Under the pieces are notes generated by a model. It saw nothing but the letters and a program-made list of their open reading frames with translations, was not told the DNA's origin and made no database searches. DNA of 64,000 nt from Lentzea tibetensis. Lineage in GTDB: Bacteria; Actinomycetota; Actinomycetes; Mycobacteriales; Pseudonocardiaceae. The first letter of the stretch is position 1, and each line of letters starts with the position of its first letter. The translations under genes were made by a program, and so were the position numbers. Positions 1 through 64,000 of the stretch are shown here, in pieces. The stretch spans positions 86,682 through 150,681 of the forward strand of contig NZ_VOBR01000011.1 in NCBI RefSeq assembly GCF_007845675.1, written 5' to 3'.

Positions 1-63
1 GGGGTGGTGTTATCGGGGCGCTTGTGCACGCCCTTAGAAACCTCGACCCCTGACCTGCTGGGT

Positions 64-714
64 TCACGCCTGCTGGGCCGTGACGCGTTCGGGAGCAGGC
101 TGGACCGACGCGAGGCGCAGCCGGTGCTGCCGCAGCACATGAGCCAGCACCGGCGGCACGAGCGCCGGGTCGAGCCACGCCACCACCCGGCTGTACACGC
201 GGGCCACCTCGGCCCGCCGCTTCCACCACGGCGCGAGCAGCGCCATCTGCTGAGGCGGCCCGGCCGCCCCGGCCTCGGCACGGCCGCCGTACCAGGTGCG
301 CGTCAGATCCGCGGCGGCGAGCGCGGCCAGACGTGCGGGCGGGATGGTCAGCACCCCGGCGTGGGCGAGCCGGAGCTGGGTGAGCACGGCGTTGCTGTCG
401 GCGTGGAAGAGCTCGGTCGCCGCCTCCGCCGTGGCCGGCCCGCCGAGACCGCGGAAGTCGTCCCGGTGCGCCTCGAGCGTCATGCGCCGGGCCGAGCCGT
501 CGTCGAGCACGTCCATGCCCCACAACAGCAGGTGCAGCCGCAGCGAGCGGGACACCGGCCGGAAGCGCAGGTCGAGCGTGTCGGTGCCGCGGGAGAAGAA
601 CCAGCGGTCCACGCCGTCGGGCAGCGTTTCCAGCAGCCGGGGCAGGTGTTCGACGAGCAGTGCGTCGTGGCGGGACGGTGAGGCGTGCAGCGTGGCGGCG
701 AGCCAGGTGTTCAT
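64..714 (-). CDS. Stand-alone thiopeptide/lantibiotic dehydratase C-terminal-type protein
   Basis: The 216-residue product resembles the small C-terminal elimination domain of LanB/thiopeptide dehydratases (SpaB_C, 'thiopeptide-type bacteriocin biosynthesis' family). The family opening is visible at the N-terminus: WLAATLHA, then DRWFFSRG and LRFR, and in the middle GLGGPATAEAATELFHADS matches the usual GGxxxxxxAxxxFxxDS block. In split systems this domain eliminates the activated Ser/Thr side chain or helps cyclise the RiPP precursor. No large glutamylation domain is in the window; it may lie beyond the left edge. The gene starts with ATG and lies 16 bp downstream of the acetyltransferase gene, so it is probably the last gene here of a leftward operon. 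At 216 residues it is slightly short for the family. Confidence 0.7.
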   Translation of the reverse strand: MNTWLAATLHASPSRHDALLVEHLPRLLETLPDGVDRWFFSRGTDTLDLRFRPVSRSLRLHLLLWGMDVLDDGSARRMTLEAHRDDFRGLGGPATAEAATELFHADSNAVLTQLRLAHAGVLTIPPARLAALAAADLTRTWYGGRAEAGAAGPPQQMALLAPWWKRRAEVARVYSRVVAWLDPALVPPVLAHVLRQHRLRLASVQPAPERVTAQQA

Positions 715-730
715 GATGACTCCAGAGTCG

Positions 731-1180
731 TCAGGCGGCGATCGGTAGCAGGCCGTGGACCGTGCCCGCGTCGGCAGGGGAGAAGCGGGCCGTGCGGAAC
801 AGCCGCAGGATCCGGGTGTTCCCGGCGAGTGCGGTGAGCTCCAGTGCGGAGACGCCTTCGGCGGTGGCGTGGTCGTGCAGCGCGTTGGTGAGCAGCCTGC
901 CGATTCCCCTGCCCTGGAACGAGTCCTCGACGAGCAGGGCTATCTCGGCGAGTCCGTTGCCGTACAGGAGCAGCGAGCCGAAAGCGACGATGCCCACACC
1001 CCGTTCTCGGGCCACCACGGTGCGGCTGTCGGGGTCGGTGAACAGCGTCGCGACGTGGTCGGTCGCGGCGGTCGGGGACGTGCTGTGGAAGCGGGCGTGC
1101 CTGCTGCGCGGCGAGCAGCGCTCGACCATCGCGAGCAGTCCGGCGCGGTCGCGTGCGGTGAGGTCGGTGAGCATGAACAT
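731..1180 (-). CDS. GNAT-family N-acetyltransferase
   Basis: The 149-residue protein is a single GNAT domain. The acetyl-CoA pyrophosphate loop is the segment FQGRGIGRLL (motif A, Q/RxxGxG/A), preceded by the beta strand AEIALLVEDS and followed by a helix and LELTALAGNTRILRLFRTARF, the usual motif B region. It should transfer an acetyl group from acetyl-CoA to an amine; the substrate cannot be read from sequence. ATG is preceded by GGAG in a good position. It sits between a type II thioesterase gene and a dehydratase-like gene on the same strand, with gaps of 31 and 16 bp, so a role in tailoring or self-protection for a natural product is possible but inferred. Confidence 0.8.
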   Translation of the reverse strand: MFMLTDLTARDRAGLLAMVERCSPRSRHARFHSTSPTAATDHVATLFTDPDSRTVVARERGVGIVAFGSLLLYGNGLAEIALLVEDSFQGRGIGRLLTNALHDHATAEGVSALELTALAGNTRILRLFRTARFSPADAGTVHGLLPIAA

Positions 1181-1211
1181 GGTCTTCTCCTTGCTGTGCC
1201 AGCGGAATGGG

Positions 1212-1919
1212 CTAGGCCGCGAGAGTGAGGCGCGGGGACGCCCAGGCGAGGTCGGCGAGCAACGCCGAGGCGCTGCGGACCGTGTCGTTCACGAAGAAGT
1301 GGTCGCCGTCGAAGACGTGGAACCGCACGCTCCGGCCCGCGTAGTGCCGCCAGCCGCGGGTCAGCCACGGCGACGCGTACCAGTCGGACCTGCCCGCCCA
1401 GACGCTGATCGGGGCGTCGACCGTGCTGCCCTTGGGCAGCAGGTACGGCTCGCAGGTCGCGAGGTCGGCCCGGACGCGCGGCCGGAACCGGGACATGAAG
1501 TTCCTGTCGGCCAGCGCGAACGGCCGCATGCCGCCGAGCTGGCCGAGCATGGTGTCGAAGTCGTCGTCGGGCAGCTGGTGCAGGAGCACGGGTGGCGGTG
1601 TGGCGGGGGAGCGGCTGCCGGACAGGACCAGCAGCTCGGGTGGGACGGTGAGCCGTCGCGCCACCGCGAAGGCGAGCAGCGCGCCGTAGCTGTGACCGAA
1701 GAACGCGAACCGGCCGGGCGGCAGGCCGGCGGCGATCGCGTCGGCCGCGGTGTCGACGCACGCCGCCCGCGGTGGGCGCACGGTGACGACGTCGATGTCC
1801 GGTGGCAGCGCGTCGGCGAGCGGGGTGTATGCCGAGTCCGTCGCGCCGGACCACGGGAAGCAGAAGAGGCGCAGGCCGGCGTCCGTGCGCTGGCCGTGCC
1901 GCAGGAACTGGACCTTCAC
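1212..1919 (-). CDS. Type II thioesterase (alpha/beta hydrolase)
   Basis: The 235-residue protein has the layout of editing thioesterases associated with NRPS/PKS pathways: an N-terminal FCFPWSGATDSAY oxyanion-hole segment, the nucleophile elbow FFGHSYGALLA (GxSxG) near residue 75, and a C-terminal catalytic histidine in FDGDHFFV. Such enzymes release stalled or misprimed acyl groups from carrier proteins in the cytoplasm. Start is GTG (MKVQFLRHG). No carrier-protein megasynthase lies in the window, so it either belongs to a cluster beyond the left edge or acts in trans. It is separated by 126 bp from the upstream LuxR-type regulator gene, enough space for its own promoter. Confidence 0.85.
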   Translation of the reverse strand: MKVQFLRHGQRTDAGLRLFCFPWSGATDSAYTPLADALPPDIDVVTVRPPRAACVDTAADAIAAGLPPGRFAFFGHSYGALLAFAVARRLTVPPELLVLSGSRSPATPPPVLLHQLPDDDFDTMLGQLGGMRPFALADRNFMSRFRPRVRADLATCEPYLLPKGSTVDAPISVWAGRSDWYASPWLTRGWRHYAGRSVRFHVFDGDHFFVNDTVRSASALLADLAWASPRLTLAA

Positions 1920-2045
1920 GGCTGGTCCGTGACGTCAGCGCGCATGATGTCCTCGCTTCCGGTCGGGGATCTCGTGTGTGACGAGCGTCCCGCCGTGATC
2001 GGGTGCGGACATCGGGGTTAGCCGCAGGCGTTACGGCGTGCGGTG

Positions 2046-4340
2046 TTACGGGGTGTGCGTTGCGGCCCACGCCGCGACCTGCGCGCGGGACCGCAGGTCG
2101 AGCTTGGTGCGGATGTGGTCGAGGTGCGTCTCCACGGTGCGTTCGGAGATGCGCAGCCTGCCCGCGATCTGCCGGTTGGTCAGTCCCTCGACGAGCAGCG
2201 CAGCCACGCCCAGCTGCCGTCCGGTGAGCGCGCAGTCGGTGGTCTCGCGGTTCCCGGTGGGCCAGTCACCGCCCAGCGCGTACCGCAGTCCCTGGTCCAC
2301 CGGGACGTCTCTGCCGTCGGCGAGCAGCCCGTCGGCTCTGCGCTCGGGCAGCCGGTCCATCGCGTCGCGCAGTGCGTCCACCACGAGGTCGCGCCACCAC
2401 GGGTCGCCCGCGCCGGTGCGGACGGACGACGCGAAGCCCATGAGCCGCAGGCCGCGGTCGTAGTCGCCGACGCGCAACGCGCTGACGGCCAGTCCCTCGA
2501 GTGCGTACGGCTGGATCATCGAGGAGCTGTTCTCCAGCAGCCGCAACGACTCCGTGAAGTGCTCGGTGGCCGGTTCGTCGCGCAGCAGCGCCAGCACGCC
2601 GGTCGTGTGCAGCAGTGCCGCCTGCCGGGCCGGTTCGGCGTGCGCCCGGTACAACGGGCCCGCCTCGGTGATCGACTCCTGCGCGCCGCCGAGGTCGCCG
2701 ACGAGCAGCTGCGACCACGCGAGGTTGTTGAGGCACAGCGCGACGCACAGCGGCTCGCCGAGCGCGCGGACGTGCCGCAGGCACTCGGCGAAGCTCTCCC
2801 GCGCGGCGTGGTGGTCGCCGCACACCTGGCGGGCGAACGCCAGCGCCTGCAGCGCGCGGCTGTGCAACGGGGTGCTGCCGTGCGACGGGCCCAGCTCGAC
2901 GGCCTGCTGGGCGAGTCCGAGCGCGGCCTGCTCGTCGTCGTACCAGGCGGCGAGCCAGGACGCCTGCTCCAGCGCGTACGCGCGGTACGCGGGCACGCCT
3001 CCGGGGACGCGCAGGGCGGTGGCGAGCCGTTCGCAGCCGTCGGCGGCGATGCCGAGCCGCTGCCTGCACCGCACGAGCGCGCTGACCAGGAGCAGCTGGC
3101 GCTCGTCGTCGGTGTCGCTGAGGAAGTCCAAGCCCGCCAGCAGGTTCTGCAGCTCGACGGTGAGTCGTTCGAGAGCGTCGCCGCTCGTCGCGAACGTCTC
3201 GATGAGCGGGGTGGCGAGCGTGGTGAGCCAGTCGACGAGCCGTTCGATCGCGGCGGGGCGTTCGCCGGACTCGTCGAGCTTGCGCCGCGCGAAGTAGCGG
3301 ACGGTCTCGAGCTGCCGGAACCGGCCGGGCCGGTCGGGGATCGGCGCGATGACCGACTTGGACTCCAAAGTGGACATCAGCGGGACGGTGGCGCCGCCGA
3401 CCGCGGCGGCCAGGTCGAAGCCGAAGCCGCCGGGCAGCACGGAGAGCGCGCGGAACACCGCCTGCTCGGCCGGGTCGAGCAGCTCGTAGCTCCACTCGAT
3501 CGCGGCGAGCAGGTCCCGGTGCCGCGCGTCGATGCCGCGCGTGGTGGAGGCGAGCATCGCGAACCGGTCGTCGAGCCCGTCGACGATGTCCTTCAACGGC
3601 AGCACGCGCACCAGCTTCGCGGCCAGCTCGACGGCGAGCGGCATCCGGTCGAGCCGGGTGCAGATGAGCCCGACCGTCTCGTCGTCGGTCGCGTCGAAAC
3701 CGGGCGCGACGGCCTTGGCGCGTTCGACGAAGAGCTGCACGGCGTCGGCAGCGGGCAGCTCGCCGATCGGGAAGATCATCTCGCCGGGCAGGCGCAGCAT
3801 CTCCCTGCTCGTCGCGAGCACCCGCAGCCCGCCGCACCGGCGCAGCAGCCGGACGACCAGCTCGCCGCACGCCTCGACGAGGTGCTCGCAGTTGTCCAGC
3901 ACCAGCAGGAGGTCCTTGTCGCGCAGCTCGCTGACGAGTCCGTCCACCAGCTGCCTGCCGGGTTCCTCGCTCGCGCCGATCGCGGACGCGACGGCCTGGC
4001 CGACGAGCTCCGGCCGGTTCAGCTCGCCGAGGTCCACGAACCGCACGCCGTGGGCGAACCGGCGGCGCACCCGGCCGGCCAGCTCGGCCGCGATCCGCGT
4101 CTTCCCCGCGCCGGCCGGGCCGAGCAACGTGATGAGCCTGCTGTGCCGCAGCAACCGGGTGATCCCCGTCAGCTCGTCCTCCCGCCCGATGAACCCGTCG
4201 AGCGGGTGCGGTAAGTCGTTCGCGGATTCCGTTGGTGCGCAACGGCTGCGCTGCCGGTAGGCGCGCTGTCTGCACGCGTTGGAGCAATAGCGTGCAGCAC
4301 CGTTGTCCACTGTGTCGCCGCAGCTTTCGCACGCGGTCAT
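2046..4340 (-). CDS. LuxR-family STAND ATPase transcriptional regulator with N-terminal CxxC motif
   Basis: This 764-residue regulator has three visible parts. Residues 1-30 hold a C4-x2-C7-x11-C19-x3-C23 arrangement typical of a small zinc-binding knuckle. A STAND ATPase follows: FIGREDEL, Walker A GPAGAGKTR (about residue 77), Walker B LLLVLDNCEHL and ATSRE. After a helical TPR-like region the C-terminus is a LuxR helix-turn-helix (LTGRQLGVAALLVEGLTNRQIAGRLRIS given here in parts: LTGRQ, GLTNRQIAGRL, RTVETHLDHIRTKL). It probably activates transcription when ATP and an effector bind. ATG is preceded by GGAGGT. It is the first gene of the leftward group (thioesterase, GNAT, dehydratase-like), so it is a candidate pathway regulator. 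Confidence 0.85.
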   Translation of the reverse strand: MTACESCGDTVDNGAARYCSNACRQRAYRQRSRCAPTESANDLPHPLDGFIGREDELTGITRLLRHSRLITLLGPAGAGKTRIAAELAGRVRRRFAHGVRFVDLGELNRPELVGQAVASAIGASEEPGRQLVDGLVSELRDKDLLLVLDNCEHLVEACGELVVRLLRRCGGLRVLATSREMLRLPGEMIFPIGELPAADAVQLFVERAKAVAPGFDATDDETVGLICTRLDRMPLAVELAAKLVRVLPLKDIVDGLDDRFAMLASTTRGIDARHRDLLAAIEWSYELLDPAEQAVFRALSVLPGGFGFDLAAAVGGATVPLMSTLESKSVIAPIPDRPGRFRQLETVRYFARRKLDESGERPAAIERLVDWLTTLATPLIETFATSGDALERLTVELQNLLAGLDFLSDTDDERQLLLVSALVRCRQRLGIAADGCERLATALRVPGGVPAYRAYALEQASWLAAWYDDEQAALGLAQQAVELGPSHGSTPLHSRALQALAFARQVCGDHHAARESFAECLRHVRALGEPLCVALCLNNLAWSQLLVGDLGGAQESITEAGPLYRAHAEPARQAALLHTTGVLALLRDEPATEHFTESLRLLENSSSMIQPYALEGLAVSALRVGDYDRGLRLMGFASSVRTGAGDPWWRDLVVDALRDAMDRLPERRADGLLADGRDVPVDQGLRYALGGDWPTGNRETTDCALTGRQLGVAALLVEGLTNRQIAGRLRISERTVETHLDHIRTKLDLRSRAQVAAWAATHTP

Positions 4341-4434
4341 CGGCCGACCTCCCCGCCAAGAGGAACCTGGACACCGTCTCGGTCAACGTGACACAGCACA
4401 ACTTGTGTTTTCGCTACCTTTTGGATAATCGCGT

Positions 4435-5223
4435 TCAGGAACGCAGAAAACCCAGCACCTCCGAGGCGAAGAGCCGTGGTGCGGTGAGCATGGCGACGTG
4501 CCCCTGACCAGCCATTGTGGTCACACGGGCGTTCGGCAGCGCCTTCGCGAGCGCCTCCGTGGACACCGTCTCATCTGGCGGGCTGTCGCCGCCCGCGAGC
4601 AGCAGGGTCGGCGTGGTGAGCTCGGCGAACCGCGCCGCGTCGAACGAGTACCGGTCGTTCGCGCGCAGTTCGCGGACGACGGTGTGCGCGGCGGCGACCC
4701 GGCCCGGCCAGGACGGCAGTGAACGCGCGATCTCCTGTTGTTCCGACGGCATTTCGATGAGTTCGAACAGACCGGTCAGTATCTCGTCGCGACGGTTCTG
4801 CGCGAGCAGTTCCGCCATTCGATCGGTGAATCCACCGGGCTTCGGCACACCTATGCCAGGTTCGTACAACACCAACCTGCGGACTCCGTTGGTGAGCAGC
4901 GAGGCTTCGAGTGCGCAGATCGCGCCGTACGAGTGGCCGAGCAGGTCGACCTGACGGCCGGTGTCGCCGGCCACGGCGTCGACCACGGCCGCGATGTCGG
5001 CGGCCTCCTGTTCCAGTGCGTAGTCGGTGGTGTCGCCGCTGCCGCCGCGTCCCCGCCGGTCGACGGTGTGGACGGTGGCGTGCGGCTCCAGTAACGGGAG
5101 CACCGCGTGCCAGCGGGTGTGGTCGCCCGTCACGCCGTGCACGAGCACGAGCGCCGGGCCCCGTCCGGTGGTCCAGTAGGCGATGGGGGTGCCGTCCCGC
5201 GAGGCGGTTGTCGTCGCTGTCAT
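4435..5223 (-). CDS. Alpha/beta hydrolase
   Basis: The 262-residue protein carries the classical fold: oxyanion segment LVLVHGVTGDHTRW, nucleophile elbow LLGHSYGAI, the acid region in LLLAGGDSPPDE, and catalytic histidine in GQGHVAML. It resembles non-haem haloperoxidase-like or esterase-like hydrolases; the substrate is not identifiable. I place the start at the ATG read from 5223 because MTATTTASRDGTPIAYW is the usual beginning for the family; upstream in-frame sequence crosses the divergent TetR gene and looks non-coding. It is transcribed away from the TetR-peroxidase operon and shares its control region, so TetR may repress both sides. Confidence 0.85.
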   Translation of the reverse strand: MTATTTASRDGTPIAYWTTGRGPALVLVHGVTGDHTRWHAVLPLLEPHATVHTVDRRGRGGSGDTTDYALEQEAADIAAVVDAVAGDTGRQVDLLGHSYGAICALEASLLTNGVRRLVLYEPGIGVPKPGGFTDRMAELLAQNRRDEILTGLFELIEMPSEQQEIARSLPSWPGRVAAAHTVVRELRANDRYSFDAARFAELTTPTLLLAGGDSPPDETVSTEALAKALPNARVTTMAGQGHVAMLTAPRLFASEVLGFLRS

Positions 5224-5247
5224 GCCTCCATCGTGAGCCTGTTGGGT

Positions 5248-5257
5248 GACACGTGTC
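5248..5257. promoter_or_regulatory. 10-bp perfect palindrome between hydrolase and TetR genes
   Basis: GACACGTGTC reads the same on both strands. It lies 25 bp before the hydrolase start and just upstream of the -35-like TTGACT (5261-5266) that faces the TetR gene. It could be a second operator half or a site for another regulator; short palindromes of this kind also arise by chance. Confidence 0.35.
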
Positions 5258-5267
5258 TCGTTGACTT

Positions 5268-5285
5268 TTGTACTTATGAGTACAA
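5268..5285. promoter_or_regulatory. Candidate TetR operator overlapping the tetR promoter
   Basis: A perfect inverted repeat with 7-bp arms (TTGTACT, 4-bp spacer TATG, AGTACAA) sits in the divergent region. The right arm contains TACAAT (5281-5286), a good -10 element, with TTGACT at 5261-5266 as a -35 at a short 14-bp spacing. A transcript from this -10 would begin near the GTG at 5297, so the TetR mRNA may be leaderless. The position is right for autorepression and for control of the divergent hydrolase gene. Confidence 0.6.
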
Positions 5286-5296
5286 TCTTTGCGGTC

Positions 5297-5842
5297 GTGA
5301 CACGCGCACCGCACCTCCCACTCGCCCAGCGCCGGGAACTCGTCCTGGACGCGGCGCTGCGGGTGATGTCGCGGACGGACGGACCGCTGTCCGTCGACGC
5401 CGTCGCGGCCGAGGCCGGGGTGGCGAAAACCGTGCTGTACCGGTGCTTCGTGAACCGCGACGACATGGTCGCCGCACTGGAGCAGCGCGAGAGCCGCAGG
5501 CTGACCGACGAACTGGAGGCCGCGCTGCGGGCGGCCGACTCGCCCGACCGGGTTGAGGCCATGGGCCAGTTCCTCCAGACATACTTCACCGGTGTAACCA
5601 ACGCTCCCGACAGCTACCGGTTGATCTACGACCGCCCGTCGCCACGGGCTTCGCGCCTCCTCCAGGAGGCACGCGCCACCGTCGCGCGCCACCTCGCTCC
5701 GCTCTTCAACGGCGACGGCACGTCCGCCGCGCTGTTCGTCGGGGTGGTCGAGGCGGGTGCGCGTCTGGTTCTCGAAGGTGAGCGGCCGCACGAGCGCGCC
5801 GTCGCCCTTTTCGCCGCCCTGACCGAGGAAAGCAGCTCATGA
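5297..5842 (+). CDS. TetR/AcrR-family transcriptional regulator
   Basis: The N-terminal DNA-binding domain shows the TetR pattern: LAQRRELVLDAALRVM, then the helix-turn-helix VDAVAAEAGVAKTVLYRCF, and a helical ligand-binding C-terminal domain. I chose GTG 5297 (181 residues) because the alternative ATG at 5276 lies inside the palindromic operator and the -10 element is at 5281; the longer version would add MSTIFAV. The stop overlaps the next gene's ATG by four bases (ATGA), so translation is coupled to the peroxidase. It likely represses its own operon and perhaps the divergent hydrolase; the ligand is unknown. Confidence 0.8.
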   Translation: MTRAPHLPLAQRRELVLDAALRVMSRTDGPLSVDAVAAEAGVAKTVLYRCFVNRDDMVAALEQRESRRLTDELEAALRAADSPDRVEAMGQFLQTYFTGVTNAPDSYRLIYDRPSPRASRLLQEARATVARHLAPLFNGDGTSAALFVGVVEAGARLVLEGERPHERAVALFAALTEESSS

Positions 5843-6786
5843 CGTACGAAGTGACCGCGGACGGGATGACCGCAGAGCAGTCCATCGACCGCATCGAGGC
5901 GGCGGGCGAGCCCCGCCCGCAGGACCGCCGCCTGCACGCGCGCGGCGCCGTCTACGACGCGACGTTCGTGCCGTCCGGCCAGATCACGGGCATGACGACC
6001 GCCGCGCACCTGACCACCGAGACGCCCGTGGTGATCCGCTTCTCCAACGGCTCGCCCAAGTTCTCGTCCGACGACCGCGGCAAGGGCATCCGCGGCATGT
6101 CCGTGAAGTTCCTGTCCGCCGAGGGCAAGTCCGTGCACGACCTCGTCGCCGCGAACTTCCGCGCGTTCCCGAGCCGCGACCCCGAGGGCTTCATCGACCT
6201 CGTCGAGGCGCTGACCGGCCTGGCAGGCAAGTCGAAGCTGCAGGGCCTCGGCAAGCTCGGCGCGTTGCTGCTGAAGCACCCCGAGAGCCGCGCGGTGCTC
6301 AAGCAGTTCGCGTCGCGCAACGCACCCGCGAGCTTCGCGACGACCCGTTACGACGGCTTGCACGCGTTCTACCTGGTCGACGCCGAGGGCAACCGCAGGG
6401 CGTTCCGCTACCGCCTGCTGCCGCAGCTGGGCGAGATCGACCTCGACCCGAAGCGCGCGGCCACGCTAGACCGTTCGTTCCTGATCCCCGAGCTGGACGA
6501 GCGGCTTTCGTTCGGCCCGGTGACGTTCACGCTCGCGTTCCAGCTGGCCGAGCCTGGTGACCCGACCAACGACCCGTCCTCCGCGTGGCCGGAGCACCGG
6601 ACCCTGTTGCCAGCCGGGCAGTTCGTCATCACCGGCCGCAACGCCGACGAGGAGTCGTGGCAGCGCCAGGTGTTCGATCCGACGCGCCTCGGTCCCGGCG
6701 TCGAGGTGTCCGACGACCCGGTGCTCGGCTTCCGCCCGCACGCCTACGGGGTCTCGGCGTCGCGCCGGCTCTCCGCGTCTTCGTAG
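5839..6786 (+). CDS. Catalase-related haem peroxidase (SrpA-like)
   Basis: The 315-residue protein is a minimal catalase-fold enzyme of the catalase-related peroxidase family. Visible motifs are the distal histidine segment RRLHARGAVYDATF, the strand PVVIRFSNGSPKF, the family signature RGKGIRGMSVKF, and a C-terminal DPVLGFRPHAYGVS followed by SRR. Length fits the small, roughly 300-350-residue group, which use peroxides with an organic donor rather than acting as efficient catalases. It overlaps the TetR gene by four bases and is therefore probably induced when that repressor releases. Its 3' end overlaps the convergent acetyltransferase gene by 43 bp. Confidence 0.85.
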   Translation: MTYEVTADGMTAEQSIDRIEAAGEPRPQDRRLHARGAVYDATFVPSGQITGMTTAAHLTTETPVVIRFSNGSPKFSSDDRGKGIRGMSVKFLSAEGKSVHDLVAANFRAFPSRDPEGFIDLVEALTGLAGKSKLQGLGKLGALLLKHPESRAVLKQFASRNAPASFATTRYDGLHAFYLVDAEGNRRAFRYRLLPQLGEIDLDPKRAATLDRSFLIPELDERLSFGPVTFTLAFQLAEPGDPTNDPSSAWPEHRTLLPAGQFVITGRNADEESWQRQVFDPTRLGPGVEVSDDPVLGFRPHAYGVSASRRLSASS

Positions 6787-7295
6787 TCGTTTGCCAGCAA
6801 ACCGAACAGCAGATCGTCGGTCCACTCACCCTTGATCCACGTGTGCTCCCGGCGCAGGCCCTCCTGCTGGAACCCGAGCCGTTCCAGCAGGAGGGCCGAT
6901 CGCACGTTGCGGGCGTCGCACTCGGCTGAGACCCGGTGCAGGCCGCGCTCGGTGAAGAGGTGCTCCAGCACGCGCGCCACCGCTTCTGTGGCGTAGCCGT
7001 GCCCCTGGTGCTTGGTGGCCAGGGTGTAGCCGATCTCCGCCTGCATGCGGTTGTCGTGCAGGTTGATGCCGATGTCGCCGATCAGCTCGCCGTCCAGATC
7101 GATCGCGTACTGGTACCAGCCCGGTTGCATCGGGGCGGTCTGGTCGTCCACGAACCTGGTGGCTTCGGTGAACGACATCGGTGGGTCCCAGCCCTGGTAG
7201 CGGGCCACCTCCGGGTCTGATCGGTACTCGGCCAGCGCCCTCGCGTCGCCTCGGTGGAACGGGCGGAGCTTCAGGCGCCGGCTGGTGAGGATCAT
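6744..7295 (-). CDS. RimJ/RimL-type GNAT acetyltransferase
   Basis: The 183-residue protein is a GNAT of the ribosomal-protein/N-terminal acetyltransferase type. It opens with MILTSRRLKLRPFHRGDA, has the central strand IGDIGINLHD and IGYTLATKHQGHGYATEA (motif A, QGHGYA), then NVRSALLLERLGFQQEG, the usual asparagine-containing end of motif B. It may act on a protein N-terminus, an aminoglycoside or a small amine; the sequence does not decide. The 3' end runs 43 bp into the convergent peroxidase gene, and no terminator is visible there. Confidence 0.85.
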   Translation of the reverse strand: MILTSRRLKLRPFHRGDARALAEYRSDPEVARYQGWDPPMSFTEATRFVDDQTAPMQPGWYQYAIDLDGELIGDIGINLHDNRMQAEIGYTLATKHQGHGYATEAVARVLEHLFTERGLHRVSAECDARNVRSALLLERLGFQQEGLRREHTWIKGEWTDDLLFGLLANDYEDAESRRDAETP

Positions 7296-7417
7296 GCGGG
7301 CAGGCTAGTCGGGGTTGCTGCGGCTCGGTGTCCTTCGGGCCGCGTCGGACCGATTAATCTGCCGTGGGCTTTCGTGCTCGCTTGATCATTTTCTATTTTT
7401 CACTGAGTCGAGTTAAT

Positions 7418-7443
7418 TTGGCAGGTCCGTGCTGCGGTAATAT
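7418..7443 (+). promoter_or_regulatory. Candidate promoter of the HNH gene, probably leaderless
   Basis: In an AT-rich stretch, TAATAT (7438-7443) is a near-consensus -10 element with TTGGCA (7418-7423) upstream at a short 14-bp spacing. The expected start of transcription falls at or next to the ATG at 7451, and no Shine-Dalgarno sequence precedes that ATG, which suggests a leaderless mRNA. Confidence 0.45.
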
Positions 7444-7450
7444 TGTTGTC

Positions 7451-8590
7451 ATGGGTGAGGTGGGGGTGCTGGACTCCATTCGGGAGTGTCAGCGGGGGAT
7501 TGATTATTGGCAGGCTCGTATGGTGCGGGCGTTGGCTGAGTTTGCTCAGTCGCGGCGGCGGGATGAGTTCGCTGCTGATGAGGTGGCGGCGTGGATGAGA
7601 TGGACGTCGGGCTGGGCGGTGAGTCAGTTGGCGCTCGCTGAGGATTTGGTGACCAGGTTGCCGGAGACGGTCGATGCGTTGCAGCGCGGTGAGATCGACC
7701 TGTACAAGGCTCGTACGTTGAATGATCTGACCAGGCCGCTCTCGGACGAGCAGGTCCGTGTCGTGGAGGAGCGGGTGCTGGCGAAAGCGCCGGAGCAGAC
7801 CGGGCAGCAGATGAGGGCGCGGGCTCGGCGGATCGTGATGAAGGTCGACCCGCAGGGGTGGGAGGAGCGCAGGGCGGAGAAGCGGGCGCAGCGGGTGGCG
7901 TGGTTCGAGCCGCTCGAGGATGAGATGTCCCAGTTGTCCGCGGTATTGCCCGCCGAGCAGGGCACCGCGATCGCGCACCGGGTGGATGTGCTGGCCAGAA
8001 GGGCGAAGACACCGGGCGACACCCTCACTCTCAACCAGCGACGCGCGGACGTGGTCGCAGATCTGTTGTTGGCAACGCCGGACGGTTCCAGCAGCGTCAA
8101 GGTCAACCTGTACGTGACGGTGTCCGCGACCACTTTGATGGGGCTGGACGAGGAGGCCGCCGAGCTCGCCGGGTATGGGCCGATCAGCGCGTCACTCGCC
8201 CGCGAGCTCGCGGGTGATGCGACGTGGAGCCGGTTGTTGACCGATCCGGTGGACGGGAAGTTGCTGGACTTCGGGCGGATCACCTACAAGCCTCCGGCCG
8301 CGCTGCGGAAGTCCATCTGGGCGCGTGACAAGACGTGTCGATTCCCGGGGTGTATGCGGCAGGCGCAGCGCTGCGAAATCGACCACACGACCCCATTCCC
8401 CGAGGGTGCGACGTCCGTGGACAACTGCGGCGCGTATTGCAAACGCCACCACCGATTGAAGCACGAATCGGACTGGGTGGTCACTCAGCCGTCGCCGGGC
8501 AGGTTCGTCCACCGAAGTCCAGCGGGAAAGATATACGTAACCGAACCAGAACCCGTATTGGCGGGCTTCGCCGACTCTCCACCTTTCTGA
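7451..8590 (+). CDS. DUF222/HNH endonuclease domain protein (13E12-repeat type)
   Basis: The 379-residue product has an N-terminal DUF222 helical domain (about residues 15-270) and a C-terminal HNH nuclease: CRFPGCMRQAQRCEIDHTTP, then DNCGAYCKRHHRLKH, with two Cys pairs and the catalytic EIDH histidine. Proteins of this type are found in many copies in actinobacteria (for example the 13E12 repeats of mycobacteria); their role is unknown, and mobility or DNA cleavage is suspected. I prefer ATG 7451 over an upstream start at 7364 because the family begins here and the upstream 87 bases are AT-rich with promoter-like sequence. The gene has no functional link to its neighbours. Confidence 0.85.
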   Translation: MGEVGVLDSIRECQRGIDYWQARMVRALAEFAQSRRRDEFAADEVAAWMRWTSGWAVSQLALAEDLVTRLPETVDALQRGEIDLYKARTLNDLTRPLSDEQVRVVEERVLAKAPEQTGQQMRARARRIVMKVDPQGWEERRAEKRAQRVAWFEPLEDEMSQLSAVLPAEQGTAIAHRVDVLARRAKTPGDTLTLNQRRADVVADLLLATPDGSSSVKVNLYVTVSATTLMGLDEEAAELAGYGPISASLARELAGDATWSRLLTDPVDGKLLDFGRITYKPPAALRKSIWARDKTCRFPGCMRQAQRCEIDHTTPFPEGATSVDNCGAYCKRHHRLKHESDWVVTQPSPGRFVHRSPAGKIYVTEPEPVLAGFADSPPF

Positions 8591-8605
8591 AAAAGAACGG
8601 AAGGA

Positions 8606-8650
8606 CGCCTCGTGTCGGGCGAAGCCCGAAAGTCTGCACCACACGAGGCG
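8606..8650. terminator. Bidirectional hairpin between HNH and VKOR genes
   Basis: A 10-bp outer stem (CGCCTCGTGT at 8606-8615 with ACACGAGGCG at 8641-8650) encloses a small inner hairpin, CGGGC-GAA-GCCCG (8616-8628). It lies exactly between two convergent genes. There is no clear U-tract, as is common for actinobacterial terminators. Confidence 0.65.
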
Positions 8651-8661
8651 CCCCAGGACCG

Positions 8662-9192
8662 TCAACTGATCCAGTACGACCAGAAGGCCTGCAACACGGC
8701 GAGCCCGATCACCACGAACCACAGGGTGAGGAACACCCCGTGGTACTTGACGAGCAGAGGCCACCGAGTCACGTGCAAGGTCGTGTACCAGAAGACCGGA
8801 ATGGTCACGACCCACACCACCATGCAGTAGGGGCACAACGCCCCGATCACGTACAGGCTCTGGTAGATGAGCCAGTGCACGAACACGACCCCGAGCGTCA
8901 CCCCGCCCTGCAACCCGAGCCAGAACCACCGCGGCAACACAGCACCGGCGAGCAGCACGACCCCGACGGTCGTGACGACCGCGAACCCGGCGATCCCCAG
9001 CAGCGGGTTGGGGAAGCCGAACCCTTCGGCCTGCGCGGTGCGCATCACCGAACCGCAGCTGAGGATCGGGTCGATGCTGCACGACGGCACGTGGCCGGGG
9101 TCCTTCAGCACCGCGATCTTCTCGATGGTCAGCGCCGATGCGGCGGCCAGCCCGAGCAGGCCGCCGATCGTCAGGACCCAGCGGACGATCAC
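8662..9192 (-). CDS. Vitamin K epoxide reductase (VKOR) family membrane protein
   Basis: The 176-residue integral membrane protein has the VKOR signature: a loop cysteine pair in PSCSIDPILSCGSV, and the active-site CPYC in VIGALCPYCMVVW on a later helix, with about five transmembrane segments. Bacterial VKOR re-oxidises a periplasmic DsbA-like partner and passes electrons to quinone. The GTG start overlaps the stop of the DsbA-like gene by four bases (GTGA), so the two are translated together. The pair forms the disulfide-generating system of the cell envelope. The 3' end is closed by the hairpin at 8606-8650. Confidence 0.9.
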   Translation of the reverse strand: MIVRWVLTIGGLLGLAAASALTIEKIAVLKDPGHVPSCSIDPILSCGSVMRTAQAEGFGFPNPLLGIAGFAVVTTVGVVLLAGAVLPRWFWLGLQGGVTLGVVFVHWLIYQSLYVIGALCPYCMVVWVVTIPVFWYTTLHVTRWPLLVKYHGVFLTLWFVVIGLAVLQAFWSYWIS

Positions 9193-9779
9193 TTGGCCAG
9201 AGCCGAGTCGATCGACTTCTTGAGTGCGGCGTAGGTCGGCGCGCCCTCGAAGCGAGTGCCGTTCACGAAGAACGTGGGCGTGCTGTTGACGCCGAGAGAG
9301 GCACCCTCGGTGCGCTGCGCCGAGACCTTCGAGAGGGTGGCCGGGTCGTCCATGGCCTTCTCGAAAGCCGCGATGTCCAGGCCGAGTGAGCGGGCGTAGC
9401 CGAGGAACGTCTCGCGCTGCGACGTCTGCTTGCCCGCCCAGTTCTGCTGGTTGCTGTACATCAGGTGGAACATCTCGTCGCGCTTCGAGCCCGCGGCCTC
9501 CACCGCCACCGCGGCCTGCTCGGCGTTGCGGTGCATGGGGAGCGGGAAGTGCCGCAGCTGGAAGTCGACCTTGTCGCCGTACTCGGACCTCAGCTTCTCG
9601 ACGCCGGGGAACGCCGCCCCGCACGCCGGGCATTCGAGGTCGAGGTACTCGACCACGGTGACCTTGCCGCCCTGCGAAGCGAGAGCCTGCGGGTCCGCAT
9701 CAGAGCGGTTGAAGAACAGGATGGCGCCGACGACAAGAGCGACCACAGCAAGGATCGCCAGAGAAATCTTCGTGTTCAC
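9189..9779 (-). CDS. DsbA-like thiol:disulfide oxidoreductase (thioredoxin-fold, membrane-anchored)
   Basis: The 196-residue protein starts with a transmembrane anchor (ISLAILAVVALVVGAILFF) followed by a thioredoxin-fold domain of the Thioredoxin_4/DsbA type. The active site is CPAC in YLDLECPACGAAFP, and the cis-proline loop is STPTFFVNG. It should oxidise cysteines in exported proteins, with VKOR regenerating it. I use the GTG at 9779 because GGAG stands in good position before it; longer in-frame sequence upstream runs through the neighbouring intergenic region. Four-base overlap with the VKOR gene. Confidence 0.9.
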   Translation of the reverse strand: MNTKISLAILAVVALVVGAILFFNRSDADPQALASQGGKVTVVEYLDLECPACGAAFPGVEKLRSEYGDKVDFQLRHFPLPMHRNAEQAAVAVEAAGSKRDEMFHLMYSNQQNWAGKQTSQRETFLGYARSLGLDIAAFEKAMDDPATLSKVSAQRTEGASLGVNSTPTFFVNGTRFEGAPTYAALKKSIDSALAK

Positions 9780-9834
9780 GTGAAAGCTCCAGGTAGATGA
9801 AGTAAACGAGGGTTCGATGTGGACGAACGCGCGT

Positions 9835-10194
9835 TTACGTGCGCAGCACGCAGAGCTGGGCGAGCTGCGGAACCTGGAAGTGGGCCTCACCAGTACGAGA
9901 CGGTCCTCGGGCCGGCCGCGTGAACAGCAGGTCGTACCGCTTGAACGCGACGAAGCCGATCAGGACCAGCACGAACGCGAACAGGCACGCCTCGAGCACG
10001 CTGCTCGGGTCCATCGGCAGGCCGGGCACGTCGTGCGGCAGGTGGTGCACGACCGCGGTCGACGTGTCGCAGAAGGCCGTGAAGACGGTCGGCATCGGCT
10101 CGCTCGCGCCGTCCGCCGCCTGCAGGACCGTGGCGCCCAGCACGAGCGCGAGCAGCACGAACAAGCGTGCCACCGCGGTGCTGGGGATCTTCAC
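9835..10194 (-). CDS. Small membrane protein of unknown function
   Basis: This 119-residue protein begins with a hydrophobic segment, RLFVLLALVLGATVLQAAD, that could be a signal anchor, and has a second one, ACLFAFVLVLIGFVAF, near residue 75. Between them is a polar loop with HH and one Cys. The tail PQLAQLCVLRT resembles the -LCVLR(I/T) ending I recall from many small actinobacterial membrane proteins. No catalytic motif is visible. It lies 55 bp upstream of the DsbA-like gene on the same strand, so it may be co-transcribed with the disulfide-forming pair. Start is GTG. Confidence 0.6.
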   Translation of the reverse strand: MKIPSTAVARLFVLLALVLGATVLQAADGASEPMPTVFTAFCDTSTAVVHHLPHDVPGLPMDPSSVLEACLFAFVLVLIGFVAFKRYDLLFTRPARGPSRTGEAHFQVPQLAQLCVLRT

Positions 10195-10260
10195 GAAACC
10201 AAGGCTAGCGCAGCGGCCGCCTGCTTGCGGTTAAGTGGCGGTGAGCGGGAGGAGCGCGCA

Positions 10261-11877
10261 GTGGCTGAGCAGCTCGTGGTCGGCATCGACTTCGGCACGT
10301 TGTCGGGCAGGGCCGTCGTGGTCAGGGTGCGCGACGGCGCCGAGCTGGGCAGCGCGGTCCACGACTACCCGAACGGGGTGCGCGAGGACGGGCTGTGGGC
10401 GCTCCAGGTGCCCGCGGACTACCTCGAGGTGCTCCAGCACGCCGTGCCCGAAGCGGTGCGCGACGCCGGGGTCGACCCGGCCGACGTCATCGGCATCGGG
10501 ACGGACTTCACCGCCTGCACGGTCATGCCGACGACCGCCGACGGGACGCCGTTGTGCGAGCTGCCCGAGTTCGCCGACGAGCCGCACGCCTTCGTGAAGC
10601 TGTGGAAGCACCACGCCGCCCAGCCGCAGGCCGACCGGATCAACGCGACCGCCCGCGACCGCGGCGAGAAGTGGCTCGGCCGGTACGGCGGGCTCATCTC
10701 GTCCGAGTGGGAGTTCGCGAAAGCCTTGCAGGTGCTGGAAGAAGCGCCCGAGGTCTACCGGACCATGCGCTACTGGGTCGAGCTCGCCGACTGGATCGTG
10801 TGGCGGCTGACCGACAACCACGTCCGCAACGCCTGCACCGCCGGGTACAAAGGCATGTACCAGGACGGCGCGTACCCGAGCCCGGACTTCCTGAAGGCGC
10901 TGCACCCCGGCTTCGAGAACTTCGTGACCGACAAGCTCGACCGGCCGATCGCCGCACTCGGCACGACAGCGGGTGGGCTCACCGAGCAGGCCGCCGCGTG
11001 GACGGGGTTGCCCGCGGGCATCCCGGTCGCCGTAGGCAACATCGACGCGCACGTCACGGTTCCCGCCGCCGGAGCAGCGGGGCCCGGACAGCTGGTCGCG
11101 ATCATGGGCACCTCGACGTGCCACGTGATGAGCGGCGCCGAGCTGCGCGACGTGCCGGGCATGTGCGGGGTCGTCGACGGCGGAATCGTTGCCGGGCAAT
11201 GGGGTTACGAGGCCGGGCAGAGCGGCGTCGGTGACATCTTCGGGTGGTTCGTCGAGAACTGCGTGCCCGGCTCGTACTACGACCGGGCGCGCGACGAAGG
11301 CGTTGGCGTGCACGAGCTGCTGAGCAGGCTGGCCGCCGAGCAGGAGGTCGGCGAGCACGGACTCGTCGCGCTCGACTGGCACAGCGGCAACCGGTCGGTG
11401 CTCGTCGACCACGAGCTGTCCGGGGTCGTCGTCGGGCAGACGCTCGCGACGCGCGCCGAGCACACCTACCGGGCGTTGCTGGAGGCGACGGCGTTCGGCA
11501 CGCGGACGATCATCGAAGCGTTCCGCGCGTCCGGTGTGCCGGTCACCGAGCTGGTCGTCGCCGGCGGGCTGGTGCGCAACAAGACACTGATGCAGATCTA
11601 CGCGGACGTGCTCGGCATGCCGCTGTCCGTCGTCGGTTCGGAGCAGGCCGCGGCACTGGGTGCGGCGATCCACGGGGCGGTCGCGGCCGGTGCGTACCGC
11701 GACGTGCCCGAAGCGGCCGAGGCGATGGGCTCGGTCACCCGCGGAGTGCACCAGCCGATTCCGGCGAACGTCGAGGCGTACCACCGGCTCTACGCCGAGT
11801 ACGTCGAGCTGCACGACTACTTCGGGCGCGGCGGGAACGACGTCATGCGCAGGCTGCGGCACTCGACCTCCGGGTAG
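10261..11877 (+). CDS. araB: Ribulokinase-type FGGY carbohydrate kinase
   Basis: The 538-residue protein starts with GTG, preceded by GGGAGGA. The ATPase domain I opening VVGIDFGTLSGRAVVV is characteristic of ribulokinases, and FGGY features follow: TACTAGYKGMYQDG, GQSGVGDIFGWFV, and in domain II VVAGGLVRNKTLMQIYADV with EQAAALGAAIHGAVAA. It should phosphorylate L-ribulose (or a related ketopentose) with ATP. Length fits AraB. No araA, araD, transporter or regulator is nearby, so the gene is an orphan and the substrate is less certain. It ends within a convergent pseudogene. Confidence 0.85.
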   Translation: MAEQLVVGIDFGTLSGRAVVVRVRDGAELGSAVHDYPNGVREDGLWALQVPADYLEVLQHAVPEAVRDAGVDPADVIGIGTDFTACTVMPTTADGTPLCELPEFADEPHAFVKLWKHHAAQPQADRINATARDRGEKWLGRYGGLISSEWEFAKALQVLEEAPEVYRTMRYWVELADWIVWRLTDNHVRNACTAGYKGMYQDGAYPSPDFLKALHPGFENFVTDKLDRPIAALGTTAGGLTEQAAAWTGLPAGIPVAVGNIDAHVTVPAAGAAGPGQLVAIMGTSTCHVMSGAELRDVPGMCGVVDGGIVAGQWGYEAGQSGVGDIFGWFVENCVPGSYYDRARDEGVGVHELLSRLAAEQEVGEHGLVALDWHSGNRSVLVDHELSGVVVGQTLATRAEHTYRALLEATAFGTRTIIEAFRASGVPVTELVVAGGLVRNKTLMQIYADVLGMPLSVVGSEQAAALGAAIHGAVAAGAYRDVPEAAEAMGSVTRGVHQPIPANVEAYHRLYAEYVELHDYFGRGGNDVMRRLRHSTSG

Positions 11878-12357
11878 GCCGGTGACGGGCGGTCGAGCAG
11901 CGGCCGGTGCCGTCCTTTGAGGAACCGCTCGAAGAACGCGGTCGTGTAGTCGAGCACGATCCGCTGCGAGCGGCGGTCGCCGATGTCGCCGAACACCACC
12001 GGCCACGCGTCGGCGGGGACCTTCTCGCGCAGCTTCCACGGGCCCGCGGTGCCGCCGAGGTCGACCCGCCCATCGAGAAGCCGAACGCGCCCACCCTCGA
12101 CAGGTCGAGCGACCGGCTCAGCCCGTTCGGCAGCCGCCGGGTCGTCAGCTCGTCCAGCACGAACCGCACGTCCGCGACGCGGGTGCGCTGCAGGCGGGCC
12201 AGCACCGGGCTCGACGGATCGGTGCCCGCCCCGCAGAACGCCCCGTCGGACGGCCCCACGACCCGGCCGTCCGGGAACTCCACCGCCAGCGATTCGTACG
12301 TGGTGCCGATCGCGACGACCACGAAACCCCGGCTCGCCAGCCGCTCGTTGAGTGTTC
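11817..12357 (-). pseudogene. Decayed alpha/beta hydrolase (PAF-acetylhydrolase/dienelactone-like)
   Basis: Pieces of one hydrolase are spread over two frames. In one frame reading left from about 12354: LNERLASRGFVVVAIGTTYE, then FVLDELTTRRLPNGLSR and the nucleophile elbow VGAFGFSMGGSTSA. Just upstream of LNERL the frame is closed by a stop, so the N-terminus is missing. Around 12060-12075 the homology jumps to another frame (KLREKVPADAWPVVFGDIGD, then SQRIVLDYTTAFFERFLKGR and PLLDRPSPAYPEVE), which is the normal C-terminus of the family. The region between the elbow and this tail, which should hold the catalytic Asp and His, is largely absent. So the copy is truncated, frameshifted and internally deleted. 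Its end overlaps the ribulokinase 3' end. Confidence 0.7.
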
Positions 12358-12395
12358 ACCCGGCCGGATCCCGCGGTTCCGAGGTGGCCGGTTCC

Positions 12396-12412
12396 TGCCA
12401 GCTAGGCTGGCA
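12396..12412. promoter_or_regulatory. Inverted repeat overlapping a -10 element before the dehydrogenase gene
   Basis: TGCCAGC-TAG-GCTGGCA is a perfect inverted repeat with 7-bp arms ending three bases before the GTG at 12415. Its centre contains TAGGCT (12403-12408), a fair -10 hexamer seven bases before the start codon. A repressor bound here would block polymerase directly, and the transcript could be leaderless. Confidence 0.45.
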
Positions 12413-12414
12413 CC

Positions 12415-13362
12415 GTGGGGGATGCGACGACGTGCGTGGTGCTGGACGACTACCAGGCCGTGGCGACGAGCCTGGCCGACTGGTCCGGCCTGGACGTCAC
12501 CACCTACCAGTACAACGTCGACGGCGACCGGCTCGTGGCGGTGTTGCGGGACGCCGAGGTCGTCGTGCTCATGCGCGAGCGCACCCCGTTCCCCGCGGCG
12601 CTGATCGCGCGGCTGCCGAAGCTGCGGCTGATCGTCACCACCGGCATGCGCAACGCCTCGATCGACGTCGCCGCGGCGAAAGCCGCCGGCGTGACCGTGT
12701 GCGGAACGGCCAGCACGTCCGAGCCGCCGGTCGAGCTGACCTGGGCGCTCATCCTCGGCCTCGCCAGGAACCTGGTGGTGGAGAACAACTCCCTGCGCGC
12801 CGGTGGTCCGTGGCAGAGCACCGTCGGGGTCGGGCTCGCCGGCAAGACGCTGGGGCTGCTCGGGTTCGGCAAGATCGGTGTGCGGGTGGCGCGGATCGGG
12901 CTGGCGTTCGGCATGGACGTCGTCGCGTGGAGCGAGAACCTGACCGCCGGCCGCACCGATGCCGAAGGCGTGCGGCTCGCGCCGTCGAAGGAAGCGCTGC
13001 TGGCGGAGAGCGACGTGGTGTCCGTCCACCTCGTACTGGGCGACCGCACCAGGGGACTGGTCGACGACGCGGCGCTGAAGCTCATGCGCCCCAACGCTTT
13101 CCTCGTCAACACCTCGCGCGCCGCGATCGTCGAACGGCAGGCGCTCGTCGACGCGCTGCGGGAGAACCGGATCGCGGGTGCCGGGCTCGACGTCTTCGAG
13201 ACGGAACCGCTCCCGGTGGACGACGTGCTCCGGACGTTGCCGAACGTGCTGGCCACGCCGCACCTCGGGTACGTGACGGACGGCAACTACCGCACGTACT
13301 TCCGCGAGGCTGTGGAGGACATCCGCGCGTTCCTCGCCGGAGCACCCGTGCGGGTGCTGTGA
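12415..13362 (+). CDS. D-isomer-specific 2-hydroxyacid dehydrogenase family protein
   Basis: The 315-residue protein matches the phosphoglycerate-dehydrogenase-like family. The Rossmann motif LGLLGFGKIGVRVARIG (GxGxxG) starts near residue 145; the catalytic arginine lies in VVSVHLVLGDRTRGLV or the nearby NTSRAAIVERQALVDAL segment, the catalytic Glu in GLDVFETEPLP, and the His in LATPHLGYVT. It should reduce a 2-keto acid (or oxidise a 2-hydroxyacid) with NAD(P). The specific substrate is not evident. GTG start with no Shine-Dalgarno, consistent with the leaderless promoter just upstream. The MFS gene follows after 10 bp, so the two may form an operon. Confidence 0.85.
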   Translation: MGDATTCVVLDDYQAVATSLADWSGLDVTTYQYNVDGDRLVAVLRDAEVVVLMRERTPFPAALIARLPKLRLIVTTGMRNASIDVAAAKAAGVTVCGTASTSEPPVELTWALILGLARNLVVENNSLRAGGPWQSTVGVGLAGKTLGLLGFGKIGVRVARIGLAFGMDVVAWSENLTAGRTDAEGVRLAPSKEALLAESDVVSVHLVLGDRTRGLVDDAALKLMRPNAFLVNTSRAAIVERQALVDALRENRIAGAGLDVFETEPLPVDDVLRTLPNVLATPHLGYVTDGNYRTYFREAVEDIRAFLAGAPVRVL

Positions 13363-13372
13363 CGGTGCCGCG

Positions 13373-14554
13373 GTGAGCTATCGCCTGCTCGCGACCCGGC
13401 CGGTCGTCGTCTGGGCGCTGGTCGCCATCGCGGCCCGGATGCCCGTCGCGATGGCGACGCTCGCGCTCGTGTTCCTCGTGCGCGAGCGCCCGGACGGGTA
13501 CGCGCTGGGTGCGGGGATCGCCGCGGTCTACGTGATCGGCGAGGTGGCCGGGGCCGTGGTGCTGGGGCCGCGGCTGAGGCCGGAGCGGGCCCGCGCCCAG
13601 CTGGCGGCCGGGCTGGCCGTCGGGGCGGGCGCGTTCGCGGGGCTCGGGCTGCTGCCGCACGCGCACCCGCTGGTGCTCGGTGCACTCGCCGCGGTCGCGG
13701 GCGCCGCGCCCGCCGCGTCGACCGGAGGCCTGCGGGCCCTGCTGACCGAGCACCTCCCCGAGGAGCTCGTGGTCAAGGCGCTGAGCCTCGAGTCCGTCCT
13801 CGTCTACGCGATCTGGGCCGTCGCGCCCGCGGTCACCGGTGTGCTGGCGCTGAGCGTCGCCCCGCCGCTGCCGCTCCTGCTCGCCGCCGTGCTGATGGCC
13901 GCCTCCACCGCCGGGATGTGGGCGCTGCCCGCCGGGTGGGCGGCGGACGAGGGTGACCGGGACGGCGTGTCCATGGCACGCACGCTCGTCCGCGCCTGGC
14001 CCGTCTACGTCACCGGCGCCGCCGCGATGTCCGTGCTGGCACTGGCCGAGCTCGTCCTGCCCGCGCTGCTGGAGCAGCGGGCGATCGGTGTCGGCTGGAC
14101 CGGCCCGCTCCTCGCCGCGTTCTCGATCTCCTCCGCCGCCGGAGCCGCCCTGTACGGCTTGCGCGGCACCTGGCCCGGCTCGCTGCGCGCGCAGAGCCTG
14201 GTGCTCTTGCTCGGCAGCTCCGCGTGCGTGACCGTGGTCGCCACCGCGGGCTCGCTGCCCTGGATCACGGGCGCGATCCTCGTCGCAGGGCTGACGCAGT
14301 CCGGGGTGATGATCACCCGGTCGTTGTCGCTGCGCGAGACACTGCCGCCCAGCGCGCACGCGGCCGGGTACTCGGTGATGTACGCGGCGGTCGGCGTCGG
14401 CTACGCGGGCGCCGCCGCGCTGGCCGCGGCAGTGCAGAGCAAGGCCCCGCCGTCGGTCGCCGTTCTCGGAGGTGTCGGCTTCACGCTGCTGCTGGTCGCG
14501 CTGAGCGCCCTGGGCGACCGGCGAGCAGCACGAGCAGTGGCACGACGACGCTGA
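13373..14554 (+). CDS. Major facilitator superfamily transporter
   Basis: A 393-residue hydrophobic protein with about twelve predicted transmembrane helices in two halves and a short charged loop in the middle (GWAADEGDRDGVSMART). It begins with MSYRLLATRPVVVWALV and contains an early loop VRERPDGYALG, resembling small drug- or sugar-efflux MFS members of actinobacteria. Substrate unknown. GTG start lies 10 bp after the dehydrogenase gene stop. The last 74 bases overlap the convergent CPBP protease gene, with the C-terminal arginine-rich tail read from the overlap. Confidence 0.8.
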   Translation: MSYRLLATRPVVVWALVAIAARMPVAMATLALVFLVRERPDGYALGAGIAAVYVIGEVAGAVVLGPRLRPERARAQLAAGLAVGAGAFAGLGLLPHAHPLVLGALAAVAGAAPAASTGGLRALLTEHLPEELVVKALSLESVLVYAIWAVAPAVTGVLALSVAPPLPLLLAAVLMAASTAGMWALPAGWAADEGDRDGVSMARTLVRAWPVYVTGAAAMSVLALAELVLPALLEQRAIGVGWTGPLLAAFSISSAAGAALYGLRGTWPGSLRAQSLVLLLGSSACVTVVATAGSLPWITGAILVAGLTQSGVMITRSLSLRETLPPSAHAAGYSVMYAAVGVGYAGAAALAAAVQSKAPPSVAVLGGVGFTLLLVALSALGDRRAARAVARRR

Positions 14555-15059
14555 CCCCGGCCAGCAGCAGCGGGAACACCGCGTCGGGCAGCGTGAACAG
14601 CTTGAACGTGTCGATCGCGGTGTGCAGGACCGCGGGAGCCCAGATCGTGTCGCGTCCCATCTCGAACAGGTGGGCCAGCGGTATCGACGTGACCGCCGCG
14701 ACGACCATCGCGGCGGCACCCACCGCAGGCCCCGAACCGATGACGATCGGGATGTGGGTCGCCGCGATCAGCGGCATCGTCAGCAGCACGGCACGCCAGA
14801 ACGTGCGGCCCTCACGAAGCCTGCGGTAGGCGTAGCCGCGCCACACCAGCTCCTCCGCGACGCCGTGGAACGCGAAGATGCCGAGCAGCACCCAGCCCCA
14901 GCCCGGCAGCAGCGTCGGCGTGGCGCCGGTCAGCTTGCCGGTCAACGGGTAGACCAACTGGATCAGCGCACCCACGAGCGTGCCCACGAGCGCGCCGAAC
15001 CAGTTCGGCACCGTGCTCAGCAACGCGAAGAGCGCGACGAAACCCGGCAGGAAGGCCAC
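14481..15059 (-). CDS. CPBP-family intramembrane metalloprotease
   Basis: The 192-residue membrane protein shows the CAAX-protease/bacteriocin-processing (CPBP) motif 1, FHGVAEELVWRGYAYRRLR, with the paired glutamates and arginine, motif 2 in ATHIPIVIG and a later H in VLHTAIDTFK. Such proteins cleave within membranes and in some bacteria process or give immunity to peptides; the substrate here is unknown. It is short for the family, lacking the first one or two helices often seen. GTG start 15 bp after the BASS transporter stop suggests co-transcription. Convergent 74-bp overlap with the MFS gene. Confidence 0.8.
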   Translation of the reverse strand: MAFLPGFVALFALLSTVPNWFGALVGTLVGALIQLVYPLTGKLTGATPTLLPGWGWVLLGIFAFHGVAEELVWRGYAYRRLREGRTFWRAVLLTMPLIAATHIPIVIGSGPAVGAAAMVVAAVTSIPLAHLFEMGRDTIWAPAVLHTAIDTFKLFTLPDAVFPLLLAGVSVVVPLLVLLAGRPGRSARPAAA

Positions 15060-15074
15060 GACCTGCAGGGTGCC

Positions 15075-15944
15075 TCAGCTGACCTCGACGCGCGCCGGTG
15101 TGCGGGAGAACAGATAGGCGGCGAGCGCCGCGGGGAAGAACATCAGCACGCCGTAGATCGCGCCGGGCACGGCCATGGTCTCGTTGCCCAGCACGGACAC
15201 CGCGAGCGCGATGGCGAGCGTCGCGTTGTGGATGCCGATCTCCATGGCGGACGCGATGGCCTGCGGCCGGGTCACCTGGAACAGCCGCGGCACCACGTAC
15301 CCGACGGTCAGCGACAGCACCGACAGCAGCAGCGCCACCACGCCGATCGTGCTCCAGTGGTCGAGCAGCACGTCGAACTGCTGGGCGATCGCCGCGACGA
15401 TCACGGCCACCAGCACGACGACCGACGTCAGCTTCACCGGGCCGCGCATCCGGTCCGCCCACGCGGTGAACCGGTGCCGCACCCACATCCCGATCGCGAC
15501 CGGGACGAGCACGATCGCGAACACCTGCAGGAACTTCGCCGGCTGCAGCCCGATCGACGCCGAGTCGTCCATGAACCCGCTGACCGACAGCCCGACGACG
15601 ACGGGCAGCGTGAACACGGCCAGCACCGAGTTGATCGCCGTCAGGGTGACGTTCAGCGCGACGTCACCGCGTGCGATGTGGCTGAACAGGTTCGCCGTCG
15701 TGCCGCCGGGTGAGGCGACCAGCAGCATCATGCCGACGGCGAGCGCGCCGGTCAGTCCGAACAGCAGGATCAGGCCCAGGCAGATCGCGGGCAGTACGAC
15801 GACCTGGCACACGAGCGCCACAATCGCGGCTTTCGGGTACTTGAGCACTCGGGTGAAGTCCGCGACGGTCAGGGTGAGACCGAGGCCGAACATCACCAGT
15901 GCGAGCGCGACAGGCAGGAGCACCGCGAAGAGCGTCGATCCCAT
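15075..15944 (-). CDS. Bile acid:sodium symporter (BASS) family protein
   Basis: The 289-residue protein has about nine to ten transmembrane helices and the family landmarks MFGLGLTLTVADFTRVLKYP, LLVASPGGTTANLFSHIA and the highly conserved EIGIHNATLAIAL, which forms the crossover and sodium-binding region. BASS members import organic anions such as bile acids, pantoate or pyruvate with sodium; the substrate here cannot be named. The downstream CPBP gene is 15 bp away on the same strand. ATG start near a short intergenic region after the phosphoesterase gene. Confidence 0.9.
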   Translation of the reverse strand: MGSTLFAVLLPVALALVMFGLGLTLTVADFTRVLKYPKAAIVALVCQVVVLPAICLGLILLFGLTGALAVGMMLLVASPGGTTANLFSHIARGDVALNVTLTAINSVLAVFTLPVVVGLSVSGFMDDSASIGLQPAKFLQVFAIVLVPVAIGMWVRHRFTAWADRMRGPVKLTSVVVLVAVIVAAIAQQFDVLLDHWSTIGVVALLLSVLSLTVGYVVPRLFQVTRPQAIASAMEIGIHNATLAIALAVSVLGNETMAVPGAIYGVLMFFPAALAAYLFSRTPARVEVS

Positions 15945-15989
15945 CTGATCCTCCCGAGGCGACGGCGGGAGGCAGATGCTATGTCCGAA

Positions 15990-16721
15990 TCATGCGATGT
16001 ACCGGAAGTGCGTAGTAAGTCGTGATCTCTCGTCGAGGACGTGGAAGGCGACCGCGGGCGGGCTGTCGAAGTTGAGAACGCCCTCGCCCTCCCACGGCAG
16101 CATCATGGTCGACACGACGCCCGGCGCGACGAGCAGCGGGCGGCCGGCGAACGTCGACGCGGCAGGCGTGTGCGCGTGTCCGCAGAGGAACCCGGCGATG
16201 CTCGGGTGCCGGTCGACGAGTGCGGCCAGCCGGTCCTCGCCGTGCTGCCGGATGCCGTCGATGACCGGGTGGTGCAGCTCCACCGGCGGGTGGTGGAAGC
16301 ACACGAGCGACGGGCCGTCCGATGGCAGCACCGAGTCCAGCCAGTCGATCGTCTCGTCGGCGAGGAACCCGTCGTCGCGGCCGGGGATGCTCGAGTCGCA
16401 CAGGGCGATCACGACGTCGCCGACGCGGTGCACCCGGTTGACCGGGGAGGAGTCGGGTGCCTCGCCCAGCAGGAACTCGCGGAACGGCGCGCGCACGTCG
16501 TGGTTGCCGGGACACGTCAGCACCGGGTGCGGCGAGGACAGGATCTTGGCGGCCTGCCGGTACTCCTCGGCCAGGCCGTGGTCGGCGATGTCGCCGGTGA
16601 CCAGCACCGCGTCGACCGGCCGGTGCAGGTCGTTCAGGTAGGCCATCGTCCGGGCCGCGCGGTCCGCGGCGCGGTCGCCGCCGTCGAGGTGGACGTCGCT
16701 CAGGTGTGCGAGCACGATCAT
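15990..16721 (-). CDS. Metallophosphoesterase, cyclic-nucleotide phosphodiesterase (CpdA/Icc) type
   Basis: The 243-residue protein carries all calcineurin-like phosphoesterase motifs: HLSDVHLDG (DxH), VTGDIADHG (GDxxD), CPGNHDVR (GNHD), VCFHHPPVE and CGHAHTPA (GHxH). The layout resembles bacterial class III 3',5'-cyclic nucleotide phosphodiesterases, binding two metal ions in the cytoplasm. ATG at 16721 is preceded by GGGGAGGAG. Activity on cAMP versus other phosphodiesters is inference. It is transcribed toward the BASS gene with only 45 bp between them. Confidence 0.85.
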   Translation of the reverse strand: MIVLAHLSDVHLDGGDRAADRAARTMAYLNDLHRPVDAVLVTGDIADHGLAEEYRQAAKILSSPHPVLTCPGNHDVRAPFREFLLGEAPDSSPVNRVHRVGDVVIALCDSSIPGRDDGFLADETIDWLDSVLPSDGPSLVCFHHPPVELHHPVIDGIRQHGEDRLAALVDRHPSIAGFLCGHAHTPAASTFAGRPLLVAPGVVSTMMLPWEGEGVLNFDSPPAVAFHVLDERSRLTTHFRYIA

Positions 16722-16774
16722 GGAAGCTCCTCCCCAGGAACCATCCACATTAGCCCCGATGAGGTGAGGCGCGA

Positions 16775-17953
16775 GTGGAGGGGCCAGCGGACAATGTCCG
16801 GATGCGCATGCACCGGAAGGGTCTGCCTGCCGTCGAGAGCTCCGCACCGGACGGGGGCAACCGGCTGCTGACGATCCTCGTCGGCGCCGCGGCCGCCGTG
16901 ATCACCGTGGCGGGCCTCAAAGCCATCGCCTTCCTGGTGGCACCCGTCTTCCTCGCGCTCGTCATCGTCGTCACGACCAGCCCCGTGCAGGGGTGGCTGC
17001 GGCGCAAGGGGTGGCCGCGCTGGCTCACCGGGGCGGTGCTCGTGGTCGTCGTGTACGCCGTGCTGCTCGGCCTGTTCGTCGTGCTGGTCGTCTCGGTGGC
17101 GCAGCTGGCGACCTTGCTGCCCGGCTACGTCGCCAAGGCGGACGACATGATCGTGCAGGTCACCGCGATGCTCGCCCAGTTCGGGGTCGGTGAGGAGCAG
17201 CTGCGTGACGTCGCCGGGTCGCTGGACTTCGGCAAGATCGCGGGGCTCGCGGGAACGCTGCTCGCCAGCGTCGGTGGCCTGCTCACGGACCTGGTGTTCC
17301 TGCTGGCGTTGCTGCTGTTCCTGAGCACCGAGGCGACGTGGGCGGAGCAGCGGTTCGCCGCGATCAGCGCGGAGAAGCCGTGGATCACGACCGGGCTGCG
17401 CCGGTTCGCCGCGGGCACCCGCAGCTACATGTGGGTCACCACGGTGTTCGGCCTGATCGTCGCGGTGCTCGACGTCGGAGCGCTGGTGATCATCGGCGTG
17501 CCCGCGGCCGTGCTGTGGGGACTGCTCGCGTTCGTCACGAACTACATCCCCAACATCGGGTTCGTGATCGGCGTCGTGCCACCCGCGCTGCTGGCGCTGC
17601 TCGACGGCGGGTGGCAGACCGCGGTGATCGTGGTCGTCGTCTACACCGCGCTGAACTTCGTGGTGCAGTCGGTGATCCAGCCCAAGTTCGTCGCGGACTC
17701 GGTCGGGCTGTCGACCGTGGTGACGGTGCTGGCGCTGGTGTTCTGGTCGTGGGTGCTGGGCCCGCTCGGCGCGATACTCGCGGTGCCGGCGACCCTGTTG
17801 CTCAAGGCGGTGTTCGTCGACGTCGACCCGAGGAGCCGCTGGGTCGGCGCACTGATCAACTCACCGTCGGTAGCACTGGCGCCCGCCGTGGAAGAGCACC
17901 CCGTGGAGGAGCACCCCGAGGACGAGCCCCGGGGTGCTCAGGACGTCAGCTGA
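16775..17953 (+). CDS. AI-2E family transporter (TqsA/PerM-like membrane protein)
   Basis: The 392-residue protein has roughly eight transmembrane helices and the family features: an N-terminal helical pair with VAPVFLALVIVVTTSPVQGW, a central amphipathic loop, and the conserved GVPAAVLWGLLAFVTNYIPNI given in parts as VLWGLLAFVTNYIPNIG, plus LNFVVQSVIQPKFVADSVGL and LGPLGAILAVPATLLLKAV. Members transport small molecules such as autoinducer-2 or act as ion exchangers. The GTG at 16775 follows GAGGTGAGG at good spacing; ATG codons at 16802 and 16808 are alternatives. The C-terminus is a Glu-rich tail with the repeat EEHP. Overlaps the convergent lectin gene by 8 bp. Confidence 0.85.
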   Translation: MEGPADNVRMRMHRKGLPAVESSAPDGGNRLLTILVGAAAAVITVAGLKAIAFLVAPVFLALVIVVTTSPVQGWLRRKGWPRWLTGAVLVVVVYAVLLGLFVVLVVSVAQLATLLPGYVAKADDMIVQVTAMLAQFGVGEEQLRDVAGSLDFGKIAGLAGTLLASVGGLLTDLVFLLALLLFLSTEATWAEQRFAAISAEKPWITTGLRRFAAGTRSYMWVTTVFGLIVAVLDVGALVIIGVPAAVLWGLLAFVTNYIPNIGFVIGVVPPALLALLDGGWQTAVIVVVVYTALNFVVQSVIQPKFVADSVGLSTVVTVLALVFWSWVLGPLGAILAVPATLLLKAVFVDVDPRSRWVGALINSPSVALAPAVEEHPVEEHPEDEPRGAQDVS

Positions 17954-18449
17954 AGCGGAACTGCTGGTTGCCTCCGCCGTGGCAGCCCCACTGGTAGACG
18001 GGCGTGCCGTCGTGCGGGGTGCCGTGCGCGACGTCGACGCAGCGGCCGGTGGCGCGCGAGCGGAACTCGTTGAACCCGGCGCTGTTCGGCGTGATCTGCC
18101 ACTGCTGGTTGGTGCCGCCGTGGCAGGACCACATGATCGTGGCGACCGCGTCCGCGTTCACCCAGCCGTACAGGTCGAGGCAGCGGTTGCTGACCGCGTT
18201 GCGCACCTCGTACACGCCGGGCGCGACCGGGTTGGTGTACCAGCGCTGGTTGGCGGTGCCGTCGCAGCTCACCTGGATGACGGCGACGCCGTCGCCGGTC
18301 GCGCCGACGGCCGGTGAGAGGCACTTGCCGCTGTGCCGCGCGATCAGCTGGAACGAGGCGGCCGCGGCGGAGGCGTCGGACGTGGCGCCGGCGGTGACGC
18401 CGACCAGGCTGATGGCCGCTGCGGCGAGTGCCGCGAGGATCTTCCTCAT
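17946..18449 (-). CDS. Secreted ricin-type beta-trefoil lectin domain protein
   Basis: The 167-residue protein has a Sec signal peptide (MRKILAALAAAAISLVGV, cleavage probably after a later Ala-rich segment) followed by a single beta-trefoil. The three QxW repeats of RICIN domains are visible: CDGTANQRWY, CHGGTNQQWQI and CHGGGNQQFRF (the last with F for W), each preceded by a C-L/V-D block such as GRCVDVAHG. It probably binds carbohydrate outside the cell. There is no attached catalytic domain, so it may be a free lectin or a carbohydrate-binding component. Confidence 0.9.
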   Translation of the reverse strand: MRKILAALAAAAISLVGVTAGATSDASAAAASFQLIARHSGKCLSPAVGATGDGVAVIQVSCDGTANQRWYTNPVAPGVYEVRNAVSNRCLDLYGWVNADAVATIMWSCHGGTNQQWQITPNSAGFNEFRSRATGRCVDVAHGTPHDGTPVYQWGCHGGGNQQFRFS

Positions 18450-18524
18450 GGGATCTCCCGTGTCGTGACTGACGAGGACGGGACCGAGCCTGGTCAGCGC
18501 CGTCACGGTGGGCTCAAGCCGCGA

Positions 18525-21218
18525 TCAACCGCGCTTGGGCAGCGGCCGGGCGGGCACACCCAGCTCGGCCATCGCGGCGGCGTACTTCACGTGTGCGCGC
18601 GCCGCTTCGCCGTGCCGCCCCGCGTCGGCGAGCGTGGTCACGAGGTCCCAGTGCGCCTGCTCGTCGGACGGTTCGACGGCCAGCACGCGCAACAGGTAGC
18701 AGATGACGTAGTCGATGTCGTCTTCCCGCCGGAAGTGCTCGACCAATGCGCGCACCACGTGCAGGTACGTCGCGTGCGCCTCGTCGCGCAAAGCCGTTGC
18801 GGCGTAAGGATCATCGGCGAAGACCTCGCCGGTGTAGGCGCGGTCGGTCGCGGCGAGCACCTCGGGTTCCCTGGTGCGCAACGCGTGCCTGGCCTGGACG
18901 AGCCAGTCCTCCACGTCCACCACGATGTTCTCCGGCGCCAGCGCCACGTGCGCGGGCGTCGCGGTGACGTAGTGGTCGATCGGCTCCCGGCGTTCGGGGT
19001 CGAGCACGCCGCGCAACGTCGACAACGCCACCGACAGCCGGTGCGCGATCTTGGCCTCGTCGGCCGGGGAAACGGGGCCCCACAACAGGTCCGCGAGCTC
19101 CTCGCGCGGCACCGGGGAGCCGCGCCGCGCGACCAGCACCCGCAGCAGGTCGCGCGCCTTGCGCGACTGCCACGCCGTCGGCGGGACCGGCACGCCGTCC
19201 ACCAGCACGTCGAAACCGCCGAGCACGCGCACCGCGACCGGAGGCGCAACCTCTTGCACCGCAACGTCCGCGGCGCGCAGCCGGTGCTCGGCCAGCCTGC
19301 CGAGCAGCCGCTGCTCAACGGATGCGCGCGGCAATCGGCCGATGGCGACACGAACCCGGTCCGCGTCGAGCACGGCGCCGCAGCCCTCCCAGATCGCCAG
19401 CGCCTCGGCGAGCGGCTGCCGTTCACCGGACACCGCGGCCCGCAGCTCCAAGGCGTGCGCCAGCCCGGCGCGGTCGCGGTGCCGCGCCGCGACGTCCGCC
19501 GCTTCCCGCGCGTCCTGCGCCGCGTCCTTGCCCGCCCGCAACGCCACCCAGCCGCGTGCGACGAGAGCCGTTGCGCGCCAATGACCTGACGCGTGCTCGA
19601 CCGCTCGTTCGGCGAGCGACGCGGCCTCGACGGGGTCGTCGGTGGCGCGGGCCATCCCGGCCAGCGCGGGCACGAGGCCCTGCCGGTTGTTGCCGTCCTC
19701 GGTCGCCGCCCGCAGCGCCTCGGCGTACGCGGCGCGGGACTGGGTGAGCATGCCGCGCAACCGGTACACGTCACCGAGACCGGTCAACGGGTACGCGGCC
19801 TTGAGCGAGTGCATCCGCTGGTACGCCGCGACCGCGCTCTCGTACGCCCGCACCGCGTCGTCCAGCGCGCCGAGCTGCTGGTGCAGCGCGCCCTCGTTGG
19901 CCAGCGCCAGCGCGAGCGAGCTGACGTAGCCGCGTCGCCCGGCCAGCTCGACGGCCGGGGCGAGCACAGCGAGCGCGTCGGTCAGCTTGCCCTCCTGCTC
20001 CAGTGCGGCCGCGAGGTTGATCCGGATGCGCAGCACCATCGGCAGGTCGCCCGCGGACGTCGCCAGCCCGAGTGCGGTGGAATAGTTGGCCTGCAACGCC
20101 ATCGGGTCACCGCGCAGGTGCGCCGACAGCGCGAGCGCCACGTGCGCCGCGGCCAGCGTCCGGTCATCGCTCGCCGCGGCCATGGCGCGCCCGGCGAAGT
20201 CCGCGCACCGCTCGTCGGCACCGGCGAGCCAGTGCGCGGCCGCGGTCCACGCCAGCAGCATGGCCTGGTCGGTGTCGCGTTCGCCGGTCAGCTCGCCCCT
20301 GCTGAGGATGCCGAGCGCGTCGTGCGGGTTGCCCCACAGGTAGACCGCGGCGCCGTAGCGCCAGGCCAGGTCGGCGGGCAACGAGCCGAGTCCGTCGGCG
20401 AGCGACGAGTAGATCATCAACGCCCGCGCTGTCTCACCGGTCGCCTGCTGCGCGTCCGCGTACAGCAGTTCCACGTCGTAGCCGCGTCTTCCCGGTGGCA
20501 GCGTGCGGACGAACCGCAGCACGTGCTCGGCGGCGCCGTCCGCGAGCAGCCGCTGCCCGTTCTCGGCGTGCCACTCGGCCGCGAGCGCGATCATGACCTT
20601 CTGCCGCGCCGGTGACACCTTCGCACGGGCCCGCGCGACCGTCGCGACGAGCGGAACCGGCAGGTACCACTCGGGTCCGCCGACGAGCAGACCGAGCCGC
20701 GCGAGCGTCGTCGCCTCCTCGTGCCCGACGGCTGCCGCCAGCTCGGCGGTGATCGGCCCGATGTCGACGGCCAGCAGGTTCTCCGCTCCTGGCGGGAGCG
20801 CGTCCAGCACCTCGGTCGCGATGTAGTCGAACAACGGCGTGCCCGGCGTGCCGAGCGGCTGGCCGGTGCTCAACGCCGCGGCGGCGAGGTGCACGAGCGC
20901 GGGCCACCCGGCGGTCAGCTCGTGGACCTCGCTGTTGCGAACGCCGTACTCCGTCCACAGCACGGAGTCGACCTCACGCGCGGACAACGCGAGATGGCGC
21001 GGACCGATCTCGGTCGGCGCGCCGAGCCCGAGCTTCAGCATGTTCGCGAGTGCGGGAGGCGTTCGGCTGACCACCACGAGCTTCTCGGCGGGGCGCAGGT
21101 CGGCGAACTCCTCGACCACGGTCCAGGTGTGGTCGGCCCACTGCCGCACGGCGGTGGACTTCCCGTAGCCGGCCGCCGCGACGACCACGGCGAACCGGCC
21201 GCGCAGCGGCCCGGTCAC
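18525..21218 (-). CDS. STAND ATPase-TPR-SARP transcriptional regulator
   Basis: This 897-residue protein has a reversed SARP layout. Walker A is AAAGYGKST near residue 15 (MalT-like); the Walker B region is very compact, with TVVEEF about 15 residues later and the sensor VVVSRTPP soon after, so the ATPase core looks shortened. A long TPR-like helical region follows. The DNA-binding domain is at the C-terminus: a winged helix starting VAVRVLGGFDVLVDG near residue 662, including KARDLLRVLVARRG and REELADLLWG, and then a bacterial transcriptional activation domain to the end. Start is GTG. A tandem 11-bp direct repeat lies just upstream, fitting SARP binding and autoregulation. Confidence 0.85.
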   Translation of the reverse strand: MTGPLRGRFAVVVAAAGYGKSTAVRQWADHTWTVVEEFADLRPAEKLVVVSRTPPALANMLKLGLGAPTEIGPRHLALSAREVDSVLWTEYGVRNSEVHELTAGWPALVHLAAAALSTGQPLGTPGTPLFDYIATEVLDALPPGAENLLAVDIGPITAELAAAVGHEEATTLARLGLLVGGPEWYLPVPLVATVARARAKVSPARQKVMIALAAEWHAENGQRLLADGAAEHVLRFVRTLPPGRRGYDVELLYADAQQATGETARALMIYSSLADGLGSLPADLAWRYGAAVYLWGNPHDALGILSRGELTGERDTDQAMLLAWTAAAHWLAGADERCADFAGRAMAAASDDRTLAAAHVALALSAHLRGDPMALQANYSTALGLATSAGDLPMVLRIRINLAAALEQEGKLTDALAVLAPAVELAGRRGYVSSLALALANEGALHQQLGALDDAVRAYESAVAAYQRMHSLKAAYPLTGLGDVYRLRGMLTQSRAAYAEALRAATEDGNNRQGLVPALAGMARATDDPVEAASLAERAVEHASGHWRATALVARGWVALRAGKDAAQDAREAADVAARHRDRAGLAHALELRAAVSGERQPLAEALAIWEGCGAVLDADRVRVAIGRLPRASVEQRLLGRLAEHRLRAADVAVQEVAPPVAVRVLGGFDVLVDGVPVPPTAWQSRKARDLLRVLVARRGSPVPREELADLLWGPVSPADEAKIAHRLSVALSTLRGVLDPERREPIDHYVTATPAHVALAPENIVVDVEDWLVQARHALRTREPEVLAATDRAYTGEVFADDPYAATALRDEAHATYLHVVRALVEHFRREDDIDYVICYLLRVLAVEPSDEQAHWDLVTTLADAGRHGEAARAHVKYAAAMAELGVPARPLPKRG

Positions 21219-21230
21219 TCACACCCCCTG

Positions 21231-21252
21231 CGCGACTTTGACGCGACTTTGA
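21231..21252. promoter_or_regulatory. Tandem 11-bp direct repeat, candidate SARP box
   Basis: CGCGACTTTGA occurs twice back to back (21231-21241 and 21242-21252). Read on the minus strand this is the heptamer TCAAAGT separated by CGCG, i.e. the 7+4 spacing on an 11-bp period known for SARP operators. It lies 13 bp before the SARP-type regulator start and overlaps a possible -35 (TTGACG, 21238-21243) of the divergent secreted-protein gene. Confidence 0.65.
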
Positions 21253-21278
21253 TCCTCACCAGGATAGTGACCGGCGGA

Positions 21279-21293
21279 CGACGCCAGGCGTCG
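21279..21293. promoter_or_regulatory. 15-bp perfect palindrome in the divergent region
   Basis: CGACGCC-A-GGCGTCG has 7-bp arms around a single A. It lies 30 bp before the GTG of the secreted carbohydrate-binding-like protein and could be an operator or a hairpin in its leader. Confidence 0.4.
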
Positions 21294-21322
21294 AGTTCTG
21301 TTGTCACACAGGGGGAGTAATC

Positions 21323-21886
21323 GTGTCTGTGTCATTTGCCGCACGCGTGGCGGGTGCGTTGGTGCTAACGGTCGCGCTGGCCGCCCCGGCGCACGCGGCG
21401 ACCGGCCAGTCGACGTGCGGCTGGATGATGAGGGGCTTCAACCACGTCGACGACTGCGGGTTCGAACGGCAAACCGAGCGGTACTCGCCCAAGATGCCCT
21501 GGTACGCCGAAGGATCCGGCTACAAGGGCATGGACCTGGGCAAGGGCTACGCGTACGAGGGGTACAACAACGCGTTCGTCCGCACCAACGACGGCCGGTG
21601 GAACTCCTGGTCCCAGCGCACCCAGGGACAGCTGCAGCGCAACAGGACCTACGAGCTGACCGCGTGGATCCGGGCGCAGGGCAACGTCGGCAAGGGCCTG
21701 CTGGGTGTCGACCTCGCCGGCTACTCGCCCGCGGTGTCGTACGCGGGCACGGGCCACTACCAGCGCGTCGTGCTGCGGTTCGACAGCGGGCCGAACACCG
21801 CGGCGACCGTGTTCATCGGGTACGAGTCGCCGGGTGTCGACTCGTGGATTCAGATCGACGAGGTCGAGCTCGTCGCCGTGTCCTGA
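21323..21886 (+). CDS. Secreted protein with carbohydrate-binding-module-like fold
   Basis: The 187-residue protein has a Sec signal peptide (AGALVLTVALAAPAHAA) and one beta-rich domain. The order of elements, GFERQTERYSP, YEGYNNAFVRT, then WSQRTQGQLQRNRTYELTAW and ending in QIDEVELVAVS, resembles CBM4/9-type jelly-roll modules, in which the last strand is typically (I/V)DDVxL. It probably binds a polysaccharide or cell-wall glycan outside the cell. GTG start is preceded by AGGGGGAG. The SARP-type regulator is divergent, and its tandem repeats may control this gene too. The last 37 bp overlap the convergent CPBP gene. Confidence 0.7.
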   Translation: MSVSFAARVAGALVLTVALAAPAHAATGQSTCGWMMRGFNHVDDCGFERQTERYSPKMPWYAEGSGYKGMDLGKGYAYEGYNNAFVRTNDGRWNSWSQRTQGQLQRNRTYELTAWIRAQGNVGKGLLGVDLAGYSPAVSYAGTGHYQRVVLRFDSGPNTAATVFIGYESPGVDSWIQIDEVELVAVS

Positions 21887-22620
21887 CGCGCCGTGGTGGC
21901 GGTCCACGCCTTGCGATCCAGCGCGACGCCTACCGCCACCACGGTCCACACCACGAAATACCAGGTGGTGAAGCGGGACGGCTCCGCACCGAGCGTGCCG
22001 GGCTGCAGCGTGCCCTCGACCGCGTGGAACACCAGGGTCAGCAGCGCGCTGCCGCCGGTGCGGTTGAACAGCCACGCGTAGATGATCGTCAGCGAGAACG
22101 TCGTGGCGAGCTCGAGCCAGCTGCCCAGGTTGCCGACGGTCACGAGCGGAATGTGCCAGCCCGCGACCAGCACACCGAGCACCGCCGCCGACGCGAGTGG
22201 CGAGAAAGGCATGTGCGGCAACGCGAAACCGCGCCAGCCGGGTTCCTCACCGAGCGGGCCGTCGAGCGGGTTGACCAGCCTGATCGCGAAGAACAGCGCG
22301 AGGTCCGTCCACACGAAGTTCGGCCGGATCGCACCGGACGCCAGCAGCGCGGTCACCACGTGGACGGCGATCGGCACGAGGAACGCGACCGCCCACCACT
22401 GCCAGCCGACGCGCCAGCGGATCATCCGCGCGCCCAGCTCGCGCAGCCCGGCGCGGCCGTCCGCCACGCTCGCGACGACGAGCGCCGCGACGAGCGGGCC
22501 GCACGCCTGGAACTCCAGTCGAGGCAGCACCCCGGTCAGGTACAGCGGCCACGCGCACCACGCGATCACGTAGGCCAGTGCGAAGAACGTGACGAGCCGG
22601 TGCCTTCGGATCCAGGCCAC
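21850..22620 (-). CDS. CPBP-family intramembrane metalloprotease
   Basis: The 256-residue membrane protein has about seven to eight transmembrane helices and the CPBP motifs: GPLGEEPGWRGFALP (paired Glu and Arg, motif 1), VAGWHIPLVTVG (motif 2) and VFHAVEGTL (motif 3). It is a full-length relative of the shorter CPBP protein at 14481-15059. Start is uncertain: GAGGAGG lies 8 nt from a TTG at 22623 and 11 nt from the GTG at 22620. Substrate unknown. Confidence 0.85.
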   Translation of the reverse strand: MAWIRRHRLVTFFALAYVIAWCAWPLYLTGVLPRLEFQACGPLVAALVVASVADGRAGLRELGARMIRWRVGWQWWAVAFLVPIAVHVVTALLASGAIRPNFVWTDLALFFAIRLVNPLDGPLGEEPGWRGFALPHMPFSPLASAAVLGVLVAGWHIPLVTVGNLGSWLELATTFSLTIIYAWLFNRTGGSALLTLVFHAVEGTLQPGTLGAEPSRFTTWYFVVWTVVAVGVALDRKAWTATTARQDTATSSTSSI

Positions 22621-22776
22621 CAAGGGAATCGCCTCCTCATTCGGCGATCTGAACGCTCCTCGCTTTCCGCGTCCGGCGATACCGGGAAAACCCTGCCGGT
22701 GATCGCGGGCTGTCCCCGTGGTGGTCAGGGGCCCGCACGGCGAAATCTGAAGCCACTCAACCGAAGGGGCTTCGAG

Positions 22777-23283
22777 ATGATGGAGTGGCTGAACGAACTG
22801 GGCTCGTGGGCGTGGGCCCGGCACCACAACGAGCTGAGCTGGTACATCCGGCCGCTGTTCCTGCTGCCGTTCGCGTACTTCAGCTACCGGCGCAGCCCGA
22901 CCGGCATCGTGCTGACGCTCGTCGCGCTGGCCACGAGCATGGCGTGGTTCCCCGCGCCGGAGCACCCGAGCCAGGGGGCGATCGAGTTCCTCGCCGCCGA
23001 ACGCGAGTACCTGCTGGGCACGTGGACCCCGGCGAAGCTCGCCGTAGGTCTCGTCGTGCCGCTGACGTTCGGCGGACTGGCCGTCGCGCTGTGGCGGCGG
23101 TCGTTCACGTGGGCGCTGGTCGCGATCAACGGCGGCATCCTGTTCAAGATCGTGTGGTCGTTCGTCGTGGGCGACACGTCCGGTGGAGTCGCGCTGCTGC
23201 CCTCCGCGCTGGGCGGCCTGGTCGCGGTGAACGCCGTCCTGTGGTTCGTGGCGCGGCGCCGGAGAACAGCCGTCCAGCCATGA
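22777..23283 (+). CDS. Four-helix membrane protein, first gene of a two-component operon
   Basis: The 168-residue protein has four predicted transmembrane segments (for example PLFLLPFAYFSYRRSP, GIVLTLVALATSMAWF, KLAVGLVVPLTFGGLAVAL and LLPSALGGLVAVNAVLWF). I do not recognise the family. ATG follows GAAGGGGC at an acceptable distance. Its stop overlaps the ATG of the receiver-domain gene (ATGA), and the next genes follow closely, so it is translationally coupled to a signalling operon and may sense or modulate a membrane signal. This is inference from position. Confidence 0.7.
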   Translation: MMEWLNELGSWAWARHHNELSWYIRPLFLLPFAYFSYRRSPTGIVLTLVALATSMAWFPAPEHPSQGAIEFLAAEREYLLGTWTPAKLAVGLVVPLTFGGLAVALWRRSFTWALVAINGGILFKIVWSFVVGDTSGGVALLPSALGGLVAVNAVLWFVARRRRTAVQP

Positions 23284-23615
23284 CGAGGCTGCTGATCGTC
23301 GACGACCACGCGACCTTCCGGTCGTTCGCGCGCAGGCTCCTGGTCGCGAGCGGGTTCGAGGTCGTCGGCGAGGCGGCCGGGGGAACCGACGCCGTCCGGC
23401 TGGCCGCCGAGCTGGGCCCGGACGTGGTGCTGCTGGACGTGCAGCTCCCGGACGTCGACGGGTTCCAGGTGGCGCGCTCGTTGCGCCACCTCATCGTCGT
23501 GCTGGTGTCCAGCAGGGCGCGGTCGGACTACGGCTCGCTGGTGGACACGTGCGGCGCGCGTGGTTTCATCGGGAAGGCCGAGCTCAGCGGAGATGCGCTC
23601 CGTCGCCTGCTGTGA
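23280..23615 (+). CDS. Single-domain response regulator (CheY-like receiver)
   Basis: The 111-residue protein is a receiver domain alone. It has the acidic pair in LLIVDDHATFRSF, the phospho-acceptor aspartate in DVVLLDVQLPDVDGF, the conserved Ser in VVLVSSRAR and the Lys in GFIGKAELSG. There is no output domain. It overlaps the preceding membrane-protein gene by four bases and is followed after 10 bp by a full LuxR-type response regulator. It may act as a phosphate sink or as an alternative partner of the kinase encoded two genes downstream. Confidence 0.85.
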   Translation: MTRLLIVDDHATFRSFARRLLVASGFEVVGEAAGGTDAVRLAAELGPDVVLLDVQLPDVDGFQVARSLRHLIVVLVSSRARSDYGSLVDTCGARGFIGKAELSGDALRRLL

Positions 23616-23625
23616 AGGGGAGATC

Positions 23626-24270
23626 ATGCGGGTCGTGGTGGCGGACGACGCGGCGCTGTTTCGCGAGGGTGTCGCCAGGCTGCTCACCGACGCCGGGTTC
23701 GAGGTCACCGGCAAGGTCGGTGACGCGCAGGCGTTGCTGGAGCTGGTGCGCGCCGACCCGCCGGACGTGGTGATCGTCGACATCCGGATGCCGCCCGGCT
23801 TCACCACCGAGGGACTCGACGCCGCGCGGGAGCTCCGCGAGACCCATCCCGGCGTGGGCGTGCTGGTGCTGTCCGCGCACGTCGAGCCGCACTACGCGTT
23901 GCGGCTGCTGGACTCGGACGCGCGCGGCGCAGGCTACCTGTTGAAGGAACGGGTGACCGACCTGGGCGAGCTGGCCGACGCGGTGCGCCGGGTCGCCGCG
24001 GGCGGGCTGGTGATCGACCCCGGCGTGGTCGCGCAGCTCGTCGGCCGCAAGCGCGTCGACGACCCGCTGGAGGCGTTGTCGGAACGGGAACGCGAGGTGC
24101 TCTCGGTCATGGCGGAGGGCCGGTCGAACCAGGGCATCTGCGAGCGGTTGTTCCTGAGCCCCAAGACGGTCGAGGCCTACGTGGGATCGGTGTTCACCAA
24201 GCTCGGGCTGCACCAGGGGCCGGACGACAACCGCCGGGTGCTCGCCGTGCTGGCGTACCTGCGGCGATGA
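23626..24270 (+). CDS. NarL/LuxR-family response regulator
   Basis: The 214-residue protein pairs a receiver (VVVADDAALFREGVARLL, phospho-Asp in VVIVDIRMPPG, Lys in GYLLKERVTD) with a C-terminal LuxR helix-turn-helix (LSEREREVLSVMAEGRSNQG, ERLFLSPKTVEAYVGSVFTK). It should bind promoter DNA when phosphorylated by the kinase whose gene overlaps its stop by four bases (ATGA). ATG at 23626 is preceded by AAGGGGAG. The likely targets include its own operon, which ends in a sulfite-oxidase-like gene. Confidence 0.9.
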   Translation: MRVVVADDAALFREGVARLLTDAGFEVTGKVGDAQALLELVRADPPDVVIVDIRMPPGFTTEGLDAARELRETHPGVGVLVLSAHVEPHYALRLLDSDARGAGYLLKERVTDLGELADAVRRVAAGGLVIDPGVVAQLVGRKRVDDPLEALSEREREVLSVMAEGRSNQGICERLFLSPKTVEAYVGSVFTKLGLHQGPDDNRRVLAVLAYLRR

Positions 24271-25928
24271 GGAAGCTCTGGCTGCTGCCGGGACTCCTCG
24301 CGGCCGCCGCGATGCTGTGGGGCGGCTACGCGGTGTCGGTGCCCGCGCTGGTGCTGAACCTCGCGGTCGGCTGGTCGTTCATCGGCGGTGGGCTCGTGGC
24401 CGCGCGGCGGCGCCCGGAGAGCCGCAGCGGACACCTGATGATCGCCGTCGGGCTCGCGTGGTTCGTGCGCATCGCCGGTGCCGTCGAGAACGACGCCGCG
24501 TTCGCCGTCGGGGTCGCGACGAAGACCCTGTACCTGGCGGTGCTCGGGCACCTGCTGGTCACCTACCCGACCGGGCGGTTCACCGGCCGCTGGCAGCGCG
24601 TCGTGGTGGTCGCGGGCTACCTGCTGACCGTCCCGGTCAACGTCGGGTACCTGCTGCTGACGCCGCTCGAAACGCAGAACATCGTGGTGATCACGGAGAC
24701 CGTGGTGCCGGAGGTTCCGGTGGCCGCGCTCGTCGTGCTGGTCGGCGTGACCGCGCTCGGCCTTGCCCTGCTCGCGTGGCTGCTCAGCAGGTGGCTGCGC
24801 GCGGGCAGCGTGCTGCGGCGCGATCTCGGGCCGGTGGTGTGGGGCGGAGCCGCCATCGTGCTGACCGTCGTCATCACGTACGTGGGTGCGCTGCTGCGGC
24901 TGCCGTCGTCGGTGCAGGTCGTGCTCGCCTGGTCGACCGAGGCGGTGCTGGTCGTGTGGCCGCTCGCCCTGCTGTACGGGTTGCTGCGCACCAGGCTGGA
25001 CCGGTCGGCGGTCGGGGAGCTGATCGTCGAGCTGGGCGCCGGGCTGCCGGACGACCTGCGCGCCGCGCTCGCCCGCACGCTGCACGACCCGACGCTGCAG
25101 ATCGGGTACTGGCGGCCGGAACGGCGGGAGTTCGTGTCCGCGGACGGCGAGGTGCTGCACGGTTCCACCTACCTGGAGAGCAACGGCACGCGGCTCGCAG
25201 TGCTCGTGCACGACCCCGCGCTCGAACCCGAGCTGGTGCGCGCGGTCGCGGCCGGTGCGGCGCTCGCCGTGCAGAACTCGTTGCGGCTGGAGGAGGTCCG
25301 CGCGTCCCGCGCCCGCATCGTCGAGGCCGCCGACGCCGCGCGCCGCCGCGTCGAGCGGGACCTGCACGACGGCGCGCAGCAGCGGCTCGTGTCCGTGATG
25401 CTCGCGCTGCGGCTGGCCCGGTCCACCGACGAACCCGGCGAGCTGCTGGCCGAGGCGCAGGCCGAACTCGGACGGGCGCTGGACGAACTGCGCGAGCTGG
25501 CCCGCGGCATCTACCCCGTGCTGCTCACCGACGCCGGGCTCGGGCCCGCGCTCACGTCGCTGGCGGAACGGTCCGCGGTGCCCGCCCGCGTGCGCGAGGT
25601 GCCCGCGCACCGACTGTCTCCTCTGGCTGAGCACACCTGCTACTTCGTCGTGTCCGAGGCGCTGGCGAACGTCGCCAAGCACGCCCAGGCGCGAGAGGTC
25701 CTCATCTCCGTGCGGTGTGCTGCCGGGACGGTCGTGGTCGAGATCGTCGACGACGGCGTCGGCGGCGCGAACCCGGCGGGCTCCGGTCTGCGCGGGCTCG
25801 ACGACCGCGTCGCCGCTGCCGGCGGGAGGCTCGTCGTGACCAGTCCGGTGGGCGCGGGCACCACCGTACGTGCGGAGTTCCAGGATCTGGGAGAGTCCTT
25901 TGCGGCGTCAGTAGATTCCGATGGGTGA
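24267..25928 (+). CDS. NarL-type sensor histidine kinase with membrane-embedded sensor
   Basis: The 553-residue protein has eight or so N-terminal transmembrane helices (to about residue 245), a short cytoplasmic GAF-like linker, then HisKA_3: the phospho-acceptor is in VERDLHDGAQQRLVSVMLAL near residue 366. The ATPase domain shows an N-box in VVSEALANVAKHAQA and G-boxes in VDDGVGGAN, GSGLRGLDDRV and GAGTTVRAEF. It phosphorylates the adjacent LuxR-type regulator and perhaps the single receiver protein. Overlaps by four bases with genes on both sides (ATGA upstream, GTGA downstream). The signal is unknown. Confidence 0.9.
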   Translation: MRKLWLLPGLLAAAAMLWGGYAVSVPALVLNLAVGWSFIGGGLVAARRRPESRSGHLMIAVGLAWFVRIAGAVENDAAFAVGVATKTLYLAVLGHLLVTYPTGRFTGRWQRVVVVAGYLLTVPVNVGYLLLTPLETQNIVVITETVVPEVPVAALVVLVGVTALGLALLAWLLSRWLRAGSVLRRDLGPVVWGGAAIVLTVVITYVGALLRLPSSVQVVLAWSTEAVLVVWPLALLYGLLRTRLDRSAVGELIVELGAGLPDDLRAALARTLHDPTLQIGYWRPERREFVSADGEVLHGSTYLESNGTRLAVLVHDPALEPELVRAVAAGAALAVQNSLRLEEVRASRARIVEAADAARRRVERDLHDGAQQRLVSVMLALRLARSTDEPGELLAEAQAELGRALDELRELARGIYPVLLTDAGLGPALTSLAERSAVPARVREVPAHRLSPLAEHTCYFVVSEALANVAKHAQAREVLISVRCAAGTVVVEIVDDGVGGANPAGSGLRGLDDRVAAAGGRLVVTSPVGAGTTVRAEFQDLGESFAASVDSDG

Positions 25929-27058
25929 TCACCAGACGCAGCCTGCTCGCGGCGACCGCCGGCGCACTCGCGTTCCACGGCAGCGCGCGTGCTGAACCGG
26001 GTCCGGTCGTGAAACCGCTGCCGCCCGAGTACTTCACCGTGCACGGCACCAACGCCGAGACGCGCTGGGAAGCGCTTTCCGGCGTGGGTGACCTCGTACC
26101 GATCGACCGGTTCTTCGTGCGCAACCACACGCGCACGCCGCTCATCGACGCGCAGACGTGGCGGCTGGAGCTGCACGGCACCGGACTGCGCAGGCCGCTC
26201 TCGTTGAACTACCGGGAGTTGCGCGCGCTGCCGTCGTGCACCGTCGACGCGGTCATCCAGTGCGCGGGCAACGGCCGCAGCCTCTACGCGAGCCAGCAGG
26301 GCCAGGCGGTGTCCGGCACGCCGTGGAAGCTCGGCGCGGTCGGCCTCGCGCGGTGGCGCGGCGTGAAGCTCTCGACGTTGCTGCGGCTCGCCGGGGTCCG
26401 GCGGGACGCGGTGGACGTGCTGCCGGTCGGGCTCGACCCCGAGTACGTGACCGGTGGCGTGAACCTCGGCCGGGTGCGGCGGCCGTTGCCGGTCGCGAAG
26501 GCGCTCGACGACGTGCTGGTGGCGTACGAGATGAACGGCGAGCGGCTGCCGCCCGACCACGGGTTTCCCGCACGGCTGGTGGTGCCGGGGTGGATCGGGA
26601 TCGCGAGCATCAAGTGGCTCGGGTCGATCGAGGTGGCGACCACGCCGCTGTCGTCGCCGTGGAACACCCAGTACTACCGGATGATCGGGCCGGACTACCC
26701 GGCCGACGGGACGCTGGTGACCACCCAGGTCACCAAGAGCGCGTTCGAGCTGGCCTGGGGAGCCGCGCTGCCGGTCGGGCGGCACGTGCTGACCGGGCGG
26801 TCGTGGTCACCGGACGGGCGGGTCCGGCGGGTGGACGTGAGCGTCGACGGCGTGACGTGGCGGCGCGCCCGTCCCACGTCCTCCGGGCGCGGCTGGCTGC
26901 GGTGGCAGGTGCCGTGGCACGCGGAAACACCTGGTCAGCACGTTCTGCGGGCGCGGGCGACGGACGGTGCCGGGCAGGCGCAGCCGGACGTGGCGCCGTA
27001 CAACACGCAGGGCTACCTTTTCGGCGCGGTGGCCAGGCATCCGGTCACCGTGGCGTGA
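25925..27058 (+). CDS. Sulfite oxidase-family molybdopterin oxidoreductase, Tat-exported
   Basis: The 377-residue protein opens with a twin-arginine signal (ITRRSLLAATAGALAFHG). The molybdopterin domain includes VDAVIQCAGNGRSLY, whose cysteine should bind molybdenum, and PVGLDPEYVTGG and YEMNGERLPPDHGFPARLVV given as two stretches; PGWIGIASIKWLGSIEV is also typical. A C-terminal Mo-co dimerisation domain (about residues 260-377) ends the protein. It likely oxidises sulfite or reduces a sulfoxide or oxidised sulfur compound outside the membrane. The GTG start overlaps the histidine-kinase stop (GTGA), so enzyme and regulator are produced together. It overlaps the convergent GntR gene by 14 bp. 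Confidence 0.85.
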   Translation: MITRRSLLAATAGALAFHGSARAEPGPVVKPLPPEYFTVHGTNAETRWEALSGVGDLVPIDRFFVRNHTRTPLIDAQTWRLELHGTGLRRPLSLNYRELRALPSCTVDAVIQCAGNGRSLYASQQGQAVSGTPWKLGAVGLARWRGVKLSTLLRLAGVRRDAVDVLPVGLDPEYVTGGVNLGRVRRPLPVAKALDDVLVAYEMNGERLPPDHGFPARLVVPGWIGIASIKWLGSIEVATTPLSSPWNTQYYRMIGPDYPADGTLVTTQVTKSAFELAWGAALPVGRHVLTGRSWSPDGRVRRVDVSVDGVTWRRARPTSSGRGWLRWQVPWHAETPGQHVLRARATDGAGQAQPDVAPYNTQGYLFGAVARHPVTVA

Positions 27059-27749
27059 TGGTGCGTGCGCGATCGAGATCCTCGCCTGACTTGTCGACCA
27101 GCGCCCGCATGGCGGCGCACGCGGCGTCCGCGTCGTGCGCGGCCACGGCGTCGAACACCGCGCGGTGACTGGGCACGGGGTCCTCGTCGGGGCTGTTGCC
27201 GTGCACGAGCTTGTCCCGCTCGACCAGCCCGATGGCGATGATCCGCTCCACCTGCATGAGGAACACGTTGTGCGTGGCCGCCATGAGCAGCCGGTGGAAG
27301 TCGAGGTCCGCGGTGACCGTCGCGGCCAGGTCGCGCGCGGACGCCATGCGGTCCAGCGCGTCGGAGAGCGCGGTGAGCTCGGCGGGCGTGGCGCGGGTGG
27401 CGGCCAGCCGGGCGGCGGCGGGTTCGACGATCACCCGCATCTCGGTCAGCTCGTCGAACAGGCTGTGGCCCGAGTCGGCCGCTGTCTGCCAGCGCATGAC
27501 GTCCGTGTCGAGCAGGTTCCACGACGTGCGCGGCTGGACGAACGTGCCGCGCTTCTGGCGCGCGTCGATCATTCCCTTGGCCGCCAGCACTTTCAGCGCC
27601 TCGCGCAGCGCGGTGAGGCTGACGTCGAGCTCGCGGCGCAGGCCGGGGAGGTCGAGCGTGTCGCCCTCGCCGATCTCGTTGGAGAGGATACGGCTCGCCA
27701 GCGCCTCGACCGTCTGGCCGTGCACGCCCCGCGGCAGCTTCTGCGTCAT
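27045..27749 (-). CDS. dgoR: GntR/FadR-family regulator, probable galactonate repressor
   Basis: The 234-residue protein has an N-terminal winged helix (TVEALASRILSNEIGEGD, LRRELDVSLTALREALKVLA, KGMIDARQKRGTFVQP) and a FadR C-terminal all-helical ligand domain with metal-binding His/Asp positions (DLDFHRLLMAATHN, PSHRAVFDAVAAHD). WNLLDTDVMRW at residues 75-85 is typical of DgoR-like members. It is the last gene of the leftward aldolase-kinase group, and a palindrome that recurs at the divergent promoter lies directly before it. I infer it represses the galactonate genes and is released by galactonate. Confidence 0.8.
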   Translation of the reverse strand: MTQKLPRGVHGQTVEALASRILSNEIGEGDTLDLPGLRRELDVSLTALREALKVLAAKGMIDARQKRGTFVQPRTSWNLLDTDVMRWQTAADSGHSLFDELTEMRVIVEPAAARLAATRATPAELTALSDALDRMASARDLAATVTADLDFHRLLMAATHNVFLMQVERIIAIGLVERDKLVHGNSPDEDPVPSHRAVFDAVAAHDADAACAAMRALVDKSGEDLDRARTITPR

Positions 27750-27768
27750 GCGCCGATTCTACGACACG

Positions 27769-27781
27769 TCATAAATTATGA
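27769..27781. promoter_or_regulatory. Candidate GntR operator before the regulator gene
   Basis: TCATAA-A-TTATGA is a perfect palindrome with 6-bp arms, 20 bp upstream of the GntR start and overlapping the aldolase stop codon. Its core CATAAATTA is repeated exactly at 29318-29326 in the divergent kinase/SDR promoter region, which supports a shared operator. Confidence 0.6.
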
Positions 27782-28381
27782 ATTAACCTCGTGTGTCCTG
27801 ATGAGGGTGCGGATGGTGTCGATCGGGGTGCGGGCGAGGGCTGAGCCCACTCCGCACGCGACCGCGCCCGCCGCCAGCCACGCGGACACCTCCTCGGGTG
27901 CGATGCCACCGGTCGGCACGAGCGGCGCGTGGGGGAGTGCGGCGCGGACGTCCTGGACCCAGCGCGGAGTGGGCGCCGGGAACACCTTCACCGCGTCGGC
28001 ACCGGCTTCGAGCGCGTGCACGATCTCGGTGACCGTCGCGGCACCGGGCAACGCGGCCGCGCCGTGCCGGTGCGCGGCGCGGATGACCGACGGCTCCAGG
28101 TTGGGCGAGACGAGGAACCGGGCGCCCGCGCGGATCGCGAGCACCGCGGACGTCTCATCGAGCACGGTGCCCGCGCCGATCGTGGCCCGCGGGTAGGTGC
28201 GGCTCAGGAACTCGATGGCCGCCAGCGCGCCGGGGTTGGTGAGCGGCAGCTCGAGCGACGTGATGCCCGCGTCCAGCAGCGGGACGGCCGCCTCGATCGC
28301 GAGGTCCGTCGACGGCGTGCGGACGATCGCGATGATGCCCTGCCGCAGCACGGCACTCGTGATCTCCCAGCGGAAACTCAT
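27776..28381 (-). CDS. dgoA: 2-keto-3-deoxy-6-phosphogalactonate/gluconate aldolase
   Basis: The 201-residue class I aldolase matches the KDPG/KDPGal aldolase (Eda/DgoA) family: GIIAIVRTPSTD, ITSLELPLTNPGAL with the catalytic Glu, IGAGTVLDE, FLVSPNLEPSVI, ALPGAATVTEIVHALEAGAD, and the Schiff-base lysine in DAVKVFPA, then LVPTGGIAPEEV. It should split 2-keto-3-deoxy-6-phosphogalactonate to pyruvate and glyceraldehyde 3-phosphate. ATG overlaps the kinase stop by four bases (ATGA), so the last two steps of the pathway are translated together. Confidence 0.85.
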   Translation of the reverse strand: MSFRWEITSAVLRQGIIAIVRTPSTDLAIEAAVPLLDAGITSLELPLTNPGALAAIEFLSRTYPRATIGAGTVLDETSAVLAIRAGARFLVSPNLEPSVIRAAHRHGAAALPGAATVTEIVHALEAGADAVKVFPAPTPRWVQDVRAALPHAPLVPTGGIAPEEVSAWLAAGAVACGVGSALARTPIDTIRTLIRTHEVNS

Positions 28382-29292
28382 CGGTCCACGTCCTCGCCTC
28401 CGTGCGGGCGGTCGGGCAGTCCCTCGATGTCCGTCACGGCGCCGACGACCAGCGCGGCCGACGCGACTCCTTGGCGCAGCGCGGTTTCCGGGGTCGCGCC
28501 GCGCAGCCACATCGACAGGTAGCCGGACGTGAGCGCGTCACCGGCGCCGACCGGGTCGACGACCCGCGTCGCCATCGTGTCGAGCCGCCACGCGCCGGCC
28601 GCGGTCACGACCTCCGCGCTGCGGTCGCGGTGCTTCACGACGACCGCGCTCGCGCCGCCGTCGAGCAGCTCGCCGACGGACGTCTCGGCGACGTCCAGCT
28701 CGTCGGATCCGGTGAACACCAGGTCGGCGCGTGAGATCAGCGGGGCCAAGGCTTCGCGCCACTGCTCGGTGGTGCCGAGCTTGCGGCGGACGTTCGGGTC
28801 GAACGAGATCGTGGCGCCTTCCGAGCGGGCCAGGTCGAACAGTTCCGCGACGGCTTCCCGCGCGCCGGGCGAGAGCATCGCGGTGATCCCGGAGACGTGC
28901 ACGAGCCGTGCCCCGTCGAGACCGGCCGACCGCACGTAGCCGGCCGACAACCCGCAGGCGGCCGAGCCCGCCCGCTCGTAGCGGACCTCGATCGGGCGGC
29001 CGGCGTGGCTGTCCCGCAACAGCAGTCCGGTGTACCGCTCGGAATCGCGTTCCACCGCGGAGGTGTCGACGTTCTCCGACCGCAGCACGGACAGCACGGC
29101 CTCACCGGACGAGTCGGCGCCGAGCCTGCTCAGCCACCGCACCCGGTGCCCGAGTCTGGCCAGCCCGACGGCCACGTTCGACTCCGCGCCCGCCACGCAG
29201 GCGTGGAACGTCCTCGCGCGGCGCAGTGCCACGCCGTGCTCGGCGACCAGCAGGTGCATCGCCTCGCCGAGCGTCACGACCTCGGTGCTCAT
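28378..29292 (-). CDS. PfkB-family sugar kinase, probable 2-keto-3-deoxygalactonate/gluconate kinase
   Basis: The 304-residue protein has the PfkB (ribokinase) layout: MSTEVVTLGEAMHLLVAE at the start, the substrate-binding GAESNVAVGLARLGHRV, the PfkB-1-like segment, FDPNVRRKLG, and the C-terminal anion-hole signature VVDPVGAGDALTSGYLSM with the catalytic Asp. In this setting it should phosphorylate 2-keto-3-deoxy-galactonate with ATP, replacing the unrelated DgoK. The ATG read from 29292 starts the gene; the aldolase gene overlaps its end. It is divergent from the SDR-dehydratase genes. Confidence 0.85.
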   Translation of the reverse strand: MSTEVVTLGEAMHLLVAEHGVALRRARTFHACVAGAESNVAVGLARLGHRVRWLSRLGADSSGEAVLSVLRSENVDTSAVERDSERYTGLLLRDSHAGRPIEVRYERAGSAACGLSAGYVRSAGLDGARLVHVSGITAMLSPGAREAVAELFDLARSEGATISFDPNVRRKLGTTEQWREALAPLISRADLVFTGSDELDVAETSVGELLDGGASAVVVKHRDRSAEVVTAAGAWRLDTMATRVVDPVGAGDALTSGYLSMWLRGATPETALRQGVASAALVVGAVTDIEGLPDRPHGGEDVDR

Positions 29293-29317
29293 CGCGGCCC
29301 AGCGTACATGCCTACGG

Positions 29318-29333
29318 CATAAATTAGTATTTA
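29318..29333. promoter_or_regulatory. Candidate GntR operator in the divergent galactonate promoter
   Basis: The 9-mer CATAAATTA (29318-29326), identical to one at 27770-27778, is joined to an inverted repeat TAAAT-TAGT-ATTTA (29320-29333). It lies in an AT-rich patch about 26 bp before the kinase start, next to TTGACA (29337-29342), a consensus -35 facing the SDR gene, although I see no convincing -10 at the right distance. Confidence 0.6.
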
Positions 29334-29391
29334 ATCTTGACATTGCTGGTGTGGGCCGAGCAGGCTGCATGCATGTCCACTCGCCACCAGC

Positions 29392-29408
29392 GCGCGTCCA
29401 CAGTGGAC
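29392..29408. promoter_or_regulatory. 17-bp perfect palindrome upstream of the SDR gene
   Basis: GCGTCCAC-A-GTGGACGC, 8-bp arms with one central base, 39 bp before the ATG at 29448. The core GTCCACNGTGGAC also appears inside genes at 42659-42671 and 50384-50396, so it may be a common sequence word in this genome rather than a dedicated operator. Confidence 0.35.
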
Positions 29409-29447
29409 GCTGGTGCACCAGAACTCGCTGTGACGTGAGGAGAAGCG

Positions 29448-30151
29448 ATGCGCTGTGCGGTCGTGACCGGTGCGGTGTCGGGGATCGGTGCCGCCACTGC
29501 GGCGCGGCTGACCGACGACGGGTGGGCCGTCGTCGGGGTCGACGTGGCCGCGGGCGCCGACGTGCGCGGTGACGTCAGCGACGAGGCCACGTGGGTGTCC
29601 GTGCTCGCGCTGGCCGAGGAGCGTGCGGGAGGCGTGGACGCGTTGGTGAGCAACGCTTTCACCATGACCGTCGCGCCGCTCGGCGAGACGAGCAGGGACG
29701 AGTGGGACCGGCAGCTCGCGGTCAACCTCGGCGGCGCGTTCCTCGGTGCGCGCGCGTGCCTGCCGTCGCTGACCGAGCGCACGGGCTCGATCGTGCTGGT
29801 GTCGTCCGTGCACGCGCACTTCGGGCTGCCCGGTCACGGCGCGTACGCCGCGACGAAGGGCGGTCTGGTGTCGCTGGGACGGCAGCTGGCCGTCGAGTAC
29901 GCGCCTGCCGTCCGGGTGAACACGGTGTCGCCCGGCCCGATTCTCACGCCATTGTGGGACGACATCGGCGAGGCCGACCGGGAACGCAGCGTGCGCGCCA
30001 CACCGGCGGGCAGGCTCGGCGACCCGGCCGAGGTGGCGTCGGTGATCGCGTTCCTGCTGTCACCGGCCGCGTCGTTCGTGACGGGCGCCGAGCTCGTCGT
30101 CGACGGCGGCTGGTCGGCCGCCAAGGACGCAGCACGAGGGGGCTTCGTTGA
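29448..30151 (+). CDS. Short-chain dehydrogenase/reductase, frame altered at its 3' end
   Basis: The SDR core is complete: cofactor loop VVTGAVSGIGAAT, LVSNAF in place of NNAG, catalytic Ser in VLVSSVHAHF, YAATK (Tyr-x-x-x-Lys), and the normal C-terminal GAELVVDGGWSAAKDA. As read, the frame has no stop here and runs on to 30515, through 368 bp of the dehydratase gene in the wrong frame. One extra G in the GGGGG run at 30138-30142 would place a TGA at 30149-30151, overlapping the TTG start of the next gene, which is the spacing seen elsewhere in this window. I therefore give the probable original extent. Its substrate is probably a sugar such as galactose or a related polyol. Confidence 0.7.
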
Positions 30152-31293
30152 AGATCACCGGTATCGAGACGTTCCTGGTCGCACCGCGCTGGCTGTTCCT
30201 GAAGGTGAGCACCGACGAGGGCGTCAGCGGCTGGGGCGAGCCGGTGGTGGAGGGCCGCGCGGAGACCGTGCGCGCGGCCGTGCACGAGCTGGCCGACCTC
30301 GTGGTCGGGCAGGACCCGCTGCGCATCGAGGACCACTGGCAGGTGTTGCGGCGCGGCGGTTTCTACCGCGGCGGGCCGGTGCTCTCCAGTGCGCTGTCCG
30401 GCTACGACCACGCGCTGTGGGACATCGCGGGCAAGGTGCGCGGCGTGCCCGTGCACGAGCTGCTCGGCGGCCCGGTGCGCGACCGGGTGCGGGTGTACTC
30501 GTGGGTCGGTGGTGACCGTCCGGTCGACGTGCACGAGGCCGTCTCCGCGCGTGTGGAGGCCGGGTTCACCGCGGTGAAGATGAACGTGTCCGGCGAGATG
30601 AACGCGATCGCCACACCCCGCGAGGCGGACGCGGTGCTGGCTCGCGCCCGGCAGGCGCGCGAGGCGCTCGGCCCGGACCGCGACCTCGCGATCGACTTCC
30701 ACGGCCGCGTGTCACCGGCTATGGCGCGACGGCTGGTGCGGATGCTCGAGGAGGTGCAGCCGATGTTCGTCGAGGAACCGGTCGTGCCGGAGGTCCAGGG
30801 CGACGTGCTGGCGTCCGTGGTGTCGGCGAGCACCGTCCCGATCGCGACGGGGGAGCGGCTGTACTCGCGGTGGGACTTCAAGCCGGTGCTGGACGCGGGC
30901 GTCGCCGTCGTGCAGCCCGATCCGTCGCACGCGGGCGGCATTTCGGAACTGCGCCGCATCGCCGCGCTCGCCGAGGTCTACGGCGCCTCGCTCGCGCCGC
31001 ACTGCCCGCTGGGGCCGATCTCGCTCGCCGCGAGCCTGCAGGTCGCGTTCGTGACGCCGAACTTCCTGATCCAGGAGCAGAGCGCGGGCATGCACTACCA
31101 CGGCGGTGTCGAGCCGGAGTACCTCGTGGACGCCTCGGTCTTCCGGTTCACCGACGGTTTCGTCGGCAGGCCGACCGGTCCGGGACTCGGCATCGAGGTC
31201 GACGAAGCGGTCGTGCGGAGGGCCGCCGAGGTCGGTCACGCGTGGCGCTCGCCGGTGTGGCGTCATGAGGACGGTGGCTTCGCGGAGTGGTGA
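30148..31293 (+). CDS. dgoD: D-galactonate dehydratase (enolase superfamily, MR subgroup)
   Basis: The 381-residue protein closely follows DgoD: MKITGIETFLVAPRWLFLKV, then FYRGGPVLSSALSGYDHALW, the metal ligands in AIDFHGRVSPAMA, FVEEPVVPE and ATGERLYSRW, the segment QPDPSHAGGISELRRIA, the catalytic histidine in LAPHCPLGPISLAA, and FLIQEQSAGMHYHGG. It dehydrates D-galactonate to 2-keto-3-deoxygalactonate. The start is TTG, preceded by GAGGGGG at proper spacing. It shares a control region with the divergent kinase-aldolase genes. No transporter for the sugar acid is seen nearby. Confidence 0.9.
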   Translation: MKITGIETFLVAPRWLFLKVSTDEGVSGWGEPVVEGRAETVRAAVHELADLVVGQDPLRIEDHWQVLRRGGFYRGGPVLSSALSGYDHALWDIAGKVRGVPVHELLGGPVRDRVRVYSWVGGDRPVDVHEAVSARVEAGFTAVKMNVSGEMNAIATPREADAVLARARQAREALGPDRDLAIDFHGRVSPAMARRLVRMLEEVQPMFVEEPVVPEVQGDVLASVVSASTVPIATGERLYSRWDFKPVLDAGVAVVQPDPSHAGGISELRRIAALAEVYGASLAPHCPLGPISLAASLQVAFVTPNFLIQEQSAGMHYHGGVEPEYLVDASVFRFTDGFVGRPTGPGLGIEVDEAVVRRAAEVGHAWRSPVWRHEDGGFAEW

Positions 31294-31389
31294 CCTGCGC
31301 CGTTGGTTGGTGGTCTAGTCCGATCTGAACCCGTTCTGTTACCCGTCCGTAGTCCGACGTGAGACACCGGAACGATCAGAGGAGACCAC

Positions 31390-32094
31390 ATGGGCGGACG
31401 CGCTCGACACCGCAAGCCCGCCGTTATCGGTGCTGGCGCAATGCTGGTCATCGCCGCGGCAGTTGCCGGCTTCACGGCCTTCGGCGGGACGGACAGCCAG
31501 GCCGCGGAGAGCTGCGGCGGGCTGGACACCGCGCTGCAGAACAACCTGAACTTCATAGCCGGCCAGAAGGCCAACCCCGACGCGCTGTCCGAGGCGAGGA
31601 TCGCCAACCGGCAGGCCGTCGTCGATCTGATCCAGCAGCGTCGCGCTGCCGCCGGGTGCGCCGGTGAGGTCGCGGCTGAGGATCAGGGCAAGGCCAAGGG
31701 CAAGGACAAGGCCGCGGACAAGGCGGCTGACAAGGCCGACAAGGCCGCGGGCAAGGCCGCCGACAAGGCGGACAAGGCGGCGGACGACGCCGCTGCGGAA
31801 GACGATGCTGCTGCGGACGATGCCGCGGCGGGCGATGCCAAGGGCGGCCAGCAGGTCTGCAACGGCTCGACCGTGACGCTGTCCGGCGAGGGCGGCGCTC
31901 CGGCCGCCTCGAGCAACCAGTTCCCGGCAGGCACCACCTTGAAGGTGACCAACCTGGACAACAACAAGTCCACGACGGTCAAGGTCACCTCGGTGTCCGG
32001 CAGCTGTGCGCTGCTCAACAACGCGGCCTTCGAACAGGTTCGCGAGCCGGGCAAGCTCCTGATCCGGCGCGCCAAGATCGAGAAGATCGGCTGA
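31390..32094 (+). CDS. Secreted protein with Lys/Ala/Asp repeat linker and DPBB-like C-terminal domain
   Basis: The 234-residue protein has a signal peptide or anchor (AGAMLVIAAAVAGFTAF), a helical cysteine-containing domain (SCGGLDTALQNNLNFIAG), a low-complexity linker of KAADKADKA-type repeats (about residues 97-150, rich in K, A and D), and a C-terminal beta domain. The last part, FPAGTTLKVTNLDNNKSTTV, VKVTSVSGSCALLNNAAFEQ and PGKLLIRRAKIEKIG, resembles the RlpA-like double-psi beta-barrel (GTxVxVTNLxNGxxxxVxV) but lacks the catalytic Asp/His signature I expect. It is probably an envelope protein; function unknown. A strong terminator follows at 32109. Confidence 0.7.
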   Translation: MGGRARHRKPAVIGAGAMLVIAAAVAGFTAFGGTDSQAAESCGGLDTALQNNLNFIAGQKANPDALSEARIANRQAVVDLIQQRRAAAGCAGEVAAEDQGKAKGKDKAADKAADKADKAAGKAADKADKAADDAAAEDDAAADDAAAGDAKGGQQVCNGSTVTLSGEGGAPAASSNQFPAGTTLKVTNLDNNKSTTVKVTSVSGSCALLNNAAFEQVREPGKLLIRRAKIEKIG

Positions 32095-32108
32095 GTTCCT
32101 CTTGCGAG

Positions 32109-32141
32109 GGCCGTGCACCGGGAACTTCCCGGTGCACGGCC
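32109..32141. terminator. Bidirectional terminator hairpin
   Basis: A perfect 16-bp stem (GGCCGTGCACCGGGAA, one central C, TTCCCGGTGCACGGCC) lies exactly between two convergent genes whose stops are at 32094 and 32152. The U-tract is weak, which is usual for high-GC genomes. Confidence 0.85.
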
Positions 32142-32151
32142 TGTTTCGCGG

Positions 32152-32763
32152 CTAGTCGCACTTCCGCCAGTCGAGGTGGTAGGTGGCGCTGAGGTCAGGG
32201 CTCATCGTGATCGCGCTGAGCTCGGTCGTAGCGGCCTTGTTGACGCGGGTTTCGGTGTTCACGTTGAGGTTCCACGACTGACCGCACGGCGGGTAGAAGA
32301 TCTGGTCCGGGTTGGCGGTGTCGGTGGTGTTCCACTTGTCGTTCAGCGGGCCCTTGAACGTGTGCGTCATTGGCAGGGTGGACGGTGATCCCGCGAAGTA
32401 GTAACTGCCGCGCAGCACCGCGTTCGCGCCCTGCAGGATCTTCGCGGATCCGTGGTGCTCGACCTTCGAGATGCCCCACGTGTACTCGGCGGGGTACTTG
32501 AACCGCACGTTGATCTGGCAGTTCTTGCGGAACTCGGTGGGCGTCGCTCCGGAGCCCGCTCGTGCCTGGAAGTTGCTGTACGCCACCGTGAACGCCGAGT
32601 TGCCCTTGGCCATCGCGACCGAGGCCGTCTTCGCGGCGCACCCGGACCCGTTGACCGCCACGAGCTCGACGGAGACGGACGGGGGTGGGGGGACCGCACC
32701 GGCGGTGCTCGGCGGGAGGATCGCCGACAACGCCAATGCCACAACCGTCATCGTGCCCAGCAT
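32152..32763 (-). CDS. Secreted DUF4360-type protein
   Basis: The 203-residue protein has a Sec signal peptide (MLGTMTVVALALSAILPP with a cleavage site near AGAVPPPP) and a beta-rich domain. GSGCAAKTASVAMAKGNSAF, FRKNCQINVRFKYPAEYTW and PCGQSWNLNVNTETRVN are the hallmarks I associate with DUF4360, a family of exported proteins of fungi and actinobacteria with conserved cysteines and no known function. ATG at 32763 is preceded by AAAGG. A strong terminator separates it from the convergent upstream gene. Confidence 0.75.
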   Translation of the reverse strand: MLGTMTVVALALSAILPPSTAGAVPPPPSVSVELVAVNGSGCAAKTASVAMAKGNSAFTVAYSNFQARAGSGATPTEFRKNCQINVRFKYPAEYTWGISKVEHHGSAKILQGANAVLRGSYYFAGSPSTLPMTHTFKGPLNDKWNTTDTANPDQIFYPPCGQSWNLNVNTETRVNKAATTELSAITMSPDLSATYHLDWRKCD

Positions 32764-33259
32764 GAAGGACCTTTCTGTCCGTACTGCGCGACGGCGGCAC
32801 GGCACCCTACAGCGGCGGGGCGAGTTTCGTCCCGTTGCGATCCCCGTGTGGACATCCGAATGTTGTTGTGGGTGAACGAAATTGGTTGAGCTCGACCCGG
32901 AACTGGCATACCGGATGGTGTTCGGGCACCGGCTCGGGGTAAGAAGTCCCGTGCCCCGCCTCACGCGCGCTTTCCTCCGCCCGTCGTATCTTTCGTGCCA
33001 TCCGTCGCGCTACTCCTGCCTTCCGGCGCGCGGGGTGTCCGTTCGGTCGCCGTGCGTGGTGCGTTCGGGGCACCCTGGGGGGCGGCGGCCGGGAGCAGTG
33101 GATCTGTCCGGGCGCCGACCTGATCAGGTGCTTCGGGCACGGGTCTCTGGTGGATACCTGGCGGACTCGATCTTCGCCGGTATTCTTGATCAGGTGCAAC
33201 GCTGACGCCCTGTCGAGCGATGAGAGTGCCAGTGACCCAATGCTGCTGGTAGGAGCGCG
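32764..33259. other. Intergenic region with no supported gene
   Basis: Nearly 500 bp between the DUF4360 gene (leftward) and the PP2C gene (rightward). Open frames here lack family likeness and third-position G/C bias. I note TAGGGT on the minus strand (32804-32809) as a possible -10 for the DUF4360 gene, TATTCT (33181-33186) as a possible weak -10 for the phosphatase gene, and a direct repeat TGATCAGGTGC at 33121-33131 and 33187-33197, the first copy lying in the palindrome CCTGATCAGG (33119-33128). The repeat could be a regulator site. Confidence 0.5.
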
Positions 33260-34051
33260 ATGACACTGGTGCGGTGCGGTACCGCTACGTCCACCGGCCT
33301 GGTGCGCGACACGAACGAGGACAACATGTTCGCCGGCGAACGAATCTTCGTCGTAGCGGACGGGATGGGCGGCCACGCGGCCGGCGAGGTGGCGAGCGCG
33401 CTCGTCGTCGACCGGCTGAGGGCCCTCGACGAGCGTGGTGAGCTGGGGCTGGACGACATCAGGACCGAGTTGGCGGCGGCCAACCAGGAGATGCTGGCGG
33501 ACGTGTCACCCGAGCACGGCGGCATGGGCACGACGGTGTCGGGCATCGCGCTGCTGGAGGTCGACGGCACGCCGCACTGGATCGTGTTCAACATCGGCGA
33601 CTCGCGGGTCTACCGGTTCGCCGACGACGAGCTGGCCCGGTTGACCGTCGACCACTCCGAGGTCGAGGAGCTGGTCGCGCAGGGGCTGCTGACGCCGGAG
33701 CAGGCGCTGCTCTACCCGCGGCGCAACATCGTGACCCGTGCGCTCGGCACGTCGATGTCGCCCGAGCCGGACCAGTGGGTGTTCCCCGCGCGGCCCGGCG
33801 AGCGGTTCGTCGTGTGCACGGACGGACTGACGAACGAGATCTCGGACGGCGTGATCGCCGAGGTCATGCGAGGTGAAGAGGACGCGGTGGACGCGGCGGA
33901 CGTGCTGGTGCGGCTCGCGGTCGCCGCAGGTGGGCGGGACAACGTGACCACGGTCGTCGTCGACCTCGTGGACGTGGAAGTGAGCGCGGAAGTGGATGTG
34001 GATGTGGACGCCGAGGTGCTCGTCGAGGACAACGCCGCGGGAAACACGTGA
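33260..34051 (+). CDS. PP2C-family Ser/Thr protein phosphatase
   Basis: The 263-residue soluble protein has every PPM/PP2C metal-site motif: GLVRDTNEDN, VVADGMGGHAAGE, FNIGDSRVYRF, VCTDGLTNEISD and GGRDNVTTVVVDL. Unlike PstP of mycobacteria it has no membrane helix; the tail is a Val/Asp/Glu-rich stretch (SAEVDVDVDAEVLVEDNA). It should dephosphorylate phospho-Ser/Thr with Mn/Mg. Its stop overlaps the ATG of a 42-codon FHA-like gene (TGATG), which in turn overlaps a kinase-like gene, so the three are coupled and probably form one signalling unit. Confidence 0.9.
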   Translation: MTLVRCGTATSTGLVRDTNEDNMFAGERIFVVADGMGGHAAGEVASALVVDRLRALDERGELGLDDIRTELAAANQEMLADVSPEHGGMGTTVSGIALLEVDGTPHWIVFNIGDSRVYRFADDELARLTVDHSEVEELVAQGLLTPEQALLYPRRNIVTRALGTSMSPEPDQWVFPARPGERFVVCTDGLTNEISDGVIAEVMRGEEDAVDAADVLVRLAVAAGGRDNVTTVVVDLVDVEVSAEVDVDVDAEVLVEDNAAGNT

Positions 34052-34179
34052 TGGTCTTAGTCGACGTCAGGTCGAAGAACGGTATTAACATGACGCGAAC
34101 AGGTCGGTCATCGAAGGTGACCGACGCGCGGGTGAAGCTCAGCGAGGACGCGTACTTCAGCTACGAGGTGGGCGAATGA
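34051..34179 (+). CDS. 42-residue FHA-domain-like microprotein
   Basis: Between phosphatase and kinase genes lies an open frame that begins with ATG overlapping the phosphatase stop (TGATG, 1 bp) and ends with TGA overlapping the kinase ATG (ATGA). The product starts MVLVDVRSKNGINMTRTGRS and ends in EDAYFSYEVGE. The opening matches the second half of FHA domains, in which (L/V)xDxxSxNGTxxN is the most conserved segment and is followed by strands ending in a (D/E)GDxxxxG-like turn. The first half, with the phosphothreonine-binding Arg and Ser, is absent. It is either a relic of a full FHA gene or a coupled small protein. Confidence 0.55.
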   Translation: MVLVDVRSKNGINMTRTGRSSKVTDARVKLSEDAYFSYEVGE

Positions 34180-35567
34180 CCGAGGGCTTACCGGAGATCG
34201 CCGGTTTCCGTTACGTCCAACGGCTAGGCAGAGGTGGGTGCTCGAGCGTCCACCTGTTCCACGACGCGGGATCCGATCGCAACGTCGCGGTGAAGGTGCT
34301 GGACGACCCGGCGCTGCCTCCGTTGTTGCGCGAGCGGTTCGTCGCCGAGGCCAGGGCGGCGGCGGTGCTGGGCAACCACAGCAACGTCGTCACGGTGTAC
34401 CAGGCCGGTGAGACGCGCGAGGGCCAGCTCTACGTCGCGATGCGGTACTGCCCCAATCCGGATCTCGGCAGGCTCGTCGCGAACACGCCGCTGCCCGCGG
34501 ACAGCGTGCTCGCCGTCGGTGTGCAGATCGCCGGTGCGGTGCAGGCGGCGCACGAGATGCGCGTGCTGCACCGGGACATCAGGCCGGCCAACATCCTCGT
34601 CGACGAGAACCGCAAGCCGTGCCTCACCGGTTTCGGCATCGCGGGCCAGCTCGCCACTCGACAAACCAAGAGGGACGCGTTGCTGTCCGTGCCGTGGTCG
34701 GCACCCGAGGTGATCAGGCCGACCGGAGCGACCGGTGCGAACGGCGTGTCCGCCGAGGTGTTCTCGCTCGGCGCGACGCTGTGGCACCTGCTGGCCGGGC
34801 ACTCGCCGTTCGTCGTGCCGCACGGCGACAACACGCGTTCGGTGATCGAGGCGCGCATCCTGCACGGCAGCCCGCGGCCGACCGGACGCGCGCCGAGGTC
34901 GATGGAGGAGCTGCTGCGCCGCGCGATGGCGCCGAACCCGCTCGCCAGGCCGAGGTCCGTCGGCGAGTTCGCCGCGGAGCTCCAGGCGGTCCAGCGCGAG
35001 CTGAGCGGCACCACCACGCCGTTCGTGTCCGATGTGGACCCGGTCCCGCTCGTGGAACCCTCGCGTCTCAAGGCCTCGACGCCTATCTTCATCGCGCAAC
35101 CACCGATCCCGGTCGTGCACGCGAAGGGAGAAGCGATGGCCGCTCGCGAGGAGAAGCCGCAGCGCCGCACCCGCTGGCCCGTGTACGCGGGCGCGAGCGC
35201 GGCCGGTGTCGCCGCGGTCACCGTCGGCGTGATCCTGTTGTCCGGCAACGGTGCCTCGTCGGGGAACTCACCCGCCATCGACTCGGGCGCGCAGCCGAAC
35301 GCGGCCGTGGACAGCACCGCGCCCGGCAAGCCCGCCATCACCTCGACCAGGCTCGGCGCGGGCACGTTGCGCTTCACCTGGACGTACGCGAACCAGGAGC
35401 CGACGGACACGTTCACCTGGCGCACCACGGACGAGCTGAAGACCGGCACCGCCACCGCACCGACACTCGACCTCGCCGCGACCGGCGCGCTGTGCATCGA
35501 GGTGAAGGTGGTGCGCGCGGACGGCACCACGTCCGCCGACTGGTCGCCAGAGGGCTGCGGATCCTGA
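34176..35567 (+). CDS. Membrane Ser/Thr kinase-like protein with GFG in place of DFG
   Basis: The 463-residue protein is a PknB-type kinase domain (about 8-280), a proline-rich juxtamembrane part, one transmembrane helix (about 334-354) and a small extracellular fibronectin-III-like domain. Seen residues: glycine loop GRGGCSSV, Lys40 in VAVKVL, Glu58, and HRDIRPAN with catalytic Asp134 and Asn139. Two key positions differ: Arg136 replaces the usual Lys, and the metal-binding DFG is GFG (Gly152, codon GGT at 34629). APE is present as SAPEV. Loss of the DFG Asp suggests a pseudokinase or an unusual Mg-independent kinase, as known for CASK, which also has GFG. Coupled to the FHA-like micro-gene by ATGA. 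Confidence 0.85.
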   Translation: MTEGLPEIAGFRYVQRLGRGGCSSVHLFHDAGSDRNVAVKVLDDPALPPLLRERFVAEARAAAVLGNHSNVVTVYQAGETREGQLYVAMRYCPNPDLGRLVANTPLPADSVLAVGVQIAGAVQAAHEMRVLHRDIRPANILVDENRKPCLTGFGIAGQLATRQTKRDALLSVPWSAPEVIRPTGATGANGVSAEVFSLGATLWHLLAGHSPFVVPHGDNTRSVIEARILHGSPRPTGRAPRSMEELLRRAMAPNPLARPRSVGEFAAELQAVQRELSGTTTPFVSDVDPVPLVEPSRLKASTPIFIAQPPIPVVHAKGEAMAAREEKPQRRTRWPVYAGASAAGVAAVTVGVILLSGNGASSGNSPAIDSGAQPNAAVDSTAPGKPAITSTRLGAGTLRFTWTYANQEPTDTFTWRTTDELKTGTATAPTLDLAATGALCIEVKVVRADGTTSADWSPEGCGS

Positions 35568-35574
35568 GTCCGAA

Positions 35575-36315
35575 GTGGACGGAATCGAGGTTCGGGACGA
35601 GGACGGCGTCGCCGTCGTCCGGCTGAACCACGGTCCGGTCAACGCGCTCGACCTCGAACTGCTCACGGCGCTCCCCGTCGCGCTGGCGTCGGTCGCCGAC
35701 GCGCGGGCCGTCGTGCTCACCGGAGCCGGCCGCTGCTTCTCGGCGGGCGTCGACCTGAAGCGGATCGTCGACGGGGGACCGCCGTACGTCGCGGAGTTCC
35801 TGCCCGCGCTGAGCACCGCGGTGCTCGCTGTCTTCGACCACGCGCGCCCGACGGTCGCCGCGGTCAACGGCCACGCGCTGGCGGGCGGCTGCGTCCTGGC
35901 CGCGGCCTGCGACGTGCGGCTGATGTCGGCCGGCACCATCGGGCTCACCGAACTGGCCGCCGGAGTTCCGTTTCCCACCGTGCCGCTGGAGGTCGTGAGG
36001 CACGTGGTGCGACCGGACAACCTCATGCTCACCGCTCGCACCATCGGCCCCGCCGACGCGGTCGCGCTCGGCCTGGCCGACGAGGTGGTGGAGCCCGCCG
36101 AGCTGATCGGCAGGGCCGTCGAACGGGCGAGGGAACTGGCTGCGACGCGGCCGGAGGTGTATGCACTGAGCAAACAACAGCTGCACCGCCCCACGAGGGA
36201 ACGGATCGAGGCGCGCCGGCCGCTCGACGATCCGGGGGTGCGGGAGATGTGGAGTTCCCCGGCCACCCACGAGGTGCTCCGGCACTTCCTGGCGTCGCTC
36301 ACCAGCCGTCGCTGA
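35575..36315 (+). CDS. Enoyl-CoA hydratase/isomerase family protein
   Basis: The 246-residue crotonase-fold protein shows VAVVRLNHGPVNALD, the first oxyanion-hole segment AVVLTGAGRCFSAGVDLKRI and the second NGHALAGGCVLAAACDVRLM, then GLTELAAGVPFP where the catalytic Glu of hydratases is expected. It should act on acyl-CoA thioesters; the reaction is not fixed by these motifs. GTG start only 7 bp after the kinase-like gene, so it may be read from the same mRNA, although a functional link is not obvious. Confidence 0.85.
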   Translation: MDGIEVRDEDGVAVVRLNHGPVNALDLELLTALPVALASVADARAVVLTGAGRCFSAGVDLKRIVDGGPPYVAEFLPALSTAVLAVFDHARPTVAAVNGHALAGGCVLAAACDVRLMSAGTIGLTELAAGVPFPTVPLEVVRHVVRPDNLMLTARTIGPADAVALGLADEVVEPAELIGRAVERARELAATRPEVYALSKQQLHRPTRERIEARRPLDDPGVREMWSSPATHEVLRHFLASLTSRR

Positions 36316-36364
36316 CCGACCGGCATACTGGGGTGCCTCAACCGTCCGGTGTGGAGGTCTCGAA

Positions 36365-37720
36365 GTGACGGTGCGCGGTGTGGTCGCGGCGGGTCATCCG
36401 CTGACGGCGAAGGCCGGAGCCGACGTGTTGCGCGCCGGTGGCAACGCCGTGGACGCGGCGGTCGCGGCGGTGCTCGCGTCCTGCGTCACGGAACCGCTGC
36501 TCACCGGCCTCGGCGCCAGCGGCTACATGCTCATCTCCCCGCCCGGCCAGGAGCCGGTGCTGCTCGACTTCTCCGCCGAGGCGCCCGGCCGGGGCATCGA
36601 CGTGGCGTCCAGGGCGCCGCTCATCCCGTTCGTCGTGAACTTCGGTGACGCGGACCAGACGTTCCACGTCGGCGCGTCGTCGTGCGCCGTCTACGGCGTG
36701 CCCGCCGGGGTCGAGGCGGCCGCGAAGACGTTCGGCAGCACCCCGTTGCACGAGCTGGTGCGTCCCGCCGTGCGGCTGGCCCGCGAGGGCGTGCGGGTGA
36801 ACAAGCAGCAGGCGTACGTGTTCTCGCTGATCGGGTCGATCGTGGGCCGTCACCCGGTCGAGGGCGACCTGCTGCACGAGCACGAGCTCGCGGAGACGCT
36901 GGCGCGGCTCGGGAACGACGGCGCGGAGCCGTTCTACACCGGCGACATCGGCCACGCGATCGCCGACGAGGTGCTCGAGCACGGCGGCATGATCAGCCGC
37001 GCGGACCTGGAGGCCTACCGGGTCGTGCCGCGCACGCCGATGAAGGTGACCTACCGGGGCCGCGACGTCTACACGAACCCGCCGCCGAGCGCAGGCGGCG
37101 AGCTGCTGGCGCACGCGCTGGAGCTGCTGCCCGAACGGCCGGGCCCGACGGCGCTGGCGAAGGCCATGGTCGCCGCGACGGTGAACCGGCTCGGCTCCAC
37201 CACGCACATCTCGGTGCTCGACGCTCAGGGCATGGCGTGCACGGTGACCTGCACGAACGGTGAGGGATCCGGTGTGGCCGTGCGCGGAACCGGCGTGCAC
37301 GTGAACAACATGATGGGAGAGGAGGACCTGTCGCCCGCCGGGTTCTTCACGCACCTCCCCGGCGACCGGCTGCCGTCGATGATGGCGCCGACGATCGTCA
37401 CCCGCGACGGCCAGCCGGAGCTGGTGCTCGGCTCGGCAGGGTCGAGCCGCATCTTCGGCGCGATCCTGCAGGTGATCGTGAACGTCATCGACCACGGCAT
37501 GCGCGTGCAGGACGCGGTCGACGCGCCCAGGCTGCACGCGCAGGGCGACCTCGTCTTCGTCGAACCCGGCGTGGACGTCACGGGACTCGGTGCGGTGCAG
37601 CGGTTCCGCGCGGCGAACATGTTCTTCGGCGGGTGCCAGGCGGTGGAGCGGGTCTGGTCCACCGGTGAGCTGATCGGTGGCGGCGACCACCGGCGCGGCG
37701 GCGTCGCGGTCACCGCCTGA
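36365..37720 (+). CDS. Gamma-glutamyltransferase family protein (no signal peptide)
   Basis: The 451-residue Ntn-hydrolase resembles gamma-glutamyltranspeptidase: GVVAAGHPLTAKAGADVLRA, GGNAVDAAVAAVLASCVTEP, GIGASGYM-like GLGASGYMLI, and the autoprocessing site STTHISVLDAQG, in which the second Thr would become the small-subunit N-terminal nucleophile; NPPPSAGGELLAH and LPSMMAPTIV follow the family pattern. Classical GGT is exported and longer; this one has no signal peptide and is short between the two halves, so it may be a cytosolic acylase-like relative. GTG start. It stands alone with 49 bp before and 50 bp after. Confidence 0.85.
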   Translation: MTVRGVVAAGHPLTAKAGADVLRAGGNAVDAAVAAVLASCVTEPLLTGLGASGYMLISPPGQEPVLLDFSAEAPGRGIDVASRAPLIPFVVNFGDADQTFHVGASSCAVYGVPAGVEAAAKTFGSTPLHELVRPAVRLAREGVRVNKQQAYVFSLIGSIVGRHPVEGDLLHEHELAETLARLGNDGAEPFYTGDIGHAIADEVLEHGGMISRADLEAYRVVPRTPMKVTYRGRDVYTNPPPSAGGELLAHALELLPERPGPTALAKAMVAATVNRLGSTTHISVLDAQGMACTVTCTNGEGSGVAVRGTGVHVNNMMGEEDLSPAGFFTHLPGDRLPSMMAPTIVTRDGQPELVLGSAGSSRIFGAILQVIVNVIDHGMRVQDAVDAPRLHAQGDLVFVEPGVDVTGLGAVQRFRAANMFFGGCQAVERVWSTGELIGGGDHRRGGVAVTA

Positions 37721-37770
37721 GCCACCGTAATTCGCTTGTCCCGGCCACAGGTCCGCGCTGCACTGTGGCG

Positions 37771-38982
37771 ATGGAGATCCGTTCCACGACCGACCAGGAC
37801 CTCGACGTCTTCGTCGACACGGTCCACGCGGCTTTCGGGCGCTTCCCGGAAACCCCGGCCGACGGCGGCGGGCTCTGGTGGTCGGCGCTCGAGATGGACC
37901 GCGGCCTGCTCGCCGTGACGGCGGACGGACGGCCCGTCGGCACGGCCGCCGCGTACTCCTTCGAGCTGACCCTGCCCGGTGAGGCCATCGTCCCGGCCGC
38001 CGGGGTGAGCGCCGTCGGCGTCCTGCCGTCGCACCGGCGCCAGGGCGTGCTCAGCGCGCTGATGCGGTATCAGCTCACCGAGCTGCGGGCCCGCGGTGAG
38101 TTCCTCTCCGTGCTGCTGGCCTCCGAGGCCCGGATCTACGGCAGGTTCGGCTACGGACCGGCAACCTGCACGCAACGGCTCACGGTGCAGCGCCACCAGG
38201 CCTCCTTCGCCCGTCCGCGCGGAACGGCCGACGCACCGGACACCGGCTCGGTCGAGCTGCTGCGGCGTGCCGAATGCGGCGTGATCCTGGAAGAGGTCTA
38301 CGACCGGTACCGCCGCGCGCAGCCCGGCGCGCTGTCCCGGCCGCACCGCTGGTGGGCATCGGGCGCGGGGCAGCCTCCGGTCACTCCGGCACCGCGCTAC
38401 GTCGCCGTCCACCGCGACGCCGGCGGCGTCCCGGACGGGTACGCCAGCTACTCGCTCGGCGAGTCCGGCACCCTGACGGTCGACGAGACCATCGCCACCG
38501 ACGACGCCGTCTCCACGGCACTGGCCCGGTTCGTGCTCGACCACGATCTGGTCACCCAGGTCGTGTTCAAGCACGTCTCGCCCGACCACCCGCTGCGCTG
38601 GCAGCTCGCGGACTTCCGCGCCGGCCAGATGACCGACGACGACTGGCTCTGGGTGCGACTGCTGGACGTCCCGCGTGCGCTGACCGCGCGCGGCTGGTTC
38701 ACCGACGGCGAGCTCGTGCTCGACGTCGACGACCCGTTCCTCGGCGAGCACGGCCGCTACCTGCTGACCGTTCGGGACAGCAAGGCCGAGTGCGTGCCGA
38801 CGGACCGGGATCCCGACCTGTCACTGGACGTGCGCGACCTGGGCTCGGTCTACCTCGGCGGCACCGCCCCGAGCACGCTCGTGCGCGCCGGGCACATCCG
38901 GGCCCACCGCTCAGGCGCGGCCACCGTCGCGGACGCGCTCTTTCGCGCTGAGCGCGCCCCGCACTGCCTGCACTGGTTCTGA
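37771..38982 (+). CDS. Eis-family GNAT acetyltransferase
   Basis: The 403-residue protein has the three-part Eis layout: an N-terminal GNAT domain with VSAVGVLPSHRRQGVLSALM (acetyl-CoA loop RRQGVL), ARIYGRFGYGPAT, a second GNAT-like domain, and a C-terminal SCP2-like domain whose terminal carboxylate closes the active site (ends HCLHWF). Eis proteins acetylate many amines, including aminoglycosides and proteins. ATG 37771 is preferred; the GTG at 37765 two codons upstream is possible. No clear Shine-Dalgarno. Probably monocistronic. Confidence 0.85.
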   Translation: MEIRSTTDQDLDVFVDTVHAAFGRFPETPADGGGLWWSALEMDRGLLAVTADGRPVGTAAAYSFELTLPGEAIVPAAGVSAVGVLPSHRRQGVLSALMRYQLTELRARGEFLSVLLASEARIYGRFGYGPATCTQRLTVQRHQASFARPRGTADAPDTGSVELLRRAECGVILEEVYDRYRRAQPGALSRPHRWWASGAGQPPVTPAPRYVAVHRDAGGVPDGYASYSLGESGTLTVDETIATDDAVSTALARFVLDHDLVTQVVFKHVSPDHPLRWQLADFRAGQMTDDDWLWVRLLDVPRALTARGWFTDGELVLDVDDPFLGEHGRYLLTVRDSKAECVPTDRDPDLSLDVRDLGSVYLGGTAPSTLVRAGHIRAHRSGAATVADALFRAERAPHCLHWF

Positions 38983-39000
38983 TCGCGGCCGGATGTCCGG

Positions 39001-39621
39001 TCAGGCCGGGCGGGTGATCGCGGCGAACATGAGGCCGCGGATCTCGGCGGCGATCTCGTCGACGTCGAGTGGCGGGTCGTGCGCCTGCCACTCGCGCAGC
39101 AGTCCGGTGACGGCGCCGACGAGCGCGATCGCGGTGAGCCGGTAGCTGCGGTCCGGCGCGACGCCCTGCGCCGCCGCGTGCCTGGCCTCGGCCTCGATGA
39201 ACTCCGCCCAGCGCACGACCCAGCGCAGGTGCTGGCGCTCCAGGTCGGCGTTCACCCCGACCGCCTCGACGTAGTTCAGCCGCGGCAGCCGGGGATCGGA
39301 CGTCACGCTCGCGACGAACGCGTCGAGCAGGGTCGCGATGCGGGTCGCGGCGTCCGCGTCGCCGAGTCCGGCCAGCGCGTCGGTGACCCGTTGCAGCGCC
39401 AGCGAGTTGATCAGGTCGTGCAGCACCAGGAGCACCTGCTCCTTGCTGTCGAACTCCTCGTAGAAGTTCCGCGTGGAGACCCCGGCCTCGGCGCACAGCT
39501 GGGAGATCTTGGTCTGCGCGAACCCCGTCGTGGTGAAGAGCTGGAGCGCGGCCCGCAGCAGCTTCTCGCGGCGCTCGGCACGGCGTTGCTCGGCCGCGAC
39601 ACCGCCGTACGACCGGCCCAC
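39001..39621 (-). CDS. TetR/AcrR-family transcriptional regulator
   Basis: The 206-residue protein has an N-terminal TetR DNA-binding domain (RREKLLRAALQLFTTTGFAQ, ISQLCAEAGVSTRNFYEEF) and a helical C-terminal domain of the TetR_C type. GTG start. It is divergent from a secreted lipase gene, with a 96-bp region between them that contains an inverted repeat; the simplest reading is that it represses the lipase gene and itself. Confidence 0.85.
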   Translation of the reverse strand: MGRSYGGVAAEQRRAERREKLLRAALQLFTTTGFAQTKISQLCAEAGVSTRNFYEEFDSKEQVLLVLHDLINSLALQRVTDALAGLGDADAATRIATLLDAFVASVTSDPRLPRLNYVEAVGVNADLERQHLRWVVRWAEFIEAEARHAAAQGVAPDRSYRLTAIALVGAVTGLLREWQAHDPPLDVDEIAAEIRGLMFAAITRPA

Positions 39622-39637
39622 GGGTTACCTCCATCTG

Positions 39638-39659
39638 GTAATGGGGATTGTCAGATTAC
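39638..39659. promoter_or_regulatory. Candidate TetR operator between tetR and lipase genes
   Basis: GTAAT (39638-39642) and ATTAC (39655-39659) form an inverted repeat over 22 bp, flanked by two copies of CATCTGG (one beginning at 39632, one at 39662). The placement between the divergent regulator and lipase genes fits an operator; the arms are short. Confidence 0.45.
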
Positions 39660-39717
39660 GTCATCTGGGCCTACATTGCGAAAACGGCGGTTACCACACT
39701 GTTTCCGGGAGGCAACG

Positions 39718-40842
39718 ATGCCGAGCCGAGCCGTCACGTCCCTGCTCGCCGCGGTCCTGATCACCAGCGCGGTCGTCCCCGCTGCACAGGCGGCGGCACC
39801 GGGTGACGTGATCAGCAGCAGTCACGTCACGCTCCCGCTGTTCCCGGTTCCGGTGAACGCGCGGCAGATCCTCTACCGCTCGACCTCGGCCACGGGTGCG
39901 GCGAACACCGTGTCCGGCATCGTGCTCGAGCCACCGAAGCCGTGGACGGGGGCCGGTCCGCGCCCGGTCGTCGCCTACGCGATGGGCACCCAGGGCCTCG
40001 CGGACGAGTGCGCGCCGTCGAACCAGCTGCGCAAGGGCAGCGAGGTCGAGATCGCGTTCCTCGTGCAGGCCGTGCAGAAGGGCTGGGCCGTCGCGGTCAC
40101 CGACTACGAGGGCCTCGGCACGCCGGGGACGCACACCTACGCCGTCGGCCAGTCCGAGGGCCGCGCGCTGCTCGACGTCGCCCGCGCCGCGACCAGCCTG
40201 CTGAACGTGGCCAAAGCGCCGATCGGCGTGTTCGGCTACTCGCAGGGCGGGCAGGCCGCCTCGTTCGCCGGCGAGCTGTGGGCCCGCTACGCGCCGGAGC
40301 TGAACGTCGTGGGCGTCGCGGAGGGCGGCGTGCCCGCCGACCTCGCCGAGGTGGCCGCGTTCAACGACGGCAACGCGGGCTCGGGTCTCGTGTTCGGTGC
40401 CGCGGCCGGCTACGCGACCGCGTACCCCGAGCTCCCGCTCACCGACGTGCTGAACGCCCGCGGCCGCGCGGTGATCGAGCGGGTCAAGGAGTCCTGCGTG
40501 GTCGAGCTGGCGCTGACCGCGCCGTTCACCCGGCTCAACGACCTGACGACGACACCGGACGTGATCAAGGACCCGCGCTGGCAGGCCAGGCTCGCGGAGA
40601 ACCGGCTCGGCACGGTGAAGCCCGCCGCGCCGGTGTACCTCTACCACGGCACGGTCGACGAGCTGATCCCGTTCTCCGTCGGGCGCGGGCTGCGCGACCG
40701 GTACTGCGCGCGGGGCGCGACCGTGCAGTGGACCGCACTGCCGCTCGCCGGGCACATCGGCGCGATCAGCGCGTGGGGGACCAACGCGCTGAACTGGCTC
40801 GGCGACCGCTTCGCGGGCAAGCAGGCCACGTCGAACTGCTAG
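39718..40842 (+). CDS. Secreted lipase (LIP family, alpha/beta hydrolase)
   Basis: The 374-residue protein has a Sec signal peptide (SLLAAVLITSAVVPAAQAAA) and resembles secretory lipases of the Candida LipA/actinobacterial type: VVAYAMGTQGLADECAPS, AVTDYEGLGTPGTHTYAVG, the nucleophile elbow GVFGYSQGGQAA, the acid in YHGTVDELIPF and the His in LAGHIGAIS. Paired cysteines (for example CAPS, CVVEL, DRYCARG, SNC) could form disulfides. ATG follows GGGAGG. It probably hydrolyses esters outside the cell. The 3' end overlaps the convergent lysA gene by 4 bp. Confidence 0.9.
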   Translation: MPSRAVTSLLAAVLITSAVVPAAQAAAPGDVISSSHVTLPLFPVPVNARQILYRSTSATGAANTVSGIVLEPPKPWTGAGPRPVVAYAMGTQGLADECAPSNQLRKGSEVEIAFLVQAVQKGWAVAVTDYEGLGTPGTHTYAVGQSEGRALLDVARAATSLLNVAKAPIGVFGYSQGGQAASFAGELWARYAPELNVVGVAEGGVPADLAEVAAFNDGNAGSGLVFGAAAGYATAYPELPLTDVLNARGRAVIERVKESCVVELALTAPFTRLNDLTTTPDVIKDPRWQARLAENRLGTVKPAAPVYLYHGTVDELIPFSVGRGLRDRYCARGATVQWTALPLAGHIGAISAWGTNALNWLGDRFAGKQATSNC

Positions 40843-42077
40843 ACCTCCAGTGCGAGCAACTCGTCCACCGTCTGGCGGCGCCGGATCAGGCGTGCGGCGC
40901 CGCCGTCGAACAGCACCTCGGGGATCAGCGGCCGCGAGTTGTAGTTGGACGACATGCTCGCGCCGTACGCCCCCGTGTCGTGGAACACGACGAGGTCGCC
41001 GATCTCGGTGCGCGGCAACGGAACCGGGTGCACCTCGCCGTGCGCGTCCTGGGTGAACACGTCACCGGACTCGCACAGCGGACCCGCCAGCACGGTGTCC
41101 ACGCCGTCGTCCGTGCGCGATGCGCCGGACGGGCTCAGCACGGACATGCGGTGCGCGCTGCCGTACATCGCGGGCCGCATCAGGTCGTTGAACCCGGCGT
41201 CGACGAGCACGAAGTGGTTGCTGCCCATGGGCTTCTGCGCGCGGACCTCGGTGACGAGCGCGCCGGACGAGGCGACGAGGAACCGGCCGGGCTCGATCTC
41301 CAGACGCACCGGGTGGCCCAGCTCGGACACCAGCTCCCGGCGGGCGGAGTCCCAGATCCGGAAGTAGCGGTCGGTGTCGACGGCGGGCTGGCCGGGCGCG
41401 TACGGCACGGAGAGCCCGCCGCCCGCGGAGATCGCGCGCACGTCGTGGCCGGTCATGCGGACCTGCTTCAGCATCGTCTCGCACACCGCCTCGAGGTGGT
41501 CGTAGTCGACACCGGAGCCGATGTGCATGTGCAGGCCGACGAGGTCGAGCCGGTACCTGCGCACGAGCGCGAGGCTCTCCTCCAGGTGCTCGTGCCAGAT
41601 GCCGTGCTTGCTGTGCTCGCCGCCGGTGTTGGTCTTGCGGCTGTGGCCGTGACCGAAGCCGGGGTTGATCCGGATCCACACCGGGTGGCCGGGTGAGACC
41701 TCACCGAGCTGCGACAGCATCTGCGGCGAGCCCGCGTTCACTCCGATGCCCAGTTCGACGACCTTGCGCAGCGTGGGGCGGTCCAGCAGGTCCGCGGTGA
41801 ACACGACCGGCTCGTCGGGGCCGTGCACGTCGTAGCCCGCCGCGAGCGCGCGGTCGATCTTGCCGGACGACACGGCGTCGACGTGCACGCCCTGCTCGCG
41901 CATCAGCCGCAGCACGTGGACGTTCGAGCACGCCTTCTGCGCGAACCGGATCACGTCGAAGCTGCGCAGTTTCGCGATCTGCCCGCGAATCGTGGCGGCG
42001 TCGTACACCCACAACGGGGTGCCGTGTGCCGCGGCGGCCTCGGCGAGCTGGGGTCCGGTGAAGGGCGTGTCGATCAC
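40839..42077 (-). CDS. lysA: Diaminopimelate decarboxylase-type PLP enzyme
   Basis: The 412-residue fold-type III decarboxylase has the PLP lysine in VIRFAQKACSNVHVLRLM, the phosphate-binding glycines in ISAGGGLSVPY, HMHIGSG, RLEIEPGRFLV, and the second-subunit cysteine motif AGPLCESGDVF followed by HDTGAYGASMSSNYN. It should convert meso-diaminopimelate to L-lysine. Compared with standard LysA the sequence around the lysine is FAQKA rather than YAxKA, so another D-amino-acid substrate is possible. Start GTG at 42077, with a weak Shine-Dalgarno; the longer upstream frame lacks family likeness. Confidence 0.85.
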   Translation of the reverse strand: MIDTPFTGPQLAEAAAAHGTPLWVYDAATIRGQIAKLRSFDVIRFAQKACSNVHVLRLMREQGVHVDAVSSGKIDRALAAGYDVHGPDEPVVFTADLLDRPTLRKVVELGIGVNAGSPQMLSQLGEVSPGHPVWIRINPGFGHGHSRKTNTGGEHSKHGIWHEHLEESLALVRRYRLDLVGLHMHIGSGVDYDHLEAVCETMLKQVRMTGHDVRAISAGGGLSVPYAPGQPAVDTDRYFRIWDSARRELVSELGHPVRLEIEPGRFLVASSGALVTEVRAQKPMGSNHFVLVDAGFNDLMRPAMYGSAHRMSVLSPSGASRTDDGVDTVLAGPLCESGDVFTQDAHGEVHPVPLPRTEIGDLVVFHDTGAYGASMSSNYNSRPLIPEVLFDGGAARLIRRRQTVDELLALEV

Positions 42078-42377
42078 AACGTCAACGGTAGACCCGGTTC
42101 CACTCTGTCTACTGTGGACTGAACAGGTGCGTCCTTTCGGCACGGACAGCTGTGGAGCGCAGCCTTTTCGCGGACGGTCGGGCCGACCCGCAAGAAGCGC
42201 GTCGCGGTGCCGGGCGGCCAGCGAAACTTGCGGACCGGCACCCGGTGGAAATTCACTGGCCCGAGTGGTGGAGTTCACGCTGCGCCCTCGCCGGGGAATA
42301 AGCTGTGCCACGGGCCTTGCAGAACGCTTGAATCACCAGGTCCGGAGCAGTTGACTTGTCTTGGGGGAGACATCGGG
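42078..42377. other. Divergent intergenic region between lysA and an AfsR-type gene
   Basis: 300 bp without a supported gene. TTCACG (42274-42279) and AATAAG (42297-42302) at 17-bp spacing could serve as a weak promoter toward the AfsR-type gene. TCTACTGTGGACT (42108-42120) resembles the GTCCACNGTGGAC word seen elsewhere. No strong palindrome or SARP-like tandem repeat was found here by eye. Confidence 0.4.
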
Positions 42378-45158
42378 ATGATCGTGGAGTTCCGGGTGCT
42401 CGGTCCGGTCGATGCCAGCATCGACGGGCGGACCGTCGCGCTGGGGCCGGCCCGCCAGCGGTGCGTGCTGGCGGCGCTGCTCGTCGACGTCAACCGCGTC
42501 GTGCTGGTCGACCAGCTGATCGACCGGGTGTGGGGCGAGAACCGGCCGTACCGGGTGCGCGGCACGTTGCACAGCTACCTGTCCCGGCTGCGCAAGGTGC
42601 TCGGCGACGACCCGCGGATCACCCAGCAGTCGGGTGGTTACCTGCTCGCCGCCGACGAGTCCACGGTGGACCTGCACCGGTTCCGCAGGCTCGTCGGCGA
42701 CGCGCGCACCGCGGCCGACGAACGCGCGCTGGTGCTGTTCGAGCAGGCGCTGGAACTCTGGCGCGGTGAGGCGTTCGCCGGTCTCGACGTGCCGTGGCTC
42801 GCGCGGGTGCGGGCCGAGCTGGAACGCGAGCGCACCGCGGCGGTGCTCGACCACATCGAGGTCGCGCTGCGACTGGGGCTGCACGCGACGGTGCTGCCGA
42901 AGCTGTCCACTGTGGCCGGTGAGAACCCGCTCGACGAACGGCTCGCCGGGCAGCTGATGCTCGCGCTGTACCGCAGCGGGCGGCAGGCCGAGGCGCAGGC
43001 GCACTACCAGGTCACCCGCACCCGGCTCGCCGAGGAGCTCGGCACGGACCCGAGCGCGGCGCTGCGCCAGCTGCACCACCAGATCCTCACCGCCGACCCC
43101 GCGCTGTCCCCGCCCACCGGCAAGGCGGCGCCGGTCGGCCGGTCGGCCGTACCGCGCCAGCTGCCGCCCCCGCCCGGTTCGTTCATCGGCCGCGAGGACG
43201 AACTGGACCAGCTGACCGCGGCGCTCGACGTGCGGGCGGGCTCGACCGTGGTGATCTCCGCGGTGCGCGGCGCGGGCGGCATCGGCAAGACGTGGCTCGT
43301 GCTGCAGTGGGCCTACCAGAACCTCGCCCGCTTCCCGGACGGTCAGCTGCACGTGAACCTGCGCGGCTTCGACCCGACCGGGCAGCCCGCGAAGCCGGAG
43401 ACCGCCCTGCGCGGGTTCCTCGACGCGCTGGGCGTCGAGTCGGCCGCGATCCCGCTCGACCCGGACGCGCAGGGGGCGCTCTACCGCAGCCTCGTCGCCG
43501 ACCGGCGGATGCTGATCGTGCTGGACAACGCGCGTGACACCAACCAGGTGACGCCGCTGCTGCCCGGCAGCCCCACCTGCACCGTCCTGATCACCAGCCG
43601 CAACGCGCTGGCCGGACTCGTCACCACGCAGGGCGCGCGTCCCGTCGCGCTGGACGTGCTCGCCCACGACGACGCGGTGGCGTTGCTGGTCAAGCACCTC
43701 GGTACCGCACGGGTCGCGGCCGATCCGGCCGCCACCGACGAGCTGATCCGCCGCTGCGCCGGCCTGCCGCTGGCGCTCGGCATCGTCGCCGGACGGGCCG
43801 CGACGCACCCGGACCTCACCCTCGCCGCACTGGCCGAGGAGCTGTGCGACCACGCGGGCAGGCTGGACGCGCTGGACACCGGTGAGGCGATGCTCAACCT
43901 GCGCGCGGTCTTCTCCTGGTCCTACGACGCGCTCACCCCGGACGCCGCCGCGCTCTTCGGGCTGCTGGGCCTGGCGCCGGGCCCGGACTTCAGCGTCGCC
44001 GCCGCCGCGTCGCTGACCTCGTTGCCGGTCTCGCGGACGGCGGCGCTCATGCGGGAGCTGGAGTCCGCGCACCTCGTGCAGCAGCCGACACCGGGCCGGT
44101 TCCGCACGCACGACCTGATGCGGCTCTACGCCACCGAACAGGCCCGGCTCAGCCACACCGAGGAGGGGCTGACCGCGGCGCTGCGCAGGCTCGTCGACCA
44201 CTACGTGCACACCGGGCACGCCGCCGACAAGCTGCTCAACCCGCACCGCCCGCCCGTCGAGGTCGGCGAACCGGTCGACGGCTCTCAGGTGCAGGTGATG
44301 GCGGACCAGGTCGCGGCGCAGAACTGGTTCACCGCCGAACACCCCAACCTGCTCGCCGCTCAGCAGCTCGTCGCCGACCGGGCCTGGCACACCTGTGCCT
44401 GGCAGTTGGCGTGGGTCACGCACACCTACCACTGGCGGCGCGGTCAGCTGCACGACAACCTCGCGGTGTGGCGGATCGCGCTGGCCGCCTGCGAGCAGAT
44501 GGGCGACGTGGAGAGCCAGACCTGGGCCCACCGCCTGCTCGGTTACGCGTGCGTCCGGGTGGGACTGCGCGAGGACGCCATGACGCACCTCAAGCAGGCA
44601 CTCGCACTGGCGGAACGGACGGATGACATCCGCGGCCAGGCCGACGCCCGCCGAGGGCTGGCGTGGGCATTGGAGCAGCAGGGCGAAGACAGGCTGGCTC
44701 TCGAGCACGCCAAACCCGCGCTGGAGCTGTACGAGAAGGTGGGACAGCCCGCGTGGGTGGCGTGGACGCTCAACCAGATGGGCTGGTACGAGGCGAAGCT
44801 GGGGGAGTACGAGAACGCCCGCGCCCACTGCGAGGCCGCGCTGGACCTGTACCGCGTGCACACCGACCACCAGGGCGAGGCGAACACGCTGGACAGCCTC
44901 GGCTACATCGCGCACCGCACCGGTGAGCTCGGCCGGGCGCTCGACTACTACCAGCAGGCGCTCGCGCTCTTCCGGGACCTCGGCCACACCTACCTCGAAG
45001 CCGACACCCTCGACCACCTGGCGCTGACCCAGGTCGAGCTCGGCAGGCTCGAGGCGGCGCGGAGGACCTGGCAGCGGGCACTGGAGCTGTACGAGGCCCA
45101 GCACCGCACGACGGCCGCTGAGCGAGTGCGGTCCCACCTCGCTGATACTTCCCCCTGA
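42378..45158 (+). CDS. AfsR/SARP-family transcriptional regulator with NB-ARC and TPR
   Basis: The 926-residue protein has the complete AfsR layout. A winged-helix DNA-binding domain (FRVLGPVDASIDGRTVALGP; LLVDVNRVVLVDQLIDRVWG) and BTAD domain occupy about residues 1-245; an NB-ARC ATPase follows with FIGREDEL, Walker A GAGGIGKTW (about 297), RMLIVLDNARD (Walker B), TSRNALAGLV and SWSYDALTPDAAALFGLLGL, and then C-terminal TPRs (for example WTLNQMGWYEAKLGEYENA, YIAHRTGELGRALDYYQQAL). ATG follows GGGGGAG. It is a global or pathway activator of secondary metabolism. It is next to a second AfsR-type gene and the cysteine-rich peptide operon. Confidence 0.9.
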   Translation: MIVEFRVLGPVDASIDGRTVALGPARQRCVLAALLVDVNRVVLVDQLIDRVWGENRPYRVRGTLHSYLSRLRKVLGDDPRITQQSGGYLLAADESTVDLHRFRRLVGDARTAADERALVLFEQALELWRGEAFAGLDVPWLARVRAELERERTAAVLDHIEVALRLGLHATVLPKLSTVAGENPLDERLAGQLMLALYRSGRQAEAQAHYQVTRTRLAEELGTDPSAALRQLHHQILTADPALSPPTGKAAPVGRSAVPRQLPPPPGSFIGREDELDQLTAALDVRAGSTVVISAVRGAGGIGKTWLVLQWAYQNLARFPDGQLHVNLRGFDPTGQPAKPETALRGFLDALGVESAAIPLDPDAQGALYRSLVADRRMLIVLDNARDTNQVTPLLPGSPTCTVLITSRNALAGLVTTQGARPVALDVLAHDDAVALLVKHLGTARVAADPAATDELIRRCAGLPLALGIVAGRAATHPDLTLAALAEELCDHAGRLDALDTGEAMLNLRAVFSWSYDALTPDAAALFGLLGLAPGPDFSVAAAASLTSLPVSRTAALMRELESAHLVQQPTPGRFRTHDLMRLYATEQARLSHTEEGLTAALRRLVDHYVHTGHAADKLLNPHRPPVEVGEPVDGSQVQVMADQVAAQNWFTAEHPNLLAAQQLVADRAWHTCAWQLAWVTHTYHWRRGQLHDNLAVWRIALAACEQMGDVESQTWAHRLLGYACVRVGLREDAMTHLKQALALAERTDDIRGQADARRGLAWALEQQGEDRLALEHAKPALELYEKVGQPAWVAWTLNQMGWYEAKLGEYENARAHCEAALDLYRVHTDHQGEANTLDSLGYIAHRTGELGRALDYYQQALALFRDLGHTYLEADTLDHLALTQVELGRLEAARRTWQRALELYEAQHRTTAAERVRSHLADTSP

Positions 45159-45251
45159 CCTGCGGATTCAAGAATCCTGCAAGGTAATGCCATTCCCCGT
45201 GGGCAAGGTGTGCGCGTCGGCCTGACTGGGGGGAAGGCGGCTGTTGTGGGT

Positions 45252-47435
45252 ATGGATGACGCATGCGCTCGTCCGGATGCGATCCGGTTCCGGGTACTGG
45301 GTCCGGTGGAGGTGTTCCGGCACGGCGTGCCGGTGCCGGTGACGGCGGACAAGCACCGCGCGCTGCTGGCCGGGCTGCTGTTGCGCGCCAACAGGTTGGT
45401 GACCGTGACGCAGCTGGCCGGCTGGCTGTGGGGTGATGAGCCGCCCGCGAACGCGCGCGGCACGATCCAGAACTACGTGGCCCGGCTGCGCCGTTCGCTC
45501 GGCGACCGCGGCGAGCTGATCCGCACCGAGGCCTGCGGTTACCTGATCCGGCTGCGGCCGGACCAGCTCGACCTCACCTCGTTCGACGCGCTCGTCGGCG
45601 CCGCCGACGCCGAGGGCGATCCGGCCGCCGAGGCGGCGCTGCTGGAGCAGGCGCTCGGCCTGTGGCGCGGCGTACCGCTGAGCAACATCTGCGCGGACGG
45701 CCTGACGGGCATCGAGGTGTCCGAGCTCGTCGAACGGATGTTGCTCGTGCGGGAGCGCTACTTCGACGCGCGGCTGCGGCTCGGCACGCACGAGGCGCTG
45801 ATCCCGGAGCTGCGCGCGATGACCGAGGCGCACCCGTTGCGGGAACGGTTCCGCGCGCAGCTGATCGAAGCCCTCTACCGGTCGGGCAGGCGGGCCGACG
45901 CGCTCGACGCGCACCGCTCGGTGGTCCGGCTGCTCGCCGACGAGCTGGGCATCGAGCCGTCCGCCGAACTGCGCGCGCTGCACGGCGTGATGATCACCGG
46001 AGCGCAGCCTCCGGTCCGCGTGCCGCGCCCGCGTCGCGCCGAGATCTCGGCCGCACCGGCCCAGCTGCCGTCGGACGTCCGGGGCTTCACCGGTCGCACC
46101 GCCGAGATCGCCCGGCTCGACGCGCTGCTCGACGAGGGGGCCACCACCGTCGCGATCGCGGGCACGGCGGGCGTCGGCAAGACAGCGCTCGCGATCAGGT
46201 GGGGCCGCCGGGTCGCCGACCGGTTCCCCGACGGGCAGCTGTGGGTGAACCTGCGCGGCTACGACCTGGAGCAGCCGCTCGACCCGAGCCGCGTGCTGGT
46301 CAGGTTCCTGCACGCGCTGGGCGTGCCGGGCGAGGACGTGCCCGCGGGGGTGGTGGAGCAGGAGGCGCTCTACCGCGCGCGGCTCGCCGGGAAGCGGATG
46401 CTGATCGTGCTCGACAACGCGAGCTCGCCGTCGCAGGTCCGCCCGCTGCTGCCCGGTTCGCCCGGCTGCACGGTGCTCGTGACGAGCCGCGACGAGTTCA
46501 GCTGCCTGGTCGAGCGGGACGGCGCCGTGCGCCTGCGGCTCGACGTGCTCGACCACGCCGAGGCCACCGAGCTGCTGAGCACCCTGCTCGGTGCCGGGCC
46601 CGCCGACATGATCGCGCTGCACGAGCTGGCTCGCCTGTGCGACCGGCTGCCGCTGGCACTGCGGATCGCGGGCGACCGCATCGCCTCGTCGCCGGGCTAC
46701 TCGCTGTCCGAGATGGTGGGCGACCTCGCGGCCGACGCGCCGATGGACGCCTTCGCCGCGGGCGACGACCCGCGCACCGCACTGCGGGTCGTGTTCTCCT
46801 GGTCCTACCGCGCGCTGCCCGCGGACGCGGCGCTGCTGTTCCGCAGGCTCGGTGCGGTGCCCGGCGCCGGCTTCGAGGCGACCATGTTCGACGCGTTCGT
46901 CGCCGCGGCACTGCTGGACAGCACGCCCGTGCGCGCCCAGGAGCTGCTCGACGCGCTCGCCGCGGCGCACCTCGTGGAGCGGCGGTCCGGTGCCCGGTTC
47001 ACGATGCACGACCTGTTGCAGGCGTACGCGATCGAGCAGGTCGGGATCGAGGACAGTCCGGCCGACACGAAGGCGGCGGCCGCGCGACTCGCCGCGCACT
47101 ACCGGGCCCTGGCTCAGGAAGCCGTGTTCAACGGCCGGAACAGCGCGACCAGGTCGTCCAGCCGCACCACCGCGAGGCCCGCGATCGCCGCGCACGCCGC
47201 GGTCACCGCGATGCCGCCGATCTCGGTCGGCACCGCGGGCCCGGTGATGAGCCCGAGCGCGGCGGCGCAGAGCAACACGGCGTTGCGGATCACGTGGGGC
47301 CAGCCGAGCGGCGTCTCGGACGCGCCGAAGCACCGGCACGGCGCCGTCGTGCCCCGGCGCAGCCCGAGCACGATGCCCGCGACGAACGCGGCCAGCAGCA
47401 ACCCGGCGAGCGCGAAACCCAGCGATCCCGTGTGA
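45252..47435 (+). CDS. AfsR/SARP-type regulator lacking TPRs, with a chimeric C-terminus
   Basis: The 727-residue frame begins with a SARP winged helix (IRFRVLGPVEVFRHGVPVPV; LLRANRLVTVTQLAGWLWGD) and BTAD domain, then an NB-ARC module with Walker A GTAGVGKTA (about 303), RMLIVLDNASSPSQV and SWSYRALPADAALLFRRLGA, and the helical end HDLLQAYAIEQVG. Family likeness stops near residue 625 in AARLAAHYRALAQEA. The remaining 100 codons are simply the antisense of the convergent mauE-like gene and have no TPR character. So the regulator has lost its TPR domain at the border with the peptide operon. ATG 45252 chosen; GTG 45246 is an alternative. Confidence 0.8.
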   Translation: MDDACARPDAIRFRVLGPVEVFRHGVPVPVTADKHRALLAGLLLRANRLVTVTQLAGWLWGDEPPANARGTIQNYVARLRRSLGDRGELIRTEACGYLIRLRPDQLDLTSFDALVGAADAEGDPAAEAALLEQALGLWRGVPLSNICADGLTGIEVSELVERMLLVRERYFDARLRLGTHEALIPELRAMTEAHPLRERFRAQLIEALYRSGRRADALDAHRSVVRLLADELGIEPSAELRALHGVMITGAQPPVRVPRPRRAEISAAPAQLPSDVRGFTGRTAEIARLDALLDEGATTVAIAGTAGVGKTALAIRWGRRVADRFPDGQLWVNLRGYDLEQPLDPSRVLVRFLHALGVPGEDVPAGVVEQEALYRARLAGKRMLIVLDNASSPSQVRPLLPGSPGCTVLVTSRDEFSCLVERDGAVRLRLDVLDHAEATELLSTLLGAGPADMIALHELARLCDRLPLALRIAGDRIASSPGYSLSEMVGDLAADAPMDAFAAGDDPRTALRVVFSWSYRALPADAALLFRRLGAVPGAGFEATMFDAFVAAALLDSTPVRAQELLDALAAAHLVERRSGARFTMHDLLQAYAIEQVGIEDSPADTKAAAARLAAHYRALAQEAVFNGRNSATRSSSRTTARPAIAAHAAVTAMPPISVGTAGPVMSPSAAAQSNTALRITWGQPSGVSDAPKHRHGAVVPRRSPSTMPATNAASSNPASAKPSDPV

Positions 47436-47626
47436 GGCAACGCGAGCAGCACGACCGCGGCCGCTTCGGCGGCCGTGGTCAGTGCCGCCGCGGGCCGGAT
47501 CGCCTTGCCCGGCACCAGTCCGGTCAGCGAGCGCTCGAACTCCCGGTAGGCGCGCATCTTGCTGACGAGCGCGACCAGGAACACGCCGAGCAGCAGCAGC
47601 CGGCAGGCAAGCGCCAGGTACACCAT
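47114..47626 (-). CDS. MauE/DoxX-like redox-associated membrane protein
   Basis: The 170-residue protein has four transmembrane helices and the MauE-type features: LLLGVFLVALVSKMRAYREF at the start (cf. F-(S)-K-R-F-xxF), PAAALTTAAEAAAVVLLAL, and the cysteine motif APCRCFGASETPLGWPHVIR (Cys97, Cys99), equivalent to C-G/x-C-F-G of MauE. MauE with MauD forms disulfides in the methylamine dehydrogenase light chain. Here it closes an operon with a MauD/TlpA-like protein, an exporter and two 8-Cys peptides, so it probably oxidises or helps fold those peptides. ATG follows GAGGGAG. A long hairpin separates it from the peptide gene. Confidence 0.8.
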   Translation of the reverse strand: MVYLALACRLLLLGVFLVALVSKMRAYREFERSLTGLVPGKAIRPAAALTTAAEAAAVVLLALPHTGSLGFALAGLLLAAFVAGIVLGLRRGTTAPCRCFGASETPLGWPHVIRNAVLLCAAALGLITGPAVPTEIGGIAVTAACAAIAGLAVVRLDDLVALFRPLNTAS

Positions 47627-47652
47627 CGTCACTCCCTCGCGGTCGACGGGGT

Positions 47653-47713
47653 GTGCGGCGGGCGGAAAGCGTTGGCCCCCAGTGTTCGGACGAAAGTTCG
47701 CCGCCCGCCGCAC
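47653..47713 (-). promoter_or_regulatory. 13-bp stem hairpin between peptide and mauE-like genes
   Basis: GTGCGGCGGGCGG (47653-47665) pairs perfectly with CCGCCCGCCGCAC (47701-47713), enclosing a 35-nt loop, in the 100-bp gap just after the stop of the first peptide gene. With no U-tract it may be a leaky terminator or an mRNA-stabilising structure that makes the peptide genes more abundant than the gene behind it. Confidence 0.6.
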
Positions 47714-47726
47714 CCGTCTCAGCCGA

Positions 47727-47957
47727 CTACTGGCACTTGTTGCAGTTGATCCGCTCGTCGTAGCAGCCCGTCTGCCGGCCGGTGTAGTCGTCGTAGCAGC
47801 AGTACCGCTCCACCATCCCCAGCCGCGGGAAACCGCTGCCGCAGTGGTATCCGCAGCCGCCGTCCACCCAGATGCAGTAGTAGCGGTCCGCGTGCGCCGT
47901 TTCCTTCGGCGCGAGCACCGCGAGGAGCCGGTCGGCCGCTTCGCTGATCAGTCGCAT
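47727..47957 (-). CDS. Eight-cysteine peptide A (candidate precursor or exported peptide)
   Basis: The 76-residue product has a helical, charged N-terminal part (MRLISEAADRLLAVLAPKE) and then a cysteine-rich part with Cys at 28, 35, 39, 53, 54, 65, 72 and 75. It shares with its neighbour peptide B the block ETAHADRY followed by x-C, and CC-x-DDYTG-x4-C with identical spacing. There is no Sec signal. Aromatic residues are common (YYCIW, ERYCCYDDY). The CC-Y-x3-GR-x2-C segment is reminiscent of a part of methylamine dehydrogenase light chain, but this is a by-eye comparison. Located between exporter/thioredoxin genes and mauE, it is a candidate substrate for both. Start ATG. Confidence 0.75.
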   Translation of the reverse strand: MRLISEAADRLLAVLAPKETAHADRYYCIWVDGGCGYHCGSGFPRLGMVERYCCYDDYTGRQTGCYDERINCNKCQ

Positions 47958-47979
47958 GTGGATCGTTGTCCGTCCTCGG

Positions 47980-48186
47980 TCAGCAGTAGACGCGTTCGCA
48001 CGGGTCCGTGCAGTGGGAGATCTCGCCGGTGTAGTCGTCGACGCAGCAGTACTGGCGGCAGAGGTAACAGCCCGACCGGTACCAGACTCCGGTGTAGTAG
48101 CAGCGGTAGCGGTCGGCGTGCGCCGTCTCGCTGGGGACGAGCTTGGCGAGCAGCTTGTCGCCGATGGCGGCCATGAACTTCGTCAT
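47980..48186 (-). CDS. Eight-cysteine peptide B (paralogue of peptide A)
   Basis: The 68-residue product starts MTKFMAAIGDKLLAKLVPSE, then ETAHADRYRC, and carries Cys at 29, 40, 43, 47, 48, 59, 63 and 68. The N-terminal half and the CCVDDYTG box match peptide A, while the spacers and C-terminal parts differ, as in multi-peptide RiPP families with a conserved leader and variable core. ATG overlaps the ABC-exporter stop by four bases, so its production is coupled to the exporter. It is followed after 22 bp by peptide A. No signal peptide is present, so export by the ABC protein is the natural inference. Confidence 0.75.
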   Translation of the reverse strand: MTKFMAAIGDKLLAKLVPSETAHADRYRCYYTGVWYRSGCYLCRQYCCVDDYTGEISHCTDPCERVYC

Positions 48187-50057
48187 GTGGTGCGTCCTCT
48201 CGTGATCAACTCTTCCGTCCTCCGGAAGCCTGTGGGTGGCGGCTGGTAGCCCTCCGCCTGCATCGAGAACAGCTGCGCGTACAGCCCGTTCCCGATGAGC
48301 AACTGGTCATGGGTGCCTTGTTCGGCAACGGATCCGTCGTCCAGCACGACGACGTGGTCGGCATCGCGGATCGTGCCGAGCCGGTGGGAGATCAGCAGGC
48401 TCGTGCGACCGGCGCGGTGGGTGCGCAGGCTGGCGTGGATCTCGTGCTCGGCCCGCGCGTCGAGGCCCGAGCTCGGCTCGTCCAGCACCAGCAGGTCGCG
48501 CTCGCCGCGCAACAGTGCTCGTGCCAGCGCCAGCCGTTGCCACTGGCCGCCGGAGAGCACGATGCCGGTGTCCGGGTTGTCCTTGTCCGACTCGGAGAAG
48601 AAGATGCGGCTCAGCAGCGTGTCGTAGCCGCGCGGCAGCTTCTCCAGCACGGGTGCGATCCCGGCGAGCCGTGCCGCGTGCTCGACCCGGTCGCGATCGT
48701 CCATCGCGGACAGGTCGCCGAGCCCGATGTTCTCCGCCGCGGTGAAGTCGTAGCGCACGAAGTCCTGGAACAGCACGCCCATCCTGGCGCGCAGGTCGGC
48801 GACCGGGATGTCCCTGATGTCGACGCCGTCCCACGTGATCGAGCCGCGGACCGGGTCGTAGAACCGGCACAGCAGCTTCACCAGCGTGCTCTTGCCCGCG
48901 CCGTTCAGCCCGACCAGCGCGGTGGACCTTCCGTGCTCGACGCGCATGGTCACGCCGCGCAGCACCCACGGGTGGTCGTCGCTGTAGCGGAACCACACGT
49001 CGCGCAGCTCGATCCCCCTGCGCAACGGCGTGATCGCGACCGGCCGTTCGACGGGCGGCAGATCGGGCTCGAGTCCGCGGATCTCCTCCAGGTACCCGAA
49101 CATCAGGAGCGCCTCGTGCGCCTGCGTGACGCTGCTGACGAGCCCGACGACCGCGCCCTGCGCGCCCGCCAGCGCCGCGACGAACGCGGTGACGTCGCCG
49201 ATGGTGATCGCGCCCGAGCTCGCCTGCCACGCCGCCCACACGAGTCCGAGGCCGGAGACCACGGCCCCGATCAGCGACAGCGTCGACTGCGTGTTCAGCA
49301 CCTTGCGGTCGATCTGCCGCTCGCCGCGTTGCACGACGGCCAGCTCGCCGAGCAGCCGCTCCTTCAGGAACGAGCCGAGCCCGAAGAGCCGGATCTCCTT
49401 GGCCGCCTGCGCGTCGGAGATCAGCGAACCGTAGAAGAACTGCTTGCGGCCCGCCGGGCTCAGCCCCGCCCGGATGCGCACCCGTTGCCGGGTCAGGGAG
49501 AGCTGGGCCAGCAGCGTCGGCACCGCGGCCACCAGCACGACGAGGACCATCACCGGGCTGATCAGGTACAGCGTCGCGGTGAGGCTGACCAGCACGACCA
49601 CGTCCCGCGCCAGGCCGAACACGCCGGTGGTGACCGGTGCGAGTGAACGTCCGTTGGCCTGCGCGGCCATGCGGAGCCGGTCGAGGAACGCCGGGTTCTC
49701 GAACCTGGCCAGCCCGTCGAAGCCGTTCACCGCGGTGTACAGCTGGTCCTGCAGCAGCAAGTCCACCCGCCTGCCCAGCTCGGCCTGCAGGAACGCGCTG
49801 AGCTGCGGCACGACACCGGCGAACAGTCCCGCCCCGGCGAGCCCGGCGCCCAGCACCAGCACCGTCGCGCCCGGCTGGCCGGTCGCCAGCGCGTCGACCA
49901 GCAGCTTGGTCAGCCACGCCGCGGTCGCCGGGATCAGTCCGCTGAGGACGGTGAGCACCGCGTAGACGCTCGCCAGCGTTCTCGCCGACCGCCAGCACAG
50001 CAGCCACACGACGAGCGCGTGCCGCCACCGCAGCTCGGGCAGCTGGGTTCCGCTCAC
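48183..50057 (-). CDS. ABC exporter, fused transmembrane and ATPase domains
   Basis: The 624-residue half-transporter has an N-terminal six-helix membrane domain (about 1-330) and a C-terminal ATPase with Walker A GLNGAGKST, signature LSGGQWQRLALARALL, Walker B DLLVLDEPSSGLD and H-loop LLISHRLGTI. It lacks the C39 peptidase domain of classical bacteriocin exporters, so any leader removal needs another protease. GTG start overlaps the thioredoxin-like gene stop (GTGA), and its stop overlaps peptide B's ATG. It should work as a homodimer exporting the cysteine-rich peptides. Confidence 0.9.
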   Translation of the reverse strand: MSGTQLPELRWRHALVVWLLCWRSARTLASVYAVLTVLSGLIPATAAWLTKLLVDALATGQPGATVLVLGAGLAGAGLFAGVVPQLSAFLQAELGRRVDLLLQDQLYTAVNGFDGLARFENPAFLDRLRMAAQANGRSLAPVTTGVFGLARDVVVLVSLTATLYLISPVMVLVVLVAAVPTLLAQLSLTRQRVRIRAGLSPAGRKQFFYGSLISDAQAAKEIRLFGLGSFLKERLLGELAVVQRGERQIDRKVLNTQSTLSLIGAVVSGLGLVWAAWQASSGAITIGDVTAFVAALAGAQGAVVGLVSSVTQAHEALLMFGYLEEIRGLEPDLPPVERPVAITPLRRGIELRDVWFRYSDDHPWVLRGVTMRVEHGRSTALVGLNGAGKSTLVKLLCRFYDPVRGSITWDGVDIRDIPVADLRARMGVLFQDFVRYDFTAAENIGLGDLSAMDDRDRVEHAARLAGIAPVLEKLPRGYDTLLSRIFFSESDKDNPDTGIVLSGGQWQRLALARALLRGERDLLVLDEPSSGLDARAEHEIHASLRTHRAGRTSLLISHRLGTIRDADHVVVLDDGSVAEQGTHDQLLIGNGLYAQLFSMQAEGYQPPPTGFRRTEELITRGRTT

Positions 50058-50584
50058 GCGCGGCTGAGCTGCAGGTCGTGCAGCGAGATCGTCGCGCGCT
50101 CGACCGTGCCCGTCTCGTCGATCGCCAGGAACGTGGGGAAGGACTTGACGCCCAGCAGGTTCTCGAGCCCGCTCATGGCCTCGCCGACGACCACGGCCGT
50201 CGACCCGGACAGCAGCCTGGTCAGCTCGTCGGCCTGCGGCCCGTCACCGCTGACGAACGCGTAGGCAGGCACGTCCATGTTCGCGAACTCGGGCGCGTGC
50301 TCGTGGCACGGCTTGCAGCCCGGCGCGAAGAACCCGACGAGCACGCGCCGCCCGGCCAGGTCGTCCCTGGTGATCGTCCGGCCGTCCACCGTGGACGCGG
50401 TGAACTCGGGAATCTGCTGCCCGTTCAGCTCGTTGTCCCGTTCGAACATCGACTGCGCCGCGCTCGGCACGGCGGCGAGCTTCGCGCCGTACTCCCGCAG
50501 CCTGCGCAGCACCGCGAACAGCAACAGGATGTTCACCAGGCTCAGCACGACGGCCAGCACGACCCCGGCAACCATGATCCCCAC
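50054..50584 (-). CDS. Membrane-anchored TlpA/MauD-like thioredoxin
   Basis: The 176-residue protein has an N-terminal transmembrane anchor (VAGVVLAVVLSLVNILLLF) and an extracytoplasmic thioredoxin-like domain of the AhpC-TSA/TlpA type. The active site is CKPC (Cys90, Cys93) in GFFAPGCKPCHEHAPEF, the cis-Pro loop is KSFPTFLAIDETG, and NGQQIPEFTASTVDGRTI is the usual opening. MauD of methylamine utilisation has the same form. It should make or shuffle disulfides in exported substrates, here most likely the 8-Cys peptides. I take GTG 50584; ATG 50575 is an alternative. First gene of the operon. Confidence 0.85.
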   Translation of the reverse strand: MGIMVAGVVLAVVLSLVNILLLFAVLRRLREYGAKLAAVPSAAQSMFERDNELNGQQIPEFTASTVDGRTITRDDLAGRRVLVGFFAPGCKPCHEHAPEFANMDVPAYAFVSGDGPQADELTRLLSGSTAVVVGEAMSGLENLLGVKSFPTFLAIDETGTVERATISLHDLQLSRA

Positions 50585-50660
50585 GTCTCGCCCCTCTCTC
50601 CGATGACGACGAGAAGTTAGGAACGACCGCCGACGCGGCGCTGTCATCTCGCTACCGCCG

Positions 50661-50676
50661 CGCGACAGCGGTCGCG
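50661..50676. promoter_or_regulatory. 16-bp inverted repeat in the signal-peptidase/thioredoxin divergent region
   Basis: CGCGAC-AGCG-GTCGCG has 6-bp arms and lies between the peptide operon and the S26 peptidase gene, just before TACTGT (50679-50684), a possible -10 for the peptidase gene. It could be an operator that coordinates the two transcription units. Confidence 0.4.
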
Positions 50677-50704
50677 TCTACTGTGGGGCGCACGGAGGTG
50701 AGGG

Positions 50705-51139
50705 ATGGTCGTGGCGGTGGTCGTCGCGGTCGCGTGCGGCGCGGCGCTGTGGTGGTTGCGGCGCACGTGGGTCGCGGTGAGCGTGGACGGGGACAGCATG
50801 GAGCCGACGTACCGGCACGGTGACCGCGTGCTCGTCCGCCGGTGCGGGCCGGCCGGGCTCGCGCTCGGCGCGATCGTCGTCGTGGAGCAGCCGGCGGCCG
50901 GTGGTGACGTTCCCGCGCACCTGGTGCGGTTGAACATCAAGCGGCTCGCGGCGTTGCCCGGTGATCCGGTGCCCGCGAGTGTGCGCCCGGTGGTCGATGT
51001 GGAGGTCGTGCCGGCCGGAGCGCTCGTGGTGTTGGGCGACAACCCGCGCGGTTGCGATTCGAGGTCGTTGGGGTTTTACCGGTCGGACAGGGTGATGGGT
51101 GTGGTCGTGCGGCGGGTCAGCGCAGCCAGCCGCGGCTGA
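50705..51139 (+). CDS. S26-family signal peptidase
   Basis: The 144-residue protein has one N-terminal membrane helix (VVAVVVAVACGAALWWL) and a small type I signal-peptidase domain: the catalytic serine is Ser31 in VDGDSMEPTYRHGDRVLV, the general-base lysine is Lys79 in NIKRLAALPGDPVP, and VVLGDNPRGCDSRSLGFY is the conserved box E. It is shorter than housekeeping LepB, as in the nickel-SOD/TraF-like group of specialised peptidases. It starts with ATG after GAGGTGAGG and is divergent from the 8-Cys peptide operon, so it may cleave the leaders. The end overlaps the convergent response regulator by 23 bp. Confidence 0.85.
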   Translation: MVVAVVVAVACGAALWWLRRTWVAVSVDGDSMEPTYRHGDRVLVRRCGPAGLALGAIVVVEQPAAGGDVPAHLVRLNIKRLAALPGDPVPASVRPVVDVEVVPAGALVVLGDNPRGCDSRSLGFYRSDRVMGVVVRRVSAASRG

Positions 51140-51728
51140 GCGCCACGGTGACCGCCGCCGTGCGGTCGCTGACGTCGAGCTTGCTGAACACGTGCAGCAG
51201 GTGGCTCTTCACGGTCGCCTCGCTGACCCGCAGCTCCACGCTGATCGCCGCGTTGGACAGTCCACGCGCGACGAGCCCGAGCACCTCGACCTCGCGCGCG
51301 CTGAGCGTCGGCCGTTGCACCGCGCTGACCAGGCGGGTGGCCACCGGCGGCGCGAGCACCGTCTGCCCCCGTGCCGCCGCCCGGACGGCCTCGATGAGGT
51401 CGGTGCTCGGCGCGTCCTTCAGCAGGTAGGCGGTCGCACCCGCCTCGATGGCGCGGATGATGTCGCCGTCGGTGTCGAAGGTCGTCAGCACGACGACCCG
51501 GCTGCTGGTCTCCGCGACGACCCGCGCGGTCGCCGCGGCGCCGTCGAGCTCGGGCATCTTGAGGTCCATCAGCACGACGTCCGGGTGCAGCTCGGACGCC
51601 ATCCGCACCGCCTCGGCGCCGGAGCCGCACTCGCCGACCACCTCCAGGTCCGGCTCGGCCTCCAGCAGCGCCCGCAACCCGGCCCGCACCACCGGGTGGT
51701 CGTCGGCGACGATCACGCGCACCGCCAT
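51117..51728 (-). CDS. NarL/LuxR-family response regulator
   Basis: The 203-residue protein has a receiver domain (VIVADDHPVVRAGLRALLEA, phospho-Asp in DVVLMDLKMPELDG, Lys in AYLLKDAPST) and a LuxR helix-turn-helix (LSAREVEVLGLVARGLSNAA, VSEATVKSHLLHVFSKLDV). Its ATG overlaps the stop of the sensor-kinase gene by one base (TGATG), forming a standard two-component pair. Targets are unknown; the divergent or adjacent peptide/exporter and membrane genes are possible. Confidence 0.9.
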   Translation of the reverse strand: MAVRVIVADDHPVVRAGLRALLEAEPDLEVVGECGSGAEAVRMASELHPDVVLMDLKMPELDGAAATARVVAETSSRVVVLTTFDTDGDIIRAIEAGATAYLLKDAPSTDLIEAVRAAARGQTVLAPPVATRLVSAVQRPTLSAREVEVLGLVARGLSNAAISVELRVSEATVKSHLLHVFSKLDVSDRTAAVTVALSRGWLR

Positions 51729-52903
51729 CACCCACCTGCCGGAAGTCGCACGAGGACGGTGACCCCGTTGCCGGGTGAGGTGTGGATGTCCAGCGACCCG
51801 CCGGCGTGGCGGACGCGGGAGCGCAGGCCGTCCAGCCCGAACCCGCCCGCGAGGCGCGCGGAGGGGGCGAAGCCGCGGCCGTCGTCGGTGACGCTGAGCC
51901 GGACGTCGTCGGGGGAGTAGTCCAGCGACACGGACACGGTGGTCGCCTCGGCGTGTTTGCGCACGTTGGCCAGTGCCTCCTGGGTGACGCGGAGCAGCGC
52001 CACCTCGCAGTCCGGTGCGAGCCTGCGGTGCTCGCCGGTCGTCGTCATGGTCGCCGCGACGTCCAGTTCGCGGCCGATCCTGCTGGTGAGGCGTTCCAGT
52101 GCGGCCGGGAGCGAGGCGCCGTCCAGTTCGGCGGGCGTGAGAGCGGCGACCAGCGAGCGGATCTCGCGGAGGTTCTCGCGGGTCGTCTCCTCGGCGAGCA
52201 CGAGGTGCTGCTCGCACCGGGACATGTCGCCGTGCAACGCCTTCCGCGCCGCCTGGAGCAGGAGCAGCACGCTCGTCGAGCCCTGCGCCAGCGTGTCGTG
52301 CAGGTCCTTGGCCAGCCGTTCCCGTTCGGCGAGCACGCCGGCCTCGTGGCTGACCCGCGCGAGTTCCGCGCGGGTGGTGTCCAGCTCGGCGACCAGCCGG
52401 GCGCGTTCGTGGCTCTGCTCGATGATCCTGGTGATCCACAGGCCGAGCAGGATCGACGGGAACAGGCTGATGACGATGAACGACGCCCAGCCGACCGCGT
52501 CCTCGGTGAAATCGCCCTGCACCAGCACGACCGCGCCGACCGACAGCGACGTCACCGCCGTCGCGGCGACCGCGCGGCGGGTCGGGAGCAGCGACCAGAT
52601 CTGGGGGTACAGCGCGAACAACAGCACCGCCATGACGGGCACCAGCGCGTACATCGTGATCGTCAGTGCGATGGCGGCGGCGACGTAGACCTGGCCTTGC
52701 GGCTCGCGGTTCAACGCCCGTGCGCCGAATCGCGCGTACGACGCGCACAGCACGGCGAGCAGTGCGAGCACGATCGCCCGCCTGCCACCGGACACCTGGC
52801 TGTCCGCGACCACCAGCACGACACCGACCAGCACGAACACGCCGAACGCGAGGTGCCAGCCGATGCGGGTGCGGTCCCAGACGTGAACGGACGTCACCGG
52901 CAC
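51728..52903 (-). CDS. NarL-type sensor histidine kinase
   Basis: The 391-residue protein has about five to six N-terminal membrane helices (to about residue 165), a coiled segment (SHERARLVAELDTTRAELAR), the HisKA_3 phospho-acceptor in RLAKDLHDTLAQGSTSVLLL (His near 200), and an ATPase domain with the N-box VTQEALANVRKHAEAT and G-boxes DDGRGFAPS and GGFGLDGLRSRV. It phosphorylates the response regulator whose gene overlaps its stop. The organisation resembles DesK/LiaS-type sensors of envelope stress. GTG start. Confidence 0.9.
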   Translation of the reverse strand: MPVTSVHVWDRTRIGWHLAFGVFVLVGVVLVVADSQVSGGRRAIVLALLAVLCASYARFGARALNREPQGQVYVAAAIALTITMYALVPVMAVLLFALYPQIWSLLPTRRAVAATAVTSLSVGAVVLVQGDFTEDAVGWASFIVISLFPSILLGLWITRIIEQSHERARLVAELDTTRAELARVSHEAGVLAERERLAKDLHDTLAQGSTSVLLLLQAARKALHGDMSRCEQHLVLAEETTRENLREIRSLVAALTPAELDGASLPAALERLTSRIGRELDVAATMTTTGEHRRLAPDCEVALLRVTQEALANVRKHAEATTVSVSLDYSPDDVRLSVTDDGRGFAPSARLAGGFGLDGLRSRVRHAGGSLDIHTSPGNGVTVLVRLPAGG

Positions 52904-52970
52904 ACTGTGCCTTCAGCGCACCGGGAACGCCAGTGACCACCAGGTGGATTCGGCGATCAGTCGACCGGCT

Positions 52971-52986
52971 GGCCGGAGAACCGGCC
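52971..52986. other. GC-rich hairpin before a small membrane protein gene
   Basis: GGCCGG-AGAA-CCGGCC forms a 6-bp perfect stem with a 4-nt loop, 47 bp before the ATG at 53033. It could terminate transcription coming from the left or be a leader structure. Confidence 0.35.
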
Positions 52987-53032
52987 GGTGCGTCGATGCG
53001 GGCCGGGCGGCCTGATCGGCACGATTCCCGCC

Positions 53033-53215
53033 ATGGACAGAAAGAAGATCAACGCGGTCCTGGTCATCCTCTCGATGGTGTACGGGGCGGTGGTGGGCAC
53101 GCTCGCCGCGGTCGGCTCCAGCGCGATGATCCTGGTGGCGATCATCGGGGGTGCGCTGCTCGGCATCAGCTGGGCCAGCGTCGGGTACCTCGCGGCGCAG
53201 CAGAAGCGGAGCTGA
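53033..53215 (+). CDS. Small two-helix membrane protein
   Basis: The 60-residue product MDRKKINAVLVILSMVYGAV and so on has two transmembrane segments (AVLVILSMVYGAVVGTLAAV and ILVAIIGGALLGISWASVGY) joined by a short Gly/Ser turn, with a basic tail (QQKRS). A positive N-terminus precedes the first helix. I do not recognise a family. It is divergent from the sensor kinase gene and 86 bp upstream of the ion-channel gene, so it might be a subunit or modulator of either; this is only positional. Confidence 0.6.
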   Translation: MDRKKINAVLVILSMVYGAVVGTLAAVGSSAMILVAIIGGALLGISWASVGYLAAQQKRS

Positions 53216-53223
53216 CGCACTTA

Positions 53224-53287
53224 CGGGTGAACAAGGTGGACCTGCTCGTCAACCGATGTTGAGGGCGAGTTCATGTTCGTTCACCCG
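53224..53287 (+). promoter_or_regulatory. Long-range inverted repeat next to the ion-channel ribosome-binding site
   Basis: CGGGTGAAC (53224-53232) pairs with GTTCACCCG (53279-53287) over a 46-nt loop. The right arm ends directly before CAAGGAG, the Shine-Dalgarno of the channel gene at 53302. The paired form could affect ribosome access or act as a DNA operator. Confidence 0.4.
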
Positions 53288-53301
53288 CAAGGAGTTACCA
53301 G

Positions 53302-54072
53302 ATGGTTCTGCGCGACCGCGTCGGCGAGATCGTGGAGAGCGACCGCTTCCAATGGCTGATCATCGGCGTCATCGTGATCAACGCCGTGTCGCTGGGATGC
53401 GAGACCTCGCCGGCACTGGTCAGGGAGTACGGCGACGTCCTGACAGCGCTGGATCACAGCGCGCTCGCGGTCTTCGCCTGCGAGCTGCTCGCCCGGCTCT
53501 ACGCGTTCCGGCTGAGGTTCTTCCGCGACCCGTGGAACTGCTTCGACTTCCTCGTCGTCGCGGTCGCGCTGCTGCCCGCCGCCGGACCGCTGTCGGTGCT
53601 GCGGTCGTTGCGCATCCTGCGCGCGCTGCGGCTGGTGGCGATGGTGCCGAGCATGCGCGGGGTGGTCACGGCGCTGGTCAGGTCGATCCCCGGACTGCTG
53701 TCGCTGAGCGGGTTGCTGGTGCTGCTGCTGTACGTCGGCGCGGTGATCGCGAACAACCTGTTCCGCGACACCGGGGACGCCCGGTTCGGCGACCTCGGCT
53801 CGACCGTGCTGACGCTGTTCCAGATCACCACCGGCGACGGCTGGTCGGACGTCATGCGCGACCTGATGGAACACCAGCCGCTGGCCTGGATCTTCTTCCT
53901 CTGCTACCTGCTCATCGGCACGTTCACCATGCTCAACCTGTTCATCGCGGTCGTGTGCAGCGCGATGCAGTCGGCGGTGCCCGCCACGGCGCGCGAGGTC
54001 GACGAGATCGTGCTGGAGGAGCTGCGGGCGCTGCGCGACGAGGTGCGCGAGCTGCGGACAGTCCATGTCTGA
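53302..54072 (+). CDS. Single-domain voltage-gated cation channel (NaChBac/Cav-like)
   Basis: The 256-residue protein has six transmembrane segments. S1 includes FQWLIIGVIVINAVSLGCET; S4 is the charged SVLRSLRILRALRLVAMVPS with five regularly placed arginines; S5, pore and S6 follow. The selectivity filter region is TLFQITTGDGWSDVMRD: TTGDGWSD at residues 176-183 instead of the TLESW of NaChBac-type sodium channels, with aspartates at two filter positions and GW as in animal Cav channel repeats. The C-terminus is a coiled coil (REVDEIVLEELRALRDEVRE) typical of tetramerisation. ATG after AAGGAG. Its 3' end overlaps the next gene by 8 bp. Confidence 0.9.
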   Translation: MVLRDRVGEIVESDRFQWLIIGVIVINAVSLGCETSPALVREYGDVLTALDHSALAVFACELLARLYAFRLRFFRDPWNCFDFLVVAVALLPAAGPLSVLRSLRILRALRLVAMVPSMRGVVTALVRSIPGLLSLSGLLVLLLYVGAVIANNLFRDTGDARFGDLGSTVLTLFQITTGDGWSDVMRDLMEHQPLAWIFFLCYLLIGTFTMLNLFIAVVCSAMQSAVPATAREVDEIVLEELRALRDEVRELRTVHV

Positions 54073-55093
54073 CGGCCGGATCGGAGTTGTCGCCGCCCGC
54101 ACCGGGCGGCTCGCCGTGCTCGGCGGACCGCTCGAGTTCGCGGCCCGCGAGCACGACGTCCTCTTGCGCGACAGCGGGTCGACCGCCGCCGGTGCTCGCC
54201 GCGCCGCCGAGGAACTGATCCTGCGTGACGGTGTCCCTCTCGTCGTGACGCTCGGCGGAACCGACACGCTCCCCGCCGTGGTCGAGGTCTGCGAGCGGCT
54301 GCGCACTCCGTGCGTGTCGACCGTGCTGCCGTGGCAGGTGTGGCTCGGCTCGCGCAGTCCGGAGTGGACGTTCCACTTCTGCTGGGGTGTCGACGACATC
54401 GCGACGGTGTTCGCGGACATGTGGGAGCTCGTCGCGCCGTCCTGCCGGGTCGGCTGCCTGTGGAACGACGGCCCGCAGGGCGCGGCGTCGCGGCGCTGGT
54501 TCGCGCCGGTCGCGGTGGCGCGCGGGCACCAGCTCGTCGACCGGCCGTACCGCGAGCTGTCCGGACGGTTGCCCTCGTTCGGCGACGTGGACGTGGTGAC
54601 CGGCGCGCCCACCGCGGCGGACCTGGCGGCGTTACCGGGTGCGCCCCGGCTGATCACCTGCTCCCGTTGGCTCACCTACCCGTTCGGCGTCTCGCGGTTC
54701 GGGCTCGACGGCGTCGCGACCATCGTGTCGTGGACGCCCACGCACCGGCACGTGTCCTCTGTGGACGGACAGTCGTGCGCCGAGCTGGCCGGGGCGTACG
54801 AGTCGGCGACCGGGCGGCCGTGGTTGCAGCCGCTCGGGCTCGCGCACGCGCTGTTCGAGGTCGCCACGCGCGCTTTGGCCGTGGGCGAGGACAAAGAGGG
54901 CATCGCCTCGGCATTGCGGACCATGCGGATCGCCACGATCGCCGGTGTGCTCGACTGGACGACCGGCCCGGCGCCGGGTGTGGCGACGGTCGAGCTGGCC
55001 GGCGGGCAGTGGCGGGCGGGAGCGGAGCTCGCCGTGGTCTCCACCCGCCGCACCGCCTCCGTCGCCCGCTCCGGCGAGCTGGTCGTCAGGTGA
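54065..55093 (+). CDS. Periplasmic-binding-protein-fold protein without signal peptide
   Basis: The 342-residue protein resembles Leu/Ile/Val-type solute-binding proteins: it begins RIGVVAARTGRLAVLGGPLE, where secreted relatives read IGxxxxLTGxxAxxG, and continues with VVTLGGTDTLPAVVEVCERL and CVSTVLPWQVWLG. There is no signal peptide or lipobox, so it should be cytoplasmic and act as a sensor rather than in uptake. ATG overlaps the channel gene by 8 bp, implying co-translation. Binding of a small ligand that affects the channel is a testable idea. The 3' end overlaps the convergent gene by 8 bp. Confidence 0.65.
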   Translation: MSDGRIGVVAARTGRLAVLGGPLEFAAREHDVLLRDSGSTAAGARRAAEELILRDGVPLVVTLGGTDTLPAVVEVCERLRTPCVSTVLPWQVWLGSRSPEWTFHFCWGVDDIATVFADMWELVAPSCRVGCLWNDGPQGAASRRWFAPVAVARGHQLVDRPYRELSGRLPSFGDVDVVTGAPTAADLAALPGAPRLITCSRWLTYPFGVSRFGLDGVATIVSWTPTHRHVSSVDGQSCAELAGAYESATGRPWLQPLGLAHALFEVATRALAVGEDKEGIASALRTMRIATIAGVLDWTTGPAPGVATVELAGGQWRAGAELAVVSTRRTASVARSGELVVR

Positions 55094-55541
55094 CGTTCAG
55101 CGTGACCTTGTAGGCCCTGTCGGGGTCGGTGAGCTTGGTGAACTTCCCGTCCCCTCGGGCGTTCGCGTACGCGCCGGTGCCGCCGATCACCGCGACGGGG
55201 CAGTCGTCGAACGCCAGCGCCAGCGGCCGGTAGGTGCGCAGGCTCGACAGGTGCAGCTCGCCGTCGGAGAACCGGTAGGTGCTGGTGCAGTGCGCGACGA
55301 CGGCAGGCGGGAGGTCGACGGTGATCTGCACGATGCCGCAGTGCGAGAAGCCGTCGCCGACCTTCGCGCCGGAGGTGTCCAGCAGCTCACCGCCGCCGAC
55401 GAAACCCACGCCCAGCGCGGGAACCGCGGGCAGTGACAACACGCTGCGCTTCGCGAACAGCTCCAGCGCGGCCGGGCTCGCCGACGCGGTGAGCGGCAGG
55501 CCGGCGGCCAGCAGGGCGATGATCAGCACGAGACGTGACAA
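55086..55541 (-). CDS. Secreted protein with allene-oxide-cyclase-like barrel
   Basis: The 151-residue product has a Sec signal peptide (RLVLIIALLAAGLPLTASAS). The mature part, with GGGELLDTSGAKVGDGFSHC, GELHLSSLRTY and, most tellingly, AVIGGTGAYANARGDGKF, follows the pattern of allene oxide cyclase/dirigent-type beta barrels (GGTGxYxxARG). Actinobacterial members are exported and of unknown function. Three cysteines. The start is TTG, supported by AGGAGGACC at good spacing. Confidence 0.75.
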   Translation of the reverse strand: MSRLVLIIALLAAGLPLTASASPAALELFAKRSVLSLPAVPALGVGFVGGGELLDTSGAKVGDGFSHCGIVQITVDLPPAVVAHCTSTYRFSDGELHLSSLRTYRPLALAFDDCPVAVIGGTGAYANARGDGKFTKLTDPDRAYKVTLNVT

Positions 55542-55568
55542 GGCGGTCCTCCTCGAGTTCGGTCCTGG

Positions 55569-56366
55569 CTAAGGTGACGTCTGACCCATCTGCCGCAACG
55601 CGATGCGGAACGCGTCCGGTGTCACGGTGGTCGTGCCCGCGAACGGGTGGTCCATGAGGTGCGCGTAGTAGAGCGAGCCCGAGACGAGCATCGCGAAGAC
55701 GATCACCATGATCGTGTGCGGCATCGGCCGCGGCGCACCGAAGAACAACGCGATGCCCACGACCAGCAGCGCGCCGACGATCAACCCGAACCACAGGTAG
55801 CCGGGAATCGACGGCTTCGCCTCGTTCAACCGGTCGCGGCGGGCGCTGTTGATCACGTTGACCCGCTCGATCATGGCGCTGTACAAGGCTTCCTGCTTCG
55901 GTGTCTGCGGATCGAGCTGGAGCAGCACCTTGCGCATCCGCTTGGCGACGTCGTCCACGCGCGGGCTCGCCTCGCCGTGCGCGAGCATCGGCCACTCGTC
56001 GTCGATGACCTCCCGCGCGTACGTGACGGCGATGTCCTGGAACTCGGCCTTGTCCCGCTCGGAGAACTGCGTCGAGCTGAAGTACAGGCCCGGCAAGGCG
56101 TTCGCCTCGACGTAGGTGTTGTCCTTCGCCGCGTTCATGTCCTCCCACACGGCGACGACGACGAACGCGAGGAGGATCGCGTAGAAGGCGCCGACGGCCG
56201 CGAAGAAGTGGCCCGACAGCTCGTTGTACGGCACCCGCCGTGCGACCGGCACGATCCGGTCGACGATCAGCACGGCGATGCAGACCGCTCCCGCGGTCAG
56301 AGTCACGACCAGCACCACGTCCCACACGATGATCGACGCTAGGCGTGGCCTCGGTGGGACCACCAT
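55569..56366 (-). CDS. DUF4239-type membrane protein
   Basis: The 265-residue protein has two N-terminal membrane helices (IIVWDVVLVVTLTAGAVCIA and FFAAVGAFYAILLAFVVVAV), a long soluble middle segment with WEDMNAAKDNTYVEANALPG, and two C-terminal helices (LWFGLIVGALLVVGIALFF, MVIVFAMLVSGSLYYAHLM) followed by DHPFAG. This is the layout of DUF4239 (bestrophin-like) proteins, function unknown. The ATG at 56366 has no good Shine-Dalgarno, so the start is uncertain. It is 27 bp upstream of the AOC-like gene on the same strand. Confidence 0.7.
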   Translation of the reverse strand: MVVPPRPRLASIIVWDVVLVVTLTAGAVCIAVLIVDRIVPVARRVPYNELSGHFFAAVGAFYAILLAFVVVAVWEDMNAAKDNTYVEANALPGLYFSSTQFSERDKAEFQDIAVTYAREVIDDEWPMLAHGEASPRVDDVAKRMRKVLLQLDPQTPKQEALYSAMIERVNVINSARRDRLNEAKPSIPGYLWFGLIVGALLVVGIALFFGAPRPMPHTIMVIVFAMLVSGSLYYAHLMDHPFAGTTTVTPDAFRIALRQMGQTSP

Positions 56367-56396
56367 CCTTCGATCGAGTGCGGCCGCAGCCGTGCG

Positions 56397-56442
56397 GGTC
56401 TCACCGCCATAGCGGAGTCTGATCACTCGTGGCGGTGAGACC
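56397..56442. terminator. 13-bp stem hairpin downstream of the ceramidase gene
   Basis: GGTCTCACCGCCA (56397-56409) and TGGCGGTGAGACC (56430-56442) are perfect complements with a 20-nt loop. It lies 59 bp past the leftward ceramidase stop and 31 bp before the DUF4239 start, so it may end ceramidase transcription; it could instead be an operator. A smaller TCCCC-GA-GGGGA hairpin is nearby (around 56483-56494). Confidence 0.5.
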
Positions 56443-56500
56443 GTTACGACACCTGGGTGTTGTGCGCACCCAAGTGAGATGGAATCCCCGAGGGGACTCC

Positions 56501-58501
56501 CTAGTGGACGGTGAAGCTGCCAGTGGCACCGGTGAAGCCACTGATCGCGCCGTTCCACCCGTTCTTCCAGTCGCCGTTGTGGACGATCCGGTACGTCCCG
56601 GCGGGGGTGTCGGCCGGGACGGCCCACGTGACGGTGGCCTCCGAGTTGGCGATGCCGACCCGCTTCCACTGGTAGCGCGTCGACCAGTCGCCGTCGTCGG
56701 CGTGCCGCTTCCACTGGCCGTTCTCGAGCCGCTGCACCTCGAGGAAGGTTCCGTTGCGGTGCAGGTTGTTCTTCGGGTGGCCGGTGACGAACACCGCGGT
56801 CACCGTCTGCCCGGGCTGGTAGGACGCGGCGGGTGCGGTGAGCACCTGGCCCCAGCTCTGCCCCAGTGCCTTGTCGTCGAACACGACCCCGGTCTGCAGG
56901 TTGAGCTCGGTGAACGGCGGCCTGCCCGGCGTCGGGCCGGCGGGCAGGGGAGTGCCCGCGCGCATCGACGCCGCGATCTTGCCGAACTCCTGTTGGTACG
57001 CGGGTGTCGTGTTGCGGCCGAAGAGGGTCGAGCCGCCCTCGTACTGCTGGGAGTCGTACTCCTCCGGCGTCGTGACGTACTGGCTGTAGTCGTTGGCGTA
57101 GCCCTGGATCAGCACGTTGTCGACGCTGGTGCCGAGCTCCTGCGCGACGCTGCGGCGGATCCGCAGACCGGCGGTGATCGTCACCTCACCGGGCACCGCG
57201 ACGAGGTGCAGCTGTCCGATTCGGATGATCTGCAGCGGCACCACGTTCGGCGTCGCGCCGATGAGACCCGTCGGCACGAGCGACGCCTTCGGGTACTGGC
57301 AGCTCTTCAGCCACTCCGGCACCGGGACGTTGAACGGCTCGAACAGCTTCTTGAGCGGACTCTGCATGCCCTCGGAGAAACCGGGGATCGCGGGCCCGTC
57401 CTCGACGCTGCCCGCGATCGTCGACGCGCCGACCACGCCCGAGCACGTGGTGCCCGGCTGGCCGTTGGCCGTGTACCGGCCCTCGACGCTGACCTGCGAC
57501 ATGTCGACGAAGCGCATCCGGTGGTCGACGCCGCTCATCGCGGTCCGCGGCCCGTCGTAGATCTCCTGCGCCTTGCGGTTCTGCCGCTCGCCGATGATCC
57601 GGGTGTTCTCCCACTGGTCCTCGGTGGGGCCCGAACCCGGCTTGAGGTTGAGGTTCGGCGACATGTCACCGGCGTTGGTGTTCGGGAACGCCGCGACGAA
57701 GCCCGGCCGGTTCTCCAGGTAGCGCACGCCTTCGTCGTCGTGCTCCCACTTGTAGGCCGCGTACCCCTTGTTGTCCGGGCTGATCAGCGTGTTCGCGTTG
57801 GTGACCGACGTGTTGTGCGTCGCGAACCAGCTGATCGCGCCGACGTCGTCGCTGCCCTGCCGGAAGCGCAGCACGGTCATCGCGGGGTCGATGCCCTGCG
57901 GGAAGAAACCCTTGTCGGGGTTGCGGTCGAACGCCGTGCGCGACCGGTTGACGCTCGCGGTGGTCAGCTCGCCGCGGCCGAGGCTGATCGAGCCGGGCCT
58001 GAGGTCCTCGTGCGCCTCGACGACCGACTCGACGATGCCGTCGGTGACCGCGTCCAGCGTCTGCTGCTGCAACCCGAGTATCGACAGGTTGTAGGCGAGG
58101 TTGTGCGAGAAGCCGCCGGGGCCCGAGTGCGTGTGCGTGGCCGAGAGCAGCAGGTTCTCGCGCGTGTAGGTGCTGCCGTAGCGCGACTGGAGCTTGGCGA
58201 GCACGCCTTCCTGCACCGCGCGGAAGATCATCGCCAGGTCGGCGTTGACGTACGCGACCCGCTTGCCGGTCGCCTGGTCGACCACGACGTACGCCCGGCT
58301 GCGTTGCCGCTGGTGGATGCCGGTCGTCTTCTGGTCGAACTTCGAGTAGCCCATCATGCCGTTCTCGGCGGCGGGGCCCGTGACGTCCGAGATGCCTCTG
58401 CCGACCAGGTACGGCTCCGGCGCCGCCTGCGCCACCGGTGGGACGGCGACGGCGACGAGGGTCAGGACGGTCAGCAGGACCTTGCGACGAGTGGCTCGCA
58501 T
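56501..58501 (-). CDS. Secreted neutral/alkaline ceramidase
   Basis: The 666-residue protein has a Sec signal peptide (KVLLTVLTLVAVAVPPVAQA), the catalytic N-terminal domain and a C-terminal immunoglobulin-like domain. Zinc ligands are in LLSATHTHSGPGG, with further ones in ISWFATHNTSVTN; the nucleophilic serine is in FPNTNAGDMSPN, the family signature. YRIVHNGDWKNGWNGAISGF near the end is typical of the tail domain. It hydrolyses the amide bond of ceramides outside the cell; for a soil actinomycete this may serve lipid scavenging or interaction with eukaryotes. Length agrees with the Pseudomonas enzyme. ATG start. Confidence 0.9.
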   Translation of the reverse strand: MRATRRKVLLTVLTLVAVAVPPVAQAAPEPYLVGRGISDVTGPAAENGMMGYSKFDQKTTGIHQRQRSRAYVVVDQATGKRVAYVNADLAMIFRAVQEGVLAKLQSRYGSTYTRENLLLSATHTHSGPGGFSHNLAYNLSILGLQQQTLDAVTDGIVESVVEAHEDLRPGSISLGRGELTTASVNRSRTAFDRNPDKGFFPQGIDPAMTVLRFRQGSDDVGAISWFATHNTSVTNANTLISPDNKGYAAYKWEHDDEGVRYLENRPGFVAAFPNTNAGDMSPNLNLKPGSGPTEDQWENTRIIGERQNRKAQEIYDGPRTAMSGVDHRMRFVDMSQVSVEGRYTANGQPGTTCSGVVGASTIAGSVEDGPAIPGFSEGMQSPLKKLFEPFNVPVPEWLKSCQYPKASLVPTGLIGATPNVVPLQIIRIGQLHLVAVPGEVTITAGLRIRRSVAQELGTSVDNVLIQGYANDYSQYVTTPEEYDSQQYEGGSTLFGRNTTPAYQQEFGKIAASMRAGTPLPAGPTPGRPPFTELNLQTGVVFDDKALGQSWGQVLTAPAASYQPGQTVTAVFVTGHPKNNLHRNGTFLEVQRLENGQWKRHADDGDWSTRYQWKRVGIANSEATVTWAVPADTPAGTYRIVHNGDWKNGWNGAISGFTGATGSFTVH

Positions 58502-58594
58502 CCGCGCTCCCCGGAATATGTGAAGCGGATTCGTATCTACTGCACGGTAGTGATCCACGCCACGTGAGGCAAGGTCGGGGGGACCGGGAAATCA

Positions 58595-59188
58595 CTAGAG
58601 CGCCGCGCGGCCGTCCCTGAAGAAGGCCGCCACGTCGTCGAGGCTGGTCAGGGGGCGTGCGGCGCCGAATGGCGCGTTCCAGAACGGGCCGGTGCGCGGC
58701 TGCCACGGGCCGACGTAGGCGTACGGCTCGGCGATGTGCGCGTCGCCGGGCGAGATGCCGTAGTTGACCTCGTCGACCGTGATGCCGAGGTCGAAGTGCT
58801 CCGGCCACAGGATCGGTTCGGCGTCCGCGAACTCCCGCAGCGCCCGGTCGCCCCGCGCGAACGCGTCGGCGATGCGCCGCGCGTCCGCGGGGTCCACGTG
58901 GATGGCCGAGGACGGCGTGACGTCCGGGCCGTCGTGGTAGACGTCGCGCAGCGGGCGTGCCGCGACCCCGGCCGCCGCGGCGAGCTCCTCGTAGGTGCCG
59001 GTGAGCGGCAGCGTGCCGCCGGGGGTGATGAGCTGGTCGCCGTCGACCCGCAGGCCGGGTGCGCCGATCGTGCCGAAGCCGCCCGGTGTGACGCGCAGCT
59101 TGATGGTGCCGATCGCGTCGTACTGCGGTCCGGCGAGCACCAGCTCCGCGACACCGTGCAGTGCGACGCGGGTGACCTGGTAGTCCAT
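58595..59188 (-). CDS. Conserved-looking protein of unknown function
   Basis: The 197-residue soluble protein begins MDYQVTRVALHGVAELVLAG and includes YDAIGTIKLRVTPGGFGTIG, PSSAIHVDPADARRIADAFA and WPEHFDLGITVDEVNYGISP, then a C-terminal YAYVGPWQPRTGPFWNAPFG with many aromatic residues. I do not recognise a family and see no catalytic pattern, signal peptide or membrane helix. The ATG is preceded by GTGAGGAG. It is divergent from the DUF2252 gene, with 76 bp between. Codon use is like its neighbours, so it is a genuine gene. Confidence 0.75.
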   Translation of the reverse strand: MDYQVTRVALHGVAELVLAGPQYDAIGTIKLRVTPGGFGTIGAPGLRVDGDQLITPGGTLPLTGTYEELAAAAGVAARPLRDVYHDGPDVTPSSAIHVDPADARRIADAFARGDRALREFADAEPILWPEHFDLGITVDEVNYGISPGDAHIAEPYAYVGPWQPRTGPFWNAPFGAARPLTSLDDVAAFFRDGRAAL

Positions 59189-59229
59189 CTCGTTCTCCTC
59201 ACGGAGTCGGCTCGGGGAGCATCCGGGGG

Positions 59230-59259
59230 CTGACGTTACGACCCCGGCGGGGTTAGCGT
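59230..59259 (+). promoter_or_regulatory. Candidate leaderless promoter of the DUF2252 gene
   Basis: CTGACG (59230-59235) and TAGCGT (59254-59259) stand at 18-bp spacing, and the ATG is at 59265, about where transcription should begin. No Shine-Dalgarno lies before this ATG. Confidence 0.5.
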
Positions 59260-59264
59260 CTGGC

Positions 59265-60578
59265 ATGGCTGACCGCGGAGATCGCATCGTGGCCGTTCTC
59301 GACGAGGCCTTCGAGGACTTGATGTCGGCCGATCCGGCCGCGTTCCGGCACAAGTTCCGCAAGATGGCCGCCGAGCCGTTCGCGTTCTACCGGGGCAGCG
59401 CGTGCCTGTTCTACGCGGACATGGCCGACGAACCGGACGAGTGGGTCGACGAGCGCACCAGCCGGATCTGGATCCAGGGCGACCTGCACGCGGAGAACTT
59501 CGGCACCTACATGAACTCCGAGGGCGTGCTCGTCTTCGACGTCAACGACTTCGACGAGGCCTACCTCGGCGCGTACACGTGGGACGTGCGGCGGTTCGCG
59601 GCGAGCATGGCGCTGCTGGGCTGGCGCAAGGCGTTGCCCGACGAGACGATCGAGGAACTGGTGCGCGGCTACGTCGCGGCCTACGTCGGCCAGGTCCGCA
59701 TGTTCGCGGAACGGCCGGGCGACGAGCTGTTCAGCCTGCGGCTCGACAGCACCGAAGGCGTGCTGCACCAGGTGTTGCAGAGCGCCCGCCTCGCGACCAG
59801 GGTCGGTCTGCTGGAGGAGAAGACGGTCGTCGTCGACTACGAGCGGCAGTTCCGCCGCGACCGCTCCGGCACCCGCGAGCTCGGCGCGGACGAACGGGCG
59901 CGCGTCGAGGAGGCGTTCGCCGGCTACCTGGACACCATCCCCGAGGGCAAGCGCGCGGGCAGCAGCCTCAGTTACGCGGTCAAGGACGTGGTGGGGCGCA
60001 GCGGTTTCGGCATCGGATCGGCCGGGTTGCCCGCGTACAACGTGCTCGTCGAGGGACGCACCCAGGCACTCGAGAACGACGTCGTGCTGTCGATGAAGCA
60101 GGCCAACGTGGCCGCACCGAGCCGGATCGTCGCCGACGAGCGCATCCGCTCCTACTTCACCGACCACGGCCACCGCACCGCGATCTCGCAGCGCGCGCTG
60201 CAGGCGCACGCCGACCCGTGGCTCGGGCACACCACCGTCGACGGCGTCGGGTACGTCGTGTCCGAGCTGTCGCCGTACGTCTCCGACCTCGACTGGTCCG
60301 ACCTCAGCGAGCCGTCCGACATGGCGCCGGTGCTCGAGTACCTCGGCCGCGCGACCGCCAAGATGCACTGCGTCGCGGACAGCGACTCGTCCCAGACGCT
60401 CGTCGACTTCCAGTGCGAGGAGGCGATCGCGACCGCCATCGGTGGGCGTGACGCCGAGTTCGCCGACTCCGTCGTCTCGTTCGCGCTGCGCTACGCCGAG
60501 CAGACGCGCGAGGACCACCGGTTGTTCGTCGACGCGTTCCGGGGTGGCCGGATCAAGGGCGTCGACTCGACAGGGTGA
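59265..60578 (+). CDS. DUF2252-family protein (kinase-like fold)
   Basis: The 437-residue protein matches DUF2252: FRHKFRKMAAEPFAFYRGSA, then IWIQGDLHAENFGTYMNSEG (HxxNFG), VFDVNDFDEAYLGAYTWDVR, and NDVVLSMKQANVAAPSR with later HRTAISQRALQAHADPWLG. The GDLHxxN and DFDE elements resemble catalytic and metal-binding loops of aminoglycoside-phosphotransferase-like kinases, so a small-molecule kinase role has been suspected for the family, but the function is not established. Convergent overlap of 26 bp with the phosphoesterase gene. Confidence 0.85.
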   Translation: MADRGDRIVAVLDEAFEDLMSADPAAFRHKFRKMAAEPFAFYRGSACLFYADMADEPDEWVDERTSRIWIQGDLHAENFGTYMNSEGVLVFDVNDFDEAYLGAYTWDVRRFAASMALLGWRKALPDETIEELVRGYVAAYVGQVRMFAERPGDELFSLRLDSTEGVLHQVLQSARLATRVGLLEEKTVVVDYERQFRRDRSGTRELGADERARVEEAFAGYLDTIPEGKRAGSSLSYAVKDVVGRSGFGIGSAGLPAYNVLVEGRTQALENDVVLSMKQANVAAPSRIVADERIRSYFTDHGHRTAISQRALQAHADPWLGHTTVDGVGYVVSELSPYVSDLDWSDLSEPSDMAPVLEYLGRATAKMHCVADSDSSQTLVDFQCEEAIATAIGGRDAEFADSVVSFALRYAEQTREDHRLFVDAFRGGRIKGVDSTG

Positions 60579-61713
60579 GCAGCGAGATCTCGCTCGGCGC
60601 GAACACGCGCAGCGGCGGGCCCCAGAACCCGGCGCCGCGGCTCGTGTAGAGCTGGGTGCGGTCGCCGTGCGTGCTCAGCCCGGCGAGCACCGGCTGCTGC
60701 AGCTTCACGAGCAGGTGGAACGGCCAGATCTGGCCGCCGTGCGTGTGCCCGGAGAGCTGCAGGTCGATGCCCTTGGCGACGGCTTTGCGGATCTCCGACG
60801 GCTGGTGCGCCAGCAGCACGACCGCGTCGTCGTCGCGCAGGCCGTCCACGGCGGCGTCGAGGTCGGCGCGGTGGCCCTCCTCGCCGGAGGAGTTGGCGGT
60901 GATGTCGTCGACGCCCGCGAACACGAGCCGCGCGCCGTCGCGTTCCAGCACGACGTGCTTGTTGTGCAGCAGCGTCCAGCCGAACGACGCCATCAGCTCC
61001 ATCCAGCCCTGCGCGTTGGAGTAGTACTCGTGGTTGCCGGAGACGTAGAACCGGTGCTGCGCAACGACGTCCGCGAGCGGCGCGGCCTGGCCCCTGCGCT
61101 GCTCCGCGGTCCCGTCCGCGATGTCGCCGACGTGCACGACGACGTCCGCGCCGAGCTCGTTGACCGCCGCGATGGTCTTCTCCGACCAGCGCGTGCGGTC
61201 CATGGCGCCGTAGTGCGTGTCCGTGAGCACCGCGATCCGCAGGCCGTCGAACGCCGGGTCCATCCGCGGCAGCGTGATGTCCACGTGCTTGATCCGCGGC
61301 ACGCGCAGCGCCTCGCGGTAGCCGTGCGCGGTGAGCCCGGCGATCAGCACCGCCAGCAGCACCGCGACGATCCGCGACCGCAGCGGGTTGTCCACACCGG
61401 ACACCAGCAGCACGAGCCGCAGCAGGTCGGTGATCAACGTCCACGCGAACGCGATCCAGGCGACGCCCAGCATCAGGTGTGCGATGCGCGCCGCGCGGTC
61501 GGAGTGCCGCCGGGTGATCAGGGCGATGAACGTGATGGCCGCCGCCACGAACAGCACACCGCTCACCGCGCGGACCGGTGACGGCCACTCGGCGGACGCC
61601 GGGAACAGGCCCGCCCACGGCACCCAGAACAGCAGGGTCGTGATCGTCAGCAGCACCAGCGTGAAGACGACACGCCTGACCGACAGTCGGGGCCGCGCGG
61701 CGGTGGTTGTCAT
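60553..61713 (-). CDS. Membrane metallophosphoesterase (YkoQ-like)
   Basis: The 386-residue protein has four N-terminal transmembrane helices (to about residue 125) and a C-terminal calcineurin-like phosphoesterase: IAVLTDTHYGAMDRTRW (DxH), VVHVGDIADG (GDxxD), YVSGNHEYYSN (GNHE), VVLLAHQPSEI and LQLSGHTHGGQIWPFHLL (GHTHGGQ). The GHTHGGQ(I/F)WPF signature is common in UDP-diacylglucosamine- or lipid-acting relatives at membranes, so a lipid or cell-wall intermediate is a reasonable substrate guess. ATG start. Confidence 0.9.
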   Translation of the reverse strand: MTTTAARPRLSVRRVVFTLVLLTITTLLFWVPWAGLFPASAEWPSPVRAVSGVLFVAAAITFIALITRRHSDRAARIAHLMLGVAWIAFAWTLITDLLRLVLLVSGVDNPLRSRIVAVLLAVLIAGLTAHGYREALRVPRIKHVDITLPRMDPAFDGLRIAVLTDTHYGAMDRTRWSEKTIAAVNELGADVVVHVGDIADGTAEQRRGQAAPLADVVAQHRFYVSGNHEYYSNAQGWMELMASFGWTLLHNKHVVLERDGARLVFAGVDDITANSSGEEGHRADLDAAVDGLRDDDAVVLLAHQPSEIRKAVAKGIDLQLSGHTHGGQIWPFHLLVKLQQPVLAGLSTHGDRTQLYTSRGAGFWGPPLRVFAPSEISLLTLSSRRP

Positions 61714-61722
61714 GTCTCCAAT

Positions 61723-62490
61723 CTACTTGTGCCGCGCGAGTACCAGGTGGCCGGCGATCGGGACGGCGTCGGCGGGGAAGCGGCCGAGCACGGCGCGTGA
61801 CTCCACCCGGATGCGGTCGTAGACCTCGTCGCTGATCCGGTCGACGAGCGGCGTGCTCTCGACCTCCACCCGCACCATCTCGTCGATCGAGCCCCAGCGC
61901 GCGGTGCCGGTCCTGGTGCGGACGTCGGTCACCACCAGGCCCGCGTCGTCGAAACGCGAGCGCAGGACGTCGAGGTCGCCGTGCACCCAGTACGTGCTCA
62001 GCAGGCTGACCGCCTCGCGGCCCGCGTGCCGCCCGACCATCTCGACCCACGGCCCGTACGCGGGCTGCTCGGCGAGGCTGCTGTAGACCTGCACGCCGAC
62101 CGTGCCGCCGGACACCCGGCCCATCTCGCGCAGCGCGGCGGTGGCGTCCAGGAAGAACATCAGCGCCGACTGGCACAGCACCACGTCGAACTCGCCGGTC
62201 TCGAACGGCAGGTCGGTGACGTCTCCCCGGCGCCACTCCAGGTCGGGACGCACCCGGCGCGCGACCGTCAGCATGCCCTCGTTGAGGTCGACGCCGACGA
62301 CGTCGCAGCCCCGGTCGGCGGCGGTGCGGGCCAGCACGCCGGTGCCGCACGCGACGTCGAGCACGCGCTGGCCCGGTCGCAGGCCCGCCGCGTCGGCGAG
62401 CGGTGCCGCCCAGTCCGCGAAGAGCGCGGGCACGAACTTCGACTCGTAGACCTCGGCCTGGTCGGCGGAGATCTGGAACGCCTCGGTCAT
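61723..62490 (-). CDS. Class I SAM-dependent methyltransferase
   Basis: The 255-residue protein is a Methyltransf_11/25-type enzyme. Motif I is VLDVACGTGVLARTAADRG, the acidic end of strand 2 is CDVVGVDLNEGML, motif II includes WRRGDVTDLPFETGEFDVVL and the post-motif LCQSALMFFLDATAALREMG. The small C-terminal half is typical of ubiquinone/menaquinone-like or tailoring methyltransferases; the substrate is unknown. ATG at 62490. It is divergent from the LuxR-type regulator gene, with a 12-bp palindrome (62528-62539) between them. Confidence 0.85.
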   Translation of the reverse strand: MTEAFQISADQAEVYESKFVPALFADWAAPLADAAGLRPGQRVLDVACGTGVLARTAADRGCDVVGVDLNEGMLTVARRVRPDLEWRRGDVTDLPFETGEFDVVLCQSALMFFLDATAALREMGRVSGGTVGVQVYSSLAEQPAYGPWVEMVGRHAGREAVSLLSTYWVHGDLDVLRSRFDDAGLVVTDVRTRTGTARWGSIDEMVRVEVESTPLVDRISDEVYDRIRVESRAVLGRFPADAVPIAGHLVLARHK

Positions 62491-62527
62491 GCGGGTGAGC
62501 CTGCTCGCTCGCGGATCGCCGAGGATG

Positions 62528-62557
62528 GGGCAGTTGCCCTGTTTCCGGGGCGATAAT
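62528..62557. promoter_or_regulatory. Palindrome and -10 element in a divergent promoter region
   Basis: GGGCA-GT-TGCCC (62528-62539) is a perfect inverted repeat. GATAAT (62552-62557) is a near-consensus -10 whose start point falls at the GTG at 62565, suggesting another leaderless transcript. The palindrome covers the -35 area and may bind the adjacent LuxR-type regulator or another factor. Confidence 0.45.
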
Positions 62558-62564
62558 CGTCGGC

Positions 62565-64000
62565 GTGGACGGGACACCCGAGGCACTCGACGCGCTCGCG
62601 GAGACCCGCTACCGCGAAGGCGACTACGCCGCCGCCATCGACCTGCGGGAACGCGCGTACGCCGGGTTCCGCGCCCGCGGCGACACCCGCTACCCGGCGG
62701 TGCTCGCCGCGTACCACCTGGCGTTCGACTACGCGGCCGTGCACGGGAACTTCGCGGCCGCGAGCGGCTGGCTGGAGCGCGGGAAACGGCTGGCGTCGGT
62801 GTCCGGTGACTGCGCCGAACGCGGCTGGGTCGAGCTGGCGTGCGTGCTGGCGACCTCCGACCGCGACGAGAAGGACCGGCACATCGCCGCGGCGCTGGAG
62901 ATCGCGCGGCGCTTCGGTGACCACTCGCTCGAGTTCGACGCACTGGCGTACGCCGGGGTGGCTCTGGTGGAACGCGGGCACGTCGACGAGGGCATGCGCA
63001 GGCTCGACGAGGCGGCCGCGGCCGCGCGCGGCGGTGAGGTGCCGAACTTCGCCGCCGCGGGCGAGATCTACTGCAAGATGCTGCTGGCGTGCGAGATGGT
63101 GCTCGACGTGCGGCGCGCCGAGCAGTGGACGGACGCCGCGAACGCACCGGACTGGGCGTCGGCGATCTGCCGCATGTACTACGGCGGCATCCTCACCGCG
63201 GCCGGGCGGTGGGCCGAGGCCGACCATGAGTTGGCGACGTCGGCGCGGCTCTACGCGGTCAGCTACCGCGCCTTGTGTTCGGGTGCCGTGGTGCGCCTCG
63301 CTGATCTTCGGGTCCGGCAGGGCCGTCTCGAGGAGGCCGAGGCGCTGCTGACCGGCTACGAGCACGACTCGTACGCGGTGCGTCCGCTGGCGCGCACGCA
63401 CCTGGCGCGCGGGTCGGTGGAGCTGGCGGCGACCCTGTTGCGGCGGCACGTGTCCCAGCACGGGGACGGGATGACGCAGGCGCCGGTGCTCGCCCTGCTC
63501 GCCGAGGTGGAGGCGTTGGCCGGGCGCTTTTCCTCCGCGCTGGAGCTGTGTTCGCGCCTCGTCACACCGACGCCCGCGTTGCGTGCCGTCGCCTCGTTCG
63601 CACGCGGGTTCGTGGCGGCGCGGTCCGGTGCGGACGCGGTTGGTGATCTCGAGGCGGCGCTCGCCGGGTTCGGCGCGGCCGGGTTGCCGTTCGAGGAGGC
63701 CCGCACCCGGCTGGAGCTCGCGCGGCTGGCCGCTCCGGAGATCGCGGTCGTCGAGGCGAAGGCGGCGTTGACAGTGTTCTCCCGGCTCGGTGCCGCCCGT
63801 GAGGCCGATGAGGCGGCGGCTCTGTTGCGCTCGCTGGGTGCTCGCGGGCGGACCGGGCCCAAAGACGTCGGCGTGCTGTCGAAGCGCGAGCAGGAAGTGC
63901 TCGCGTTGCTCGGGCTCGGGTTGTCCAACCCGGAGATCGCGGCGCGGTTGTTCATCAGCAGGAAGACCGCGTCGCACCACGTCAGCAACGTGCTGGCGAA
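62565..64000 (+). CDS. LuxR-family regulator with TPR-like N-terminal region (partial at right edge)
   Basis: The visible 478 residues are a long helical repeat region (for example LAETRYREGDYAAAIDLRER, IAAALEIARRFGDHSLEFDA, RLADLRVRQGRLEEAEALLT) and, at the window edge, a LuxR helix-turn-helix: LSKREQEVLALLGLGLSNPE, IAARLFISRKTASHHVSNVL. The last few residues lie outside the window. There is no P-loop ATPase, so it resembles the TPR-LuxR half of LAL-type regulators. GTG start appears leaderless. Possible target: the divergent methyltransferase gene. Confidence 0.85.
   Translation, partial: MDGTPEALDALAETRYREGDYAAAIDLRERAYAGFRARGDTRYPAVLAAYHLAFDYAAVHGNFAAASGWLERGKRLASVSGDCAERGWVELACVLATSDRDEKDRHIAAALEIARRFGDHSLEFDALAYAGVALVERGHVDEGMRRLDEAAAAARGGEVPNFAAAGEIYCKMLLACEMVLDVRRAEQWTDAANAPDWASAICRMYYGGILTAAGRWAEADHELATSARLYAVSYRALCSGAVVRLADLRVRQGRLEEAEALLTGYEHDSYAVRPLARTHLARGSVELAATLLRRHVSQHGDGMTQAPVLALLAEVEALAGRFSSALELCSRLVTPTPALRAVASFARGFVAARSGADAVGDLEAALAGFGAAGLPFEEARTRLELARLAAPEIAVVEAKAALTVFSRLGAAREADEAAALLRSLGARGRTGPKDVGVLSKREQEVLALLGLGLSNPEIAARLFISRKTASHHVSNVLA

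Follow-up and report, generated by a model that had tools for sequence, protein, structure and literature searches.

A locus of Lentzea tibetensis raises the question of what two small peptides, each with eight cysteines, are doing between an ABC exporter and a MauE-like membrane protein. It lies in a 64,000 nt stretch of contig NZ_VOBR01000011.1, called the window here. A sequence-only reading had proposed a dedicated pathway for exporting, oxidising and cleaving the peptides, as a candidate undescribed system.

Organization of the locus

The features of the locus and its surroundings are as follows.

42207..45158, + strand: SARP/AfsR-type (BTAD-NB-ARC-TPR) activator, likely regulator (PF03704, 1e-37; scanned 42366-45158)
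45210..47435, + strand: SARP/AfsR-type (BTAD) activator, no TPR detected, likely regulator (PF03704, 3.5e-38; scanned 45252-47435)
47114..47626, - strand: membrane protein of the MauE/DoxX type, redox motif CRCFG (PF07291, E 1.9e-27); the ORF may begin at 47713, the family alignment begins at 47626
47653..47713, no strand: inverted repeat in the gap from peptide A to MauE, 26-nt arms, 77% complementary; could form an mRNA hairpin below the genes for the peptides
47727..47957, - strand: peptide A precursor, 76 aa, 8 Cys
47980..48186, - strand: peptide B precursor, 68 aa, 8 Cys
48183..50057, - strand: single-chain ABC exporter comprising membrane and ATPase domains, without C39 (PF00005, ABC_tran 3.9e-28; PF00664)
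50054..50584, - strand: TlpA/MauD-like thioredoxin with N-terminal membrane anchor and CKPC motif (PF00578, AhpC-TSA 6.2e-07); a longer ORF reaches 50647
50705..51139, + strand: signal peptidase I-like peptidase of family S26, serine motif SMEP, proposed to remove the leader (PF10502, Peptidase_S26, 1.4e-16)
51117..51728, - strand: NarL-type response regulator, possible regulator (PF00072, PF00196)
51728..52903, - strand: sensor histidine kinase, possible regulator (HisKA_3, HATPase_c)

Coordinates and Pfam matches agree with the earlier description of the locus as five leftward genes, including those for two 8-Cys peptides, a CKPC TlpA-like protein and a CRC MauE: the peptide pair, exporter, thioredoxin and MauE share one strand, with the S26 gene divergent on the other. 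The four-base overlaps that had been reported are present, GTGA between thioredoxin and exporter and ATGA between exporter and peptide B. Peptides B and A are separated by 22 nt, and A and MauE by 100 nt containing the inverted repeat. Judging from sequence, the five minus-strand genes are probably transcribed as an operon. The 106-nt A-MauE stretch folds at -50.5 kcal/mol, but its z is just -1.33; over the 90 nt that follow peptide A, z is -2.6.

The peptide ORFs look coding (third-position GC 0.93 for A, 0.96 for B) and are paralogues, with 56% identity over the aligned part. Neither matched Pfam at E <= 1, and searches of the wider peptide set with Pfam and NCBIfam gave scattered weak matches only.

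Leaders and cores of the peptide precursors

A leader profile built from 15 seeds, the window pair included, found 142 ORFs at a threshold of >= 8 bits and none among the shuffled counterparts (of 17,125 ORFs in total, the scan and its shuffled control took in those no longer than 300 aa). The first pass yielded 132 distinct leader-bearing peptides, with the RiPP-type combination of a conserved leader (identity 0.46 over 3000 sampled pairs) and a hypervariable core (0.24). The leader logo, drawn from 129 of these (the other three were off the anchoring pattern), has P at -7 in 122, A at -3 in 119 and A at -1 in 128, resembling a signal peptidase I site; the leaders thus end in A-x-A, not in double glycine. 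They are 24 residues long in most precursors and amphipathic, of the form DR-LL-xx-LVP (hydrophobic moment 0.56, versus 0.30 for shuffled sequences), and lack any long run of hydrophobic residues (the best 11-residue Eisenberg mean has a median of 0.31). In the window, cleavage is predicted between AHA and DRY, after residue 23 in peptide A and residue 24 in peptide B, leaving cores of 53 and 44 aa with 8 Cys each. The calculated monoisotopic masses, with four disulfides formed, are 6182.48 Da for core A and 5357.12 Da for core B, against 6190.54 and 5365.18 Da when reduced. A structure model of peptide B has its sole helix at residues 3-16 of the leader, low confidence at 17-23, and a beta-rich core.

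Core cysteines number from 4 to 12 among the relatives. Of 179 distinct cores, 178 have an even number of them, a count made without ORFs having fewer than 4 Cys (4 of 142: L034, L191, one at L035 and one at L154), and one whose members are not independent trials, because the cores are related by chaining (76 of 132 in one cluster at 40% identity; 128 of 129 joined at 35% non-Cys identity). The exception, L224, has 9. Other ORFs from the ABC-anchored loci described below, no longer than 130 aa and carrying at least 4 Cys, divide into 670 even and 432 odd. Among 129 cores there are 94 different Cys spacings. The cores are 18% Cys and rich in Cys, Gly and Tyr, with 1.7% Leu; Trp also occurs, but is absent from 29 of the 129. 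Their net charge is small, mostly -1 to +4 and -1 for both window cores; typical pore formers are cationic. Across 42 close pairs selection is purifying (dN/dS 0.25 for the leader, 0.32 for the core), and values below 1 are no sign of an arms race.

Recurrence of the gene set

The peptides are not confined to isolated genes: the set, with an adjoining peptide, recurs across many actinobacterial genera. Among 60 TlpA-anchored loci, 58 have the ABC exporter, 58 MauE, 56 the S26 peptidase and 56 a peptide, and the full four-gene machinery is present at 53. Among 80 ABC-anchored loci (the best of 563 confirmed, some of them common to both sets), TlpA is present at 73, S26 at 72, MauE at 56, and all four machinery genes at 53. 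Peptides adjoin 66 of these best 80 by the leader profile and 70 by a full profile of 129 rows, which contains many of the peptides later detected with it. A self-contained SARP-peptide-MauE-TlpA-ABC-S26 set is carried by a Streptomyces atratus plasmid.

The set is not complete everywhere: at 24 of the best 80 ABC-anchored loci no MauE was detected, and peptide-TlpA-ABC-S26 operons without it were seen. Nor do the peptides always lie beside the machinery. In the window's own genome (9.36 Mb) there are at least five peptide genes, and the five found all lie at three such systems (150 of 355 candidates scored). The four machinery genes are complete at 21 of 40 chosen peptide-anchored loci (two genomes contributed 20 of the 40) and entirely absent at 19; all 19 lie in two genomes. 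In one genome a single TlpA and a single MauE were detected, but at least 17 peptide genes were found, all away from that hub. Per-genome search counts are lower bounds, with up to 8, 16 or 150 candidates scored per genome; genome G310 has at least 16 in the search scoring 16.

Machinery proteins

The redox and protease motifs are conserved: CxCFG in 59 of 60 aligned MauE copies, the window's included, CxxC in 62 of 64 TlpA copies and SMxP in 56 of 57 S26 copies. The window S26 scores above the TIGR02227 cut-off, as a signal peptidase I-like protein. No C39 peptidase was detected in 12 of 12 scanned exporters, window included (E <= 0.001), as had been stated for the window exporter. Together with the A-x-A leader end and the linkage of S26, this lends support to the suggestion that S26 may be the leader peptidase. 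Glycocins such as sublancin are likewise exported disulfide peptides with linked thiol oxidoreductases, but with peptidase-containing exporters having a C39 domain and a double-glycine leader; the window type differs in its A-x-A leader, its S26 peptidase and its lack of C39.

S26 peptidases normally act on Sec substrates, and the leader end resembles a Sec cleavage site. The peptide could therefore conceivably leave by Sec, or be cut inside the cell, with the ABC protein exporting another substrate and the linkage reflecting co-regulation. This is unlikely: the leader has no long hydrophobic stretch, exporter and peptide B genes overlap by four bases in the window, and peptides adjoin 70 of the best 80 of 563 ABC-anchored loci.

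The closest solved relatives of the TlpA-like protein (profile versus PDB) include ResA. ResA is a reductant, so TlpA might reduce or isomerise, not oxidise. With cores so rich in Cys, the peptides could even be thiol metal-binders (metallothionein- or chalkophore-like), their cysteines held reduced for metal loading by TlpA and MauE. We consider this quite improbable: even Cys numbers kept over 94 spacings suit pairing better than metal clusters, and no metal regulators or transporters appear among the largest recurrent neighbor clusters, compared as clusters rather than with family models.

A further alternative takes the MauE and MauD-like proteins, and the Trp and Tyr of the cores, as pointing to the precursor of a peptide-derived, tryptophylquinone-like redox cofactor matured by Mau-type proteins. 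The methylamine dehydrogenase light chain (PF02975) was found in 0 of 42 genomes by a search run without a positive control, 29 of 129 cores have no Trp, and no MauG-like or dehydrogenase gene is among the recurrent clusters shown (again as clusters, without family models); this reading is very doubtful indeed.

Comparison with described systems

The claim of an undescribed system must be narrowed. decRiPPter (Kloosterman et al., 2020; PMC7794033) had predicted candidate RiPPs in Streptomyces whose gene clusters contain MauE and whose precursors have 8 Cys or more. As described there, mauE (in one family also mauD) adjoins the predicted precursor without other mau orthologues and is read as a RiPP modification gene; the window, with MauE and two 8-Cys peptides, has this arrangement. 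The idea was thus there in part, but by that description the system was not wholly covered: the prediction is limited to three Streptomyces families, and the leader motif, S26 site, even-Cys rule, S26/SARP linkage, dispersed precursors and spread beyond Streptomyces are additions. No tested member of such MauE-linked systems was found in the literature. LanB/C, LanM, LanKC or LanL synthetases are not among the recurrent clusters shown, compared without family models.

In mau maturation, MauD and MauE are proposed to act on the disulfides of a Cys-rich substrate (van der Palen, 1997, as cited in PMC7794033). The window has a MauE homologue and a MauD-like protein, but here beside mini-proteins and an ABC exporter; the search of 42 genomes without a positive control found no light chain. 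TMcin (Nur et al., 2026 preprint; PMC13252029) also combines a peptide with a dedicated thiol oxidoreductase, a separate leader protease and an ABC exporter, and its activity requires its disulfide; it has, however, a transmembrane helix and a single disulfide, its oxidoreductase is DsbA-like and its protease belongs to the S2P clan. No helix of that type appears in the peptide B model, whose core is beta, nor is one suggested by the Leu content of the cores.

Regulation and possible role

SARP genes are present at 36 of 60 TlpA-anchored and 35 of the best 80 of 563 ABC-anchored loci, and a response-regulator cluster at 11 of 135 loci. No immunity gene is among the recurrent neighbor clusters shown, which suggests that the producer itself is not their target. 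Most likely they are secreted interference or signalling peptides.

The same pathway might instead make the producer's own intercellular signal, developmental or quorum, which would induce the SARP regulators, and not a weapon. The SARP linkage, the lack of an immunity gene in the clusters shown, the near-neutral cores and the purifying selection would all suit this, and it is a possibility to be taken seriously, if the less probable one: core divergence is far above leader divergence, at least 17 different cores in one genome would be unusual for a private signal, and no dedicated receptor was identified.

Proposed pathway and its implications

The proposal of a dedicated export, oxidation and cleavage pathway is supported, and the locus probably encodes a pathway in which a leader addresses small ribosomal peptides for secretion and disulfide bonding. 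The gene set and its linkage, the anatomy of leaders and cores, the even-Cys rule and the conserved redox and protease motifs are observed; we infer the biochemical steps and their order, the direction of electron flow and the regulation as follows. The leader would be an address recognised by the ABC exporter, through which the precursor would cross the membrane while still reduced. In the extracellular space, the membrane-tethered TlpA-like thioredoxin and MauE would form or proofread two to six core disulfides. S26 would then cut after A-x-A, and the disulfide mini-protein so freed would have about 22-75 residues. The cluster may be switched on by the SARP and two-component regulators. Product chemistry, like role, is put forward on the same footing. 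MauE-less loci, the 9-Cys core L224, dispersed genes, the opposite-strand S26 of the window and low core charge were counted against the pathway, as were the ResA relatives of TlpA, the chained relatedness of the cores and the dN/dS values below 1.

More broadly, and with slightly less than even confidence, these peptides may be ribosomal natural products of a new class, in which one leader serves as the address that brings an open-ended set of hypervariable mini-proteins, their cysteines all paired in disulfides, to a hub for export, oxidation and trimming. The arrangement would be general in actinobacteria, would include one hub serving at least 17 unlinked genes, and would be a bacterial counterpart of venom or defensin gene families with non-kin targets. 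If the pathway proposed above is right, one short leader profile could be used to mine a large library of natural disulfide mini-proteins (132 peptides at first, 179 cores later), and leader and hub together could offer bacterial production of multi-disulfide peptides. MauE and TlpA proteins would gain a proposed substrate outside methylamine dehydrogenase, and the question would arise whether S26 can process an ABC-exported, non-Sec leader.

Gene organization

The five minus-strand genes (for peptides A and B, a MauE-like protein, an ABC exporter and a TlpA-like thioredoxin) and the divergent S26 peptidase gene were confirmed at the positions proposed in the sequence-only reading. Pfam assigns four of these (MauE, ABC exporter, AhpC-TSA/TlpA and Peptidase_S26); peptides A and B have no match in Pfam or NCBIfam, and the GC content of their genes by codon position is that of real genes. 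The TlpA and ABC genes overlap by 4 bases, as do those for ABC and peptide B; peptides B and A are separated by 22 nt, and A and MauE by 100 nt, an interval that contains an inverted repeat (47653-47713).

Among relatives, a stable hairpin was seen downstream of many peptide genes, in an uncontrolled count. Adjacent genes encode two BTAD/SARP activators, and a histidine kinase paired with a response regulator. The nearer activator (45210-47435), whose ORF lies antisense over the end of MauE, has no detected TPR repeats and may be truncated.

Recurrence of the gene set

A TlpA search of the family (391 genomes) found matches at E <= 1e-15 in 22, with ABC, MauE and S26 genes and small Cys-rich ORFs again in the neighborhoods; a TlpA profile run at class level (394 genomes) matched 26 at E <= 1e-20. 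The TlpA-anchored set, annotated by local profiles, comprises 60 loci, 20 via the family search and 40 via the class search (two from the window's own genome). An exporter-anchored scan yielded 80 named loci, chosen as the best of 563, in genera including Streptosporangium, Streptomyces, Nonomuraea, Plantactinospora, Virgisporangium, Catellatospora, Actinomadura, Micromonospora, Lentzea, Nocardia, Amycolatopsis and Pseudonocardia. At common thresholds, the 60 TlpA-anchored loci include ABC in 58, MauE in 58, S26 in 56, SARP in 36, a peptide in 56, and all four machinery genes (TlpA, ABC, MauE, S26) in 53; the best 80 of 563 ABC-anchored loci include TlpA in 73, S26 in 72, MauE in 56, SARP in 35, a peptide in 70, and all four in 53; because loci were selected by similarity, these counts measure linkage rather than prevalence, and the two sets overlap in some loci, with some fetched stretches stopping at contig edges. 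Operons of peptide, TlpA, ABC and S26 without MauE also exist. The association first noticed in the window, of this gene set with small Cys-rich peptides, thus recurs from either anchor.

Motifs of the machinery are well kept: SMxP in 56 of 57 S26 copies, CxCFG in 59 of 60 MauE copies, and CxxC in 62 of 64 TlpA copies. The two copies without CxxC are at L116 and L117; each of these loci has a pair of adjacent TlpA genes, and the second copy is the one that lacks the motif. A C39 peptidase is absent from all 12 exporters scanned. The best solved relatives of TlpA by profile include ResA, so electron flow could run in either direction.

On a Streptomyces atratus plasmid, genes for SARP, peptide, MauE, TlpA, ABC and S26 adjoin an integrase, and the set lies beside an integrase on two circular plasmids of this species, of about 111 and 120 kb (L250 and L252). 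On the first, peptide and TlpA are annotated as hypothetical; the incomplete gene table supplied for the plasmid of the second strain lists no gene at the expected place of the peptide. Of the two, the peptide sequence was read on L250 only.

Leaders and cores of the peptides

At a threshold of >= 8 bits, a leader profile matched 142 ORFs but no shuffled counterpart. Of 132 distinct peptides with at least 4 Cys, 129 could be anchored; counting back from the predicted cleavage site, D-15 is present in 107 of these, R-14 in 111, P-7 in 122, A-3 in 119 and A-1 in 128, and the leader is 24 residues long in 84. Its hydrophobic moment (0.56, vs. 0.30 in shuffles) and sequence predict a short amphipathic helix, followed by a region shaped like a signal-peptidase-I cleavage site. 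An AlphaFold2 model of peptide B with 12 relatives has a leader helix at residues 3-16, an uncertain stretch at the predicted cleavage site (17-23), and a beta core whose blocks have pLDDT 82-86 starting at residue 31, with no convincing match to known folds. At L034 and L191, leader-bearing ORFs run out of the frame that encodes a Cys-rich core; these peptide genes look interrupted or misread.

Cores are hypervariable relative to leaders: in 3000 sampled pairs, mean identity is 0.24 for cores (0.21 without Cys) vs. 0.46 for leaders. The 129 cores are 22 to 75 residues long (median 41) with 94 different Cys spacings, and are rich in Cys (18%), Gly (11%) and Tyr (9%). In 42 close pairs, leaders show a dN/dS of 0.25 and cores one of 0.32, which argues that the peptides are real, constrained proteins; there is no sign of positive selection in these pairs.

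Following A-x-A, all 132 distinct peptides have 4, 6, 8, 10 or 12 Cys. In an enlarged set the number is even in 178 of 179 distinct cores, the sole exception (9 Cys; L224:4429-4617) lying beside a complete system; comparison ORFs from the ABC-anchored loci (<= 130 aa, >= 4 Cys) include 670 even and 432 odd. The even counts are not independent, since the peptides are related: single linkage at 40% core identity gives 39 clusters, one containing 76 peptides of 132, and relaxing the criterion to 35% of non-Cys positions links 128 of 129 cores into one. A Cys number that shifts by twos over such divergence is what pairing of all Cys would predict. Both window cores have 8 Cys, and three on Streptomyces plasmids have 6 each (counted from sequence), in keeping with the even rule. 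The initial description of 8-Cys peptides holds for the window pair, but the number is not fixed, and a minority of relatives have only 4 (L103, L242, L243, L042, L162, L167, L173, L179).

Peptide genes within and away from machinery loci

The window's own 9.36 Mb genome has five peptide-profile matches, all adjoining their own machinery: two in the window and three at two more complete systems (two at L079 on C97, one at L080 on C66). Of the latter three, two have 8 Cys and one has 10 Cys. The profile had been built with all five included, and the scan covered 150 of 355 candidates, so it shows only that nothing else matched.

Across the family, peptides at E <= 0.001 were found in at least 70 of 391 genomes and 14 of 46 genera, with 16 candidates scored per genome. 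Among 40 chosen peptide-anchored loci, 21 have all four machinery genes and 19 have none, the latter confined to two genomes of one genus, G310 and G267. G310 has at least 16 peptide matches in the family search, and at least 17 peptide ORFs spread over stretches L206-L220, yet a single TlpA (from 150 of 222 candidates scored) and a single MauE (from 150 of 157) were detected. At its machinery locus, or hub (L039), no peptide was detected within the surrounding 18 kb, and S26 was not found in that stretch. The dispersed peptide genes lie among unrelated neighbors, and the natural inference is that one hub would serve many unlinked peptides; the case is weaker for G267, which has five TlpA copies. 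At L226-L228, from the window's own genus, cores are nearly identical to those of Lentzea loci L147 and L155.

Relation to previous work

The MauE association had been flagged before. In the decRiPPter study (PMC7794033), three candidate Streptomyces families are predicted with mauE, one of them with mauD, each precursor having at least 8 Cys; this was the only MauE-RiPP connection found in the literature searched. Dedicated thiol enzymes for exported peptides also occur elsewhere: TMcin (PMC13252029) is a useful parallel but uses other enzymes. No experimentally tested member was found in the literature searched, most subscription papers lying outside that search. Comparative genomics supports well the original proposal of a dedicated pathway for export, oxidation and cleavage, in which the leader would be the address.
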